In this document: piece after piece, positions 1-64,000 of the stretch
Layout: each line of letters starts with the position of its first letter
Numbering within the stretch: position 1 is the stretch's first letter
Assembly: GCA_030068145.1 (NCBI GenBank)
Contig: JAPJBO010000419.1
Coordinates: 124,001 to 188,000 of the forward strand
Direction: 5' to 3'
Source of the DNA: Diplonema papillatum
Taxonomy: Eukaryota > Euglenozoa > Diplonemea > Diplonemida > Diplonemidae
DNA: 64,000 nt
The notes under the pieces: generated by a model
Database searches by the model: none
What the model saw: only the letters and a program-made list of their open reading frames with translations
Told to the model about the DNA's origin: nothing
Translations under genes and position numbers: made by a program

Positions 1-58
1 GCACCTGCGGGCAATTACCCCCGTTCTTAGAAAGATTGATTGCTATCACCCACGGTAG

Positions 59-193
59 GGCCCGAAAGCTCGTGGTAACCTCTTCGCACGGAACGCCGGC
101 ACGCTAGCCCGAAGGAAAAAGAGCTCCGCTCGGCTCTTGAACTTCGGGCCGGAGTGGCGCAAAAAGGATAGGCAGAAATTGGTGTTGACTTGA
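59..193 (+). CDS. Orphan 3'-terminal exon-like fragment, 44 codons
   Basis: An open frame follows an acceptor-like GGTAG (54-58) and closes at TGA 191-193. The predicted peptide is basic (contains GNLFARNAGTLARRKK) and the codons are GC-rich, unlike the repeats around it. No upstream exon is in the window and the family is not recognised. It could equally be a chance frame or a transposon remnant. Seen: the open frame and acceptor. Inferred: that it is an exon. Confidence 0.22.
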   Translation, partial: GPKARGNLFARNAGTLARRKKSSARLLNFGPEWRKKDRQKLVLT

Positions 194-729
194 CAGAGGC
201 GGTACCGGGTAGCTCACTTATGTACGGGATCCATGTTCCACGTATCTTAAGAGCCCCTGGAGTCTTGCGGCGTACTTGGTGTTTCCCCTTTCCAGAGATC
301 TCTCACGACATTGACATTTGTTTCATATGACTAGGCAAACGAGTGACAACAGGCAGCAACCAAGCCTCTATGCATGAACATGTTCGTGACTTGTCATATG
401 ACTGGACTCCCCGCTGGTCATCTGACTTGAGTCAGCGATAACATGCAGAAGACCTTAGAGGTTTCCTGACGTGACTAGAGCTACCACTAGACTTTCGATC
501 CGCGGACTTCTTGTTTACCTTGAATGTTTTGATTTGCAGGTGCCATGCGGGGGACCTGAGGACATGCAAAGCAGAAGGATCTGTTGAGTATATGAAGCCA
601 CATGGGTTGGCATGCACTACCTCATGGCGTGTAAAGCATGCAGCAGCCTCCGATGATCTTGCAGCAGTGTGCACTTTGTGTTTGCTTTTTGTTGTCCGCG
701 TGTACAGGGTGTGCTCAGCACGCCTGCCC
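194..729. other. Mostly unassigned; one weak exon-like segment
   Basis: No recognisable gene. Positions 540-666 (plus) could be read as an exon between a TTTGCAG acceptor and a GTGTGC donor, but the part near 594-625 also resembles the terminal sequence of the TIR element at 14.4 kb and 54.4 kb. A repeat is therefore the safer reading. Confidence 0.3.
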
Positions 730-880
730 GCTGGTCCTACCTGCGCCGTGTTTCGGTCCTTTTTTAGCCACGGATAGATGAGGCGGACCGTCATCAGCGC
801 ACGGAACCTGAACGTTTGCAGGCAGGACAGCGGTGTGAGTCCAGTTCGGCACGCGGCTGTTTGTTTGCTCGTCATTCGTC
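730..880 (+). repeat. Dsp-5 dispersed repeat copy
   Basis: Shares the GTTTCGGTCC, AGCCACGGA and CAGGACAGCGGTGTGAG blocks with copies near 20.5, 33.6, 34.0 and 39.1 kb. Copies are diverged and lack an A tail. Confidence 0.7.
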
Positions 881-1115
881 ACCGGACCACATATGCTACG
901 AGAGCACAGCAGTGGAGGGCGAGAGACCTCTAACTCGGAGCTTGTCGGCAAGGAAGGGTGTCGCAAAGCGACCGCGCGAAGACGATGATTCGAATGAGTG
1001 CAAACGCCAGATGCACGACACGGTACGATCGAAGAGGTAGTCACCCAGTTGCTAATGCAGGCCATCGCTATACAGATACTCTGCATTCTAACCCCAACTA
1101 ACTCGGAGCTTGTAA
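881..1115 (+). repeat. Dsp-8 repeat with basic C-terminal reading frame
   Basis: The frame ending with TAG at 1038-1040 encodes a basic, acidic-patched tail (KRPREDDDSNECKRQMHDTV, then RSKR and stop). The minus-strand copy at 39.4-39.7 kb ends KRAPERDDQDELKRRKHDTS, then RAKR and stop, and the 3' flanks also match (GCATTCTAACCCCAACTAA). Conservation of protein, stop and 3' flank between diverged copies suggests the 3' end of a mobile-element gene. Function unknown. Confidence 0.5.
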
Positions 1116-1837
1116 GCAAACGCAACGTTCTCAGAAACCGGCTTGTCGGCCTCAACGCGTGTCACACTCAGTGTTTAATGAGGAGAACGTTCCACCGCAT
1201 CGTTTTCTGTCTATTTCAGTGAGCTGTAGGCGACGTATTCCTGCAGTAGCACCTTTTCGTAGGCTTCGCTCAACCTTTTTAGTGCTAACAATCTTGCGGG
1301 TTGCCCTTCAATGTGTTGTGCAGGCTAAAAAGACGTAGGCAGCGTGTTTTGGTGGTTGATCAGAATTCCTTGCCTGAAGACACACAGGGTATATACAAGT
1401 GGGAAAACGATCACCCGGCACGCACAAAGCCGTTGTTTCGGCATGCGTCTCTTGCATGTGAAACTGTCCGGAGGGTTGCAGAATGAGCTCGCAAATGTGG
1501 GAACCTGGCAGTTCCAGGCAAGTCTCCGCAAAGGAGTGCTTCGGCAGCAGCACTTGACGCAAAGAAATCGAATTGATGTCTCGATCAGCCTCAGCAGCCG
1601 ACGATCGTGCCGGGGATCAGCTCGAAGACAGTTTGTTTGTACGTGCCGGGGGAGGATTGGCCTGCTAGTGCATGATAGTGAGTGAAATATGCTCGTTAGG
1701 TTAATCTTCTTCCAAACACGCTGCCAGCGTTCTCTTTGGTGTTTACGATACATTGCTACTACGAAAAAATCCGCTAGACGCAAAAGTGTCTCGGTCAGCC
1801 TCTCAGTCATCGGCACCAAAAACCGCACAGGAAGACT
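1116..1837. other. Unassigned, repeat-derived
   Basis: No supported gene. About 1330-1395 (GTGTTTTGGTGGTTGATCAG and following) recurs inverted at about 19.79-19.86 kb, so part is dispersed repeat. Short frames here are not distinguishable from chance. Confidence 0.4.
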
Positions 1838-1990
1838 GCATCAGTCCGAGTCGTCAGCTTCGTCTTCTGCACTCTCAAGCACCAACGCCAGGATTTTGAG
1901 CTGCCGCTTGCTTGATCCAGTCGATGGCCCCCGCCAGGTGCATGATGCCGGCTCCCTTCGCGTCCGTGTAGAACGCGTCAAAAAAAGTCC
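1838..1990 (-). pseudogene. Duplicated 3' end of the large gene's last exon
   Basis: Matches 2098-2245, the last coding part of the large minus-strand gene, including the KRQLKILALVLE...D stop-proximal segment. A 4-bp insertion near 1909 (cttg) shifts the frame, so only the final 20 or so codons are intact. It lies about 110 bp past the real stop codon. Seen directly by comparing the two segments. Confidence 0.75.
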
Positions 1991-2104
1991 GTTGGATGCA
2001 AAGAAAGCCAAGCATCGGTGTCTCGGTAAGGCCCTCTCAGCAGCCAGAACCGCGATCGGCACGAAATCCCGCGCCTAAAAAAACTGCGTTCAGTAGTAGC
2101 ATCA

Positions 2105-4016
2105 TCAGTCGGAGTCGCTAGCCTCGTCGTCTGCGTTCTCAAGCACCAACGCTAGGATTTTGAGCTGGCGCTTGATCCAGTCGATGGCCCCCGCCAGGTG
2201 CATGATGCCTGTTCCCTTCGTGTCGGTGTAGAACGCATCGACAATGTCTGCTTCGAAGGAGACCGCATTGACGCCGATGGCGGCGCAGAGGCGCCGAAAG
2301 ATGCCGACCAGCACGTGCCACTCGACCGTCTTCGGCTTCTCGCCCAAGTGTGCGGCGATGTGCCCTTCGAACACGGCCGCCGGCTCCCGCGAGAGCTTCC
2401 GGACTTTGGTGGCCCGCGACTGCGTGTCGAGGACGGTGGCGAACAGCACCCCGTGCGTGGTGGCGCACGGCGCGGCTTCGTACGGCTTCGACAGGAAGGT
2501 GAGCGAGTGCACTGCGTCTTCGACTCGCCCTACCAAGCGCTGCTGCGCCAGCTCGAGGAAGGGCGACGAGAAAAAGTGGTCGAAGAGCAGCGCGGACGCG
2601 GGGCCGTCGGCGACGCCTATCTCGTCCACGACGAGGTTGCAGAGGTGCAGCAGGTGCGGAAGGGTCAACTCCGGGAGAGGGGCGGCGCGGGTGATCCCGC
2701 TGGCGACCACAGCGGCGCCGAGGGGGATCGACCAGAAAAGCCGGGCGCGGTCCACGTCGGCTTTGCCGATGGGCGGCGGCAGCGACGAAGGCAGCAGCGG
2801 CTTGCTCGAGCCTGACGACTTCAACGAAAACGACATGCCGCGCCCGCTAGCGCCGAGGCCGGGCGAAGATGCGCTCAGCAGCAGCGTCAAGTCACACGTC
2901 GTCGAGTGCAACTTTTCCATGCTGTCCCGCTGGACCCCGCACGCGCTTTCGATGTGCGCGAACCCGGATCCCCAGTCCCACCGGGTCACCTTGCACCCAA
3001 ACCTAGCCTGGTCAGCGTCCCCTGGGCTTCCCAGCTCGCTGTTACCGGCAAGGTCGTCGTTGGCCTGTAGCGGCGGGACGTCCGCGTGGAACAGGTTGTA
3101 TGCGCAGCATGCCTCAACGAGAGCTTCGACCTGCGAATGGACGAAGAGGCCCCACACGTTTTCCGTAGGGCTGTCCGTGGAGAACGCCGGTATGGTAGCA
3201 TGGGAGTACCGGGGGGTGCTGTAGGCGAGGCAGGCCGGCGGCGCGCCGACGACGCGGCACAGCCGGTGCAGCACGTCGGCGGCGTAGGCCCACGGCTTCG
3301 CGGGCCCGCGAAGCAGCTGCGGCTGGACCCGGGTTGGGTCGACGTCGTGGAGGACGACAAGCCGCGACTTCCGCCCGCCGTCACCCCCCCGCGGCGGCAG
3401 CCCCGGGCTGCCTAGCGACGACGACGAACCCGCGTATCCCACTGGCGATGGTGAAGTGAGCAACGGGGAGTCGGCGTGGATGGGAGGGGCGTCGGGAGAC
3501 AGCAGGCGCGGGGGGGACTGCCGGTACGTAGCGGCGAGGCTCGCATCCGGGCCGGCGTCGAGGACCAGCAAATCGAAGCGGTTCGGCGTCTTTTTCGAGC
3601 GGGCGACGACGCACGGCTCGGTCGTTCCGTCCCACAAAACGACGTCGACGACTTCGCCGGGGGTGAAGCGCACGCCGGTGGTGATGATCCGGCGCTTCTT
3701 GCGCGCGGCCGAGGTCGGGGAGTTCAGGGGGGACCCCCGCGGGGTGGTTTGGATCATGGGCTTGATAGACGACCGCCGCGGCGCCAGGTGGATGGCCGAA
3801 GGCTTGCAGGCCGACGCCGGCCGCACGCCGGACGGCACGCCGCAGTAGTCGGAGCCAGAGTCGTGGTCCGAAAAGGTGCGGCGGTGGACGGGCGTCGCGA
3901 ACTGCTTCGACGAGAGCCCCTTTAGCGTCGCCTCCGCGTCCGAAGCCTCGTCGTCCGTCCAGTGACGCGACCGCCGGCGTTTCCCAACAGGGGACTTCTG
4001 GGTCGGACTGTTATCT
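2105..4016 (-). CDS. Large multi-exon gene, exon 3 (last)
   Basis: This terminal exon encodes residues of about 1721-2356 of the reconstructed protein and stops at TGA 2105-2107. The acceptor is CCGACAG ending at 4017. The exon contributes 1 nt to the split codon GA|A and then 637 codons including the stop, matching the phase left by exon 2. The start has a basic KRRRSRHW patch in an acidic stretch, then a compact segment GEVVDVVLWDGTTEPCVVA that could be a small beta-barrel (SH3/Tudor-like; guess). Helical blocks follow and an acidic tail ends ...DDEASDSD. No family recognised. Read alone, the open frame is cut by an in-frame stop just upstream of the acceptor, so it needs an upstream exon. 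Confidence 0.75.
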
Positions 4017-4228
4017 CTGTCGGTTTAGAAATTGGTGTGGCTGGTGGGTTGTATCCAAATCGCAAATACAGGACTTTTCCGTAGGAGGAGTTGGGTGGGT
4101 ACGACATTTTCTGCAAGTGTCAGACTACCCCACGCGAAGGCAGTTGGTTTCTTCAGGCAGATTGTCTCTCTCCAGCGAAGGTTGTGTGCTTTTAGGGGTT
4201 TTTTCCTCGTCTCCAACGGGGGGGGGGG

Positions 4229-4504
4229 TGACCCCCGCGGGGTGGTCTGGATCACAAGCTTGATGGACGACCTCCTCGGCGCCAGGTGGATGGCCGAAGG
4301 CTTGCAGGCCGACGCTGGCCGCGCGCCGGACGGCGCGCCGCAGTAGTCGTGGTACGAGAAGGTGCGGCGGTGGACGGGCGTCGCGAACTGCTTCGACGAG
4401 AGCCCCTTCAGCGTCGCGCCTCCGCGTCCGAAGCCTCGTCATCCGTCCAGTGACGCGACCGCCGGCGTTTCCCCACCGGGGACTTCTGGATCGGACTGTT
4501 GTCT
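4229..4504 (-). pseudogene. Duplicate of exon 3 start inside intron 2
   Basis: Nearly the same as 3727-4016, including its own acceptor (CCACCAG ending at 4505) and the KSPVGKRRRSRHW start. An extra 2 nt in the GCGCGCCTCC region breaks the frame soon after DEASDAEA. Splicing to this acceptor would truncate the protein. It is either a dead tandem duplicate or a poison exon. Confidence 0.75.
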
Positions 4505-4622
4505 CTGGTGGAGAAATTGGCTGCCAGGAGTTGGGTGGGTATCCTATTTACAGCAAGTGTCCGACCACCCCACCCGAGAGCAGTTGTTTTCTTCAGGCAG
4601 ATTGTCTGTACCGGCGCAATTT

Positions 4623-4797
4623 GATTTTTTTTTTTTTTTTTTTTTTTTGTATAAGCTGCTTTGTAGGAAATACTTGAGGAGGCTGCCAGCTGCAAAAGAT
4701 CAAAGGAGGTAAATGTGCCGTAGCCCACACGAAACACAGGTGAATCTGGGTTCAGTGGCGGGCGTAAGCGTTCAACAAAAAAGACCCATTTTGTTAG
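4623..4797 (-). repeat. Dsp-1 SINE-like copy, 5' truncated, with T/A tail
   Basis: Reverse copy of the family that ends in a ...CTTATACAAA tail. On the plus strand a run of about 26 T precedes GTATAAGCTGC. It breaks off after ACCCATTTTGT, so about the first third is missing. Confidence 0.75.
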
Positions 4798-4834
4798 AGT
4801 TATAGTTCGTTTGTTGTGAAACGAATGGATTATT

Positions 4835-5015
4835 GTACATTATTGTATATTATTGTACATTATTGTACATTATTGTACATTATTGTACATTATTGTACAT
4901 TATTGTACATTATTGTACATTATTGTACATTATTGTACATTATTGTACATTATTGTACATTGTTGTACAGTTATTGTACAGTTACTGAATATTATTGTAC
5001 GAATATTGTACATTA
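4835..5015. repeat. TGTACATTAT 10-bp tandem array
   Basis: About 14 near-perfect units of a 10-bp AT-rich repeat followed by degenerate units. It has no stop in several frames, which explains long Tyr/Val/His-rich frames that are not genes. Confidence 0.95.
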
Positions 5016-5045
5016 TTGTACACGCAGTGTCGCAGGGGGTAAGGC

Positions 5046-5250
5046 GTGTGGAAGGTTCACGACAGGTTTTACACGGAAGGGCCCGATGAACTCGACAGAC
5101 TTCCGAACATGGTGTTTTTGTCATGGGTGTTCGAGCACAAAAAGACAGCGTTGCAGTTCAAGAGGGTGAAGATGCAGCAGGTGCCATATCATGGGCTACC
5201 AGAAAGAGCGACAAGCATTCGGAAAGGCAGTTGCCACGACAGGTGTCTTG
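5046..5250 (+). CDS. Orphan coding-like fragment, antisense in intron 2
   Basis: The plus frame reads as a plausible protein (VWKVHDRFYTEGPDELDRL, then PNMVFLSWVFEHKK). It follows the 10-bp array with no clear start. It could be an exon or transposon remnant. No homologue recognised. Confidence 0.22.
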
Positions 5251-5884
5251 GCGAGGAGGACGTCTTGGTGGATCTTCACTTCGACAATCTTCACTTCGGC
5301 AATCTTCACTTCGGACTCAGTTCAGTCCGGAAATTGAAGTGAAGGTTTCCCGAGGTGAAGACCCTTGATACAGACGTTTGCTTCAAAACGACGTTTTCAG
5401 GGTCGAACGCAGCAGGGAAGTGAAATACATCGTATTTTGTTCTTTCTCGTTTCCCCGACCGAGCATGCTCTCCAGGGCGTGAACGGAAATACTGCCCCTT
5501 TCATTCAGATATCTGCTGCAATTGAGCGCAGCGAGATAGCTGTCAGAAGCAACGGAACTCCGCAACGGAATATACATCTCTGCAAACTAACTTTTTGAAT
5601 TGGGTGGTAAATCCAGGTGCGCCTGATGCGCCTAAAGGGGTTATGGAGTACGCGCATTTTTGGTAAATGCTCGGACTGTGTATTCCAGTCTTCAACATCT
5701 GGGAAAGCCTTTTTCGAGTTTGCTGTTCTGCTCAATCCTTTCTCGATCTCGCAGTTGTTTAAGTGCACTGGGCCATTTCTTGTTGCAGTTTGTTCGTTGA
5801 CCTTTTCGTGGAGTTTCTTCATCGTCATTTCTAGGATATCAGAAGAGTGCCTGATTGGTGGAGCATCAGGATCGCTGGGACTGC

Positions 5885-6020
5885 AGTCGTACAATAATGT
5901 ATTGTATATTATTGTAAGTTATTGTACATTCTTGTACATTCTTGTACATTATTGTAAATTATTGCATTATTGTACAGTATTGTATACAATAATATACGAA
6001 AATCTGTACAATAAAAATAC
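5885..6020. repeat. Second degenerate TGTACATTAT-type array
   Basis: Degenerate units of the same kind as 4835-5015, also within intron 2 and also next to a reverse Dsp-1 copy. The pair array plus Dsp-1 seems to have been duplicated together. Confidence 0.8.
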
Positions 6021-6049
6021 AATAAACGATTCGTATCACAACCGTGATA

Positions 6050-6256
6050 AGCACCTGCTTTGTAGGAAATACTTGAGGAGGCTGCCAGCTGCAAAAGATC
6101 AAAGGAGGTAAATGTGCTGTAGCCCACACGAACACAGGTGAATCTGGGTTCAGTGGCGGGCGTAAGCGTTCAACAAAAAAGACCCATTTTGTAGTTGTAT
6201 TGTTTCTCCCCCTCTAGCCTCCTTCGAAGTAAGCACAAGGCAGCCCCTCGAGTATT
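6050..6256 (-). repeat. Dsp-1 SINE-like copy, near full length
   Basis: Reverse orientation; runs from AAGCACCTGCTTTGTAGG to CTCGAGTATTTTTT and contains all blocks of the family. Confidence 0.85.
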
Positions 6257-6317
6257 TTTTCATTTTGGGGAAAGATTTTGGAGTTGGCACTCGTTTCACT
6301 TTTTGGATTCCTCGTTC

Positions 6318-6384
6318 CCAACATGATTAGGATCATGGGCTTGATGGACGACCGCCTCGGCGCCAGGTGGATGGCCGAAGGCTT
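6318..6384 (-). pseudogene. Third fragment of exon 3 sequence
   Basis: About 65 bp (GATCATGGGCTTGATGGACG and on to GGCCGAAGGCTTG) match 3753-3809 and 4250-4300, ending abruptly in a T run. Confidence 0.7.
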
Positions 6385-6687
6385 GTTTTTTTTTAGACTG
6401 TCTTGTAGTAAGCGGTCGGTTTTTTGAAGTTTCCGTTTGACTTGTGAGGCGGGGGGGAAAGGGGGGCCTTTCTTTTCGTGCTGTTAGAGCAGGGCCTGGG
6501 CAGTGTGTTTTCATTCCTTTTCGTACTTTGTGACGCTTTTACTTTACAGTTTACTGTCGCATGTGGTTGCGCATCCGTGTAACTTCGTTTTTAGCGTATG
6601 TGACCGACACCTTTTTCTACATTAAGAAACGGACACCGGTCAGTTTTCCTCGTTTGAAGAAGCTCCAGGATAGCAAAACAGGCATAC

Positions 6688-6808
6688 TCGTATATGTCGG
6701 ATACTGCGCGGATGTCATCGTCGGATATAAGCCGCGGGTGGATTTCGCGCAGAGGCGACCTGGAGGGCGGGTCGTCGCTGGCGGCTATGGAACAGCCTCT
6801 CTGGGCCC
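6688..6808 (-). CDS. Large multi-exon gene, exon 2 (121 nt)
   Basis: Minus-strand exon between acceptor GACCTAG (ending 6809) and donor GTATGC (starting 6687). It supplies 2 nt to the codon split after exon 1, 39 full codons, and 2 nt to the next split codon. The frame reads AQRGCSIAASDDPPSRSPLR, then EIHPRLISDDDIRAVSDIY. Phase fits both neighbours, and the donor hexamer equals that of exon 1. The segment is too short to be found as a long open frame. Inference rests on phase and splice-site agreement, not on transcript data. Confidence 0.65.
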
Positions 6809-8173
6809 CTAGGTCATCGTCCGAACGTTGGCAGTCGTCTGCGGTTTGACGTTATTTAGAGTGAAAGTTCGCTTGGAACTCCGGGGGTTTAAAGTCTCCG
6901 GGTGACCTTCGTCGTTAAGGGAAGATATTCTTTGTGCTCTGAGTGTCGTAAGAGTGGTGGTTACACGAGGTAAGAGGATCGGTGGGTACCTTGATCGTTG
7001 GTCATTGGTGGTTTCGGCCATTGTCCACATACCTTACTTACGGTAGGCCCTTCTCAGTATGGTGCCACAGTAGGTGACTGTCTGTCTTCTTGGTACCGTC
7101 TGACCGTCTCTTTTCGTGTATTTGTGCGTTTTCCTGAAAGCGTGCAATTCGCAGCGGAAAATAGTTGAACCTCTTAGGGTGCCGCGCTGCTCACGATTGC
7201 GGGAGTTAGAGCCCCCAACAGAACCTTAAACGAGGTCCGACTCCCCTCTACGATGCCGCGGGTCACCTCCTCCACTCCTTCCTATTCTGTTCGATCTGAG
7301 CAAAACTGAGGCAGCCGGCAAGCCGTCTCGCAACAGAAGCTTGGACAATCCGAATAGGTCCAGACGTCTCGACCATAAACCCCAATGATTAAGATTGGAA
7401 CGCATCTCCAACTCTTACCACTCATCGGTTTCAGGGACTTTTAACGTTCTTTCAAAGTTCTTTGCACTGTACTTGTTCGCTATCGGTCTTCGCGAGAAAG
7501 GGCGAGGATCCTCAGAGATCCCCCCAAACGACGATCATGTTCGTTTGAAATCGACTTCGTTTATGCTTCGTGAAAACCCCTTGTATTAAACGACGCATGT
7601 ATGCGCCGTTGGTCCTTAAGTGGCTGAAGGAAAATGCCGACGTCGCATAGAAAAGCGAAGCTTATACTCGAGGGTTTTACTGGAGGGGGAATTTTATGTC
7701 AGCTAAATCCGACCAAAGCCTTCGTGGGCTTCGCAATTCGACACAAACAGAAGCAATTCTCGCGTCCCAATGTTCTGCCAACTAGTTGAAGGAAGTGAAA
7801 CCAGTTGGCTGTAACCCCTGTTTGGGAGAATGGGAGTCTGTCATAAAACATGGGTTGAATTGACATGAGCCACTCAAGAGAATTTAACGACTCCAAAATA
7901 GTGCTCCCTGGTAGTCTCTGTCGGAAATTGTTTTCCTCGGCTTTTGTCAGGGAAATGCACCTGCCCATTTTTGCCGATTTTTCCAGATTTGGCCGTTTTG
8001 CCAATTTTCCCCCAGACTATGGCCTTGGTATCTCAAACTGGGATACCAAGAGCACAAACTTGTGTGGTCCAAAATTTGGGTCCAAAATTGAGGTCCAAAT
8101 TTGGGTCCAAGATTTAAATAGATAGACAGAGGGGGGATAGGTAATATTGACCCTGAAACCCTGAAAAGCATAC
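6809..8173 (-). other. Intron 1 of the large gene
   Basis: 1,365 bp from donor GTATGC (8173) to the acceptor at 6809. It contains a Dsp-3 copy and a short internal repeat of GGTCCAAAATT/GGTCCAAATTT near 8067-8115. The frame of exon 1 runs on for about 75 codons into the intron, which would give a false C terminus if splicing is ignored. Confidence 0.65.
6853..7130 (+). repeat. Dsp-3 dispersed repeat, full copy
   Basis: Begins TTTAGAGTGAAAGTTCGCTT and ends near GACCGTCTCTTTTCGTG. Other long copies lie at 34.35, 37.93 and 47.26 kb. Confidence 0.85.
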
Positions 8174-11100
8174 CCCACCCCGGCGCGCGCGGGGCGCCGG
8201 TGCCGAAGGCGTGCCCGAGGAACGGCACGATCCAGTCGCACCCCGCGTCCGGCGACAGCAGCACCCGCAGCTTCTGCACCGCGGGCATCAGCGCCCTGCC
8301 GGTGCCCGCCGACAGCCGCAGCGTCGCGCCGCAGCGCGCAGCCGGGAACCCGCCGCCGGACGGGCCGACAGGCGACTCCGGCATCACCAGCGACGGCTGC
8401 CCTGCCGTCTCGCCGGGCGGGTCAACAACTGGAGCGAGGGCCGGTGGCTTGGCCTTGGAGTACGGCTTTTTGTCGAACGCCGGCTTGTCGGGCGCCGGCG
8501 GAGACGGGTGCTTTTGGTTGTCGTCGGCGCGGGAGAGCAGGGCTTCGAGGGACAGCGCTACGAGCTCCTCGAGGAAGAGGAACGGCACTTCGCCGTCGAC
8601 GGCGGCGGAGCGGAACATCGCGCCGAAGAACTCGCGGAGAGTGTCCAGCTGGGACACGCCGCTTCGCTTCGCGAGGAGGTTGGCGACCGTCAGGAACGTG
8701 TGCTCGTCGACGCCTTCGAGGACGACGCCTTCCTCCGAGGTCCCGACGCCGCTGTGCATCTCCTCCCGGATCGACCGCCGGATCAGCGCCCTGCTTTCGA
8801 CGGTGGCGCGGAGCCGTTTCGAGGGGGCGTTGAACTTCTGCAGCACATCGCGGGCCTCCGGCGGGCTGGTGCCGCCAAGCTCCGGGAGGACGACGTCGCG
8901 CAGGAACTGCAGCGTGAGCCGCGCGAAGTCCGGGTAGAGGAGCACGCCGGTCGCGGGGCCGAGCCGCTCGCGCAGCGCGCGAGTGTAGCGCCGCGTGAAG
9001 TCGAGCAGCGGCGCGCCGACGGCCTGCTGCAGGAGGGCGAGCGCGAAGCGGGCGTCGAGCTCGTCGACCGACAGCGCGTGCCGGCCCAGCCGCCCGGGCA
9101 GCGGCGGCGCGGCAGCGGCGGCGCCGGCGGCCGCGGCGCTGGCGGTGTTGTTGTTGTTGTTGTTGAGGTTTCTGTTGCTGCTGCTGTTGTTGTTGTTGTT
9201 GTTGTTGCTCTTGTGGTTGCTGTTGCTGACGTCGTTGTTATTGTTATTGTTGTTGTTGCTGTTGTGGTTGCTGTTGCTGACGTCGTTGTTATTGTTGTTG
9301 TTGCTGTTGTCGTCGTTGTTATTGTTGTGGTTGCTGTTGCTCTTGTCGTTCTCAATGTTGCCGGTGTGGTTGTTGTTGTTGTTGTTGCTGCTGTTGTTCT
9401 TGTCGTCGTTGTTATTGTCGCAGTTGCCGTTGCTGTCGTCGTTGTTGCAGCCGTTGTTGGCGGCGCCGGCGTCCGCCTTGTCGCCGGGTCTGCCGAGGCC
9501 GTCCCGCCCGCGGCCCGGGCCCGCCGCGTCCGCCGCGCGCTTCTTTCCCCCTCCGCCGCCGCCGCCGCCGCCGCCGCCGTTGGTTGCGCCGCCGTTGTTC
9601 TCGCCGCCGCCCTCCTCTATTCGGTCGAAGCCTTCTCCACGGCCACCGGGCGTCGCCTCGTACGGCGGCGGCAAGTCAGCCGGGGCACCCGCATGCTCGC
9701 CAGGCTCCTCTCCCGCCCGGATCAACCCCGGCGAGGCGACCACCTGGAACGCCTTGTGGCACGCCAAGGCCAGCGCGTTCGGAATGCCCAGAAACGTCGC
9801 GACCTTCTCTGCCCGCGCCGCCGGCGTGCAGTCCGGCGGCGGCGGCGGAGGGGGAGTCTCCCCGGCCTTCGCCGGCTCCGCGGGAGGCTTTCCGTTGGGC
9901 TTGGACTTCGCCTTCGCGCCCTTCGGGCTCGCGGGTTTCGCGGGCTTCAGCGGGGTGACGGAGGCGGCGGAGCTCTTCCGCGACGGGGGGCTGTCGCAGG
10001 GGGGAGCTGCGACGAAGTCGCACTCGTCGCCGGACATGACGCTTTCGACGTCGGTGCACTCGAACTGGCGGACGAGGGCGGCTTCGTCTTCGGGGTCGTT
10101 CCGGCCAGCCGGGAATGCCACCGTGACCACCCTCGTGGTCGACCTCCGGTACGCGATTTCGAACGGGCAGCGGGGCCCCCACGGGACCCGGACTTGCGCT
10201 TCGCGGTCGAACGCGTCGACGACGCGGCGGAGGAGGGAAGGGAACGACAGCTTTTTCGCGTCCGCGATCTCCGCTGCGACCCAGCAATGCACGGGGTGCA
10301 GCTCGGCGGACGTGGCCTGTGCGAGGGCGCGGAGGAGGGAAAGTGCGCGGAAGAGCGGGACTCGGGATACGTCCAGCGGCGTCGCCGCACGGTGCGGCAG
10401 CTTCGGGCCGTCGCCGATGCCGGGCTGGAACTGGCTGGACCTGCGGGGCAGCGCGGGCTCGAGGTCGGACGACGTTTGCGGCGGGGCCACCCGCTTTTCG
10501 AGCGCCGCGTTGTAGTCGTCACACAGCTGCCGCACCGCGCCGGGGGTCCCGGCGAGGCAGCGGAGCTTGCACAGCGTCGACCGCGACGACAGCACGATCC
10601 CGGTGCTGACCGACCCCCAGTCCGGACGACAACCCCCCGCGCGCTTCAGCGCGGGCACCCGCCACGCCGGCTCCGTCGGCACCGTAGCCGACAATTTCCG
10701 CGGCGCGAGGTGACCCCCCGGCTGGGCCTGCCTCCGCTTCGCGGAGTACCCAGGGCAGAGGAAGAGGTCTTCGAGCAGAGAAGAGGTGGTCAGAGGGGTG
10801 GGGGGGGTGTCCTGCTGCGTGCTGCCTTGGGCGGCGGAGGCGGTGGAGAGGCTGTGTTCGGCGATGCAGGCGAGAGTGCCGACGGCGTACTGCGCGAAAA
10901 GCCGCGATTTGGGCATCGCCACGCGGGCGTCGTCACGCCTGCAGGCGCAGGCGCGGAACACCTCGGGCACCTCTGGATGCCGCCCGTCGAGAGCCGCGAG
11001 CCCCGCGGCGCAGAGCTTGCCGCCGGCGTCGCCCAGCACCTCTTCCACGGTCTCCGCCTGCGGCGGCTGCGGCTGCGGGGCGCTGGGGCCTTCTACTTGG

Positions 11101-11463
11101 ACCGGAGGAGTTCCTTCCGCGCCGGTGGCCCAGCTGGGGTCCAGTGTGGGGGAGGAAGTGGCCTGCGCCTTCTTCGAGGATCGGGTTGCGCCCCCGGCGG
11201 CGTGGCTGCCGCTGGACCCCTTCCGCGGCGCGCGGGGGCGCGCCTTTGTCGGGCTGTGGGGCTGGTGGCCCGCCGCAGCCTTCGGCTGCTTCTCGCCCCG
11301 CGCCCCGCCCCCCCCCCGGGGCGGCGCCGCCGCCAGCGACGAGGTCTTCCTGCCCCCCAGCTGCCGGCGCGAGCCGGTGCGGGACCCACTCCGGCTGAGC
11401 TTCCGTTCGAGGACGCCGTCGGCGTCCGGCGAAGCTTGCTTCGGCATTTTTTCGCCGGGCGGC

Positions 11464-11496
<33 letters not shown>

Positions 11497-13211
11497 AGCC
11501 GCAGCTCGGGGGAACGCCCGTTTTCGGTTTCCGCGGGGGTTTTGGAGTTTCCGCCGTTCGCTTCCCGGGGGGTGCCGGGGGGGTCGCCCTCTCCGTGCTG
11601 CGGCCGGTGCTCGCTTCTGTCGGGCGAGGAGGGAGCGGGGGTTTCCCGGGGGGACTGGGGGCCCGGGGCGAGCCGGCCGTCGCCGCGGCTGCTCGCAGGC
11701 GGTGAGGTTTGCGAGGCTTCGGCGCGGGTGTCGGTGAGGTCGCTGTGCAGCGAGTCTCGGCGTCGCCCGTCGCTCGGTCGGTACACCCGCAGGAACACGG
11801 CGTGCGCGATCCCCGAGTGGTCGGCGCCCGCTGCCGGCTTCACGAACAGCCCGCCGGCCGCGACCCCCAGCAGCGCGAACAAATCCTGCAGGTTGCGGCT
11901 CGACTGCGAAAACAGCGCCGCCTGGCCCGCTCCCGCCCCGCCGTCAACGTCCTCCTCGTCCGCCGCGGAGACACACCCGACAGACTCCCGGCGCCGGGTC
12001 CCCGGCAGGCCGTAGACATCCGCGGGCATCGCCCCCGTCGCAACCGCGATTTCGCTGTACTGCTGGATGACTTCGAGGAGGACGTCCATGCGGAACAGCC
12101 ACTGGAGCGCGAGGTTTCCGACGTCTTCGGAGAGGGCTTCGTGGTACTGGTGGAGGTTCGGGAGGTGCTGCGCGGGGACGAAGTGCGCGGGAATCTCGGA
12201 AGGATGGGCGGGAGCCGCCGCGATGGCGCGCTGGAGGGCTTGGCAGAAGGCGACGAGCCCAAACCGAGCGGCGCCGGGGAACGAAGTGGCCGTCAAAAAC
12301 CGCGATTGCGCGTGTTTCGCGGAGGCTGCGAGGGCCTTCGTCCCCAGCGCCGCATCGTCGGCGCCGGCGGACGACGCGAACGACGTCTGCCGGGCGGCCT
12401 GCAGCGGCGTTTTAGGCAGCGCCTCGTCCGGCGCCGCGAAGGAGTACTGCTGCACCGGGAACGACGGCGGCTTGGAGGAGAGGCGGCGGGGCGACACGGG
12501 TGCGGGAGCCGGTTCGGGGTCGAAGGCGAAGGACGACGACAGGAACGCGTGCAGCACCCCCGGGGACACGTCGGGATGCGAGAAGAGCGACGACGACAGC
12601 TTCGTGCCGTCCCCCAGATACACCGGGCGTCGGGTCCTCGCGAGGAAGCGCGTGAAGTCGCCATACGTCACCCGCGGCGCCGCCGAGGCTTGCAGCGCCG
12701 CCGGCGACTTCGGCGAGTGCGGAGTGCAGGGCGGGCCGTCGGGGAGGTTGCCCCGGCCTTTCGTGTGCAGAAAAGCCTCACACAGCTCGTCGAGCACGGA
12801 GGGGGTCTGCAGGAGCTTCAAGTAGCGGTGCAGCAGCGCGGTCGCCTCCGCCCGCGATACCGGCAGCCGGGGGACCGGTTTGTGGACGGACTGCCGGCGA
12901 GCCGAACTTTTGAAGCTGCCACTGTTGAGCCGCTTCCGGCTGAGTTCGGTGCCCAGGTGCGAGGCCCGCCGCGGGTCAGCCTCCATCGAGCCGGCGTCGT
13001 CGGTGCTCTCCTCGCCGTCCTCCGTCACGACGCCCCAGTCTGCGTCCTCGACGGACGCAAACAACCCGCCTTCGGTCTCATCCTCCCCTCCCGCCGCGTG
13101 GTGCTCCGCCTCCCCCTTGGCGGGGCTCGTAGCCGCCGGCATCAGCGTCCTCGGCGCCCTCTTCCCGACTTTCGCTTTCGGTTTCGCATCGTTGCTGCAA
13201 CATGCCCCCAT
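8174..13211 (-). CDS. Large multi-exon gene, exon 1 (N-terminal 1,679 codons)
   Basis: ATG at 13211-13209 gives MGACCSND, a classic N-myristoylation site (Gly2, Ser6) with Cys4/Cys5 for palmitoylation. The product is therefore probably membrane-tethered (family knowledge, not seen). Visible along the exon: helical blocks near residues 105-200 (SRAEATALLHRYLKLLQTPS), an 11-Gln run near residue 570 encoded by CTG/CAG repeats at 11466-11500, Pro/Arg-rich linkers, poly-Gly near 1210, an Asn/Ser/Asp-rich tract near 1250-1355, then more helical sequence. The donor GTATGC starts at 8173 and leaves one nt of a split codon. With exons 2 and 3 the protein would be 2,356 aa. No known domain identified. 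The plus strand carries a 1,164-codon open shadow frame with no merit of its own. Confidence 0.85.
9145..9460 (-). repeat. Trinucleotide tract encoding Asn-rich region
   Basis: Imperfect AAC/AAT-type repeats on the coding strand with two longer repeated peptide units (DVSNSNH...). Likely prone to length change. It stays in frame. Confidence 0.85.
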
Positions 13212-13380
13212 GAGGGGGTGGCGGCGGAGGGATGTGTTGCGGCACCGCTGCTCTTTTTTCTTGCGTGTTGTCCTTTTCTTTTTTTCTTTTTATCCGATGA
13301 CGCCTGGCCCTGGGGTTGTGTGTGTTTGGAATTCAATGATGGGTAACACCTGATGCGGAGTATAGCCCAGGTTTAGCTAC

Positions 13381-13690
13381 TTTACGTTACGGCTGAAGCT
13401 CCTGCCGGCTGCTCGTGGTGGTCACGCGCTGTTCGGAATTGTAGCCTGAATTGGTTCAGGCTTCCTGCTTCGTGCGCCGGGTGATGCTGGTTGCAGCATG
13501 TATCCGGGGGAAGATGCCTCCTTTTACACGTGGTGCAGCGGCGGGCGTCGTGCTTTTCGCATTTCGCCGCCGCATTCCCTGATCGTCTCGCCGGTCGAGA
13601 TCGCTGGCTGCTTGCGGTCCTCGCCTGCTCTCTTCCCTTCCACTCCGCTGTCTCCTTCCAAGTAGCATCGTATACGCGTTTATCCGGGTT
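13381..13690 (-). pseudogene. Fragment with CxxH-CxxC-CC..HH zinc module
   Basis: A minus frame contains CEKHDARRCTTCKRRHLPPD and then TCCNQHHPAHE, the same spacing of Cys and His as the modules of the ORF at 14.5-15.6 kb (CATHHKGKCAVC...ACCRHHH). It is followed by a stop at about 13382 and preceded by a GT microsatellite, so only one module is present. Probably a relic of a second copy of the same element. Confidence 0.45.
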
Positions 13691-13700
13691 GTGTGTGTCA

Positions 13701-13701
13701 C

Positions 13702-13748
<47 letters not shown>
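13701..13748. repeat. (GT)n microsatellite
   Basis: About 23 GT units. Confidence 0.98.
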
Positions 13749-13750
<2 letters not shown>

Positions 13751-13799
13751 AAATCCAGGGGTTTGAGTGGGTAACGGCTGAAACGAAGTATAGCCCACT

Positions 13800-14335
13800 T
13801 GTCACTTTCACCAGTCAGCTTTGAGTTTCCGACACGCTGCTTTTGGGTCCTGTGACTCCTCTCCGAAGGATGGGTGGATCCCTCGGGGGACGGATAGAGC
13901 GCGGGAGGCTGTCAGCTTCTCCATCCGGCACTCGGCTCAAGACTTCTGTGTTCATCTTGCGGTGTTGGCTGCACGGGGTTTTTGGCCCCGTGCAACAGCT
14001 GAGTGTCTTTGCACAGGCGGCACATCTCACCCGAGGATGTGGCAAGCTCTCTCTGCGCAACGAGCTTGGCCTGACTAGCTGTTCCAAACTCCTGGTGCAA
14101 GCACCCGTCATGGTCGGCAGTCGCCACCTGGGTCACAGTTTTGAGTCCTGTTCCGAGACTCGCTCGCACGGGGGTCTCGTTTATAGCTCGTTGTCGTCAT
14201 CCTCAGCGACTACCCATCAAGCAGGCAACTCCAGTCTTGACGACAACGAGCTCTTTGCATCCTCAGCGACTACCCATCAAGCAGGCAACTTCAGTCTTGA
14301 CGACAAGGGGGTTGAAGTATGGCTAAAGATAAAGT
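13800..14335. other. Unassigned; 60-bp duplication at its end
   Basis: No supported gene. A 60-bp-period duplication (14198-14307) starts at CATCCTCAGCGACTACCCAT. Confidence 0.6.
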
Positions 14336-14496
14336 GGTGTCACCTGAGGGGGTAATCTCAGGGCCGCCCACGTGATAAGCCGCTAAGCATTGAGTTCTTT
14401 TAAGTACATGAACCACATGGATTAGCATCCGCTAAGCAGTGTGAACTTGAAATGCAGGTACCACAGGGGTAAGCTTGCATTTGTCATAGGCTAGGG

Positions 14497-15594
14497 CTAT
14501 TTGAATACGTCGTCCGAGGACGATCTCAAAGCGGACGAGGACGGTGATAATAGGCTGGTGATACCCAGCTCCATTTTTTGTTTGTTGCGCTTTCGCGCCG
14601 GCTGTCCTGCCGAAGCAGTCGCTCGAGGGGGCGATCCTGACATGGATGAGGATGAAGTCGAGGTGGCAGGGCTGGTGATATCCAGCTCCATTCTCGAAAT
14701 GTTGCGCTTTCGCGCCGCGTGCTTTTTTCCGGGTTTTCCCGCCGGGTCATTCGGTGGTGTCGGGAGTCGGGCTCTTTTCTGCCCCTTTCTTGGTGGTGTC
14801 GCTCGGGCCGGCTCGGTCGGAGCGTGCTTTTTCGCCATCTTGGCCGCCTTTGGGGACGCTTGACGCGTCCTCTTCATGCGCGGTGGTGTCGTCGGCTTCT
14901 GTCGGCCCTTCTTCCGCGGCGTTGTTGGCTTCGGCTTAGCGGGGGCTGGCTTCGGGGGCGCTGGCACGTGGTGGCCCTTTTTGCAGCAGGCTGACGGCCG
15001 CCGTTCCGCTAGCGTCGGTAAGCCGCGGCAGTCGTCACACGGACCGCGGGCGTGTTCGCGGCAGTCATGGTGGCCGGCCTTGCAGCACGCTGTTGGCGTG
15101 TTGCACTCCACGCATCTCGTCATGCGGTGCCGGTCGCAGACCGCCGGAGGTAAGCCGTCGTTGTCGGCGTGGTGGTGTCGGCAACATGCCTCCACCGTAG
15201 GGCCGTGGTGGTGTCCGAGTGCGCGACAGACTGCGCACTTCCCTTTGTGATGGGTAGCGCACTTGGGGGCATTCTTCGTCGCCTCCGGCACTGCGTGTGG
15301 GAGGTGCAGGGGATCCGGGTTGGCCAGTGGCGCTCTGGGGATTACCCATCGCCGCGCTCTGTCCGTCCGCTCGGGCGGGTACGCCGGCGCTGTGCCGTAG
15401 CCGGTTTTCACCTGCTGCATGATGGTCGGCCCGGTTTCGGGCATGCGGTGGCGGGGCCGGGGCTGGAAGCCGGGTACGCTGCTCAGGCCTATGAACGACA
15501 AGGCTGTCGTTTTCGACTTGAAGTCGCCAGGGAGGCACTTGCCGAGTTGTTGTTGCACGGCCAGCTTGTTGATTGCGCTCAACATGCAGCGCAT
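14497..15594 (-). CDS. Zinc-module protein, C-terminal frame of the element
   Basis: 365 codons from ATG at 15594. After a short N-terminal part come three Cys/His clusters: CATHHKGKCAVC...ACCRHHH, CDRHRMTRCVEC...ACCKAGHH, and CREHARGPCDDC...ACCKKGHH. A Pro/Lys/Arg-rich basic region follows, then two related Ser-rich segments (RKRNISRMELDITS and RKRNKQKMELGITS). The look is of a nucleic-acid-binding protein with a repeated, unfamiliar zinc-binding unit. Upstream frames at 15579-16432 overlap it by 16 bp in another phase, so this may be the 3' part of a frameshifted gene. No family recognised. Confidence 0.6.
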   Translation of the reverse strand: MRCMLSAINKLAVQQQLGKCLPGDFKSKTTALSFIGLSSVPGFQPRPRHRMPETGPTIMQQVKTGYGTAPAYPPERTDRARRWVIPRAPLANPDPLHLPHAVPEATKNAPKCATHHKGKCAVCRALGHHHGPTVEACCRHHHADNDGLPPAVCDRHRMTRCVECNTPTACCKAGHHDCREHARGPCDDCRGLPTLAERRPSACCKKGHHVPAPPKPAPAKPKPTTPRKKGRQKPTTPPRMKRTRQASPKAAKMAKKHAPTEPARATPPRKGQKRARLPTPPNDPAGKPGKKHAARKRNISRMELDITSPATSTSSSSMSGSPPRATASAGQPARKRNKQKMELGITSLLSPSSSALRSSSDDVFK

Positions 15595-16022
15595 CCCGTT
15601 GGCCTTCTCCCGATGGTCTTGGCCGCCTTGCTAGGTGCCTTGATGTCGAGGCCCGAGAACAGCTCGAAGTCGATAGCTGCCTCTACCGCTGCCATGTCGC
15701 CATCCGATGACCATTCGAGGCCCGAGAACAGCTCGAAGTCGATAGCTGCCTCTACCGCTGCCATGTCGCCATCCGATGACCATTCGAGGCCCGAGAGCCA
15801 GTCGATCGCTGCCAGGAATGTCCTTTCGTCCCAGTAGCGTAGCCACGCCCAGGCCGGGGCGATGCGCCGGAACGGGAACTCGCGTTTCGCCGTTGGCATC
15901 TGCGCGCAGCGCTCCCAGGGGGTCGCCGCCTTACGTTCTAGCCATTTAACGCTGACCCGGCGCGCCCGCTCCGCCAGGATCTCTGCCATCAGGCCCGGCA
16001 AATTCCCGTGTCGCCGGCGTCA
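15579..16022 (-). CDS. Middle frame of the element gene, with 23-aa in-frame repeats
   Basis: Open frame after a TGA, with no early ATG. It encodes a Trp-rich stretch and two perfect copies plus a partial third of a 69-bp unit (15646-15790), FSGLEWSSDGDMAAVEAAID plus three residues. It overlaps the frame on each side by a few codons in a different phase. The simplest reading is one ancestral ORF broken by two frameshifts. Programmed frameshifting is the alternative. Confidence 0.45.
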
Positions 16023-16432
16023 CGATTCCGTGCTCCCGCAGGCAGCTCGGCCAGAGCCTCCTGTCGGACTGTGCGATCCCCGCGTACTCGGGCTTCGTGC
16101 GTTTGTTCTCGAAGGCCGTGCCTTACCGCGGTTCCCACCGGGCCAAGGGCTGCGGTCACTCGTTCGCCGTATAGGCGCCGGACTTCCGTCATCAGCGGCA
16201 TCAGGTGCGGCAGTCTCCCACAGGCGCTGTAGAAATCCGCGGTTATTCGGTACGCCGTCGCCGTCGCAGGGTGCGTCAAGTGGGCTTTTTCGAGGACTCC
16301 CAAGACTACTTCCGAGGAGCGCTTCGGATTCTTCGGCCCCCAGATCGCTAACGTTAACGCTGTCGCCAGCTTCTCCACGGCTTCAGTCGTAGGGGGCGCG
16401 AACGATATTCTCGCGAGAGCGGCGGGCAGGCG
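15989..16432 (-). CDS. 5' frame of the element gene, no start codon
   Basis: Open from a TAG in the right TIR to TGA at 15989. It reads as normal protein (EAVEKLATALTLAIWGPKNP, later YRITADFYSACG) but the only ATGs are internal. The gene is either truncated at its 5' end or starts by splicing from outside. Confidence 0.4.
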   Translation of the reverse strand, partial: RLPAALARISFAPPTTEAVEKLATALTLAIWGPKNPKRSSEVVLGVLEKAHLTHPATATAYRITADFYSACGRLPHLMPLMTEVRRLYGERVTAALGPVGTAVRHGLREQTHEARVRGDRTVRQEALAELPAGARNRDAGDTGICRA

Positions 16433-16467
16433 CTAAGCAGCGGCTGCCGGCTTATCCCGTGACACCT

Positions 16468-16891
16468 TTTAAATGTACGTTATAGAAAGAGTTGCGTTGG
16501 CACTCTTACAGGTTCGTTCCCTCGTAGCTCGCCGGGAACAGGCACTCCAGTGAAACTGGGTATGTACCGTTTCAGGTTTGGATTTTAGGAGCATTGCCTC
16601 ATGTGAATTCTGAGACCTATTTCTCCCACGAATGGTGAACCAGCTTTGGTGACCGCTGTTCCGCAGTGGATACATCGATATGTTTCCCGACTTGCGGGCC
16701 CGCGGCCAGTCGGCTACGGTTTCTTTTGTCACATTCTAAAAGCAAACGCAAAAGAAAACAAGAAGAACCGGCAACAAAAAAAGAAAGGGGACGAAACTGG
16801 CCTCGGAATTGGGCGAGAGAGAGAGAGAGAGGAGAAGGGTGGGCCCCCCCCGGAGGGAATTTTGCCCGTCACCTTTTTTTTTTTTTTTCGT
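16468..16891. other. Unassigned spacer ending in a polypyrimidine tract
   Basis: Contains an AG-repeat run (16815-16835) and a T run (16870-16889) leading into CGTTCTTTCAG, a good acceptor for the exon that follows. Confidence 0.5.
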
Positions 16892-16966
16892 TCTTTCAGC
16901 CCAAGACAAGCAATTTTTTGTGAGTGAAAAGGTTCCGGAACGCCTGCGGCCGAGTGGGCGCTGGCC
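16892..16966 (+). repeat. 75-bp direct repeat flanking the zinc-finger exon, copy 1
   Basis: Identical or nearly so to 17479-17553 (TTCTTTCAGCCCAAGACAAG through GGGCGCTGG). The repeat spans the polypyrimidine/acceptor and the first exon bases. Confidence 0.9.
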
Positions 16967-17460
16967 TGTCTTTCGAACGAGTAATCTGCAACGATCTCGC
17001 GGAAAGGGACCGGACAAAAATCCGGGAGTGGATGGAGGACCGGGAGATCTGGGACGCAAAGGTGAAAGAAGTTGTCGCGAACACACTCAAGAACGTCGAA
17101 GAGCCGCCGCGCAAAGTACGGAAGCTCATACGGCCCCGGGGGCAAGGCTCCGGACGACGACAGAAGACGACAACAACAGCTGCTGCAAGAAGACAACGAC
17201 GCATTCTGGCCCTTCGCTACATCGATGAACTGGTCTGCTCGGCGCCGCGGTGCCATGTCAAAGCCTGCGCAGAACACTGCATCAATTGTCATTTTCCGCT
17301 GACAGCCCATAATCCGCTGTACCCCACACTGAGATGCCACCTTTGCGAAAGGTACACCTCATCCGAATGCTGTCACGGCTTGACAGTTTCTGCTGCCGCC
17401 GCACTTGAATCGTTTGAATGCAAACACTGCTCCGTTTTACTCCCGTATCTGCGGGGGTGA
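16933..17460 (+). CDS. C-terminal exon of a Cys-rich (PHD-like) zinc protein
   Basis: The plus frame is open from just after an in-frame TGA at 16921-16923 to TGA 17458-17460. The start is uncertain: either splice acceptor AAAAG at 16932 or a non-ATG start. A charged helical part (RTKIREWMEDREIWDAKVKE) is followed by a basic linker. The C-terminal zinc module has C-x2-C pairs: CAEHCINCHF, LRCHLCERYTSSECCHG, FECKHCSVLLP. It resembles a PHD/RING cross-brace but the spacing is not exact. A diverged relative with the same ending (CKDCSVLLP) is at 55051-55264. Binding target unknown. Confidence 0.5.
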   Translation, partial: FRNACGRVGAGLSFERVICNDLAERDRTKIREWMEDREIWDAKVKEVVANTLKNVEEPPRKVRKLIRPRGQGSGRRQKTTTTAAARRQRRILALRYIDELVCSAPRCHVKACAEHCINCHFPLTAHNPLYPTLRCHLCERYTSSECCHGLTVSAAAALESFECKHCSVLLPYLRG

Positions 17461-17478
17461 GATGACAACTACTACTAC

Positions 17479-17553
17479 GTTCTTTCAGCCCAAGACAAGC
17501 AATTTTTTGTGAGTGAAAAGGTTCCGGAACGCCTGCGGCCGAGTGGGCGCTGG
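17479..17553 (+). repeat. 75-bp direct repeat, copy 2 (exon-start duplicate)
   Basis: Lies just past the stop codon of the zinc-finger exon, so an acceptor and exon start are duplicated downstream of the gene end. Confidence 0.9.
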
Positions 17554-17602
17554 CCGGCCCGGCGAAACAATGCGGTCAGCTGGTGTTTTTCTTTTGAAAA
17601 AG

Positions 17603-17966
17603 CAGGGGACTTTGGAAAACCCGGTTTCCCGGTTTCAGGAACCAGGTTTTTTCTGGTTTCGGTTTTTTAAAATTATGATTTCAAGTGGCCCCTGTACTGT
17701 ACAGTGACTGCAGTTACATGGCGCATCACGGTGTGTCACTGCAATTCGAAGCTTTTCACTTACCATCTCCGTAGTTTGATAGACGTGCACACCACCACCA
17801 CCACCGCAAGCTTATATCTCACCACCCCCCTCCGCCCCCTTGCTTGCGTGCGCGGGGCGACGGTTCCAGGCACTCAGACACCCATAGGCACCGCAGAGCC
17901 CCAAAACCGGGGTTCTGGCTGAAACCGGCTTTTTTGCTCGGTCAGACAAAGAGCTAAAGTCCCCTG
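17603..17966 (+). mobile_element. hAT-like MITE, 364 bp
   Basis: Termini CAGGGGACTTT and AAAGTCCCCTG are inverted repeats. Flanks are GAAAAAG on both sides. Same family as the minus-strand copy at 37410-37770. CAGGG termini with roughly 8-bp duplications fit the hAT superfamily. Confidence 0.7.
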
Positions 17967-17981
17967 GAAAAAGTGAGGGGG

Positions 17982-18271
17982 AAATACTCGACGTAGCTGC
18001 TTCGACTCCGAATGGAAGGGGGGAAATATAGAGGTAAGGGGCAAATACAATACAAACACACTCTGATTTGTTCTTCGCTTACACCACCGTGTGTTGTTTT
18101 CTCACTCAGGACTTTTGACCTGTTGTGTTTGTGTGATTTGTCGTGTAGGGGAAGACCCGCATGACCTCACGTCCGTTCAACACGTGGTTCGGTAGTTACA
18201 GCACTTTGGATCCCTTCTGTTCTTTGTCGGGCAGCATCGTCGAGCATTTCCTTTCAAGCTGGCGCTTATGT
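17982..18271 (+). repeat. Dsp-2 SINE-like copy with A-rich tail
   Basis: Starts GAAATACTCGACGTAGCTGC and ends GGCGCTTATG plus A-rich tract (18272-18303). Other copies at 38.7, 45.3 and 54.7 kb. Confidence 0.85.
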
Positions 18272-18409
18272 AAAAAAAAAAAGAAGAAGAAGAAAAAAAA
18301 AAAGGTGAAAGAAGAAAAAGAAGGAGAGGCCGGCCCCAGGGCAAGACTCAACCGCAGCATATTCGAACTTGAGTCGGAATCGGTGCGAGGGTGGTGATGG
18401 GCGCTGCGG

Positions 18410-18568
18410 TTATTCGGGTACATCCAACGAGCGCAGGGAGATCTTTCGCCAGCTGGCGTTTTTTTCGTGTCCGTTCAACTGTAGACGGTCCACCGCTGGA
18501 GATACATCGTCTATCAGGTCCATCGCGACCTTCTGGTAGCTGGCGATGTCTTTCAGGTTGCTTTCGGG
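18410..18568 (-). CDS. Orphan 3'-terminal exon-like fragment, 52 codons
   Basis: Open from TGA to TAA (18410-18412). The protein-like frame contains NLKDIASYQKVAMDLIDDV, then LNGHEKNASWRKISLRSLDV. There is no strong acceptor: CGAAAG is the nearest. Family unknown. It may be an exon remnant. Confidence 0.28.
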   Translation of the reverse strand, partial: PESNLKDIASYQKVAMDLIDDVSPAVDRLQLNGHEKNASWRKISLRSLDVPE

Positions 18569-18765
18569 TCACCGGCGATGAAGGCACCGGCACCGACACC
18601 CAGCAACACACAAAGACGAAGGTCACTGACCTCCCCCAGCGGAAAATACTCGCGGAGGGACTGCCTTGTACGTATTTCCACCCAGATTCTCTGCGCTACG
18701 ACCTCGCAAACTTCCACGCGGCAGATTCCGGCGTATCCGGAAGGGATGGACGGTAAAAACTGCAG

Positions 18766-18868
18766 CCGGGCGGCTGCTGGGGTCGAATGTACTACGTCAG
18801 AGGTGAGATGTAGTTCGTCGGATGACGAACTAAGAATGTCTTCGTTGACCGAGAACGAGACTGCATAG
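18766..18868 (+). CDS. Orphan 3'-terminal exon-like fragment, 34 codons
   Basis: Begins after acceptor-like AACTGCAG and stops at TAG. Acidic/Ser-rich tail (SSSDDELRMSSLTENETA). Low information; could be chance. Confidence 0.18.
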
Positions 18869-19360
18869 TGTGTTGCTCAGGGTAGGGTCGAAGGCCTGAT
18901 GATCACACCAATGCAACAAATTCGTAGTAACGAAGCCCGCGAACGGTGGGTGGTGACCCCTCCGAACAGCCTCCCTGGCCCTGGCCCACGCCTGATGCCG
19001 CAACCCCTTAACCCGGGCGGCGGCGCTTTTGGCGTGAGCCAGGAACCTCAAGGGGAGCAGCGCGAGAGGCATCATCCACGCTTCAAAGGCCCACACACTA
19101 ATGCAACAAATTCACAACGAGGGCATGGGGATCCAAGATCGATGCTGCCAGCCCCGGGGAAGAAGTCCGCGGGTCGCGTGTGTTGACAAACGACGCGAGC
19201 CGGCGAAAACCCGGGTTCTTTGAGGCAGACTGCGGGTCGGTAGGAGCAGCAACAGCTTTGAGAGGGCGGCAACAGACACCAGGACCCGCCCTCTGTCACG
19301 CCGAAATTTGTTTGTGCGTGCCGGTTGATCGGTTTTTTTTTTATTCTTCACTTGTATTTT
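18869..19360. other. Unassigned GC-rich stretch
   Basis: Frames are open on both strands across about 18900-19180, but none is clearly better. ATGCAACAAATTC occurs twice (18910 and 19100), hinting at an old duplication. Confidence 0.3.
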
Positions 19361-19787
19361 CAGGGATTATTCTAATCCCCGAAATTAGGGGAAATCATGG
19401 TTAAAAAGTCTGTAGCAATGGCCGGAAAGATTTTTTTTTGGGTCACCTACCTTAGGGGCCTAAGAACAATTTTTAATGACCTTAGGGGCCTAATCGGGGA
19501 CCTTTAGGTCCTCAAAATGATTTAAAAATTTGTTGCCCATTGGGAACTTGTGCCGAAAATGTACCACGTTGAGCGAGGTTTTTCTTGATGGCCTGTAAGC
19601 CTGGTATGCGACCTTCGTGGGGCGTGTTGCTGCTTCGCCACTTTGTTGTAGACCCCACTTGTGGGTCTTGCGGCCTCTAGCCTCCGTGTCACTGGCCTGC
19701 AAGAAACTCCCGTGGTTAAAAACCCTTTTTTAACCGGCCTGTTTTTTAGTGAAGAAATAATTTTTTAACCGCGCAGGATAATCCCTG
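19361..19787 (+). mobile_element. TIR element, 427 bp (CAGGGATTAT termini)
   Basis: Termini CAGGGATTATTCTAATCC and GCAGGATAATCCCTG are inverted. The flanks share TGTATT. A second copy at 31883-32362 has the same body. Confidence 0.7.
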
Positions 19788-19916
19788 TGTATTACCCTGT
19801 GTCATCTTCAGGCAAAGAATTCTGATCAACCACCAAAACACGCTGCCTGCGTATTTCTTGCACAAGAGGGCGACCCGCAAGCCCGCTGTTTTTCATGTAG
19901 CATGGCGCGCTTCGCC

Positions 19917-20092
19917 TGCCGGTCCATCCCCTCTTGCTAGACCGTGATAGACCGAAGAATACAGCACCGGGCAATTCGATGCAGCTCTAGGGACTAGAGA
20001 TGGACCTGATAGACCGTGGTGGACCGTGATTCACTGTGATAAACAGCGGCAGGCACTTCGATGCAGTTTCAAGAGATAGGGACGGACCGGCT
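19917..20092 (+). repeat. Dsp-6 dispersed repeat copy
   Basis: GGTCCATCCCCTCTTG through GGGACGGACCGGCTCAC. Copies at 27.1, 39.3 and 42.7 kb, and the core forms the 82-bp satellite at 45.8 kb. Confidence 0.85.
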
Positions 20093-20219
20093 CACACACG
20101 GAGAACGGGCTGTTGGCTTAAAACGTTGCGTTGTAGCGGATGCGCGGCAATTGAACTGCTGGGACGTGTAGGACGCTGCCGTTTTTTTCTGTCGACCTTC
20201 TAGGTGCTGTGTTCAGCCC

Positions 20220-20345
20220 TAGTAAGTCGTTACGTCGTGGGCGCGGTGCGAGCCGCGGCCCAGTCAAAGATGATGATTGCACCGATGGTGGCGCAGCCGG
20301 GGGCGTTCTGACTGGCGAACGAGACCGCCTGGCAGGCGATCTCTG
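20220..20345 (+). repeat. Dispersed repeat shared with 29.57-29.69 kb
   Basis: TAAGTCGTTACGTCGT, GGCGCGGTGCGAGCCGCGGC and GCGAGACCGCCTGGC blocks are shared. Confidence 0.75.
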
Positions 20346-20482
20346 ACTGACCGGCTGATTATCAGCCGGTCAGTTTTTCAAGAATTTGTTTCCGGCTGAA
20401 ATCAGCCGCGTTTTTCCTTAGCGCGAACACTGCCCCCGGATCGTCTCGGGTGACGGAGGGGGAAGGCTTGCAAGAAGAATGT

Positions 20483-20612
20483 GCTTGCAATGGCTGTGTG
20501 CTGAAGACCGCACTGGTCCCGTCTGCACCGTGTTTCGGTCCTTTAAGCCACGGACACATAAAGCGGACCATTACCAGCGCGGAACCGCAGGCAGGACAGC
20601 GGTGTGAGTCTG
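20483..20612 (+). repeat. Dsp-5 copy
   Basis: Contains GTGTTTCGGTCCTTTAAGCC and GACAGCGGTGTGAGTCTGG. Confidence 0.8.
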
Positions 20613-20661
20613 GTGACAGGGGGGGGCGGGCGGCCCCTTTCAGCAGTTTCTTCAAAAAGAA

Positions 20662-20868
20662 ATACTCGAGGGACTGCCTTCTGCTCATTTCGAAGGAGGC
20701 TAGAGGGGGAGAAAACAACACAACTACAAAGTGGGTCTTTTTTGTTGAACGCTTACGCCCGCCACTAAACCCAGATTCACCTCTGTTTCGTGTGGGCTAC
20801 AGCACATTTGCCTCCTTTGATCTATCGCAACTGGCAGTCTCCTCAAGCATTTCCTACAAAGCAGGTGC
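20662..20868 (+). repeat. Dsp-1 SINE-like copy
   Basis: Near full length; A tail replaced by GGTGTG. Confidence 0.85.
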
Positions 20869-20998
20869 TAGGTGTGTGCGAAGGACCTGTTTTGTATCTT
20901 TACATGGCAGGTTCCAACGCTGCCGACTTTCTTTTTTGTACTGACATGTCCAGCGTGGTATGTTGTTCCAAAAAAAAAAAAAAAAAAAAAAGGCGCGC

Positions 20999-21535
20999 TC
21001 AGCTGGCCTTCTCCTCAACCGCTTCTTCTTCGGGCTTCTTGGTCGGGTCCCCGCAGCACTTCTTGTACTTTTTCCCGGAGCCGCACGTGCACGGCTCGTT
21101 GGGTTTGACTCGCTTCACCTTCGGTTGGTACACGCTGCGGTCCATCGGCTTGAAGCCGTTTCCGTATGACGCCTCGATTTCGAACACATGGTTCTCGAGC
21201 TGCTGGGAGACGTTGTTGAGCCGGTTGTTGTGTGGTAGCTTGCCGCCCTTAAATTGCTCGTGACACGCGTCGCAAAGGTCGTGGTTGCGGCACTTCAGGC
21301 AGTGCCACCGGAACCCCACGACGGGCGCCGTCCCGCAGCCGTCGCACGTGATGCCGACGTGCGTGCCGAAGAGCTTCGACTGGTTTTCGAGCTTGTCCTT
21401 CTCCTTCTGCTCCAGCTCCTGCAGCGCGCGGGCGTCCGCGACCGCCTTCTCGACCTGCTTTCGCTTCTCCGCCTTCTCCCGCTCCTTCGCCATCCTCTCA
21501 GACGCCGTCGGCTCAGCAGCCTTCTTCTCGCTCAT
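20999..21535 (-). CDS. ZZ zinc-finger plus SEC-C motif protein, 178 aa
   Basis: ATG at 21535, TGA at 20999. Residues 1-50 are a charged coiled-coil-like helix. Residues 61-118 form a ZZ-type finger (CDGC, WHCLKC, DLCDAC, then His102/His116). Residues 148-161 hold a SEC-C metal-binding motif (CTCGSGKKYKKCC). ZZ fingers bind protein N termini or ligands. SEC-C motifs bind zinc and are best known from the bacterial SecA tail. The pairing suggests a small zinc-dependent adaptor, but the partner is not inferable. It is single-exon, complete and well separated from neighbours. On the plus strand an A21 run lies 6 nt past the stop, an odd T-rich 3' end. Confidence 0.9.
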   Translation of the reverse strand: MSEKKAAEPTASERMAKEREKAEKRKQVEKAVADARALQELEQKEKDKLENQSKLFGTHVGITCDGCGTAPVVGFRWHCLKCRNHDLCDACHEQFKGGKLPHNNRLNNVSQQLENHVFEIEASYGNGFKPMDRSVYQPKVKRVKPNEPCTCGSGKKYKKCCGDPTKKPEEEAVEEKAS

Positions 21536-21884
21536 CTTGCTGATTTCTTTCTTGTATCCTCGTCTTCTCCCGGCTCCTGTAAATAGAACGAAGGTTGTCT
21601 CGAGTCTCCGGGTGGCTTTCGTCGAATGAAACTTTCTTGAAGCAACAACGTATTAGGGGTGCATGCATGGCTATTCGTCCATTTATTAGAGTGTACAATT
21701 TGTGTTTGAATGGCATGCTGTTAGGTAGGGTTCAGTTTACGACTGTATCACTCCAGAACTTCACACGTTCACGCTGTGAGCGCCTGCGAACACATAGAGC
21801 TTGCTTCAGCTGCACGTTCAGATTCTGAGTGCGTGCCGAAGAGCTCCGACTGGTTGTTGAGCTTGGCCTTCTCCTTCTCACAGC
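21536..21884. other. Upstream region, unassigned
   Basis: No gene. 21830-21878 repeats a piece of the gene (GTGCCGAAGAGCTYCGACTGG, cf. 21363-21383), another scrap duplication of coding sequence. Confidence 0.4.
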
Positions 21885-22655
21885 AGCGAATCGTTGTGAC
21901 GGGTCTTCACTATTGGAGAGTTTTGCAGCAGACGTGTTGACAGCAGCATATCATGGATCCTTTTTGACGGGTCTTCACTATTGGAGAGTTTTGCAGCAGA
22001 CGTGTTGACAGCAGCAATCATGGATCCTTTTTGACGGGTCTTCACTATATTTTGTAGCAGATGTATTGACAGCAGCAATCATGGATCCTTTTTGACGGGT
22101 CTTCACTATTCGAGACTTTTGTAGCAGACGTATAGACAGCAGCAATCATGGATCCTTTTTGACGGGTCTTCACTATTGGAGAGTTTTGCAGCAGACGTGT
22201 TGACAGCAGCAATCATGGATCCTTTTTGACGGGTCTTCACTATATTTTGTAGCAGATGTATTGACAGCAGCAATCATGGATCCTTTTTGACGGGTCTTCA
22301 CTATTCGAGACTTTTGTAGCAGACGTATTGACAGCAGCAATCATGGATCCTTTTTGACGGGTCTTCACTATTGGAGAGTTTTGTAGCAATCATGGATCCT
22401 TTTTGACGGGTCTTCACTATTGGAGAGTTTTGTAGCAATCATGGATCCTTTTTGACGGGTCTTCACTATTGGAGAGTTTTGTAGCAATCATGGATCCTTT
22501 TTGACGGGTCTTCACTATTGGAGAGTTTTGTAGCAATCATGGATCCTTTTTGACGGGTCTTCACTATTGGAGAGTTTTGTAGCAATCATGGATCCTTTTT
22601 GACGGGTCTTCACTATTGGAGAGTTTTGTAGCAATCATGGATCCTTTTTGACGCG
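21885..22655. repeat. Satellite with two unit lengths
   Basis: Units share GGATCCTTTTTGACGGGTCTTCACTATT. The first half has longer units that include GCAGACGTGTTGACAGCAGC. The second half (22370-22655) is a regular array of about 49-bp short units lacking that block. The short form seems to have amplified last. Confidence 0.93.
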
Positions 22656-23126
22656 CATTCACTTAGACGCAATGTATACATGTCGAAACTGGTAGATACC
22701 GAGCTGGAGCTCGGAACAGTACCAGGCGACTCATTGCGCGACTCAATATCAGAGCGTTCCCGCGTTAGTGCACACTTCACAAAGGCAAAGGGAAAGGAGA
22801 GCACTGGGAAAAAGAGAAGAGACACGAAGCATGGCACCGAAGAAGGAAGCAGGGCAAAAAAGAAGTAAATAAATAAAAAAGGCAGCAAGGAGAATGGCCA
22901 AAAGAAAGAAGGCAAGTGTAAGGAAAAGGTGGGGGCAAAAGAACCAAGGAAAGGGAGGAAGGGTGTCGGGAGTTGGAAGGAAGAGGGGGGGGATGGAAGG
23001 AAGAGGGGGGGTCCTGGGGGGACCTCGCAATAGCACCCCAGATCCGCTGCTAACTAACAACAAGGGGTGGTACACTGTCCATCCCTTGTGCGCAAGGTTC
23101 TAACGTTCTTCCCTAGAAAAGGATAG
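22656..23126. other. Purine-rich unassigned stretch
   Basis: Strong G/A bias on the plus strand (22790-23030). No supported gene. Confidence 0.5.
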
Positions 23127-23490
23127 TTTGAAGTACGAATGCAGGACACGTGTGTGTAGCTATGGCCTGCATGAGTCACCAGGCGACTACCTCTTCTGTC
23201 GTACTGTGTCGCGCTACCTGTTTAGTACATGGGGGCAGTGCGTATATGTGCGGGTGCCTGCCGCCCCCATTCGTGTGATGGGCTTGCAGAACCGTAAATG
23301 AGGCGTGCACACTTATTTAGTTTGAAGTACGAATGCAGGACACCTGCGTGTAGCGATGGCCTGCATTAGTCACCAAGCGACCACCTCTTCTGCCGTACCG
23401 TGTCGCGCTACCTGTTTAGTACATGGGGGCAGTGCGTATATGTGCGAGGCTTGGCTCCTGCCTGCCGTCCCCATTCATGTACTACGAGGT
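23127..23490 (-). repeat. Dsp-8 fragments, tandem pair
   Basis: Two copies offset by about 190 bp of TTTGAAGTACGAATGCAGGACAC plus GGCCTGCATTAGTCACC. In minus orientation they match the 3' end of the 0.9-kb copy (GACACGGTACG...GAAGAGGT). Confidence 0.7.
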
Positions 23491-23599
23491 GATATGTGTC
23501 GTATTTTTTTGTTTGTGCGTACGTGTGTAAACCCTGTTTTGAGTGATTTAACACAGCACGCTGCCATCCGACACTTTTTGATATAGACAAGCAAGCTTG

Positions 23600-23738
23600 T
23601 TACCATAAAAAATTTGCATCTTCGCACGGATCCCCAGCCTTCCACGAGGTGCGCCCATATCGTCCGGCAGGCCAGCACATCTGCTGAGATCGCGAAGCCG
23701 GTGTCGTCGGCATACACCTCTTTAACTCCAGCTTCTGA
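23600..23738 (-). pseudogene. Non-LTR-type reverse transcriptase fragment (YADD)
   Basis: The minus frame reads ASEAGVKEVYADDTGFAISA and continues DVLACRTIWAHLVEGWGS. YADDT is the catalytic box of LINE-type RTs and the following segment fits. Upstream the frame meets a TGA and downstream it loses similarity, so this is a short relic. The GCTACACGGTG...CTGGAGTTAAA block just before it recurs at both ends of the 40-41.6 kb array. Confidence 0.5.
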
Positions 23739-23845
23739 GGCCAGACCTCACCGTGTACAATGGGGGACTTGTGCTGGGGCGGTATAGACTTCGGCGGCTC
23801 TGCTCTTGGCGGTGTCGGTTCTCCTCGAGGCTAACCAGAAGTCAT

Positions 23846-23942
23846 CGCAGCGTGTGCACTGAAGGTTCGCACAGCAAAATGCCAGCAAGAACCTAACGCA
23901 GCGTGTGCACTGAAGGTTCGCACAGCAAAATGCCAGCAAGAA
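23846..23942. repeat. 51-bp tandem duplication
   Basis: CGCAGCGTGTGCACTGAAGG through CCAGCAAGAA, two copies. Confidence 0.9.
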
Positions 23943-25108
23943 AAGGTGCTATGCATGAGAATTTCGGGAGGGATGGTTGGGGGGGGCGACGGAGCGGCGG
24001 CGTTGGACAAAGAAGATTCGTAGTTGGAGTCACTGAGAGGTCCCACGAGGAATACTGGTTTGATACAGATGAACCCCATGTGACCACACACTGTATGTCG
24101 CAGGCCGTCAAAATAACACGTGGCATCACTTAAGATTTCTATATCAGGTCGCTTGTCCCTGCACCCGCCACCCGTCTTTTGGCATCGGCGGCTTACTGCA
24201 TGCGACGTTAGCGCACACGGAAGAGCGAGCCCTATAGCAGGTTTGTTGCGTCTCGGTGTCCTGGTGGTTGCTATCACGCGCAGTGCAGTGGCGCATTCAA
24301 ACAGAATTTGAGAGCTTGTCGGCTGTTGTGTGCACGAATTGAAGGCAGTTGCTTTTCATTGCGATGCTTACAGGTTAGCAGTCTCCCCTCTTCCAAATGG
24401 CTTTGACGAGAAACCTGATGTTCAACTGAGCAATCCGTCAGAGTATGGTGCATTGTTCGTTGTGTGCAACCACAGCGGGATCTCTTGTTACTTTCTTGCA
24501 TCGTATCCCTTGTGCCAGCTTGCGAGGTCCCCCTACCAGAAGCGGCGGGTTTGATTTTTCTTGTTCCCCGCTTTACGTCCCGGACAATCTTTCTTTTTCG
24601 CTTTCATCCGGCAACCTCCCCCGCCGTCCGCCCCACCCTTGAGTAGAATTCTTCCTCCATCATTTGTCGCCGTTTCTGCCAAACGCGACCTTTTCTTCAG
24701 GGCTGGGGAAGGGGGGGTAATGGGGCGGACAGCTACGAAATTGGTGCCTTCCAAAATCGCAAATACAGGACTTCTGCGAGAGGGACTGGATAGGTGTCAC
24801 AGTTTCTGCTGGGTTTTCCTCATATCCGAACGGGCATGGGGCCTGTTGAGTTAGACCATAATAAACTCCTCACTCCTTTGCTTGTATCTGTCACTCTTGT
24901 CCACCGCTCCTGCTCTGCTTGCCGCGCGCCGTATGGTTGGAGTAAAAGGTGAAGCCAGAAAGCTGCTAATCTTGCTGCTGACCACATGAAGTGGTGCAGC
25001 AGCAAGATGAAGCAAGCTACTTTGTTTCTCTGGACGGATTGGAGCGGCAAACCTGTCGTTCGGATTATTATTAGTCTTCAAAGAAACAAGTTTATTTTCC
25101 TACAAAAC
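23943..25108. other. Unassigned
   Basis: No coding frame I would defend on either strand; no recognised repeat family. Confidence 0.4.
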
Positions 25109-25243
25109 CGTACACCGCTTTCGTTGACCGCACTACCCTGAGCCCAAATCCTGGACGTGGTTTCAGGTGGCAAATTTGGCAATGATCATGATCAGAACGT
25201 CCTACTTGGGCGGTTCAGTTTCCTCACACATTACATGTGGCTA
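25109..25243 (-). repeat. Dsp-7 copy (intron-start family)
   Basis: CTGAGCCCAAATCCTGGACG through CACATTACATGTGGCTAAAA. The same family begins two introns of the cyclase gene at 49.9 and 51.5 kb. Confidence 0.8.
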
Positions 25244-27084
25244 AAAAAAATATATATAGATCCTTCTTTTCAGTGCGAAAGTTTCTGAACGCTCCGGCGC
25301 TAAAATCCAAAGTTTGACTTTGTGTTTTCTAGCGTGTAATGTGTTTTGAAGGTTCGGTGTTTTGGGGTCTCCGAAGGCTGGGAGTCGGGTAGTGAAAGGT
25401 ACGTAGACATATCCGCAAATTTAAATATGGGCACCCAGGTTTGTGACTATTGCGACCAACACGCTTGCATAATGGACAAATGACTTAAACCCCCGGGGGG
25501 TGTTCTTGGCTTGGTGTTCGGGGAACATCCTGTGCCACGTATTGAGAGTGAAAGCATTCAGGAGGGGGTCCATGAGGGGAGGATGGTGGGGGTTTCAGCC
25601 TTCTTCCTAAGGATCAGCCACTTTGGCCGGATGGCCGGATATACGAGACCTCCCCCCCCCCGACCGCCCACCGTGGTGACCACCTTAGAGTGTGACAGGT
25701 AGCGTCTCCCCCCTCCGCCAGCCGACTGATGGATGGATGGATGGTTCTTAACAAGATGCCTGAGGGTTTTGGATGGGGAAGAGCGGGTGGAGAAAGGCGC
25801 GCGCATTTGAATTGGTTAAGAAATCCAAAAAAAAAAAAAAAAAAGAAGAAGAAGAAGAAGAGAAAATGTGTACTGGTTGCATGAAAAGGGGGGAGAGGGA
25901 GGGAATCTTAGTTTAATTTTCAGGCAAAACACTGCCCTTTGGGAAAGGGCCGACGGTCCGTTAGTCAGCAGTGACATCGGAAGGGGTAAAAACAAGAAAG
26001 GGGATAGTGTGGGTGAATTAGCTCGTGGATGGTTATTCGGAAACAAGTACAACCTTAAATTACGCCTAGCGCATGGCCAGGCGGCATATGCGTGTCTTCA
26101 TCATTTTAGAGTATTGTGCACTAGCTCACAAAACACACTAAATGGTGTTCCCCGTCAGGTAGGCAGACAGTCACTCCAGGCTACCCAGCTGCGCAAACAT
26201 CCGAGAACCTTAAGAGGTTCAGACGACGCGGTTCAGAATTCTTTTCCAGCGAAAGACCAACGCCTCTCATGTGTACGCAATCCCTTCAGCCCTTGAAACT
26301 TCTGGCCCTCTTTGGTGCACTCGAGGGCACCGGGAGAGGGGAGGGTGTTGTGCGGACGTGCATTCGCTTGAACAAAATGCGAACTGTTCACAGCTATTCA
26401 GGAGGAGGAAGGGAGGATGAGAAAAGAAGCTTTGGAACCCTAAAAGCTTGGGGGACGTGTTTGTTCACTTGAAGGGTTGTTAACAATAAATAAGGCGTTA
26501 AGAGATTGCGATTTGGTACGGAGGAGATTGGGCAGGAGGTAAGTGCAAGGAGCAAGGGGCAGAGGGTCGCTAACAACAGAACGAAAAAGCCGCTTGCACA
26601 CATGAGATGGAAGCAAAGACTTTGCGCACTAGCGTGACTCACCTGCTTTGGTAGGTTTCATGTTGCACGCTGCCAGCTGCATTTTAGTTCTGACATTGCA
26701 TATTGTCAACACAAAAACGCAGACACTTCTGCTTCATACGCAAAGTCAGAGTTTGTTGGACTGTTTCTAGCGTTATTTCTTGGGCCTTGTTTTTTGTGTT
26801 AAGATGCCGGTATTTTTGAGTCTCCGATTGCCGCGTGAAGCAAGGTGGAGTCCCTTGTAAAGGTCAGAGAATTAACAAAATTACAGTGTTCCCAGTAAAC
26901 GGTAAAGGGTCGCAGATAGATGAATTTCATTTTGCATTTCTGTGCCTAGGCTCGTCAGCTTCGTTGCTTGTTTTGCGCTCTGCGTCGGTGCTCCCATGTA
27001 CTGCCGGCATCCTTCTGCTGCGCCTGTGCGGCAGCAGTTGCAACCGTCACGAGTTGAACGACGCGTGCCAAAAGTGACCCATCC
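25244..27084. other. Unassigned; minor repeats
   Basis: About 25345-25465 resembles 34820-34945. There is an A-rich microsatellite at 25828-25862. Frames at 25.5 and 26.1 kb are open but unsupported. Confidence 0.4.
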
Positions 27085-27263
27085 TGAGCCGGTCCATCCC
27101 CTCTTGATAGACCGTGATAGACCGAAGAATACAGCACCGGGCAATTCGATGCAGCTCTAGGGACTAGAGATGGACCTGATAGGCCGTGGTGGACCGTGAT
27201 TCACTGCGATAAACAGCAGCAGTCACTTCGATGCAGTTTCAAGAGATAGGGACGGACCGGCTC
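27085..27263 (+). repeat. Dsp-6 copy
   Basis: Nearly identical to 19917-20092. Confidence 0.88.
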
Positions 27264-28195
27264 ACATCCTGTGTCATGTAGCGAAAGGCTGGCATCGTGT
27301 GGTACTCATCAGCATGCCGATGACTCCCCACCACTATTGCAACAAGAGAGAATTACCTCACGAAATAGCGGGGTTTTAGCCTGCACAATACGGCACACAG
27401 TCATAAATTCGGGAAAATGCGCATAAACCCCTGTGAAATCACAGAGTGCGAAACGTGTAGGACAACCGCAAGGTTGGTTAGTGAAAAAAGAAAAAGAGAA
27501 GTAGGAGACGGTGCTGGGAAGATAAATTAGCGTTGAATATTGACGAGAATCCCCCGGCCAGAGGAACGAAAGCGAAAGGGCGACTGACACAAGTGAGAAC
27601 GGCCGGAGAGATGCAGGGAAATAGAACGTTTGCACGAAGGGAAGCGGGAGGGGAGAGGGGGGAGTGCAAGGATTCCCCCTCGTCATTTTTCTGTCCCTAC
27701 GAGAAAAAGGGGGAAAAGGGGGGGTTGTCAGAGGGGTCGACCTGAAGAGTTTTGTGACAGCGCACGTCGGAAACCGGGTGTGTCGTCACCCTGCAGGGGA
27801 CATCGTAACACCGTCTTGGTTCTGACATTTTTTCCGGCTTCAATGTATACCCCCAAGTTTGTGTGGGCGCTGTAACCCGGCCCCCAGCAATAAATCCAAA
27901 CCCAGAGAAACGAAGGGGCATCCTTTGGGAGGGGGAGGGGAGGGAATTTTGATTGTGTGTGTGTGGGTGAGAGTATGTGTGCGTGTATGGGTGTGCCCTA
28001 CCATTTTTTCTCCTTTCTTTTTTTTCCGACGACAACTAGTGTCAGACTAGCCTACCCGAAGGTAGTTGATGTCTGTTTTTAAGCACCTGCTTTTTTTAGA
28101 GTTAAAGTTTTTGTAACAACTCGTGTGATCGGGTTCATACCGGTTTTTTGGAAGGGTGAGAAGTACCACTCCTTTTTTGGTATCCCCCGAAAACC
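27264..28195. other. Unassigned
   Basis: Purine-rich 27480-27730 and GT-rich 27950-28010. No supported gene. Confidence 0.4.
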
Positions 28196-28415
28196 CCGTA
28201 TTGCGCAGTTCCTGCGTATAAGTCGATCTTTGAGTGCGTGAGCCCCTCCGAAGAAAGGTCCATCACACTGTGCAGTTCCTGCGTATAAGTCGATCTTTGA
28301 GTGCGTGAGCCCCTCCGAAGAAAGGTCCATCACACTGCGCAGTTCCTGCGTATAAGTCGATCTTTGAGTGCGTGAGCCCCTCCGAAGAAAGGTCCATCAC
28401 ACTCGCGCAGTTCCT
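28196..28415 (+). repeat. 67-bp tandem repeat, about 3 copies
   Basis: Unit GCGCAGTTCCTGCGTATAAG plus TCGATCTTTGAGTGCGTGAG and AAAGGTCCATCACACT. A further copy (28668-28735) lies directly after the exon-like segment 28485-28676. Confidence 0.9.
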
Positions 28416-28484
28416 GCGTAGTTCGTACAGTAGTTAGTGCGGGGGTTTGTGGGGAACGGCGAGGGCTACAATTTATAAGTGCGC

Positions 28485-28676
28485 TCGACTTTATCGCCGC
28501 AGCGGCGAGTTTCGACGGTGGTACTGCACTGATCCGGGCTTCACTGGGGTGGACTGTGCTCGGCACGCTGGATGGGCTGCGGCTGAGGCCCAGCACGCTT
28601 GGTACAGAGCTGCGCAGTTTGCGTTGGTGCATCAAATTCACGCAGCCACCAAAAGATGTAGTCGTACCCCGTACTG
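28485..28676 (+). CDS. Exon-like segment followed by GTATAAG donor
   Basis: The plus frame reads SALDFIAAAASFDGGTALIR and continues WTVLGTLDGLRLRPS to DVVVPRT, then donor GTATAAG at 28677. Codons are GC-rich, and the composition looks like a compact domain. It could belong with the terminal exon at 29180-29416, though a phase-0 acceptor there (GCCAG before 29160) is only fair. Family unknown. Confidence 0.35.
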
Positions 28677-28795
28677 TATAAGTCGAACTTTGAGTGCGTG
28701 AGCCCCTCCGAAGAAAGGTCCACCACACTAGTTCCAGGCTACTTAGCCCCTTAGTTTGTGCGGAGTTCTTGCGTACTTCGTTACTCAGGGCTTCG

Positions 28796-28815
28796 GGGGG
28801 GGGGGGGGGGGGGCC
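28796..28815. repeat. G homopolymer run
   Basis: About 20 G; a likely assembly-sensitive spot. Confidence 0.9.
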
Positions 28816-29179
28816 TCCAATAATTTTGAGTTCCGTTTTTTGTTTTTTTTTTTTTTTGTGAAATTCGGTAACCATCGGACCCGCCAAAATTCTGGATTTT
28901 CACGACGAAAGTGATACAAAACGGGGGGGTTCCTCTCGCAAAAGAAATGATCACCGGCAGGGTGTCCGGCTTGGGGTGGAGGGATTTTTGAGTTGGCTGG
29001 TACATATCATCTGGCAGTGGCATACGGTGACAGATAGCGGCAGCTGCTGGACGTCGATGATGGCACAGTGGTAGAGACGAAGGGTGGGTAATGATGAGGT
29101 GGCACAGCGGTGAGACGGTGGGGTGAGTTAATCTCGCTCGGCGACAGCTTCGACATGCCAGCGTCATTTGTCACACAGT

Positions 29180-29416
29180 GTGAGTCATCCGCCGCACAAT
29201 TCGATCGGCAGCACGTCGCTGGGCAGCAGCGGGATCGAGGCGAAGGGGGTGACGTTCAAAAGTGGGTTGATGCTGGAAGTTCACCTGCGCAGCGACAACC
29301 CGGTTATCAAGACAGTGCTGGCTCAGTCACCCGCGGTGATGGTGACGCGGATTGAAGCTGTTGCCGAAGCCAGCGGCCGCCGGGAAGATGACGACTACGG
29401 TGGAACAAAACGGTAG
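29180..29416 (+). CDS. 3'-terminal exon-like segment
   Basis: After acceptor TTTGTCACACAG the frame reads GSTSLGSSGIEAKGVTFKSG, LMLEVHLRSDNPVIKTVL and ends RREDDDYGGTKR with TAG at 29416. Good protein character, no recognised family. It is likely the last exon of a plus-strand gene whose other exons are not secure (candidate 28485-28676). Confidence 0.4.
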   Translation: MSHPPHNSIGSTSLGSSGIEAKGVTFKSGLMLEVHLRSDNPVIKTVLAQSPAVMVTRIEAVAEASGRREDDDYGGTKR

Positions 29417-29566
29417 CACAGAGCAGAGCCGGTAGACGACCCTGGCTCGCCGAGACAATGGTGACATAGCAACAGGATGAGAGAGAGAGAGAGAGAGAAA
29501 AAGGGACGAGCTAGAGTGCACGGACCATCTCTCCATCACTACTGTCCCATACTAGGCGGGCGTAAG

Positions 29567-29690
29567 TCGTTACGTCGTAGGCGCGGTGCGAGCCGCGGCC
29601 CTGCTATAGACGATGATTGCGTCGATGATGGTGCAGCCGGGGGGCGTTCTGACTGACTGACTGACGAGCGAGACCGCCTGGCGCGTGAGT
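29567..29690 (+). repeat. Dispersed repeat shared with 20.22-20.35 kb
   Basis: See the partner; internal ACTG tetramer expansion here. Confidence 0.75.
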
Positions 29691-30127
29691 AGACACGTTG
29701 TCGCGGGCTCTGCGGGATGATGGTGACCATGCAATCACTGGCGAAGATAACCGGCGAAGATGGCATTAGATTGACCAAGACGAGAGCGGCTGGAGTTGCA
29801 CATTCCCCCGTGTACAACACAAGACGAAGAGTGTGGAGGAGAGAGTGAGGCGAGAACCTGTGAAGCACTCGCGCCTATTGATTGGTTATTGTCGGCATTT
29901 TCTTGGAGTAAAAATGGTTTTTGTGGGGGGGGTCGGGCGTCCTACAAGGAATTCGAGAACGGCGTTCTCCGACATTGGCTTTCTGCAGGCTGGTATATTT
30001 TCCCAGCCATTCTTGACTCTGTTGGGGGGGGAGGCGGGCGTCAATAATTGCACGCTTTTTTTTGTTTGCGAGGCAGCATTAGCAGCTGAGACACAGTACA
30101 CGGGGCGAAAAAGACCTGGTGCAGCAG

Positions 30128-30254
30128 GATGGCTCTGTGGCGCACTGTGCAGCACTTTATCGGGAGCGCACTCAGAGCCAAGTCCTTGGCGACGCGACTA
30201 CTGTGTGACGAGTTATCGGCCGGCAATGGACTAGAAAGCGGCGCTTTTTCTTAG
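30128..30254 (+). CDS. 3'-terminal exon-like segment, about 40 codons
   Basis: The frame reads MALWRTVQHFIGSALRAKSL, then ATRLLCDELSAGNGLESG, and stops at TAG 30254. Preceded by GTGCAGCAG. Unknown family. Confidence 0.28.
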
Positions 30255-30971
30255 AGTGAAAACTTTTGTGTTACCCGGCGAAGTTCGCTCGCTTTCTTAA
30301 TTGTTTTTTTTTTTTTTTTCCGGACGACGAGTAATTTCATACCGGCCCGCCCCGAGGTCGGCTGCTGCGTTTTGTTTGGGTTAGCTTCTTCATATTTTTT
30401 TTTTTTTTAAAAGTTTGAATGGAGGTACACATTTACATGCGATAGTGAGGAGCGGCCAACGCGGAGCACAGGAGGTTCGACCCACACGTTTCTTGCTTAG
30501 TTTAGCCCCACAGGGGACGAAGGAGAGGGGGTTGGCTCCCGAGTGAGCCAATACTTGTGAATCGCAAGAGTTTCACGACTACCAGCAACGGGAGACCTTC
30601 GGATCGCGTTAGGACGAGTTTCCTGGCACTGTGCTGGCAGCAGCAAGAAATAATTTTGATCCCTTTCTTCAAGGCAAAAAGAAATTGTTGGAAACGGCAT
30701 CGAATTGTTGGTTCCGTATTTATAATGCGCATGTCCATGCCATGATAGGTTGAACGAAGCCAACGTGCCTCGTTTATCTCGCTTATCAGCGCAAGCCAGT
30801 CGGGCAATCTTCTGCCATGAAAGCATGGCTGCGGTCCGCATAGGGGTTGCTTTGTTCTTTTGATGTCGTATTGACTCAATTGTGAATTTGCGTTTAAATA
30901 GACTCGCATACATACGCACTGGTATTATTCTGATCCTTTGTTCGCTTGAGGGACTTTCGGGTGGCGGGTCC
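30255..30971. other. Unassigned
   Basis: T runs at 30305-30320 and 30396-30408; a short Dsp-3 start at 30253. No gene. Confidence 0.4.
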
Positions 30972-31113
30972 TCATGCGGGAACGAGAATCGCGGGGGCTG
31001 GCCCTGGGCACTGCTCTTCAAGCATCCGGAATTTGCGCTCCGGCAACATTTGCAGCAGGTACCGCGCAACGGTGTGTCCCCGGCAATCTGCGCAGTACCT
31101 CTTGGTGGAATCC
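30972..31113 (-). CDS. 3'-terminal exon-like segment next to a tandem array
   Basis: The minus frame reads STKRYCADCRGHTVARYLLQ, then MLPERKFRMLEEQ, and ends with TGA at 30972-30974. The boundary sequence with the array (GTGGAATCCACCGCGTG) is itself the repeated unit start, so an exon edge seems to have seeded the array. Confidence 0.3.
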
Positions 31114-31525
31114 ACCGCGTGGAGGATACCATGACGAGCGGGCTGTCGATGGTACGGCGACTACTTCCGCCGTCTTGCCCTGAGAGTGCTCGTGGAATCC
31201 ACCGCGTGAAGGATACCATGACGAGCGGCCGGTCGGTGGTTCGGCCACTACTTCCGCCGTCTTGCCCTGAGTGCTCGTGGCATCCACCGCGTGAAGGATA
31301 CCACGACGAGCGGCCGGTCGGTGGTTCGGCCACTACTTCCGCCGTCTTGCCCTGAGTGCTCGTGGAATCCACCGCGTGAAGGATACCATGACGAGCGGCC
31401 GGTCGGTGGTTCGGCCACTACTTCCGCCGTCTTGCCCTGAGTGCTCGTGGCATCCACCGCGTGAAGGATACCACGACGAGCGGCCGGTCGGTGGTTCGGC
31501 CACTACTTCCGCCGTCTTGCCCTTG
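31105..31525. repeat. Tandem repeat of about 85 bp, 5 copies
   Basis: Unit starts GGAATCCACCGCGTGAAGGA and includes CGGTCGGTGGTTCGGCCACT. Copies 2-5 are nearly identical; the first is diverged. Confidence 0.9.
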
Positions 31526-31882
31526 TGCAGCTGGATGCCGCTGAAGGTTCTACTGTGAATCTGATACGAACCCGCGACGCCGAGAATAGAAGAGCTGGTA
31601 AACGGAGGAGTACCTCTTGCATACGACTTCTGACGCGGAGATTACCGGGCGCCGTCGTGCGATTTGGATGTACTGGATCCCCACGCTTTCTTTTTTGAGT
31701 AATGAAGACATTCTTGTCAAATGAACTCAAAAACGGCTTTGACAGCTGTACAATGCAGGTGCCACGAAAGGCCGTCAAAGCAGCGTGTCATGATGAGGGG
31801 TTGCCACGTACACAGTGTCGGTCCGTTGGTTGTTGTTTGTACTGGTCGACGACCCCGTTTTTTGTTTTTGTTTTGTGCTTGG

Positions 31883-32362
31883 CAGGGGTTATTCTAATCC
31901 CCGAAACTCGGGAAATGCATGGTTAAAAAGTCTGTAGCATGGCCGGAATTTTTTTTTTTTTTTTGTTTAAGCACCTGCTTTGTAGGAAATGCTTGAGGAG
32001 ACTGCGATGGATCAAAGGAGGTAAATGTGCTGTAGCCCACACGAAACACAGGTAAATCTGGGTTTCGTGGCGGGCGCAAGCGTTCAACAAAAAAGACGTT
32101 GAGCGAGGTTTTTTGAATGGCCTGTAAGCCTGGTATGCGACCTTCGTGGGCGTGTTGCTGCTTCGCCACTTTGTTGTAGACCCCACTTGTGGGTCTTGCG
32201 GGTCCTCTAGCCTCCGTGTCACTGGCTTTGCAAGCACAAAAAACTTTTCACCAGAAACTCCCGTGGTTGAAACCCCTTTTTTAACCGGCCTGTTTTGAGA
32301 TACTTTTTTTTTTTTTTGGTGAAGAAATATATAATTTTTTTAACCATGCAGGATAATCCCTG
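31883..32362 (+). mobile_element. TIR element copy 2 with nested Dsp-1
   Basis: Same body as 19361-19787. Flanked by TTTGTGCTTG on both sides (31872-31881 and 32363-32372), a clear target duplication. A reverse Dsp-1 copy (31971-32096) sits inside. Confidence 0.8.
31971..32096 (-). repeat. Dsp-1 copy nested in TIR element
   Basis: Preceded by a T run (its A tail); 5' truncated. Confidence 0.8.
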
Positions 32363-32618
32363 TTTGTGCTTGCATGCGGCACCTTTCTGATAGCTGTTTC
32401 TTGATTACGGGTTTCATTAATTTTTTTTTTTATGCTTTTTTGTTGACTGCTCACGTGGCGATTCAAGAGCCCAGCAATAGCGTGGGGGGTTAGTACTTGT
32501 TTCTCCCCCCGCCTGGTTGGGGAATCGGTCGTCCGGTGCTCTCTTATTATTATACTTAGTCGGATTCTTGTGTTGAAGATTGCTTCTTTTGACGAGGACA
32601 ACCCTGTTGGACCGTCAA

Positions 32619-32850
32619 AAATACTCGAGGGACTGCCTTGTGCTCATTTCGAAGAAGGGGGAGAAAACAATACAACTACAAAGTGGGTCTTTTTTAGAGT
32701 TATAGTTCGCTTGAGAATCCGGGTTTTTTTTTGACTGCTTACGCCCGCCACTAAACCCAGATTTACCTGTGTTTCGTGTGGGCTACAGCACATTTACCTC
32801 CTTTGATCTATCGCAACTGGCAATCTCCTCGAGCATTTCCTACTTATACA
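32619..32850 (+). repeat. Dsp-1 copy with internal Dsp-3 scrap
   Basis: Interrupted after CTTTTTT by AGAGTTATAGTTCGCTTGAG and CCGGG plus a T run, then resumes. Confidence 0.8.
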
Positions 32851-33546
32851 AAAAAGAAATATGCCTTCGCTCTTTCGCTATCCTTTTTTATCCTTTTTCT
32901 TTTTTGAGTAGGCCGAGTTTGGGCCCTCTCTTCAGGTTGTTCTTCTTCTTTTTCACCTGGTATGTCTTGAGTAAGGGATCTCCATGTGAAGCACGGACAT
33001 GTAAACTGTGACAGTGACATGATCTTCAGTTTGGTGTTGGTTCGCTCATTACTCAGGCTTACATTTTTGGAACACATTGCAAGGTCTCGAAAAAAAGTAC
33101 TCCCATGCGCTCCATACGAATGAAGCTCTCCACAAGCAGAAGAACACGGCCCGGAGGGAGATCTTCGTTGGGGTGAAACGCTCCCGCCCTTCTCATTTTC
33201 TGCATGCCAGGTTCAGGTAGCAGATAAGGGGAAGAGGACCCCCGGGGAGGTCATGCCATTTACTAGTCACGTACTACTGATCTTACTAGTCCTATGACTA
33301 CTGTCAGCAGTAACAATGACTACTTCAGTAGCCATTCATACGACTGCAGTAGCCATTCTCACAAGTAAATGAGCGGGAAGAAAAAGTACGCCTTGTGAAG
33401 GGATTCCTTCACAAAATGCAGTGGGTCACCAGTAAGAAACAGTCAAAATCACTCTCTTACTACTGCAGTGGTAAGCACTCGTTCAGTAGTAATATTATGA
33501 GTGGTCATCGCGCCGTTTTTCAAATGAGTAGTGCAGGACCGTGAAG
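32851..33546. other. Unassigned
   Basis: Contains several TACTAC/ACTAGT-rich short repeats at 33265-33370. No gene. Confidence 0.4.
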
Positions 33547-33705
33547 AACGCGCTTGGAATGGACATGCGCTCAACACTGGACTGGTCCCGTCTGCGGCCG
33601 TGTTTCGGTACTATAAGCCACGGACACATGGGGTGGGCCATCATATGCGCGGATCCTGAGTGTCTGCAGACAGGACAGCGGTGTGAGTCTGGTTTGCCAG
33701 GGTGA
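33547..33705 (+). repeat. Dsp-5 copy
   Basis: As for 20.48 kb. Confidence 0.8.
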
Positions 33706-33747
33706 TCGATTGAGGCTCGCCGCGAGACTGAGTGAGAAGGAGCGAGT

Positions 33748-33850
33748 GTCCGAGTGAGAGTGACAGCGACAGCAAGAGGTCCGAGTGAGAGTGACAGCGA
33801 CCGCAAGAGGTCCGAGTGAGAGTGACAGCGACAGCAAGAGGTCCGAGTGA
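33748..33850. repeat. 31-bp tandem repeat, about 3 copies
   Basis: GTCCGAGTGAGAGTGACAGC plus GACMGCAAGAG, exact 31-bp spacing at 33748, 33779, 33810, 33841. Confidence 0.93.
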
Positions 33851-33944
33851 AGTGATTGCATGAGCTGATCGGGAGCGGAGAGGAGAGGAGAGGAGAGAAG
33901 AGGTAGTTGAGGGTACGCGTTGAGCGCGTGCTTGGAATAATTAA

Positions 33945-34075
33945 GGGCTCAACACCGCGTCGTGTCCTATCTGCTGCTCTGCGTTTTGGTTCCTTTAAGC
34001 CGCCTCCATCGGCGCGGAACCTGCAGTGTCTGCAGACAGGACAGCGGTGTGAGCCAAGTTTGCCCGGCGCAGTGG
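33945..34075 (+). repeat. Dsp-5 copy
   Basis: Diverged; shares GCGGAACCTGCAGTGTCTGC and GGACAGCGGTGTGAG. Confidence 0.7.
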
Positions 34076-34353
34076 TCGTAGCTCGTCACAGCCAGGACTC
34101 GCCCATGCTCCCGGAGCACAGGCAAATCCGTCTGTCCCCACGACCGTGGTGCAAAGCAACTGGGGGGGTAGGAGGGGGGTGGGGAATAGTAAGGATGAAC
34201 ATTTCAAGGAGGGGGAAAGGAGGGGCTAGGGCTATAAGCAGCGGGACGCGAATTGAGGGACACGGGCCGGGGCCAGCAATTTTCTTTCTCTTCGGCTCAG
34301 GCGAGGGAGGTGAAGAGGCATGCAGTGTCCGCAGGGGGTGATCCACCTATTTC

Positions 34354-34605
34354 TGGAGTGAAAGTTCGCTTGAAACTCCGGGGTTTCAAGTCTCCGGGTG
34401 ACCTTCGTCAATATGGGGAGATATCGTTTGTGCTCTGAATGTCGTAAGGTGGTTGCACGGGGTAAAAGAATCGGTGGGTACCTTGGCTGTTGGTCATTAA
34501 TCATTGGTGGTTTCGGCCATTATCCACATACCTTACTACGGTAGTCCTCAGTGCGGTGCCGCAGTAGGTGACTGTCAGTTTTGGTACCGTATGACGGTCT
34601 CTTTT
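34354..34605 (+). repeat. Dsp-3 copy
   Basis: GAGTGAAAGTTCGCTTGAAA through GGTCTCTTTTCG. Confidence 0.85.
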
Positions 34606-35134
34606 CGTTTTTAGCAGAAACTTTCACAGAATTTCGTCTTCTTGTTGCGTTAGTATTTCCAGAATTGTATCTTCAATACACAGCTCTTCACAACTTGTTC
34701 GTCTTCTTGTTGCAATCACAGCTTGTTGCAACTTTTCGCAACTTTGCAGAACTCTCCAGAATGATTGGTCAACACTTATTGTGAAAGGTTGTGAAGATTT
34801 CTAGCCTTTATTGTGGTTTAGAGGTTCGGTTTTTTTTAGGGTCTCCGGTTGACCATTGAGGCTGTGAGGCGGGTAGTACGAGGGTTACGTATGCTTATAC
34901 ACTTTAACTACGGCTAGCCATGTTTGTAAGTGTTGCGACCTACACCAAGAAGAAATTCGCTTTGAATTTAGTCTTGGGCCCCCCACGCATTTCTGCAAAA
35001 CAGGTGGATCCCCCCCCCCCGCACCAACTTTCAGCTTTCAGGAGGGTATCATTACTCAGTCTCCCAACCCCGTCTATCACTGCACGTACGTGTGAACACA
35101 TGGGAAACCCCAATACCGTACACCACGAGAGTAG
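34606..35134. other. Unassigned; 34820-34945 is a minor repeat
   Basis: Resembles 25345-25465. No gene. Confidence 0.4.
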
Positions 35135-35222
35135 AACGCTGAGCCCAAATCCTGGACGTGGTTTCAGGTGACAAATGATCATCATCAGAAGAGGTCCTAC
35201 TCGGGCGGTGCAGTTTCCTCAC
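35135..35222 (-). repeat. Dsp-7 copy
   Basis: CTGAGCCCAAATCCTGGACG through CAGTTTCCTCAC. Confidence 0.75.
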
Positions 35223-35343
35223 TTTTTAATGTGCGAGCGAGGGGTAAATTGCGGTGCTTTTCTCAGGATAACGACGGGGCAATAGCCTGTGTGTGTTAGC
35301 TCTCGTCGGGAATAGTAATAATCTTCCAGGATCTTCGATCTTA

Positions 35344-35440
35344 TACGGACTGCTTTGTGCTCATTTCGAAGGAGGCTAGAGGGGGAGAAAACAATGTGGG
35401 TCTTTTCTGTTGAACGCTTACGCCCGCCACTAAACCCAGA
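35344..35440 (+). repeat. Dsp-1 partial copy
   Basis: GGACTGCTTTGTGCTCATTT through CGCCACTAAACCCAGATG; 3' half missing. Confidence 0.75.
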
Positions 35441-35627
35441 TGCGCTCCGTTCCCCGCAGATACAATTTCTTCTCGGGCCGCAAGTCAGAGTTGTGCAAGC
35501 CCGCGAATCTTCAAGCTTTCACTTTTTTACCCAATAGCGTGGTCTGCCACTCGGTACCAGCCGGGAAGGTTGTGGCCAGGAGCCTGAGCTTCGGCGCGTG
35601 AGACTTGACGCGGGTCTGCGACTTTTC

Positions 35628-35800
35628 CAGAATGAAAGTCCGTTTGAAGCCCCGGGGGTTTAGCGTCGCCAGGTGACTCAGACGAGGTATTTCTCCTGTG
35701 TATGCACGTGTTCGTGGTGGCTGCACGAGGTTAGAGTATCGGGGTGCAACTTTCTTGTTGTTCGTTGGTGGTTTCGGCCATCATTTACTGCCGTAATATG
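35628..35800 (+). repeat. Dsp-3 diverged copy
   Basis: CAGAATGAAAGTCCGTTTGA through GGTGGTTTCGGCCATCA. Confidence 0.65.
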
Positions 35801-36303
35801 GTTTCCATGGTGTAGAGAGAGAAAATACAATATAGTGTTCTCCACACGATCAACCGGGGGTCGACGTGGGTTCTTTCTTTTTGAAGTAGCGGCGACGAGA
35901 GCTAACGTTCTCTTAAAAACCGCAAGCCACTATTCCGGAGGTATTACAAGTGTTCCCTTGTACAACAGGATTGCTAAGTTCTGTCGATCAGCTGGCTGCG
36001 CCAGCAGTGTCACGTTCCCTTGGTAAAAAGTGGTGTAAAAACACGTCGCCGCTTGTGTCACTTATTATGCCAACATGCTTGTTTCTCCCATCGCGGCACC
36101 GTTCATGTGCCAGCCCTCGCATTTCTGCCCGCCAGGTGGACTTCTCCGCTTGGCGTAAATATGAAGGAAAAAATGCCTTGGGTTCTGATGAATGGTGCCG
36201 GCACTGCTTGAAGGGGATACTTTTTTGCTTGTTTAAGTTATTCATTTATTAGCGTTTATTATTTGCTTTTTTTTTTTTTTTTTTTTCTTGTGTGCAATTC
36301 AGT
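35801..36303. other. Unassigned
   Basis: No supported gene; T run 36269-36286. Confidence 0.4.
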
Positions 36304-36889
36304 CAGGGGTCTTTAAAAGTTTGGGGGTTGGAGCGGAAACCCCGGTGTCAGCCAAAAACCCGGTGTGAGGTCAAAAAAAAAAAAAATTCCAACACTTGGG
36401 CAGCAGGGATGCCTTGGGACGAAAATCTACGCTCTAAACCGGGGTTTTGGGGAATCACACGGCATTCAGCGGTGAGTCACCGCCACCCCTACTGTAGCCC
36501 CGACCCGCAGAGTAGGCTGTGTTGACGCTTCGGGTGGGGGGAGACCTGCCCGCACAGCGATATATTTTGTAGTGGTGAGCCACCTTGTGGCTTCTGCGTG
36601 CGTGTGCCGCCTCTGGTGCACGATTGAACCAGCGTTAAACTCCGGAACACCGACCCTGCAACTCTTCTTGTGGCGGTTTTGTGTTTCTTAAAGGAGCCCT
36701 GCGCCGTAGGCGCGGAAACGTTCAAACGGTCGCACTTACGGATCAAAGCAGATGGGCAGTAGGGTGGCTCGTCACAACTAGGTTGGCTGACATGTCAATT
36801 AATAATACAAAACACCGGCGCCGCAGGCGCGGAAAATTTTTGGCGCATTTCTGGCCAGCCAGCTAGGTACGAAGATCGCAAAACAGTTT

Positions 36890-37325
36890 TCCGTGAAAGA
36901 AATTTCCGCCGGTGGTTTCTGCTATGAGAAGATTTCCATCAGTTTTCTGTCGTGAGAAAATTTCCACCAACAGTATTCCACAACGAAATTTCCGCCAGTA
37001 GTTTCCACGAGAACATTTCCACCAGGTTTCCACCACGAGAGAAATATCCGCCAGTAGCTTTCGCCTCGAGAAAACTTCCACCAGTTTTCTGTCGTGAGAG
37101 AAATTTCCACCACCAGTTTCCCACGAAACAAATTTCCGCCAGTAGTTTTCACGAGAACAATTCCATCATCAGTTTCCGTCACGAGCGAAATTTCCGTCAG
37201 TAGTTTCCGCCACGAGAAAATTTCCATCAGTTTTCTGTCGTGAGAAAATTTTTCACCACCAGTTCCCCTTCCCACGAAAGAAAAAGAAAATTCCGCCGGT
37301 AGTTTCCACGAGAAAATTTCCAGCC
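36890..37325. repeat. Degenerate TTTCCRCCAGTAG repeat block
   Basis: Irregular units of about 30-40 bp such as AAATTTCCGCCAGTAGTTTC alternating with CACGAGAA; a similar block is at 50850-51050. Confidence 0.8.
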
Positions 37326-37409
37326 TACACATTGACAAAACAGAAATCTGGAAGAAAAAAATTCCCGAATTTTCTGACTTTTTTTTTTTCCTCTTTTTTT
37401 AACACACCG

Positions 37410-37770
37410 CAGGGACTTTAGCTCTTTGTCTGACCAAGCAAAAAAGCCGGTTTCAGCCAAAAACCCGGTTTCGGGGCTCTGTGGTGCCTGTGGGTGTCTG
37501 AGTCCTGGAACCGTCGCCCCGCGCACACGACGAAGGGGTGGTGAGAAATAAGCTTGCGGTATTGGTGTGCTCACTATCAAACTACGGAGATGGTAAGTGA
37601 AAAGCTTCGAATTGCAGTGAAACACCGTGACGCGCCATGTAACTGCAGTCACTGTACAGTACAGGGGCCACTTGAAATCATAATTTATAAATTATTTTTA
37701 TTTTTTTGAAAACCCGAAACCGAAAAAACCCGGTTTCTGAAACCGGGAAACCGCGTTTCCAAAGTCCCTG
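37410..37770 (-). mobile_element. hAT-like MITE nested, 361 bp
   Basis: CAGGGACTTT and AAAGTCCCTG termini; exact 8-bp duplication ACACACCG (37402-37409, 37771-37778). Reverse copy of 17603-17966. Confidence 0.85.
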
Positions 37771-37931
37771 ACACACCGGGTTTTCCCGGTGTCTGACACC
37801 GGGACACGGGGTTTTTAAAGTCCCCTGCAATTCAGTCAGGGGACTCTAATAAGGTAGTTCAGCGTTGAGTTAAACCCGGTCCTGCATCAGTAACGGGGCT
37901 ATTTTTCGCATCTCAGACACCCCCTTTTTTT

Positions 37932-38172
37932 TAGAGTAAAAGTTCGCTTGAAACTCCGGGGTTTTAAATTCTCCGGGTGACCTTCGTCAATATGGGAAGA
38001 CAACCTTTGTGCTCTGAGTGTCGTAAGAGTGGTGGTTACACGAGGTAAGAGGATCGGTGGGTACCTTGGTTGTTGGTCATTGGTGGTTTCGGCCACTGTC
38101 CAACATACGTTACTTACGGTAGGCCCTCCTCAGTATGGTGCCACAGCAGGTGACTGTCTGTCTTCTTGGTAC
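37932..38172 (+). repeat. Dsp-3 copy
   Basis: TTAGAGTAAAAGTTCGCTTG through CTTGGTACCGT. Confidence 0.85.
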
Positions 38173-38321
38173 CGTATTTGTATGGGAATTGGAAGATATA
38201 GCTTCTTCTGGCACCTTCGCACGCGTAACAATGCCTTGTTTGTGCGCACTTCCCTCAAACCTGTTTTGTTCATCTAAAGGAGTGAGGATGGTGCTTGACA
38301 AATTGCATTCGTTAGGTGCAA

Positions 38322-38533
38322 AATACTCGAGGGACTGCCGTGTGCTCATTTCGAAAGAGGCTAGAGGGGGAGAAAACAATACAACTACAAAGTGGGTCTT
38401 TTTTGTTGAACGCTTACGCCCGCCACTAAACCCAGATTTACCTGTGTTTCGTGTGGGCTACAGCACATTTACCTCCTTTGATCTATCGCAACTGGCAGTC
38501 TCCTCAAGCATTTCCTACAAAAGCAGGTGCTTA
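38322..38533 (+). repeat. Dsp-1 full copy
   Basis: All blocks present; ends GCAGGTGCTTATACAAAG. Confidence 0.9.
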
Positions 38534-38681
38534 TACAAAGAAAATAGTGTGGCGCGTTCTTTTGTTTGTGCGCACAAGCGGAACTCACCTGCCCGACAAA
38601 GCGGTATTAAAGTTCGGTTATTTTCCTCTCTTTTTCTTCTTCATGGCGTGGCTGCAGACTGATAAATGTGCTGCACGGCCG

Positions 38682-38946
38682 AAAATACTCGACGTAGCTG
38701 CTTCGACTCCGAATGGAAGGGAGGAAATATAGTGGTAGAGGGGCGAAATACAATACAAACACAATCTGATTTGTTCTTCGCTTACACCACCGTGTGTTGT
38801 TTTCTCACGCAGGACTTTGACCGGTTGTATTTGTGTGATTTTTCGTGTTGGGGTAGACGACCTCTCGCTAGTTACAGCACTTGGGATCCCTTCTGTTCTT
38901 TGTCATGCGGAATCGTCGAGCATTTCCTTTCAAGCTGGCGCTTATG
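38682..38946 (+). repeat. Dsp-2 copy
   Basis: GAAAATACTCGACGTAGCTG to GGCGCTTATG; small internal deletion. Confidence 0.88.
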
Positions 38947-39049
38947 TTAAAGAAAAGAAGTCAAAGCGGCCAAAGGGTGCTAAGTTGGTTCTTCATTTTT
39001 AGAGTGAAAGCTAGCTTTGAAACTTCGAAGGGAGGGATTGCTAAGAACG

Positions 39050-39215
39050 TGCTTGAAATGGATATGTGCTAAACACCGCCTTGGTCCCGTCTGCGCCGTG
39101 TTTCGGTCCTTTAAGCGGGCCATCATCAGCGCGGAACCTGAGTGTCTGCAGACACTCAGGTTCGTCTGTCAGGTGTGCCTGGTTTATCAGGTGCTGTTCG
39201 TAGCTCGTCACAGCC
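39050..39215 (+). repeat. Dsp-5 copy with small inverted duplication
   Basis: CTGAGTGTCTGCAGACACTCAG (39139-39160) is a perfect palindrome not present in the other copies. Confidence 0.75.
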
Positions 39216-39330
39216 AGGACCACCCGTGCCCGAGCACACCTACAACCTGAGCAATCAGTTACAAAACGCAGGGCCCCGCCCTGATTGTGACTGCGACTCG
39301 TTCGGCAGCACTGGACGAATGCACGAATTG

Positions 39331-39737
39331 AGCCGGTCCATCCCCGCTTGATAGACCGTGATAGTTTGGCTTAGTTGGGGTTAGAATGCAAAGAATCTGT
39401 GGCGATAATCTGCATCGCCGACGGCGCGGCTATCTCTTCGCACGTGATGTGTCATGCTTTCGCCTCTTAAGCTCGTCTTGATCGTCGCGCTCAGGCGCGC
39501 GTTTGGTGCGGCGCTTCCCCTTCGATTGCTCGTCCAGGTGCATCGGTTGCGCGTCGCTGGTTGCTTCCTTACGGCGGCGCTGGGCGATGACCGTGTCATG
39601 GTGCCGAGGTTTATCGTCGCTTCTTCGTCTTCGCTCTCGAGATTGGGGTTCGGTCTTCGTGCTACTGTGATAGACCGAAGATTACAGCACCGGGCAATTC
39701 GATGCAGTTTCAAGAGATAGGGACGGACCGGCTCACG
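39331..39737 (+). repeat. Dsp-6 copy split by a Dsp-8 insertion
   Basis: The Dsp-6 core is interrupted after ...GACCGTGATAG and resumes GTGATAGACCGAAG at 39666. GTGATAG is duplicated at the junctions. Confidence 0.75.
39369..39665 (-). mobile_element. Dsp-8 insertion, about 297 bp, with coding 3' end
   Basis: The minus frame reads DKPRHHDTVIAQRRRKEATS, DAQPMHLDEQSKGKRRTKRA, PERDDQDELKRRKHDTS and stops RAKR. It matches the 0.9-kb copy in protein and 3' flank. Flanked by GTGATAG on both sides. There is no A tail, and the 5' side is truncated. Host gene of the element unknown. Confidence 0.55.
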
Positions 39738-39899
39738 AATGAAGTCAAGCTGGATTCAAGACGCATGCCTCATTTTTCCACATTTCATGGTAAAAAACGT
39801 ATTTGCAGCTTGTCTCCACGGTGGAATGAAGGAGACAACCACAAAGCTAGCAATCACTCGAAAAAGACTGCGGGGGGGACGGTGGTGAGTGGAGCGGGG

Positions 39900-41620
39900 G
39901 GGAGCTACACGGTGAAGTCCAGCCTCAGAAGCTGGAGTTAAAGAGGGTGTGCACGAGTCACACCCGAAAAGCGGGTGTGCTACAGCCAAAACGCGTGGAA
40001 TCCACACCCGGGAATCTACACCCGGGAATCTACACCCGGGAATCTACACCCGGGAATCCACACCCGGGAATCCACACCCGGGAATCCACACCCGGGAATC
40101 CACACCCGGGAATCTACACCCGGGAATCCACACCCGGGAATCCACACCCGAAAAGCGGATGTGCTCTAACCAAAACGCGTGGGAATCCACACCCGAAAAG
40201 CGGGTGTGCTACAGCCAAAACGCGTGGAATCCACACCCGGGAATCCACACCCGGGAATCCACACCCGGGAATCTACACCCGGGAATCCACACCCGGGAAT
40301 CCACACCCGAAAAGCGGATGTGCTCTAACCAAAACGCGTGGGAATCCACACCCGAAAAGCGGGTGTGCTACAGCCAAAACGCGTGGAATCCACACCCGGG
40401 AATCCACACCCGGGAATCCACACCCGGGAATCTACACCCGGGAATCCACACCCGGGAATCCACACCCGAAAAGCGGATGTGCTCTAACCAAAACGCGTGG
40501 GAATCCACACCCGAAAAGCGGGTGTGCTACAGCCAAAACGCGTGGAATCCACACCCGGGAATCCACACCCGGGAATCCACACCCGGGAATCTACACCCGG
40601 GAATCCACACCCGGGAATCCACACCCGAAAAGCGGATGTGCTCTAACCAAAACGCGTGGGAATCCACACCCGAAAAGCGGGTGTGCTACAGCCAAAACGC
40701 GTGGAATCCACACCCGGGAATCCACACCCGGGAATCCACACCCGGGAATCTACACCCGGGAATCCACACCCGGGAATCCACACCCGAAAAGCGGATGTGC
40801 TCTAACCAAAACGCGTGGGAATCCACACCCGAAAAGCGGGTGTGCTACAGCCAAAACGCGTGGAATCCACACCCGGGAATCCACACCCGGGAATCCACAC
40901 CCGGGAATCTACACCCGGGAATCCACACCCGGGAATCCACACCCGAAAAGCGGATGTGCTCTAACCAAAACGCGTGGGAATCCACACCCGAAAAGCGGGT
41001 GTGCTACAGCCAAAACGCGTGGAATCCACACCCGGGAATCCACACCCGGGAATCCACACCCGGGAATCCACACCCGGGAATCCACACCCGGGAATCCACA
41101 CCCGGGAATCTACACCCGGGAATCCACACCCGAAAAGCGGATGTGCTCTAACCAAAACGCGTGGGAATCCACACCCGAAAAGCGGGTGTGCTACAGCCAA
41201 AACGCGTGGAATCCACACCCGGGAATCCACACCCGGGAATCCACACCCGGGAATCTACACCCGGGAATCCACACCCGGGAATCCACACCCGAAAAGCGGA
41301 TGTGCTCTAACCAAAACGCGTGGGAATCCACACCCGAAAAGCGGGTGTGCTACAGCCAAAACGCGTGGAATCCACACCCGGGAATCCACACCCGGGAATC
41401 CACACCCGGGAATCTACACCCGGGAATCCACACCCGGGAATCTACACCCGGGAATCCACACCCGAAAAGCGGATGTGCTCTAACCAAAACGCGTGGGAAT
41501 CCACACCGGTGTGCTACAATCAAAACGCGTGTAAATCCACACCCCGAAAAGCGGGTGTGACACCCGCTTTTTAACTCCAGCTTTAACTCCAGCTTCTGAG
41601 GCTGCTCCACCGTGTAGCTT
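39900..41620. mobile_element. Foldback-like unit: inverted ends around a minisatellite
   Basis: GCTACACGGTG...CAGCCTCAGAAGCTGGAGTTAAA at 39901-39942 (plus) and its reverse complement at 41577-41620 bracket the array. The same block precedes the RT fragment at 23.7 kb. Inverted ends around long tandem DNA recall Foldback elements; mobility is inference. Confidence 0.45.
39960..41565. repeat. 14-bp minisatellite in 159-bp higher-order units
   Basis: Base unit GGGAATCCACACCC (variant GGGAATCTACACCC). Every few units are GAAAAGCGGGTGTGCTACAG and CCAAAACGCGT variants, repeating each 159 bp (e.g. CGCGTGGAAT at 40221, 40380, 40539). 159 is divisible by 3, so a 537-codon frame stays open without being a gene. 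Confidence 0.95.
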
Positions 41621-41811
41621 TTTTTTTTCCCCTTCTTGGTTTTCCCCCGGCAAATCGGCGATGACTGTTCGATTGGACGACACGTGTGAAGCCCACCTGA
41701 AGGCAGTTGGTTTCGTTTCAGCAGGTTTTCTCTGCTAGGCGAGAGGTTGTTTGGATTTGGCATTTTTTTCCCCCTGTATTTTTTTTTGTTTACTAGTAGT
41801 GCATAAGGTAC

Positions 41812-42035
41812 CAGGGAAAGCCTGCTACACGGGAGCCAAGCATCACGTGTTCGGCGGTACTGCAGAGCCACGGGCCTAGGCGCACTTGGGGCTTGGCGCT
41901 CGCGCTGAACACAAGCTCGTCGAGACGGTCAGCCGCAGGGCAGAGCGGACGGGGTTGTGGCACTGTGCTGCCTCCGACTCAAGCTTTGCAAGCTGTGGTT
42001 GACAGTCACGTTCCTGGACCAGGAGCGGCCTTTTC
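41812..42035 (+). repeat. Dsp-4 copy
   Basis: CCAGGGAAAGCCTGCTACAC through CCTGGACCAGGAGCGGCC. Others at 48.4 kb and (reverse) 55.3 kb. Confidence 0.88.
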
Positions 42036-42334
42036 CTTTTTTTTCTTTTTTCTCTTCTCTTTTGACTAGTAATGCATAGTGTGTTACGAAGTGTAGCCAC
42101 GGGTTGAGCGCTCTGCACTCTACTTTTCCTTTTTTTTTTTCTTCTTTCTGGCTGGGATTCCTTTAATTAAGAGAAAATATATTGCTTTCGACTGCGGGGG
42201 TTTTTATTGCGTTTTTTGAACTTTTCCGTATTAGTTTTGTGGTTGTGATTAGGGGGAGCGTAACCCGGTCCGCCCCCTGCTGATAGAAGCTGATAGACTG
42301 AGGTAGTTTGGATTCGTTGGCTAGCATGCACAGA
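42036..42334. other. Unassigned T-rich
   Basis: No gene. Confidence 0.4.
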
Positions 42335-42500
42335 ATATCTGGCCTGCATTAGTCACTAAGTGACTACCTCTTGGCTCGTACCGTGAGACAGTTTTGGATT
42401 AGAATGCAAATAATCTGTGGCGATTGTCTGCAGCGCCGGCGTCGCAGTCATCTCTTCGCACGTGATGTGCTGTGCTTTTTGACTGTGGTTACAACAGTGT
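42335..42500 (-). repeat. Dsp-8 fragments, two
   Basis: 42335-42395 and 42396-42500; the second encodes KKHSTSRAKR and stop, the same C terminus. Confidence 0.6.
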
Positions 42501-42702
42501 GGTAGACAACAGGCAACTCGAAGCATTACCAGGATATAGGGGCGGACGGGCTCATGGGGGGTTTCGGGATTCAGTGGGTCTGCTGTTGGTCAGGACTGGC
42601 AACGCAACATGTTTGGGTCGTTCAAGTCACAGGCGCACCACCATCAGCGCGGGGCACCGGCACGAGCCCTGTTCGTCGGGCAGCTGTGTGGCGTAATTTG
42701 AG

Positions 42703-42880
42703 CCGGTCCATCCCCTCTTGATAGACCGTGATAGACCGAATAATCCAGCACCGGGCAATTCGATGCAGCTCTAGGGACTAGAGATGGACCTGATAGACCG
42801 TGGTGGACCGTGATTCACTGTGACATACAGCGGCAGGCACCTCGACGCAGTTTCAAGAGATGGGGACGGACCGGCTCATA
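42703..42880 (+). repeat. Dsp-6 copy
   Basis: GAGCCGGTCCATCCCCTC through GGACGGACCGGCTCA. Confidence 0.88.
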
Positions 42881-43179
42881 ACTGTGCTGCGAGAGCACAG
42901 GAAAATGCGAGGAGAGCGGGGAGACACTACGGGCGCCAAACTGGCCGAACTGCAAAACTAAATTCCGTAGGTCTGACGAATACTATCATAAGCGTCGGCA
43001 GAAATCGAGCAAAGCCTTTGCTTGGATGATACAACAATACATACTACGGGGTGCCTCTTGCGAGGTCTTTTTGACAACGTTGCGAAGAGAGAGAGTGTGT
43101 GTGCTGTTGGGTTGGGAGGCATGCGATAAACTGAATCGTGTATGTGTGCGGTGTGGTGAGCCTTTTTGCGTACTTTCGA

Positions 43180-43395
43180 AAATACTCGAGGGGCTGCCTT
43201 GTGCTTACTTCGAAGGAGGCTAGAGGGGGAGAAAACAATACAACTACAAAGTGGGTCTTTTTTGTTGAACGCTTACGCCCGCCACTAAACCCCAGATTTA
43301 CCTGTGTTTCGTGTGGGCTACAGCACGTTCACCTCCTTTGATCTTTTGCACCTGGCAGCCTCCTCAAGTATTTACTACAAAGCAGGTGCTTGTAC
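43180..43395 (+). repeat. Dsp-1 full copy
   Basis: GAAAATACTCGAGGGGCTGC to GCAGGTGCTTGTACAAAAAA. Confidence 0.9.
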
Positions 43396-43461
43396 AAAAA
43401 AAAGAAATGCGTAGTTTTGTTGAAAAGAAAATGTAATATTGCGCTTACAAGCAAAACCCTA

Positions 43462-43570
43462 ATCGTGACCGCACCCTGAATCCAAGCATCTGGTTTCAGG
43501 TGGCAGTTGATCATGATCAGAGGGTCCCACCGCGCCGTTCCAGTTTCATCACACATTGCCTGCAGGCAGG
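43462..43570 (-). repeat. Dsp-7 diverged copy
   Basis: CTGAATCCAAGCATCTGGTTTCAGG through CATCACACATTG. Confidence 0.65.
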
Positions 43571-43699
43571 TGTGTTATACAGTAGCTTAAACGCCAGTAT
43601 GAGAGAGGTAAGGGTAACTCGTACTTTTCTAAAACAAAAATAAAATTCCCGATTTCTGGATTTTTGCCTCTTCGTTCTAATGAAACTCTCACCGACCTC

Positions 43700-43830
43700 A
43701 GCTGTTGAAGATCTACGCGCTAAACTTAAGCATATCACTCAGCGCAGGAAAAGAAAGCAACAGCGATGCTCCTAGTAACGGCAAGTGAACAGGGCAGAGC
43801 CCAAGCCTGAACCGGTTCTACGGATATCCG
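43700..43830 (+). rRNA. 28S rRNA 5'-region fragment (pseudo)
   Basis: GACCTCAG then CTAAACTTAAGCATATCACT, GGAGGAAAAGAA-like and CTAGTAACGGCAAGTGAACA match the conserved start of eukaryotic LSU rRNA. Surrounded by repeats; too short to be a functional gene. Confidence 0.7.
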
Positions 43831-44261
43831 GAATGTGGCGCAAGCTGTCTGTCACAAGCTCCATGGTCAGTTCAGGGTACCTGGTACTTCGGAATCTGAA
43901 GCGGGCGATGGGGCGATGGTGAGAGCCGGTGAGGTTGTGACGAGTGTGCGTGGCAACTGCGTGGGTTGCGCGGCCGTGGCGGACAGCAGTCAAAATGCCA
44001 TTCGCAGCCTGTGTTCCGCTAGGGCGCAGTTCCTATGGTTTACTGTGGGAAATGGAGCTTCTTCTTCATGGCTTGGAAACCGACCCACGACATAAGGAGA
44101 GAGAGAGAGACGAGGTAGAGTGCAGGGACCATCTCTCCGACATAAAGGTACATGACCTACTTGTTTTGGGAGATAGGCCCTATGCAATGTGATTGCCGGC
44201 TGCGTCACGTGGGCGCACCTGGTTCTGAAGAGAATAGTACGATGACTACTCAAGAAATACT

Positions 44262-44432
44262 ATGGTTTACTGTGGGAATTGAAGCAAAGCGCATGGCAGG
44301 ATGAGCGCCATCCCGAACCAACACCAGGAGAGTTTGGGATGAGGCGGGGTTGCAAGTAGACAGACACTCCGGCGTTACTGAATAGACCAAACTTAGCAGG
44401 ATCAAAGAATGTCAGTCTCACCTTCCTCATTC
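44262..44432 (+). repeat. Solo A repeat of the split-repeat retroelement
   Basis: Diverged match to the A2 repeat (reverse complement of 58890-59062), including GGCAGGATGAGC, ACCAACACCAG and AGCAGGATCAAAGAATGTCA. It lacks the spliced leader. A further start (TATGGTTTACTGTGGGAA) is at 44033. Confidence 0.75.
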
Positions 44433-44817
44433 TTTTGCACCGGACGAGTGTGATGATGCAGCAACAATTTCCTTTCATCGCTCTTCCTACAAGCAACCTT
44501 CGGCCCTTCATCCCACCGCAACTCAGCCGTTCCCTGCAGGTGACTTGTGTTGGTTTCATCGATCGTGCCACTGCTTCCGCATGCAGGCTCTATATCAAAT
44601 GGCCCACCACCCGACACATTTCAGAGCCCGAGTGTGTGGTGATCGGGCGCTTTTATAGCTCGGGGGGTAGTAATTGCAGGCTAATGTGAAATTCAAAGCC
44701 GTGGATTTTTTGCGCCCCCAGCTGTAAAACCGCACGTATGTCCATACTTTTTCAGGGGCTTTTTGTTGTTGTAGAGCTGCTGGGCCCGTATTGAGCCCTG
44801 CGCCTGTGTACCAAAAC
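44433..44817. other. Unassigned
   Basis: Follows the solo A repeat; no match found to the rest of the element. Confidence 0.35.
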
Positions 44818-45032
44818 CAAAATACTCGAGGGGCTGCTTTGTGCTTACTTCGAAGGAGGCTAGAGGGGGAGAAACAATACAACTACAAAGTGGGTCTTTT
44901 TTGTTGAACGCTTACGCCCGCCACTAAACCCAGATGCATCTGTGTTTCGTGTGGGCAGCACATTTACCTCCTTTGATATTTTGCAGCTGGCAGCCTCCTC
45001 AGGTATTTCCTACAAAGCAGGTGCTTATACAA
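44818..45032 (+). repeat. Dsp-1 full copy
   Basis: AAATACTCGAGGGGCTGCTT to GCAGGTGCTTATACAAAAAG. Confidence 0.9.
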
Positions 45033-45256
45033 AAAGAAAAAAACACGAAGATGCGGATTTCTTTGTTATGTCTTCGGAGATTGGATTGTCTCTTATTCGC
45101 AGCGCATTTTTTTAAAGGTGGTGGTGGATACGCATAAGGAGAGAGTGTGAGTGGGTTCGTTTGTTGTCATCCGTTCGTTGCCTTTCGGTCATTCTCCACA
45201 CGCTATGCAATCGGTGAGGCCTTGGGTACCGACATCAGGGGTGGAGGTTGGTTAAA

Positions 45257-45542
45257 AATACTCGACGTAGCTGCTTTGACTCCGAATGGAAGGGAGGAAA
45301 TATAGAGGGCGAAATACAATACAAACACAATCTGATTTGTTCTTCGCTTACACCACCGTGTGTTGTTTTCTTACTCAGGATTTTTGACCGGTTGTGTTTG
45401 TGTGATTTGTCGTGTTGGGGGAGACCCGCATGACCTCACGTCCGTTCAACACGTGGTTCGGTAGTTACAGCACTTGGGATCCCTTCTGTTCTTTGTCTGG
45501 CAGTTATTGTCGAGCATTTCCTTCCAAGCTGGCGCTTATGTA
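45257..45542 (+). repeat. Dsp-2 copy
   Basis: AAAATACTCGACGTAGCTGC to GGCGCTTATGTAAAAAAA. Confidence 0.9.
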
Positions 45543-45810
45543 AAAAAATCGGGTCAGCCTGACCCGGTTTCGTTAAGGCCCACGTAAAACATCGTGGCCA
45601 GGCACTATTTGTTTCCGCGTCTCCTCAAACTTGTTGCTCATCTAACGGGAGTGAGGATGGTGCGCTGCCATCGACCGGTTTTTGTTCTTGAAAAATTGCA
45701 TAGACACCAAAATTATGGGAAAAGAGATGGTCTAGTGTACACGAGTCGTTTAGGATTCCACGACACGATTGCACCGGCCCTAGAGGGCGTACTTACCCTA
45801 TCTTCTGGAA

Positions 45811-46500
45811 CTGCATCGAATTGCCTGCCGCTGTTCATTGTAGCGAATCGAGGTCCACCACGGTCTATCAGGTCCATCCCTATCTACTGGGGCCGCATCG
45901 AATTGCCTGCCGCTGTTCATTGTAGCGAATCGAGGTCCACCACAGTCTATCAGGTCCATCCCTATCTCCTGGGGCTGCATCGAATTGCCTGCCGCTGTTC
46001 ATTGTAGCGAATCGAGGTCCACCACAGTCTATCAGGTCCATCCCTATCTCCTGGGGCTGCATCGAATTGCCTGCCGCTGTTCATTGTAGCGAATCGAGGT
46101 CCACCACAGTCTATCAGGTCCATCCCTATCTCCTGGGGCTGCATCGAATTGCCTGCCGCTGTTCATTGTAGCGAATCGAGGTCCACCACGGTCTATCAGG
46201 TCCATCCCTATCTCCTGGGGCTGCATCGAATTCCCTGCCGCTGTTCATTGTAGGGAATCGAGGTCCACCACAGTCTATCAGGTCCATCCCTATCTCCTGG
46301 GGCTGCATCGAATTGCCTGCCGCTGTTCATTGTAGCGAATCGAGGTCCACCACAGTCTATCAGGTCCATCCCAATCTCCTGGGGCTGCATCGAATTGCCT
46401 GCCGCTGTTCATTGTAGCGAATCGAGGTCCACCACAGTCTATCAGGTCCATCCCGATCCCCTCTAGAGCTGCATAGAATTGCCGGAAGCTGCATTCTTCT
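45811..46500. repeat. 82-bp satellite, 8 units
   Basis: CTGCATCGAATTGCCTGCCG plus CTGTTCATTGTAGCGAATCG and CTATCAGGTCCATCCC, exact 82-bp period. The unit equals the reverse complement of the Dsp-6 core. Confidence 0.95.
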
Positions 46501-46829
46501 GTCTATCGCAGTCTATCAGGAGGTGGACCGGCTTACAATACGCATTGCTGGTGTGCTGCCTCACCAGACCCCAGGAGTGAGTGTGTGTTCCCGCTCTGAC
46601 CCGATGGCGAACCCCGGAAATCTAATATCCAGCCCTGACCGACATATCAACGATAAACCCTGGCGTCCGTCGCACTTTTCCACCGGCTCTTGTGCACGGT
46701 TCATGAAAGCCGGTGAGACTGTAGGACCGGCAATTGTGCTCGTGCATGCGAGCTCGCGCATACGTGTCGTCCGATCTTTCTCGTTGTGCCAGCGAAGAGA
46801 AATAGCCTCGACACGTACTTAGTACGTTA

Positions 46830-46950
46830 GAAGCAATGGATGATATCTAAACCTGTCAATGAACACAATTGGTGGACAAGTCTGGTGCCAGCACCCGCGG
46901 TAATTCCAGCACCAATAGCGTATATTAATGCTGCTGCTGTTAAAAAGCTC
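46830..46950 (+). rRNA. 18S rRNA fragment (pseudo)
   Basis: ACCTGTCAATGA, CAATTGGTGGACAAGTCTGG, TGCCAGCACCCGCGGTAATT and AGCGTATATTAATGCTGCTG match the universal 530-loop region of SSU rRNA. Base changes at invariant sites (CACCCGCGG for CAGCCGCGG) mark a dead copy. Confidence 0.8.
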
Positions 46951-46985
46951 CGGTCGTCTTGAAGAAGGGTGGTGCGTTGGTCGCT

Positions 46986-47162
46986 TCATGACTCCATGAC
47001 TCCATGACTCCATGACTCCATGACTCCATGACTCCATGACTCCATGACTCCATGACTCCATGACTCCATGACTCCATGACTCCATGACTCCATGACTCCA
47101 TGACTCCATGACTCCATGACTCCATGACTCCATGACTTCATGACTTCATGACACCATGACTC
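46986..47162. repeat. 8-bp ATGACTCC tandem array, about 21 units
   Basis: Perfect until the last few units. Confidence 0.97.
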
Positions 47163-47256
47163 CGAAGAGTAATCCACAACTGCAAAACGTTGCGAGGAGA
47201 TGGGAAGCGATAAAACGCCTTCCTTTTTTAGCGCTATTTGTGGATTAGAAGGAAAG

Positions 47257-47500
47257 TTTGTGAGAGTGAAAGTTCGCGACTCCGGGTGAACGTTGGCAAT
47301 ATTGGGAAGTGTGCTCTGCGTGTCCTAGAGGGTTGTGGCTACACGAGGTAAAATAATCGGTGTGCACCTTTCTTGTTGGTCACTGGCAGTTTCGGCCATT
47401 ATCCACATACCTTACTTACGGTAGGTACTCTCCTCGTATGGTGCCGTAGTAGGTGACTGTCTGTCTTCTTGGTACCTTATGACCGTCTCTTTTCGTGTAC
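47257..47500 (+). repeat. Dsp-3 copy
   Basis: TGAGAGTGAAAGTTCGCGAC through GGTACCTTATGACCG; internal deletion after the start. Confidence 0.75.
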
Positions 47501-48393
47501 GTTTTGGCGATGCGTATGGTTTGCGCAAGTTCTTATGGGGGCAACCCTCAGGTAAAGCAGTTTGGGCCTACTATTGCCTTCCCTACGCATGCTTGATTCT
47601 AGCATCAAGTCTTCTTCGAAAAGAAAGGAGAGAGAAAAGTGGTCTTCTTTGGAGGTGGGGGGCGGAAGGAAGAACGGAAGGAGGAAAGCCGCAGTACAGT
47701 GTCTGATCCGGCGTGTTGTGCTTTTTGCGGTACCCTCAACCAGCTGTTGTAGACTGTTTCGGGTTTGAAGCCGGTATCTTTGAGTCTCCGGTTGACCGTT
47801 GAGGCAGGGAAGGATATTGAAGGGCGAGTAAACGCGGTTGCAGTGATTACTGTCAGTTGGGTGGGGCTCTGCTTTTCAATCATTTACACCGCACTTCCTG
47901 TGTATTCCGTTACGCATGAATTTGCATGAATTTCCGCCGCGCTAACAAACATCCCGTGACACCGTGTGGACTGTTGCAACGCTGATTTTCGGACTTTCTC
48001 GATGTTAAGACGAATGCGAAGATTGGCATCGATGTATGTGTCATTGTACTTCGTCACAGGACACATACAAACAACGTTCGACATTTTGCCGTCTGTGTGA
48101 CGGATTGCGGTGCATCACCCGACAAAGTTAGCATGTCGCCACCAGCAGGCATGCTAAGTGGCGACAGGAATATTCCTGAATGAAGGAGGAGGGAAGTAAG
48201 CAGGCGGCAACTTGGCTACTGACTGCATTCATTTTTCCCCTCCCCCACCCACACCCACTACAGCAAGTGTTCGACTAGCTCACCCGGGGGTGCTGTGATT
48301 CCTTCAGACAGGGTTCTCACTGCCGGAAGTTGCTTGGGTCAGGCGCTTTAGAGTCCTCCATCTTTTTTGTGTTGTTGCTTTTTTTTTTAGGGT
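47501..48393. other. Unassigned
   Basis: No supported gene; GTCTCCGGTTGACCRTTGAGG at 47786 recurs at 34840. Confidence 0.4.
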
Positions 48394-48662
48394 TAGGTAC
48401 CAGGGAAAGCCTGTTACACGGGAGCCAAGCTTCACGTGACTGCAGAGCCACGGGCCTACGGGACAAGTGGCTACCGATTTCCCAAACTAAAGCATTAAGG
48501 CTTGGCGCACCTTGGGGCTTGGCGCTCGCGCTGAACACAAGCTCGTCGAGACGGTCAGCCGCAGGGCAGAGCGGACGGGGTTGTAGCACTGTGCTGCCTC
48601 CGACTCAAGCTTTGCAAGCTGTGGTTGACCGTCACGTTCCTGGACCAGGAGCGGCCTTTTTC
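48394..48662 (+). repeat. Dsp-4 copy
   Basis: GGTACCAGGGAAAGCCTGTT through GGACCAGGAGCGGCC. Confidence 0.88.
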
Positions 48663-49635
48663 TTTTTCTTCTTCTTCTTCTTTCTTTTAGAGTTAAAGTC
48701 CACTTGGGATCCCGGGATCTCTTCTTTTTTTTTGATTCCTACATCGATCCCGAGGGGCGAGCAGCGTTTATTTATTCGGTTTTTGCAATTTCATTTTTGT
48801 TGGTGTCTTTAGTATTTATTTCGCAGCGGTAACTAGCCTTGTTTTTTTTTTTTTTTTTTTTTTCCCGACGACAACTAGTGTCAGACTAGCCTACCCGAAG
48901 GCAGTTGATTCCTTTAGGCAAGATTTCTCTACCGGCGGAAGTTGTTTGGGGTAGCGTCTTTTTTTTTTTTTTTTTTTTTTTTTTGTCACGGGTCAGGGAA
49001 CAACACTCCCCCAAGTTAGCACTCTGCTTATTGGCGCGTTCGGAGTTTGTGTGATGGAGAGTGGGGGATGGTGGCATTTGTCCTCAGAGTCTCATGACGG
49101 AGACAGGTTCGTAGTTCTCTTCGGTGATGATGTGCTTCAAGCGCAGGTACATCTGTGGGGTGAATTATTATTGGAGGGCATGGCGTCGTTTTTCCGGTCA
49201 ACCCATTTTTTTTTTTTTTTTTTTTTTGCACCGGGGGGGAGGAATCTGAATGGTCGCAGTTGCAAGAACGTGCTTGAATGTTCGCTCGGTCCTCTTTAAG
49301 CCACGGACATATGAGGCTTACCTCACAGTGGACATGGGGTTGCGTATTTGCAGCACTAGTGGTTGACCAACGGGTAAGAGTGCGAGCAAGTCATCCTGCG
49401 AGGGCAGCACAGGTCGCCTACGTGGAGGGAAAATCCTCGAAGGACTGCCGTTATTGTGCTCGTTTCGACGGAGGCTAGAGGGGGGAGCAGTAGTAGTAGT
49501 GTGTCGTCTGCCGAAGCAGCCGGAGACAGCAGGCGCAGGGGGCAGGTCTTGCTTTACAATTCTCTTCAAGAAGACCCCCCGGCATCCCGACTGTCCAATC
49601 ACTGTCGAGAAAGGTTTGCGCCTATTGTGATGAGG
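48663..49635. other. Unassigned, T runs and repeat scraps
   Basis: T runs at 48843, 48960 and 49208. A Dsp-5 scrap at 49268-49310 and a Dsp-1 start at 49430-49485. 48240-48310 and 48875-48950 share GTCAGACTAGCCTACCCGAA-type sequence. Confidence 0.45.
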
Positions 49636-49800
49636 TGGTTGACCAGGTCCCCACGAAGCCTTATACACAACACCGGCTACAACACGAGGATGCAGCCTGC
49701 TTAGGTGCGCATTCAGCCATCGGCCATTGGCTGCTAAGCACCCCCCGACCGGTCGATTTGCCACCGTTGTGGCCCTCTATTCGCCGGGCGGTGCTGTCTC
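49636..49800 (+). repeat. Single-unit relative of the 48-bp minisatellite locus
   Basis: GGTTGACCAGGTCCCCACGA plus flank CACCCCCCGACCGGTCGATT and GGCCCTCTRTTCGCCGGGCG match both flanks of the array at 52.5-53.4 kb, but with one unit only: the unexpanded form. Confidence 0.85.
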
Positions 49801-49854
49801 TCCGTAAAGCGCGAGAGTAGGGGAAAGTAGAAAAGGGAAACTAGAGTTTTCGTT

Positions 49855-49967
49855 GGCCGCACTGCCCTGAGCCCAAATCCTGGACGTGGTCATGATCAGA
49901 AGGTCCTACTTGGGCGGTTCAGGTTCCTCACACATTGCGTGTGGCTAAAAAGTAAAAGCCTGCATAC
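49855..49967 (-). repeat. Dsp-7 copy at the start of an intron
   Basis: On the minus strand donor GTATGC (49967) is followed within 20 nt by TTTTTAGCCACACGCAATGT and the family body. Homologous to the intron start at 51511. Confidence 0.8.
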
Positions 49968-50747
49968 GTGGTCCTTCTCGCCTGAGTAGCGCTCGAGGTA
50001 GGACGATGCCTCCGGCCAGATGTGGCCGAAGACAGACTCCATCGCCTTGTTCCACATCTGCGAGTGCGAGACCTCACCATCGCGGAGCTGGTACATCCAC
50101 TCTTGCTCGGAGTACGTTTGGAGGCACATGACTTCGTACACACGGATCGGGTCGAGGGAACGCTTCGGGTACATGACCATGTCGATGCAGCGGAGAGCAA
50201 CCTTCACTTCGGCGTCCTTCATGATCCACAGGTCGCAGAGCCCGCCGCAGCCCTTCTCCTTGTTCAGCCGCTCGAGCGCCGCGGTCCACGGCACGGCGGT
50301 CGAGAAGATGGTGAACTTCTTCATGCCGGTGCAGCCCATGTTGCCGACCTTTGCCTCCGCCGAGCAGGCGGCGAACGACAGCTTCGGCAGCCCGTTTCGC
50401 GCCGTCACCTTCGTCCGGGCAAGCAGCCCCGCGTTCGCACAGCTGACCCGGTGCGAGCTCAGAGGGCGGACCGCGTTAAAGTTGGCCCAGAGCCGGTCGC
50501 CGCAGAAGAGCTCCGCGACGCCGTTCGACTCCTGCACCGACTCGAGCAGCAGCAGCAGCAGCTCGGAGAGCGTCGCGAGGCAGGCTTCGGTGTCCCTCTC
50601 GACCATCATCTGGTGCCAGTTGCAGCAGTTGAACAGCAGGATCGACACGCTCTTCTTCCGAACGCCTTCGACCAGGCACCCGCGGCCGTCTGCCATCTTC
50701 GTGTCCTTGCCCGCGTGGGTGTAGTACCCACCTTTCGCTTGCTGAAG
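49968..50747 (-). CDS. Receptor-type cyclase homologue, exon C: degenerate cyclase domain
   Basis: 260 codons, phase 0 at both ends. Acceptor CACAG ends at 50748; donor GTATGC starts at 49967. The domain is a class III nucleotidyl cyclase fold: VSILLFNCCNW (37-44) aligns with VxxLFxDIxGFT, GDRLWANFN (83-91) with the second metal site, FAACSAEAKVGNMGCTGMKK with ...GxVVGNIGxxxR, FTIFSTAVPWTAALERLNK with YTVIGDxVNLAARLExLNK. The first metal Asp is Asn40, the transition-state Asn is Pro153 and Arg is Ala157; only Asp84 remains. Probably catalytically dead, a regulatory or dimer partner. After the domain the chain continues (SYLERYSGEKDH) into an exon beyond the donor that I cannot place. Confidence 0.8.
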
Positions 50748-51160
50748 CTGTGGTGGGGTGAACGGCTAACCTCCTGACGACCAGAGAAAAGAAAATGCGT
50801 GGTGTCGTTCGTTTGTGTGAAAATCCTGATTTCGTGTTGTCAGAATCCTGCCCCCGAGAGAAATTCCCACCGTCGTACCCGCCGAGAAAGTTTCCGGTAG
50901 ATTTCTGCCACGAAACCGTAGTCACCGCAGAGAGATGGTTTCCGGTAGATTTTCTGCCACGAAAGAAAGTTGAAGTATGGCTAAAGCCTGCCACGAGAGA
51001 ACAATTTCCGCCGCAATTATTCCCGCCGCGAGAAGATTTCCGATACGGTTGGCTGTCGTGAAGATCGGTTGCTTTCTGAGACTCTGGATGTGAAAGCACG
51101 ACGGGGATTTTGGGGAGCTTCAGTTTCGGAGGGTGCGCCATGAAACGGTAAACCCGTGGG

Positions 51161-51280
51161 TGCGAGCCCAGCGGGCGGACCGCATTGAAGTTGGTCCACA
51201 GCCGGTCACCGCAGAAGAGCTCTGCGACGCCGTTCGACTCCTGGAGAGCGTCGCGAGGCAGTCTTTCTCGACCATCATCT
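51161..51280 (-). pseudogene. Intronic scrap copy of exon C
   Basis: Matches 50454-50611 (second metal-site region of the cyclase) with internal deletions, including loss of the CAG-rich Leu tract. No acceptor or frame of its own. Confidence 0.85.
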
Positions 51281-51357
51281 AGGAGGTTTTCCCTGGTACC
51301 CGTGATGAGGAGAAAGAACCCTGCACCGCGAGAGTAGGAGAAAGTAGCAAGGGAAAC

Positions 51358-51497
51358 TAGAGTTTTCGTTGGACCGCACCACCCTGGGCCCAAATCCTGG
51401 GACGTGGTTTCAGGTGGAAAACTGGCAAATGGTCATGATCAGAAGGTCCTACTTGGGCGGTTCGGTTTCCTCACACATTGCTAATGTGGCTAAAACA
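51358..51497 (-). repeat. Dsp-7 copy at the start of the B-C intron
   Basis: After donor GTGTGTGC (51511) comes TTTTAGCCACATTAGCAATG and the family body; about 150 bp shared with the intron start at 49967. Confidence 0.85.
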
Positions 51498-51511
51498 CAA
51501 ACAGCACACAC

Positions 51512-52363
51512 CGAATGAGAGTGGGAGTTCGACGATCCGACTTCGGATGACCGCGACTGCTGCTTCGAGGTGGCGTTGGCGGAGTCACGCAGGCTCGCTT
51601 CATCGTCGTCGGCTGAGTCGCTGACGAGAGCGGCTTGCGGGAGGTAGTTCCGGTACTCCGCCAGGTTCGAAACCATTTGCTTGAACGAGCACTGCATGTC
51701 TCGGACCTCGTGCAGGTAAGACAGGGGCTTGCGCAGGTCCACCATTTCGAGGCGCATGATCGCGACGTTTGACATGTCCCGCTCGAGATCGAGCAGTGGC
51801 GTGATGATCCGCTTTGACATGTAAAAAGACCCGAGCAGGAGCACCATGGCGGTGACCACGATGACGATCATCAGGATCACGAAGTTGTCCCGCCGCTTGT
51901 CGTCGGCCTTCCTCCGGGCGGCGGCCGTGTCGGTTTTGATCGCGCGCGTCTTTGCGTCGATGTTGCGCATGATCTCCGCCCGCGGGATCATCAGCGCGAT
52001 GAACCATCCGAGGCTGCCTTCCTTCTCCAGCAACGAAACCTGCCACCAGTACGTAGTCCCGTTCACTCCCGTGTACTCAGAGTGTCCCCGGAGTTCCGAT
52101 ACGTCAGTCGCCCACTGGTACCCTCCCCTCGCGAACACGTAGACGCCGTGGTTACGGACCTCTTCGTTTCTCGGATACTCCGTCACGTTGAAGTACTGCA
52201 CCTTGTATGGGTTCGTCTTGTTCTGGACATTCCCCGCGTTGAACCCGATTAATGTGCCGACCTCGTTCGTCCATGGGTTCCTCTCAATCAGGTACAACAG
52301 CGAGTCAGTGGGCACAATCTGCTTCTCGACGATGGTGCGGATGCCTTCAACGGACAGCGAGAA
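51512..52363 (-). CDS. Receptor-type cyclase homologue, exon B: sensor, TM, HAMP-like linker
   Basis: 284 codons, phase 0 both ends. Acceptor CTTTGCAG ends at 52364; donor GTGTGTGC starts at 51511. Residues 1-135 look like the second half of an extracellular Cache-type sensor, ending SLGWFIALMIPRAEIM as such domains do before the membrane. N-x-S/T sites (NKT, NVT, NGT) support an outside location. The membrane helix is 161-182 (FVILMIVIVVTAMVLLLGSF). Residues 183-235 are HAMP-like, then the FKQMVSNLAEYRNYLPQ linker typical of protist receptor cyclases, then a Ser-rich tail. Protein function: signal input to the exon C domain. Confidence 0.82.
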
Positions 52364-53671
52364 CTGCAAAGGTTTGGAGGAATGAATGGAACGAACACTG
52401 CATCAAGCTAGGCTTGACACGATACAATCTCTGGTATCGGGGAACCTCTGATTCGTCGGATCATCCTCGGTCCCGTCTGGTTTGAGTGACAAGAAACCTG
52501 GTTGATCCTGAGATGGTTGACCAGGCCCCCACGAAGCCATATACAACACGGCTACAACGTGTGATTGACCAGGCCCCCACGAAGCCATATACAACACGGC
52601 TACAACGTGTGATTGACCAGGCCCCCACGAAGCCATATACAACACGGCTACAACGTGTGATTGACCAGGCCCCCACGAAGCCATATACAACACGGCTACA
52701 ACGTGTGATTGACCAGGCCCCCACGAAGCCATATACAACACGGCTACAACGTGTGATTGACCAGGCCCCCACGAAGCCATATACAACACGGCTACAACGT
52801 GTGATTGACCAGGCCCCCACGAAGCCATATACAACACGGCTACAACGTGTGATTGACCAGGCCCCCACGAAGCCATATACAACACGGCTACAACGTGTGA
52901 TTGACCAGGCCCCCACGAAGCCATATACAACACGGCTACAACGTGTGATTGACCAGGCCCCCACGAAGCCATATACAACACGGCTACAACGTGTGATTGA
53001 CCAGGCCCCCACGAAGCCATATACAACACGGCTACAACGTGTGATTGACCAGGCCCCCACGAAGCCATATACAACACGGCTACAACGTGTGATTGACCAG
53101 GCCCCCACGAAGCCATATACAACACGGCTACAACGTGTGATTGACCAGGCCCCCACGAAGCCATATACAACACGGCTACAACGTGTGATTGACCAGGCCC
53201 CCACGAAGCCATATACAACACGGCTACAACGTGTGATTGACCAGGCCCCCACGAAGCCATATACAACACGGCTACAACGTGTGATTGACCAGGCCCCCAC
53301 GAAGCCATATACAACACGGCTACAACACGAGGATGCAGCCCTCCAGCCATCAGGCCATTGGCTGCTAAGCACCCCCCGACCGGTCGATTTGCCACTTTTG
53401 TGGCCCTCTGTTCGCCGGGCGGTGCTGTCAGCACTTGTTCCGCGTCGCATCAAGTACATGATGCTGGCGGTTGGGGGATCGGCGACCGCGACTCAATTAA
53501 GGTGCGGTCAACAGTGTCGCCACGTGAAGGCCCCCCCTGGACACCATTTCATTGATGGCCCTCATGAGGTACCCTATCTGCAGCCCTTTCTCGAAATCGA
53601 AAAAAGGTAAAAAGGGGAGTGGGTCTCTGTGACGGTTAAAGACGGGAAACGGCAAGAGTCGGCACGCATAC
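52364..53671 (-). other. Intron between exons A and B, with minisatellite
   Basis: 1,308 bp from donor GTATGC (53671) to acceptor GCAG (52364). Most of it is the 48-bp array. Confidence 0.75.
52512..53332. repeat. 48-bp minisatellite, about 17 near-identical units
   Basis: ATTGACCAGGCCCCCACGAA plus GCCATATACAACACGGCTAC and AACGTGTG. 48 is divisible by 3 and the unit lacks stops in several frames, giving false frames of over 300 codons on both strands. Confidence 0.97.
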
Positions 53672-53967
53672 CTTCAAATAGCCCACACGGTTCCCCTGAC
53701 GGGGCCACAAGTTGTTCATCTGGGGGTGGGTCCAGGAAGCGTACACGTGGATCCACGAGTACTCCACGGACCCCTGGATGGGTGACCACCACTTTTTGTC
53801 AGCCTCCATCAGCAGCGAGCCGTCGTCTCTCTCGGCATTGTACAAGATGCGGTCTTCGAGCTCCAACCAGTCGGCGTCCTTCATAATGCTCCACGTCACT
53901 GGGCAAGTGCCGATGACCTTGTCAACCTTCTCTCGCAGCACCGTCGTGTTGCAGCCGGTAACCGTTC
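53672..53967 (-). CDS. Receptor-type cyclase homologue, exon A: sensor N-terminal part
   Basis: 296 nt: 2 nt of a split codon plus 98 codons, ending in phase 0 at donor GTATGC (53671). Acceptor AAAACAG ends at 53968. The frame reads TVTGCNTTVLREKVDKVIGT, WSIMKDADWLELEDRILYNA, ...RVGYLK and joins exon B as GYLK|FSLSVEGIRTIV, which is smooth. Extracellular sensor. The signal peptide and start codon must lie upstream of 53967; I did not find them among the repeats. Confidence 0.75.
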
Positions 53968-53969
53968 CT

Positions 53970-54030
53970 GTTTTAGAGTTACAGTCCGCTTGAGAATCCG
54001 GGATAGAGTCTCCGGGTGACCTTCGCCGAA
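53970..54030 (+). repeat. Dsp-3 start fragment abutting an acceptor
   Basis: TTTTAGAGTTACAGTCCGCT...GTCTCCGGGTGACC. On the minus strand this forms the intron end next to exon A. A second start is at 54108-54160. Confidence 0.75.
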
Positions 54031-54208
54031 TGGGGGTCTTTTAAAAGCTAATACGTACTGGTTGGTCTTGGGGGCATGCATGGCTTCTTTCGTGTACACT
54101 ATACTGTCTTGAGAGTGAAAGTTCGCTTGAATCTCCGGGGTTTAAAGTCTCACGGATTTTTTCCGAGGGAACCTGCGAGGCCTGACGAATCTACGTCTGT
54201 TCTTCGGG

Positions 54209-54268
54209 GGGAAAATACTCGAGGGACTGCCTTGTGCTCATTTCGACGGAGGCTAGAGGGGGAAGGAG
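54209..54268 (+). repeat. Dsp-1 5' fragment
   Basis: GGAAAATACTCGAGGGACTG to CTAGAGGGGGAAGG. Confidence 0.75.
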
Positions 54269-54383
54269 AAGAAGAAGAAATGCGTAGTTTTGTTTTATTC
54301 TTTTACTTTGTTTGTTGTCGACAACGTATTGTGGTTGAGGTGTCATTCAGATGTAGATCTAAAGCCGCTCACGTCAAATTTTG

Positions 54384-54480
54384 TTAAGCATTGAGTTCTT
54401 TTGTAAGTACATGAACCACATGGATTAGCATGCACTGTTGTTAAGCAGCGGCTGCCAAAACTTGCCGTGACACCTATTTG
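54384..54480 (-). mobile_element. Internally deleted derivative of the 14.3-16.5 kb element
   Basis: TAAGCATTGAGTTCTTTTGT...GGATTAGCAT (as 14385-14428) runs directly into TAAGCAGCGGCTGCC...CGTGACACCT (as 16434-16466). Body absent. Confidence 0.7.
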
Positions 54481-54701
54481 ATGCAAGGTAAAGGAGAAAG
54501 TTGGAAGTAATTGGGAACTTGATATTTTGTTGAGACCCTCGTAGCTCGCTGGGTCAGGCGCGCCAGGTACGTGCTGGGCTAAATCCTGCCTGGGCTCGGA
54601 CTGTGAAGTCCTCTTGGGTTTCCGTCGCAAGCTACCAACAAAAATGAAATTGCAAAAATCGAATAAATATACGCTGCTCGCCCCTCGGGATCGATGGAAT
54701 C

Positions 54702-54979
54702 AAAAATACTCGACGTAGCTGCTTCGACTCCGAATGGAAGGGGGGAAATACAGAGGTAAGGGGCAAATACAATACAAACACAATCTGATTTGTTCTTCGC
54801 TTACACCACCGTGTGTTGTTTTCTCACTCAGGACTTTGACCTGTTGTGTTTGTGTGATTTGTCGTTGGGGTAGACCCGCATGACCTCACGTCCGTTCAAC
54901 ACGTGGTTCGGTAGTTACAGCCCTTGGGATTTGTCGGGCAGCATCGTCGAGCATTTCCTTTCAAGCTGGCGCTTATGTA
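54702..54979 (+). repeat. Dsp-2 copy
   Basis: AAAATACTCGACGTAGCTGC to GGCGCTTATG plus A tail. Confidence 0.9.
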
Positions 54980-55050
54980 AAAAAAAAAAGAAGAGATCCC
55001 GGAATCCCAAGCGGACTTTAACTCCAAAAGTAGTAATAGTATGTGTCATC

Positions 55051-55264
55051 CTAATCCGGGAACAAGTCAGGGAGAAGAACGGAGCAATCTTTACAAACGA
55101 ACGAGTGACATAAGGTGGCCGCTTGAGCGGCGCCAATCCGAGCGCACACGGCAGCAGTGACGCGTCGGCAGTATTTGCACTTCAGGTTGGGGCTGCCGTC
55201 ATGAGCGTCGACGGCTAGCGAGTGTCGGCAGAGGGTGCAGTGGTCGGAGCAAGCTTGACTAACT
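55051..55264 (-). CDS. C-terminal zinc-finger exon, relative of the 17-kb gene
   Basis: Minus-strand exon after acceptor TTTTCTTTTAG (ending 55265), stop TAG at 55051-55053. The frame reads VSQACSDHCTLCRHSLAVDA, NLKCKYCRRVTAAVC, FVCKDCSVLLPDLFPD. It aligns with 17260-17457 through the C-x2-C pairs and the CSVLLP ending, at low identity elsewhere, so it is a family relative and not a recent copy. Upstream (plus side) only repeats are seen, so the N-terminal exons are unknown. Confidence 0.5.
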
Positions 55265-55289
55265 CTAAAAGAAAAAAGAAAAAGAAGAA

Positions 55290-55565
55290 GAAAAAGGCCG
55301 CTCCTAGTCCAGGAACGTGACGGTCAAACCGCAGCTTGCAAAGCTTGAGTCGGAGGCAGCACAGTGCCACAACCCCGTCCGATCTGCCCTGCGGCTGACC
55401 GTCTCGACGAGCTTGTGTTCAACGCGAGCGCCAAGCTCCAAGGTGCGCCAAGCCTTGATGCTTCTGTTTGGGAAATCGGTAGCCACTTGACCCGTAGGCC
55501 CGTGGCTCTGCAGTACCGCCGAACACGTGAAGCTTGGCTCCCGTGTAGCAGGCTTTCCCTGGTAC
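55290..55565 (-). repeat. Dsp-4 copy, reverse
   Basis: GGCCGCTCCTAGTCCAGGAA through CAGGCTTTCCCTGGTACC. Confidence 0.88.
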
Positions 55566-55697
55566 CTAGAGGGGGGAAACAATACAACTGCAAAGCGGGT
55601 CGTCATTGTTGAACGCTTACGCCCGCCACTGAACCCAGATTTACCTGTGTTCCGTGTGGGCTGTAGCACATTTACCTCCTTTGAGATTTCGCAACTG
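55566..55697 (+). repeat. Dsp-1 3' part
   Basis: CTAGAGGGGGGAAACAATAC to GCAACTGGCAGTC, abutting Dsp-4 exactly. Confidence 0.8.
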
Positions 55698-55739
55698 GCA
55701 GTCAAAATCGGATTTCCCGGCTTCTCCCTAACATAGACA

Positions 55740-56035
55740 AGCAGGATTGCCTACGGGTTGGATTCACGTACAGGGAGCCCGTGAACTGGGTTTGGGCCGG
55801 CGTGAGACAGCCCTACTGATGGAGAGAGAGCCCATCGGGCCAGCGCATTCCGACAGCAATACGGGGTAGTACGAGAGGAACTCCCGTTTCTAGTCCCTGG
55901 TATCTACGGTTGTTCGATCGGTACTCATACGATACTGATGGAGAGAGAGCCCATCGGGCCAGCGCATTCCGACAGCAATACGGGGTAGTACGAGAGGGAC
56001 TCCCGTTTCTAGTCCCTGGTATCTGCGGTTGTTAG
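55740..56035 (+). rRNA. 28S rRNA 3'-region fragment with 119-bp tandem duplication
   Basis: GGTTGGATTCAC, GTGAACTGGGTTTGGGCCGG, CGTGAGACAG, CCTACTGATG and GTAGTACGAGAGGAACTCCC are LSU rRNA landmarks. The part from ACTGATGG (55814) repeats at 55933. Pseudogene-like. Confidence 0.75.
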
Positions 56036-56631
56036 TGCCGCAAGGTGGTTCCAGGTCCGTCGAACTCTTCTCGATCGTACATGCTAGCACCAAGTCTTCT
56101 TCGGAGAACGGGGGAAGATTTTCGTACAATGTCTAGGCGGAACCATGCCTCTCATGCATGTTTGATACTAGCACCAAGCCTTCGAAGAAAGCGAGGGGAA
56201 AATCTTAGTTTAATGTTTAGGCAGGACACTGCCTGTCATGCATATGGTTGATGCTACCAGGGGGGGGGGGGTGGGGGCCTAGATGGAAACATAAAACCCA
56301 AAACCCAAGGCCACCAGACACCTAGTATTTGGTGGCCAGCCACTACTGGGCGGCTGGTCCTTTTTCCCGATCGAATATACACACCTCCGAATCTAAACGG
56401 GCGAAGCCCGGCTTTTCTTTGCACCAATCCTTCCAAAAAAGAGGGGGGGATCCGGGGGGCACCGCCCCCCGGCCGAACGGTACGGTACAGCGACACAGAT
56501 CGTGCGGTGAAAAACCTCAAGCTTCACGGATTTCCAAGGGAATCTGTGAAGCTTTACGAACCTTCTCACACTCGTATTTCTTGTTTTCGAGTCCCCCACC
56601 AACGAGACCTGTAACCGAGTTTAACTAGTGC
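56036..56631. other. Unassigned
   Basis: GCTAGCACCAAG(T/C)CTTC occurs twice (56080, 56170). A G run is at 56257-56275. No gene. Confidence 0.45.
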
Positions 56632-58565
56632 GTACCCAGTCTGTAACCACTGTAACCACTTGTAACCACTTGTAACCGGGTGTAACCAGTCTGTAACCGG
56701 GATGTAACCGCTGTAACCACTTGTAACCAGCATGTTGTAACCAGGGATGTAACCGCTGTAACCACTTGTAACCAGCATGTGACCACTGTAACCGGGTGTA
56801 ACCAGTCTGTAACCGCTGTAACCACTTATGTAACCAGTCTGTATCCGGGATGTAACCGCTGTAACCACTTGTAACCAGCATGTAACCGCTGTAACCGAGT
56901 GTAACCAGTCTGTAACCGGGATGTAACCGCTGTAACCACTTGTAACCACTGTAACCGAGTGTAACCAGTCTGTAACCGGGATGTAACCGCTGTAACCACT
57001 TGTAACCAGCATGTAACCACTGTAACCGAGTGTAACCAGTCTGTAACCGGGATGTAACCGCTGTAACCACTTGTAACCAGCATGTAACCACTGTAACCGA
57101 GTGTAACCAGTCTGTAACCGGGGTGTAACCGCTGTAACCACTTGTAACCAGCATGTAACCACTGTAACCGAGTGTAACCAGTCTGTAACCGGGATGTAAC
57201 CGCTGTAACCACTTGTAACCAGCATGTAACCACTGTAACCGAGTGTAACCAGTCTGTAACCGGGGTGTAACCGCTGTAAGCACTTGTAACCAGCATGTAA
57301 CCACTTGTAACCGCATGTAACCGCTGTAACCGAGTGTAACCAGTCTGTAACCGGGATGTAACCGCTGTAACCACTTGTAACCACTGTAACCGAGTGTAAC
57401 CAGTCTGTAACCGGGATGTAACCGCTGTAACCACTTGTAACCAGCATGTAACCACTGTAACCGAGTGTAACCAGTCTGTAACCGGGATGTAACCGCTGTA
57501 ACCACTTGTAACCAGCATGTAACCGCTGTAACCGAGTGTAACCAGTCTGTAACCGGGGTGTAACCGCTGTAACCACTTGTAACCAGCATGTAACCACTGT
57601 AACCGAGTGTAACCAGTCTGTAACCGGGATGTAACCGCTGTAACCACTTGTAACCAGCATGTAACCACTGTAACCGAGTGTAACCAGTCTGTAACCGGGA
57701 TGTAACCGCTGTAACCACTTGTAACCAGCATGTAACCACTGTAACCGAGTGTAACCAGTCTGTAACCGGGATGTAACCGCTGTAACCACTTGTAACCAGC
57801 ATGTAACCACTGTAACCGAGTGTAACCAGTCTGTAACCGGGATGTAACCGCTGTAACCACTTGTAACCAGCATGTAACCACTGTAACCGAGTGTAACCAG
57901 TCTGTAACCGGGATGTAACCGCTGTAACCACTTGTAACCAGCATGTAACCACTGTAACCGAGTGTAACCAGTCTGTAACCGGGATGTAACCGCTGTAACC
58001 ACTTGTAACCAGCATGTAACCACTGTAACCGAGTGTAACCAGTCTGTAACCGGGATGTAACCGCTGTAACCACTTGTAACCAGCATGTAACCACTGTAAC
58101 CGAGTGTAACCAGTCTGTAACCGGGATGTAACCGCTGTAACCACTTGTAACCAGCATGTAACCACTGTAACCGAGTGTAACCAGTCTGTAACCGGGATGT
58201 AACCGCTGTAACCACTTGTAACCAGCATGTAACCACTGTAACCGAGTGTAACCAGTCTGTAACCGGGATGTAACCGCTGTAACCACTTGTAACCAGCATG
58301 TAACCACTGTAACCGAGTGTAACCAGTCTGTAACCGGGATGTAACCGCTGTAACCACTTGTAACCAGCATGTAACCACTGTAACCGGGTGTAACCAGTCT
58401 GTAACCGGGATGTAACCGCTGTAACCACTTGTAACCAGCATGTAACCACTGTAACCGAGTGTAACCAGTCTGTAACCGGGATGTAACCGCTGTAACCACT
58501 TGTAACCAGCATGTAACCACTGTAACCGAGTGTAACCAGTCTGTAACCGGGGTGTACCGCTGTAA
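56632..58565. repeat. TGTAACC satellite, 71-bp higher-order units (left block)
   Basis: Seven variants of a 9-11 bp monomer ending TGTAACC form a 71-bp unit (GGGATG at 57768 and 57839). Fewer regular units near the left edge. Minus-strand frames stay open for over 600 codons because no monomer contains a stop; not genes. Confidence 0.97.
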
Positions 58566-58873
58566 GGAATTGTTGCTGGCTTCTTCTGGCATCATCGCAC
58601 TCGTTCTGAGGCGGGATCTGCAGTCGTTGTCTGGCGTTTCTCTGGCCGCACACACACTCTCTCTCTCGGCCTGGGCTCTTTTTTCCGCTTGCTCGGATCT
58701 GTTTCGTTGTGGGTCTCTCCCACTTGACGGGATCGTCCCGTTTCGCCCTGGCCACTCCAATCGAAAGAGAACGGTGAAAAACCAGTCAGGATGGAACTCA
58801 CATAAAGAACAAACGAAGGGGAAGAACACCGACCATGAGGCAAGCTATGATCGCCGCTGGGACGACGTCACGC
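58566..58873 (-). repeat. Split direct repeat B2
   Basis: 308 bp; offset from B1 exactly 497 bp at both ends. Confidence 0.92.
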
Positions 58874-59062
58874 GGGGGATGGAGGGTGGGAAAAAGAAAG
58901 AGGAAGGTGTGACTGACATTCTTTGATCCTGCTGGGTCTTTTAGTTTTGCCAGAGTGACTGTCTACTTGAAACCCCGCCTCCTCCCAAAACTCTTCTGGT
59001 GTTGGTTTGGGTGGGTGCTCATCCTGCCATGCGCTTTGCTCCAATTCCCACGGTAAACCACA
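58874..59062 (-). repeat. Split direct repeat A2, with intact trans-splice acceptor
   Basis: Minus strand: CAAAACTAAAAGACCCAGCAG then GATCAAAGAATG; the AG at 58929-58930 is where A1 instead carries the leader. Confidence 0.88.
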
Positions 59063-59370
59063 GGAATTGTTGCTGGCTTCTTCTGGCATCATCGCACTCG
59101 TTCTGAGGCGGGATCTGCAGTCGTTGTCTGGCGTTTCTCTGGCCGCACACACACTCTCTCTCTCGGCCTGGGCTCTTTTTTCCGCTTGCTCGGATCTGTT
59201 TCGTTGTGGGTCTCTCCCACTTGACGGGATCGTCCCGTTTCGCCCTGGCCACTCCAATCGAAAGAGAACGGTGAAAAACCAGTCAGGATGGAACTCACAT
59301 AAAGAACAAACGAAGGGGAAGAACACCGACCATGAGGCAAGCTATGATCGCCGCTGGGACGACGTCACGC
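59063..59370 (-). repeat. Split direct repeat B1
   Basis: Includes the stop codon of the ORF (TAG at 59342-59344). Confidence 0.92.
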
Positions 59371-62287
59371 CACCTGCCCCCCCGCGAGTAAAGAATGCCC
59401 TCACCGCAAGTACAAGTCGCTGTCGATCCTCTTCCGAGGCGTCAGCAGCAAGGGCGACTCTTGAAGGGACATCGGCCGGGTTCTCCTTCGTGCTGATCCA
59501 CGAGATGGACCAGGAACATTTCAAATCCCGTAGTCGAGTCAACGCGTGCACAACTGCGTCATTCAATGATTTGTTCAGCATGCAGTTCTTCTTTCGTGCC
59601 ACCCCGACTACGGTAGTGTTGTCGACATGAACGTCGACTGCGCTACCTAATACTGACGGGGGTAGCGCATCCACGGCTCTCTTCAGAGCCAGTGCTTCTA
59701 GCGTGTTGATGTGGTGCCGAGCTTCCTGCTCGGTCCATGTGCCACCCAACACGGTCAGCTCTGCTGTCTGCCGGTCAACCAGGACAGCGCCCCACCCCAG
59801 CAAGGAAGCGTCCACGTAGACCGCGTACGGACGGTTCGTGGACGGACGCGTGAACCTTCTGTTCACATCGACAGAATCAACCCACGATCGCAAATCTCTC
59901 CGTACGGAGGCCGGCACAAGCACAGTCTCTGATTGGGTGCGGGTCCCCTTGTTGAGGCCGTTCGTTATCCGTCGCAAGAACTTGACGGCGAACCAGAACG
60001 AGCCGGGGAACGCGTTCACGACTGCGCTCGCATGGAGCAGGCGACCGCCGAGCGATTCTAAATCGCCGGCGGTGGGGCTAGACAAATCCACGGCCCGGAT
60101 CTTTTCGATCAGACGAGCCGCAGGAGAGACGGTCTTCCGACCGTGGTCAAAAGTGACCCCTATAAAATCGTAGCCCGAGGAAGCGTCGTTGCTATCCTCG
60201 GGCTTCCAAGAAGCATGGACCCGTGCGGCCAGCCGATCAAGTTCCTCGGTCTGGCAGAGCACTGCGGCACGGGACCCACTTATACGAATGTTGTCCACCC
60301 AGGCATGGACTGTTACCCCGTCGGCCGTGAATTCAGGCCCAACGAAGTCTGGGTGACTTGCTAACGTTGCTGTTAGCGTGTGCATCAGCTCTGGTGCACA
60401 CGAGTGTCCCATCGGCAGCCTATTTAGGACGTAGGCATTGCCTTGTTCATCGAGGAAACCGAAGTTCTTTCGAGCCTCCTCCGGGACTTCGACTTGATAA
60501 AAGCCACAACGCAAATCACGCGTTGTGGCGCACTCGGACTCGACTACGTCGAGATACCCGGAGACGTGGCCCAATGGTACCTGAGCCACGTAGCCTTGGC
60601 GGCTCAGCAAGTCGTTAGCCTCCTGCGTCCACAGAATGAACCGTTGGCGCAGGCGGCCCGCCTTGTCTTCCACAACCGTAAAAGGCACGTTGCGGAAAGT
60701 ACCCGGCGTGTCGGAAGGCGACGCGATGCCAAGCCTGACGAGCTCAGACGCGTGGGAGTGCATGAGGTGACTCCTCCTCTGCTGGCCCTCGGAAGAGTTT
60801 CCTTCTTTCGCGCCACGAACGGGGGAAAACGTGGCGTTCCAGACCGAGTCAAATCTGACGCGTACGTCAGGTTTCATCCTGAGCCGGAGCGCCTCCGTGT
60901 CCATGGCCGGCACCGCCGCCACGTGGAGAGGTGCCTCCTTTTCCGCCTGCGACTGTGGAAGACGCGTGTTATGCGCACGTCGGGTAAAGCCGTGGACCCG
61001 ACGGCCCACAACGTCGCTCAGCGGAGCCAGATCATCCCCTACGTGCGGCGGCAATGCTGCAAACCCAGAGGCGGGCACGGCTGGCGGAGCGGGTAACTCT
61101 TCGGCGGGCAGCAGATCTGCCACCCTGTACTCCGGAACGCTCTGAAGCGCGGAAGTCATGGGGAAAAACCCCCCTGGAGAAGGCGCTCCTCCTGCAAAGG
61201 CCGGCACATTCAAAGCATTCAGGGAAGAATTAAAAGGAGCGCCGGCCTCCCACATACCAAAAATAGAAGGGGCGAACCCCGTGACACCTAGCGGTGCCAT
61301 CCCTGGTTGCACAGGGGTTGGCAGCGAAAAAGGGCCTAGCCCATCTACCACCCTGGGTGCCATCCCGAGGGCAGGACTCCACTCACCCACCGCGAAACTT
61401 CTCGCCCCCAAAAGGTCCTCTTCCGGGCCGGGTCGCAGCGTACCGTCTGAGCACGCTACGTGTTCCCCTGACGGGAAATCGCCAACCGGACCGGGTCGCT
61501 GCGCATCGGGGCATGAGTTGTCACACCCAACACCACCGCTGTGGCCGATGTCATGCGCCGCGTAACCGCAGGTCGTTGCGCCTGCGGGGCCTCGCGCTGC
61601 GTCGCTCTGCGAACCTGAATCCGCGCTGAGTCGCTGCGCTAAGGGTCCCCCTGCATTCGGGGAAGTGCGGGCTGTGGCACGGGTGTCAGACGAAGAGGCA
61701 GTGCCTCGCTGGTGTTCGTCAATGACCATTCCCGTGGGGTTGGTTGACTGGTTGTCGGTTGGTCGGGGAGGGAGGAGGGGAGCGTTCGGAAGGTCGGGCT
61801 GCCGCGGAGGCGTCACCGCTTCGCCCTGGTCGCGCTTGCGACGGCGCCGAACCGCGGGAGGGATACGCCTCCTCCGCCTGCGCGGCCTCTCCTCGGAAGG
61901 CGGTGCCCCGCTGACCGACTGGCGGCGCTCCCACCAGAGCCCAGCCGCCGCCCTGTCCAGCGCGTCCTCGCTCTCCAGCTGCAATTGCATCTGGAACTCC
62001 TTCCGCGAGAACCCCTCGCGGGCGCACACGAACTCGATGCGCAGTTCCCGCAGCAACAGCTCTCCCAACGACACGAACTGACGGCGACCACGCCACCCCT
62101 CGAGCGACTCTGCGACGTAGAGCCACTCCCGCAAGGGCTCGAACCGACTCTCCAACGCGCACACGCAGTCGGACCCGAACGCGTGCCCCGGAACAACATA
62201 CTCGAGCTGGAGCTCGAGGATCACGTCCTCGGCGCGCTGACCGCACCCGAGGTCCCGCCACACATCGCTCGTCCTCCGGTCTCTCAT
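59342..62287 (-). CDS. Gag-like, reverse transcriptase and RNase H polyprotein, 981 aa
   Basis: ATG at 62287. Residues 1-130: charged, gag-like. About 130-160: Arg-rich (RPRRRRRRIPP). To about 470: Pro/Gly-rich linker. RT about 500-720: TRDLRCGFYQVEV with Asp591, LNRLPMGHSCAPELMH, and the catalytic box HAWVDNIRISG (Asp665) where YxDD would be expected; the second Asp is Asn666. RNase H about 820-945: YVDAS (D826), NTLEALALK (E864), VDNTTVV (D889), NPADVPSR (D939), a complete DEDD set. The chain ends soon after with no tyrosine recombinase. The ORF is unbroken, so the copy is young. A 16-codon upstream ORF (62410-62360) lies between leader and start. Confidence 0.88.
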   Translation of the reverse strand: MRDRRTSDVWRDLGCGQRAEDVILELQLEYVVPGHAFGSDCVCALESRFEPLREWLYVAESLEGWRGRRQFVSLGELLLRELRIEFVCAREGFSRKEFQMQLQLESEDALDRAAAGLWWERRQSVSGAPPSEERPRRRRRRIPPAVRRRRKRDQGEAVTPPRQPDLPNAPLLPPRPTDNQSTNPTGMVIDEHQRGTASSSDTRATARTSPNAGGPLAQRLSADSGSQSDAARGPAGATTCGYAAHDIGHSGGVGCDNSCPDAQRPGPVGDFPSGEHVACSDGTLRPGPEEDLLGARSFAVGEWSPALGMAPRVVDGLGPFSLPTPVQPGMAPLGVTGFAPSIFGMWEAGAPFNSSLNALNVPAFAGGAPSPGGFFPMTSALQSVPEYRVADLLPAEELPAPPAVPASGFAALPPHVGDDLAPLSDVVGRRVHGFTRRAHNTRLPQSQAEKEAPLHVAAVPAMDTEALRLRMKPDVRVRFDSVWNATFSPVRGAKEGNSSEGQQRRSHLMHSHASELVRLGIASPSDTPGTFRNVPFTVVEDKAGRLRQRFILWTQEANDLLSRQGYVAQVPLGHVSGYLDVVESECATTRDLRCGFYQVEVPEEARKNFGFLDEQGNAYVLNRLPMGHSCAPELMHTLTATLASHPDFVGPEFTADGVTVHAWVDNIRISGSRAAVLCQTEELDRLAARVHASWKPEDSNDASSGYDFIGVTFDHGRKTVSPAARLIEKIRAVDLSSPTAGDLESLGGRLLHASAVVNAFPGSFWFAVKFLRRITNGLNKGTRTQSETVLVPASVRRDLRSWVDSVDVNRRFTRPSTNRPYAVYVDASLLGWGAVLVDRQTAELTVLGGTWTEQEARHHINTLEALALKRAVDALPPSVLGSAVDVHVDNTTVVGVARKKNCMLNKSLNDAVVHALTRLRDLKCSWSISWISTKENPADVPSRVALAADASEEDRQRLVLAVRAFFTRGGAGGVTSSQRRS

Positions 62288-62359
62288 CCCGACATCAGCG
62301 AAAAAAGAGAAAAGGGAAGCGTGTCGCGTGTTTTCTCGTGTCGTGGGTGTTCGTGTGCT

Positions 62360-62410
62360 TTACCGAAAAAGGAGGTAGAGAAAAAAGAAAGAGGAAGGTG
62401 TGACTGACAT
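62360..62410 (-). CDS. Short upstream ORF, 16 aa
   Basis: MSVTPSSFFFLYLLFR, first ATG after the leader. Probably a leader-region uORF or chance. Confidence 0.3.
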   Translation of the reverse strand: MSVTPSSFFFLYLLFR

Positions 62411-62535
62411 TCTTTGATCCAATAAAGTACAGAAACTGTAGCTTTTAAATCGTTGGTAGAAACTCTTCTGGTGTTGGTTTGGGTGGGTGCTCATCCTGCC
62501 ATGCGCTTTGCTCCAATTCCCACGGTAAACCACAG
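62383..62535 (-). repeat. Split direct repeat A1, hybrid with spliced leader
   Basis: Outer part (62460-62535) matches A2 up to AGAGTTT; inner part (62383-62419) matches A2 from GATCAAAG. Between them the leader replaces the A2 sequence upstream of the acceptor. Confidence 0.9.
62420..62457 (-). other. Spliced leader sequence embedded in DNA
   Basis: Minus strand begins ACCAACGATTTAAAAGCT and ends ACAGTTTCTGTACTTTATTG. The last 20 nt differ from the trypanosome leader (from memory) at one base, and the whole agrees with the diplonemid leader as I recall it, minus the first base. Joined to GATCAAAG, which follows an AG acceptor in A2. It is not followed by a GT, so this is not a leader RNA gene but the product of a spliced RNA. 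Confidence 0.85.
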
Positions 62536-64000
62536 CACTTGTAACCAGCATGTAACCACTGTAACCGGGTGTAACCAGTCTGTAACCGGGATGTAACCGC
62601 TGTAACCACTTGTAACCAGCATGTAACCACTGTAACCGAGTGTAACCAGTCTGTAACCGGGATGTAACCGCTGTAACCACTTGTAACCAGCATGTAACCA
62701 CTGTAACCGGGTGTAACCAGTCTGTAACCGGGATGTAACCGCTGTAACCACTTGTAACCAGCATGTAACCACTGTAACCGAGTGTAACCAGTCTGTAACC
62801 GGGATGTAACCGCTGTAACCACTTGTAACCAGCATGTAACCACTGTAACCGAGTGTAACCAGTCTGTAACCGGGATGTAACCGCTGTAACCACTTGTAAC
62901 CAGCATGTAACCACTGTAACCGAGTGTAACCAGTCTGTAACCGGGATGTAACCGCTGTAACCACTTGTAACCAGCATGTAACCACTGTAACCGAGTGTAA
63001 CCAGTCTGTAACCGGGATGTAACCGCTGTAACCACTTGTAACCAGCATGTAACCACTGTAACCGAGTGTAACCAGTCTGTAACCGGGATGTAACCGCTGT
63101 AACCACTTGTAACCAGCATGTAACCACTGTAACCGAGTGTAACCAGTCTGTAACCGGGATGTAACCGCTGTAACCACTTGTAACCAGCATGTAACCACTG
63201 TAACCGGTGTAACCAGTCTGTAACCGGGATGTAACCGCTGTAACCACTTGTAACCAGCATGTAACCACTGTAACCGAGTGTAACCAGTCTGTAACCGGGA
63301 TGTAACCGCTGTAACCACTTGTAACCAGCATGTAACCACTGTAACCGAGTGTAACCAGTCTGTAACCGGGATGTAACCGCTGTAACCACTTGTAACCAGC
63401 ATGTAACCGCTGTAACCGAGTGTAACCAGTCTGTAACCGGGATGTAACCGCTGTAACCACTTGTAACCAGCATGTAACCACTGTAACCGAGTGTAACCAG
63501 TCTGTAACCGGGGTGTAACCGCTGTAACCACTTGTAACCAGCATGTAACCACTGTAACCGAGTGTAACCAGTCTGTAACCGGGATGTAACCGCTGTAACC
63601 ACTTGTAACCAGCATGTAACCGCTGTAACCGAGTGTAACCAGTCTGTAACCGGGATGTAACCGCTGTAACCACTTGTAACCAGCATGTAACCACTGTAAC
63701 CGGGTGTAACCAGTCTGTAACCGGGATGTAACCGCTGTAACCACTTGTAACCAGCATGTAACCACTGTAACCGAGTGTAACCAGTCTGTAACCGGGATGT
63801 AACCGCTGTAACCACTTGTAACCAGCATGTAACCACTGTAACCGAGTGTAACCAGTCTGTAACCGGGGTGTAACCGCTGCCACTGTAACCGAGTGTAACC
63901 AGTCTGTAACCGGGATGTAACCGCTGTAACCACTTGTAACCACTGTAACCGGGTGTAACCAGTCTGTAACCGGGGTGTAACCGCTGTAACCACTTGTAAC
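62536..64000. repeat. TGTAACC satellite, right block, runs off the window
   Basis: Same 71-bp units and orientation as the left block; the retroelement split one array. Confidence 0.97.

Follow-up and report, generated by a model that had tools for sequence, protein, structure and literature searches.

Organization of the element

The window, meaning the whole 64,000-nt stretch of the Diplonema papillatum genome analysed here (C419:124001-188000; the genome examined comprises 271 Mb in 2,910 contigs), carries on its minus strand a whole element at 58567-62535 with the order A1-ORF-B-A2-B, inserted in a minisatellite of TGTAACC units. All of its parts are on the minus strand. A1 begins with an outer half (62460-62535) that has the same letters as the outer 76 nt of A2, followed by an extra CT dinucleotide (62458-62459), a segment corresponding to nucleotides 2-39 of the host spliced leader (SL; 62420-62457), and an inner part (62382-62419) that begins GATCAAAG, lies downstream of a putative trans-splice acceptor and is identical between A1 and A2 over 38 nt. 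The 981-aa ORF, which gives reverse transcriptase-like and RNase H signals, occupies 59342-62287, an inner copy of repeat B (307 nt) lies at 59064-59370, and the complete A2 repeat spans 58891-59063. The outer copy of B (58567-58873) forms the 3' end of the element and differs from the inner copy at none of its 307 nt. A2 includes 59 nt that are missing from A1, placed by alignment offsets at 58929-58987 and with CCCAGCAG as their last letters; the AG|CAG| of A2 (58929-58933) holds two acceptor positions three bases apart, which match the joins of the SL copies described below.

The 981-aa ORF matches the Pfam model RT_RNaseH above the cut-off (2.2e-07), while the RVT_1 match (0.2) is below it, so that the reverse transcriptase itself is weakly indicated. 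Pfam models, scanned up to E=10, revealed no tyrosine recombinase in the ORF, although a diverged recombinase domain may be present, or a recombinase may act in trans. A search of solved structures with the ORF gave no matches. A similar single long ORF, of 979 aa, is found in a relative on C22; in the relative L064 the other ORFs of at least 200 aa within the element are overlapping frames, none longer than 283 aa.

The split direct repeats A1-ORF-B1-A2-B2 of the window element (A, 76 plus 38 nt; B, 307 nt, identical) are found more widely, the order A1-ORF-B-A2-B being seen at seven of ten loci with an intact A1. The remaining three are L071, which lacks the outer B end, L073, which has no B end in its stretch, and L074, which reads A-ORF-B. 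We note that the L074 copy (1159-4650) is near-identical, is without A2 and the outer B, and ends in (CTA)n; it could be a product of recombination or transfer.

The family resides in tandem arrays, and the left flank of young copies is (CTA)n in eight of 12 cases and another minisatellite in three, with L068 unclear. Where it can be judged, target-site duplication is absent: joins are clean by eye at C165 and C236, and when the flanks of the window element are joined the central 16 nt are present once in the array, at 57273, the full 28-nt join being absent from the array. The (CTA)n sites are uninformative for duplication, and at C462 the 3' end is truncated and a few target bases recur. None of the array-inserted copies (L061, L065-L075, L079, L082 and L083) has a target-site duplication where this can be judged.

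Other parts of the window hold related sequences on the plus strand. Two outer-A-like starts are seen at 44034-44058 and approximately 44260-44480, the second being a short, SIRE-like A-B copy with the acceptor TTAGCAG|GATCAAAGAATG. A 28S rRNA fragment lies upstream of them at 43716-43795, and its position suggests that the 28S pieces scattered through this genome may move together with A-type ends. At 46707-46991 the full-length eukaryotic SSU rRNA model matches within 285 nt, probably reflecting a fragmentary or deleted copy.

A spliced leader within the A1 repeat

Comparison of A1 and A2 on the minus strand, from their starts at 62535 and 59063, shows that they are identical for 76 nt (62535-62460 in A1). 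A1 then has 40 nt (62459-62420), consisting of CT and a 38-nt segment, where A2 has 59 nt with a terminal CAG, and both repeats resume with GATCAAAG and agree for 38 further nt (62419-62382 in A1). The 38-nt segment is an exact match to nucleotides 2-39 of the 39-nt SL exon, for which we used as reference a gene in the tandem SL RNA array on C1335, in which GTACTTTAAC follows the exon. The portions of PMC10161547 available to us describe a 39-bp SL exon and tandemly repeated SL RNA genes in this species.

A chance match is ruled out. An SL 34-mer, allowing up to three mismatches, occurs once in the window and in none of 100 shuffled sequences; genome-wide it occurs at 623 places, and the reversed-pattern control at none. 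As a marker of the SL RNA intron, the start GTATG was discarded, since it is found at only two places and the array gene that we read has GTACTTT.

An earlier reading of this DNA from its sequence alone had placed a 38-nt leader at 62420-62457, between two matching sides of A1. The coordinates and the length prove correct by the A1/A2 comparison, and the segment does match the exon of the host SL RNA gene. The A repeat, however, extends further, to 62382. That reading had also regarded the leader as inserted; the SL is indeed present, but it replaces the 59 nt of A2-type sequence and is not a simple insertion. A1 of the window accordingly lacks the 59 nt upstream of the acceptor, the SL occupying their place. 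Because the 59 nt in A2 end with CCCAGCAG directly before GATCAAAG, the leader occupies the very position at which a 3' splice acceptor would receive it. A polypyrimidine tract is usual at trypanosomatid acceptors; by eye, no clear tract is evident in the 59 nt preceding this one.

Sister copies without the leader

Twelve A1 places of the same young subfamily as the window element retain CAG|GATC and the A1-specific flank and have no SL, and in ten of these (L002-L011) A1 was read directly. Over the 3,048 nt between the acceptor and B the comparison covered 15 fetched loci, 12 of which, including the window's own stretch, hold the window subfamily; all 12 members are 99.93-100% identical over this length, and the copy on C11, which has an intact A1, is 100% identical to the window copy across it. 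The segment is therefore not shared by all A1 copies, as it would be if it were ancestral: the SL is new in the window copy.

The first 139 nt of A1 and A2 are the same in seven of eight intact-A1 elements that have both repeats within the fetched stretch, and the eighth has one mismatch. We also note that the element on C642 (L061, 1616 and 5106) has a private GATT both in A1, after the SL, and in A2, as if one had been copied from the other.

Leader junctions across the family

We searched the genome for the leader end followed, after a gap of at most 20 nt, by an exact match to the inner A of this element family, a design that more distant joins or diverged copies escape. The SL was found beside the inner A at 15 places, and the reversed control gave no matches. 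All junctions were read. The SL is joined to GATC, GATT or GAGC in 12 of them and to CAGGAGC in the other three. At the join site the sequence of unspliced relatives is CCAGCAGGAGC, CCAGCAGGATC (C642 having GATT) or, for one variant, CCAACAGGATC, from which it follows that every one of the 15 joins lies directly after an AG. In the three CAGGAGC joins the AG used lies three bases farther upstream, as at a tandem acceptor. In no case is SL RNA intron present: at all 15 places found the joined leader lies without it at the 3' splice acceptor. Among these places the window and C642 belong to the young subfamily, and the stretches at C533 and C1036 are too short downstream to assign.

The exact run of leader kept is 38 nt at seven places, 35 nt at two, 34 nt at three, 25 nt at one and 20 nt at two; a complete 39-nt leader is found at none of the 15. 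Two proposals of the sequence-only reading are supported by these junctions, namely that trans-splicing takes place within the terminal repeat, since all 15 SL copies are joined after the AG of unspliced relatives, and that the leader is copied up to its penultimate base, 38 of 39 nt being the longest run kept.

At ten of the 15 places the copy starts at the leader or a shortened leader, abutting DNA that is not A. Four of these SL-started copies are in CTA arrays (C642, C22 and two on C13); of the other six, C230, C236, C1036 and C1224 are in tandem arrays by eye, C1437 possibly so, and C167 is not. The remaining five places, of four kinds, are hybrids in which A sequence precedes the leader. 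In the window A breaks off 59 nt short of the acceptor, and the leader comes after a CT, with no evident shared sequence. At C201 and C1880 A runs to AACAAAA and then into the SL, with a 2-nt overlap by eye; these two do not differ at any of 106 nt and could represent a single locus present in two contigs. A passes its own acceptor at C461, as far as GAGCAA, before the SL (2-nt overlap, by eye), and likewise at C533, as far as CACACC (3-nt overlap, by script). Because their breakpoints differ and their upstream A variants are different, we take the hybrids as separate events. A jump of the cDNA end to A2 had been proposed for the window; three more kinds of hybrid with other breakpoints speak for a jump, albeit with a donor that could be either A2 or an unspliced A1, as both have the same sequence.

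The form CAGGAKCAAAG... is present at 419 places, which include A1, A2, short copies and the SL|CAGGAGC places. Set against these 419 CAG|GAKC places, the 15 SL copies suggest that unspliced RNA may be the source of most insertions and that the leader may have no necessary part in the replication cycle.

The bases at the leader start

The CT before the SL is also seen at C230 and C236. At C236 a right end, AATTC then TGTGATAGACTGTGA, lies 3.6 kb downstream and, being the only match in the genome, was taken as that of the same element; its flanks join to a native array unit without CT, so that the CT is part of the insert (one C being ambiguous), and CT as target sequence at C236 was rejected on the same ground. 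A search of the genome for the right end of the C230 element gave no matches. Among SL places of all kinds, the first 100 among the matches listed, which by design exclude T at -3 and A at -1, show C, T and G before ACCAACG in 53, 36 and 11 cases, and CC and CT as the two preceding bases in 33 and 17. With CT ahead of the leader in 17 of 100 listed places, it may mean little. The dinucleotide had earlier been taken as a substitute for the modified cap-side base; it is present, but it need not have that origin, given its occurrence at C230, C236 and the 17 listed places. Possible sources are a terminal addition by reverse transcriptase or a short end shared with the element start, CTGTGG.

The first base of the leader is missing at all 15 family places. 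Genome-wide, AACCAACG... is found at 303 places, of which 236 have the full SL followed by GT and are mostly SL RNA genes. In the remaining tally of the first base, A stands at 67 places versus another base at 184, or roughly 27% A, a rough figure in that the 184 are unsorted by following sequence and A is undercounted, retrocopies with A and a following GT being hidden among the 236. In trypanosomatids the first cap-side A is hypermodified, and a modification of this kind would fit the missing first base here.

Other repeat families in this genome also seem to have the SL at their 5' edge. Many of the 623 SL places are beyond the SL RNA genes, and in 10 of 30 sampled (L031-L060) the sequence directly after the SL has the same start, GCTGCTC.

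A model for the origin of the leader, and its alternatives

The 15 AG-joined SL copies, together with the intact sisters, indicate that the RNA of the element was trans-spliced inside its terminal repeat and that the cDNA sometimes kept the leader. We consider it quite probable, on the pattern of copies in this genome, that this is a split-direct-repeat retroelement whose A repeat holds a host-type acceptor, and that its SL-capped RNA is copied and the outer end sometimes regained by a switch. Judging from the DNA junctions, the host SL would be added to the element RNA at AG|GATCAAAG in A1, with loss of the outer half of A1. Reverse transcription would then proceed through the leader to its second base, as the regularity of the copies suggests, with the cap as the presumed cause of the stop. 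The SL-ended cDNA would sometimes be inserted unchanged; elsewhere, including in the window, its end would switch to an outer A, either of A2 or of an unspliced A1, by which the outer end is regained. Such template switching would account for the hybrids, with 2-3 nt of shared sequence in three of the four kinds. In most cases no trace of the leader would remain, whether through copying of unspliced RNA or through strand transfer within the 38 nt of inner A common to both repeats, a stretch that would then play the part of an LTR element's R region. The part of A2 as donor of the outer half is an inference, in that A2 and an unspliced A1 carry the same letters.

The most serious alternative, to which we give somewhat less than an even chance, is that a second element RNA, left unspliced, supplied the outer A half from its 5' end in place of A2. 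Transcription would begin at CTGTGG, a normal A1 arising from unspliced transcripts and SL ends from spliced ones, and A2 would be unnecessary. This would explain the exact end at CTGTGG in the intact copies and in the window hybrid, where an A2 template would continue into B, and it agrees with the great excess of intact forms over SL forms; yet it leaves the retention of the B-A2-B arrangement unexplained. The identity of A1 and A2 over 139 nt in seven of eight elements would follow from copying of one repeat from the other, but equally from the youth of the copies. It is improbable, by our estimate, that a normal element was already resident in the array and had its A1 converted by an SL-ended cDNA, by homology on the inner side and end-joining on the outer side. 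The middle 16 nt of the flank join agree with an element that went in whole and cleanly, and the outer junction consists of CT with no shared sequence, as such a conversion would have it, but a second event at one site is required, and likewise for each of the three other kinds of hybrid.

An assembly chimera, or an SL retrocopy that landed in A1 by chance, has little to recommend it beyond the ease with which repeats misassemble and the 623 genomic SL copies (up to three mismatches), and we rate it very improbable: all 15 family copies join after an AG and all are without the first SL base, and in the window the replacement of the 59 nt stops precisely at the AG. That the SL is an old shared part of A1, such as a promoter acquired once, we regard as close to negligible. 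We found no point in its support, it is contradicted by the 12 intact A1 places of the subfamily and by the C11 copy identical over 3,048 nt, and an ancestral SL in A1 was rejected on the evidence of those 12 places.

A bolder extension of the trans-splicing model is that trans-splicing is built into the cycle, with A serving both as acceptor and as R-like region. SL-capped RNA would be the usual genomic RNA, A2 would restore the outer A in every cycle, and the 15 SL copies would be failures of that step. We think this unlikely, but were it true, the split direct repeats of euglenozoan elements would exist so that the elements outlast the removal of their 5' end by trans-splicing, and no encoded tyrosine recombinase would be needed for insertion into tandem arrays.

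In split-direct-repeat elements the regaining of complete ends has been argued from structure. The leader is a natural mark of an RNA 5' end that persists in DNA, and would record the site at which the RNA was cut and joined, the extent of reverse transcription, and the point from which the cDNA continued. Such a lasting mark opens the restoration of the repeats to testing in a free-living protist, and the missing first base in the family copies hints that a genome can record a cap-side modification. The main support for the model comes from the 15 junctions and the identical sister copy without the leader.

Comparison with known systems

According to the available portions of PMC6681497 and PMC12278014, VIPER and TATE of kinetoplastids have the order A1-ORFs-B1-A2-B2, encode RT/RNase H and show no target-site duplication. 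The present element resembles VIPER, TATE, Ngaro and PAT in its split-repeat order and its RT/RNase H signals, and VIPER and TATE in its lack of target-site duplication. It differs from these elements in that they encode a tyrosine recombinase, while a single 981-aa ORF with RT/RNase H signals alone is found here, and we note that the same portions of PMC6681497 report weak tyrosine recombinase signals for VIPER itself. The sequence-only reading had called the element Ngaro/VIPER-type; the repeat order fits, but as no tyrosine recombinase was detected in the ORF we do not file it as VIPER/Ngaro despite its repeat anatomy. SIRE, as described in the accessible parts of the literature, is a short A2-B2 derivative, and short A-B copies exist in the present family.

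The available portions of PMC6681497 and PMC12278014 make no mention of an SL inside element copies, and the SIRE/VIPER passages of PMC2696322 and PMC4006747 contain nothing on trans-splicing in SIRE. A literature search, with most subscription papers and all supplements outside its coverage, likewise returned no report of a spliced leader in a retroelement terminal repeat, and nothing on SL and retrotransposon template switching or on SIRE as a trans-splicing acceptor.

The closest parallels come from other settings in which leaders or their genes meet reverse transcription. Within the same genome, the SL-tagged 5' edges of other repeats share with this family an SL that borders repeated sequence. 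Dinoflagellate retrogenes have SL relicts that arose by reverse transcription of trans-spliced mRNA, as the accessible text of PMC6050394 describes, and in both cases the leader would have been brought into the genome by reverse transcription of trans-spliced RNA; those relicts lie upstream of host coding sequence, whereas here the leader is in the terminal repeat of an element that has normal sisters and hybrids suggesting a jump. The SLACS, CZAR and CRE retroelements insert into SL RNA genes, as stated in the available portions of PMC12278014. They are likewise euglenozoan retroelements linked to the SL, but in the present family it is the processed SL, without SL RNA intron, that is found joined to the element's own acceptor.
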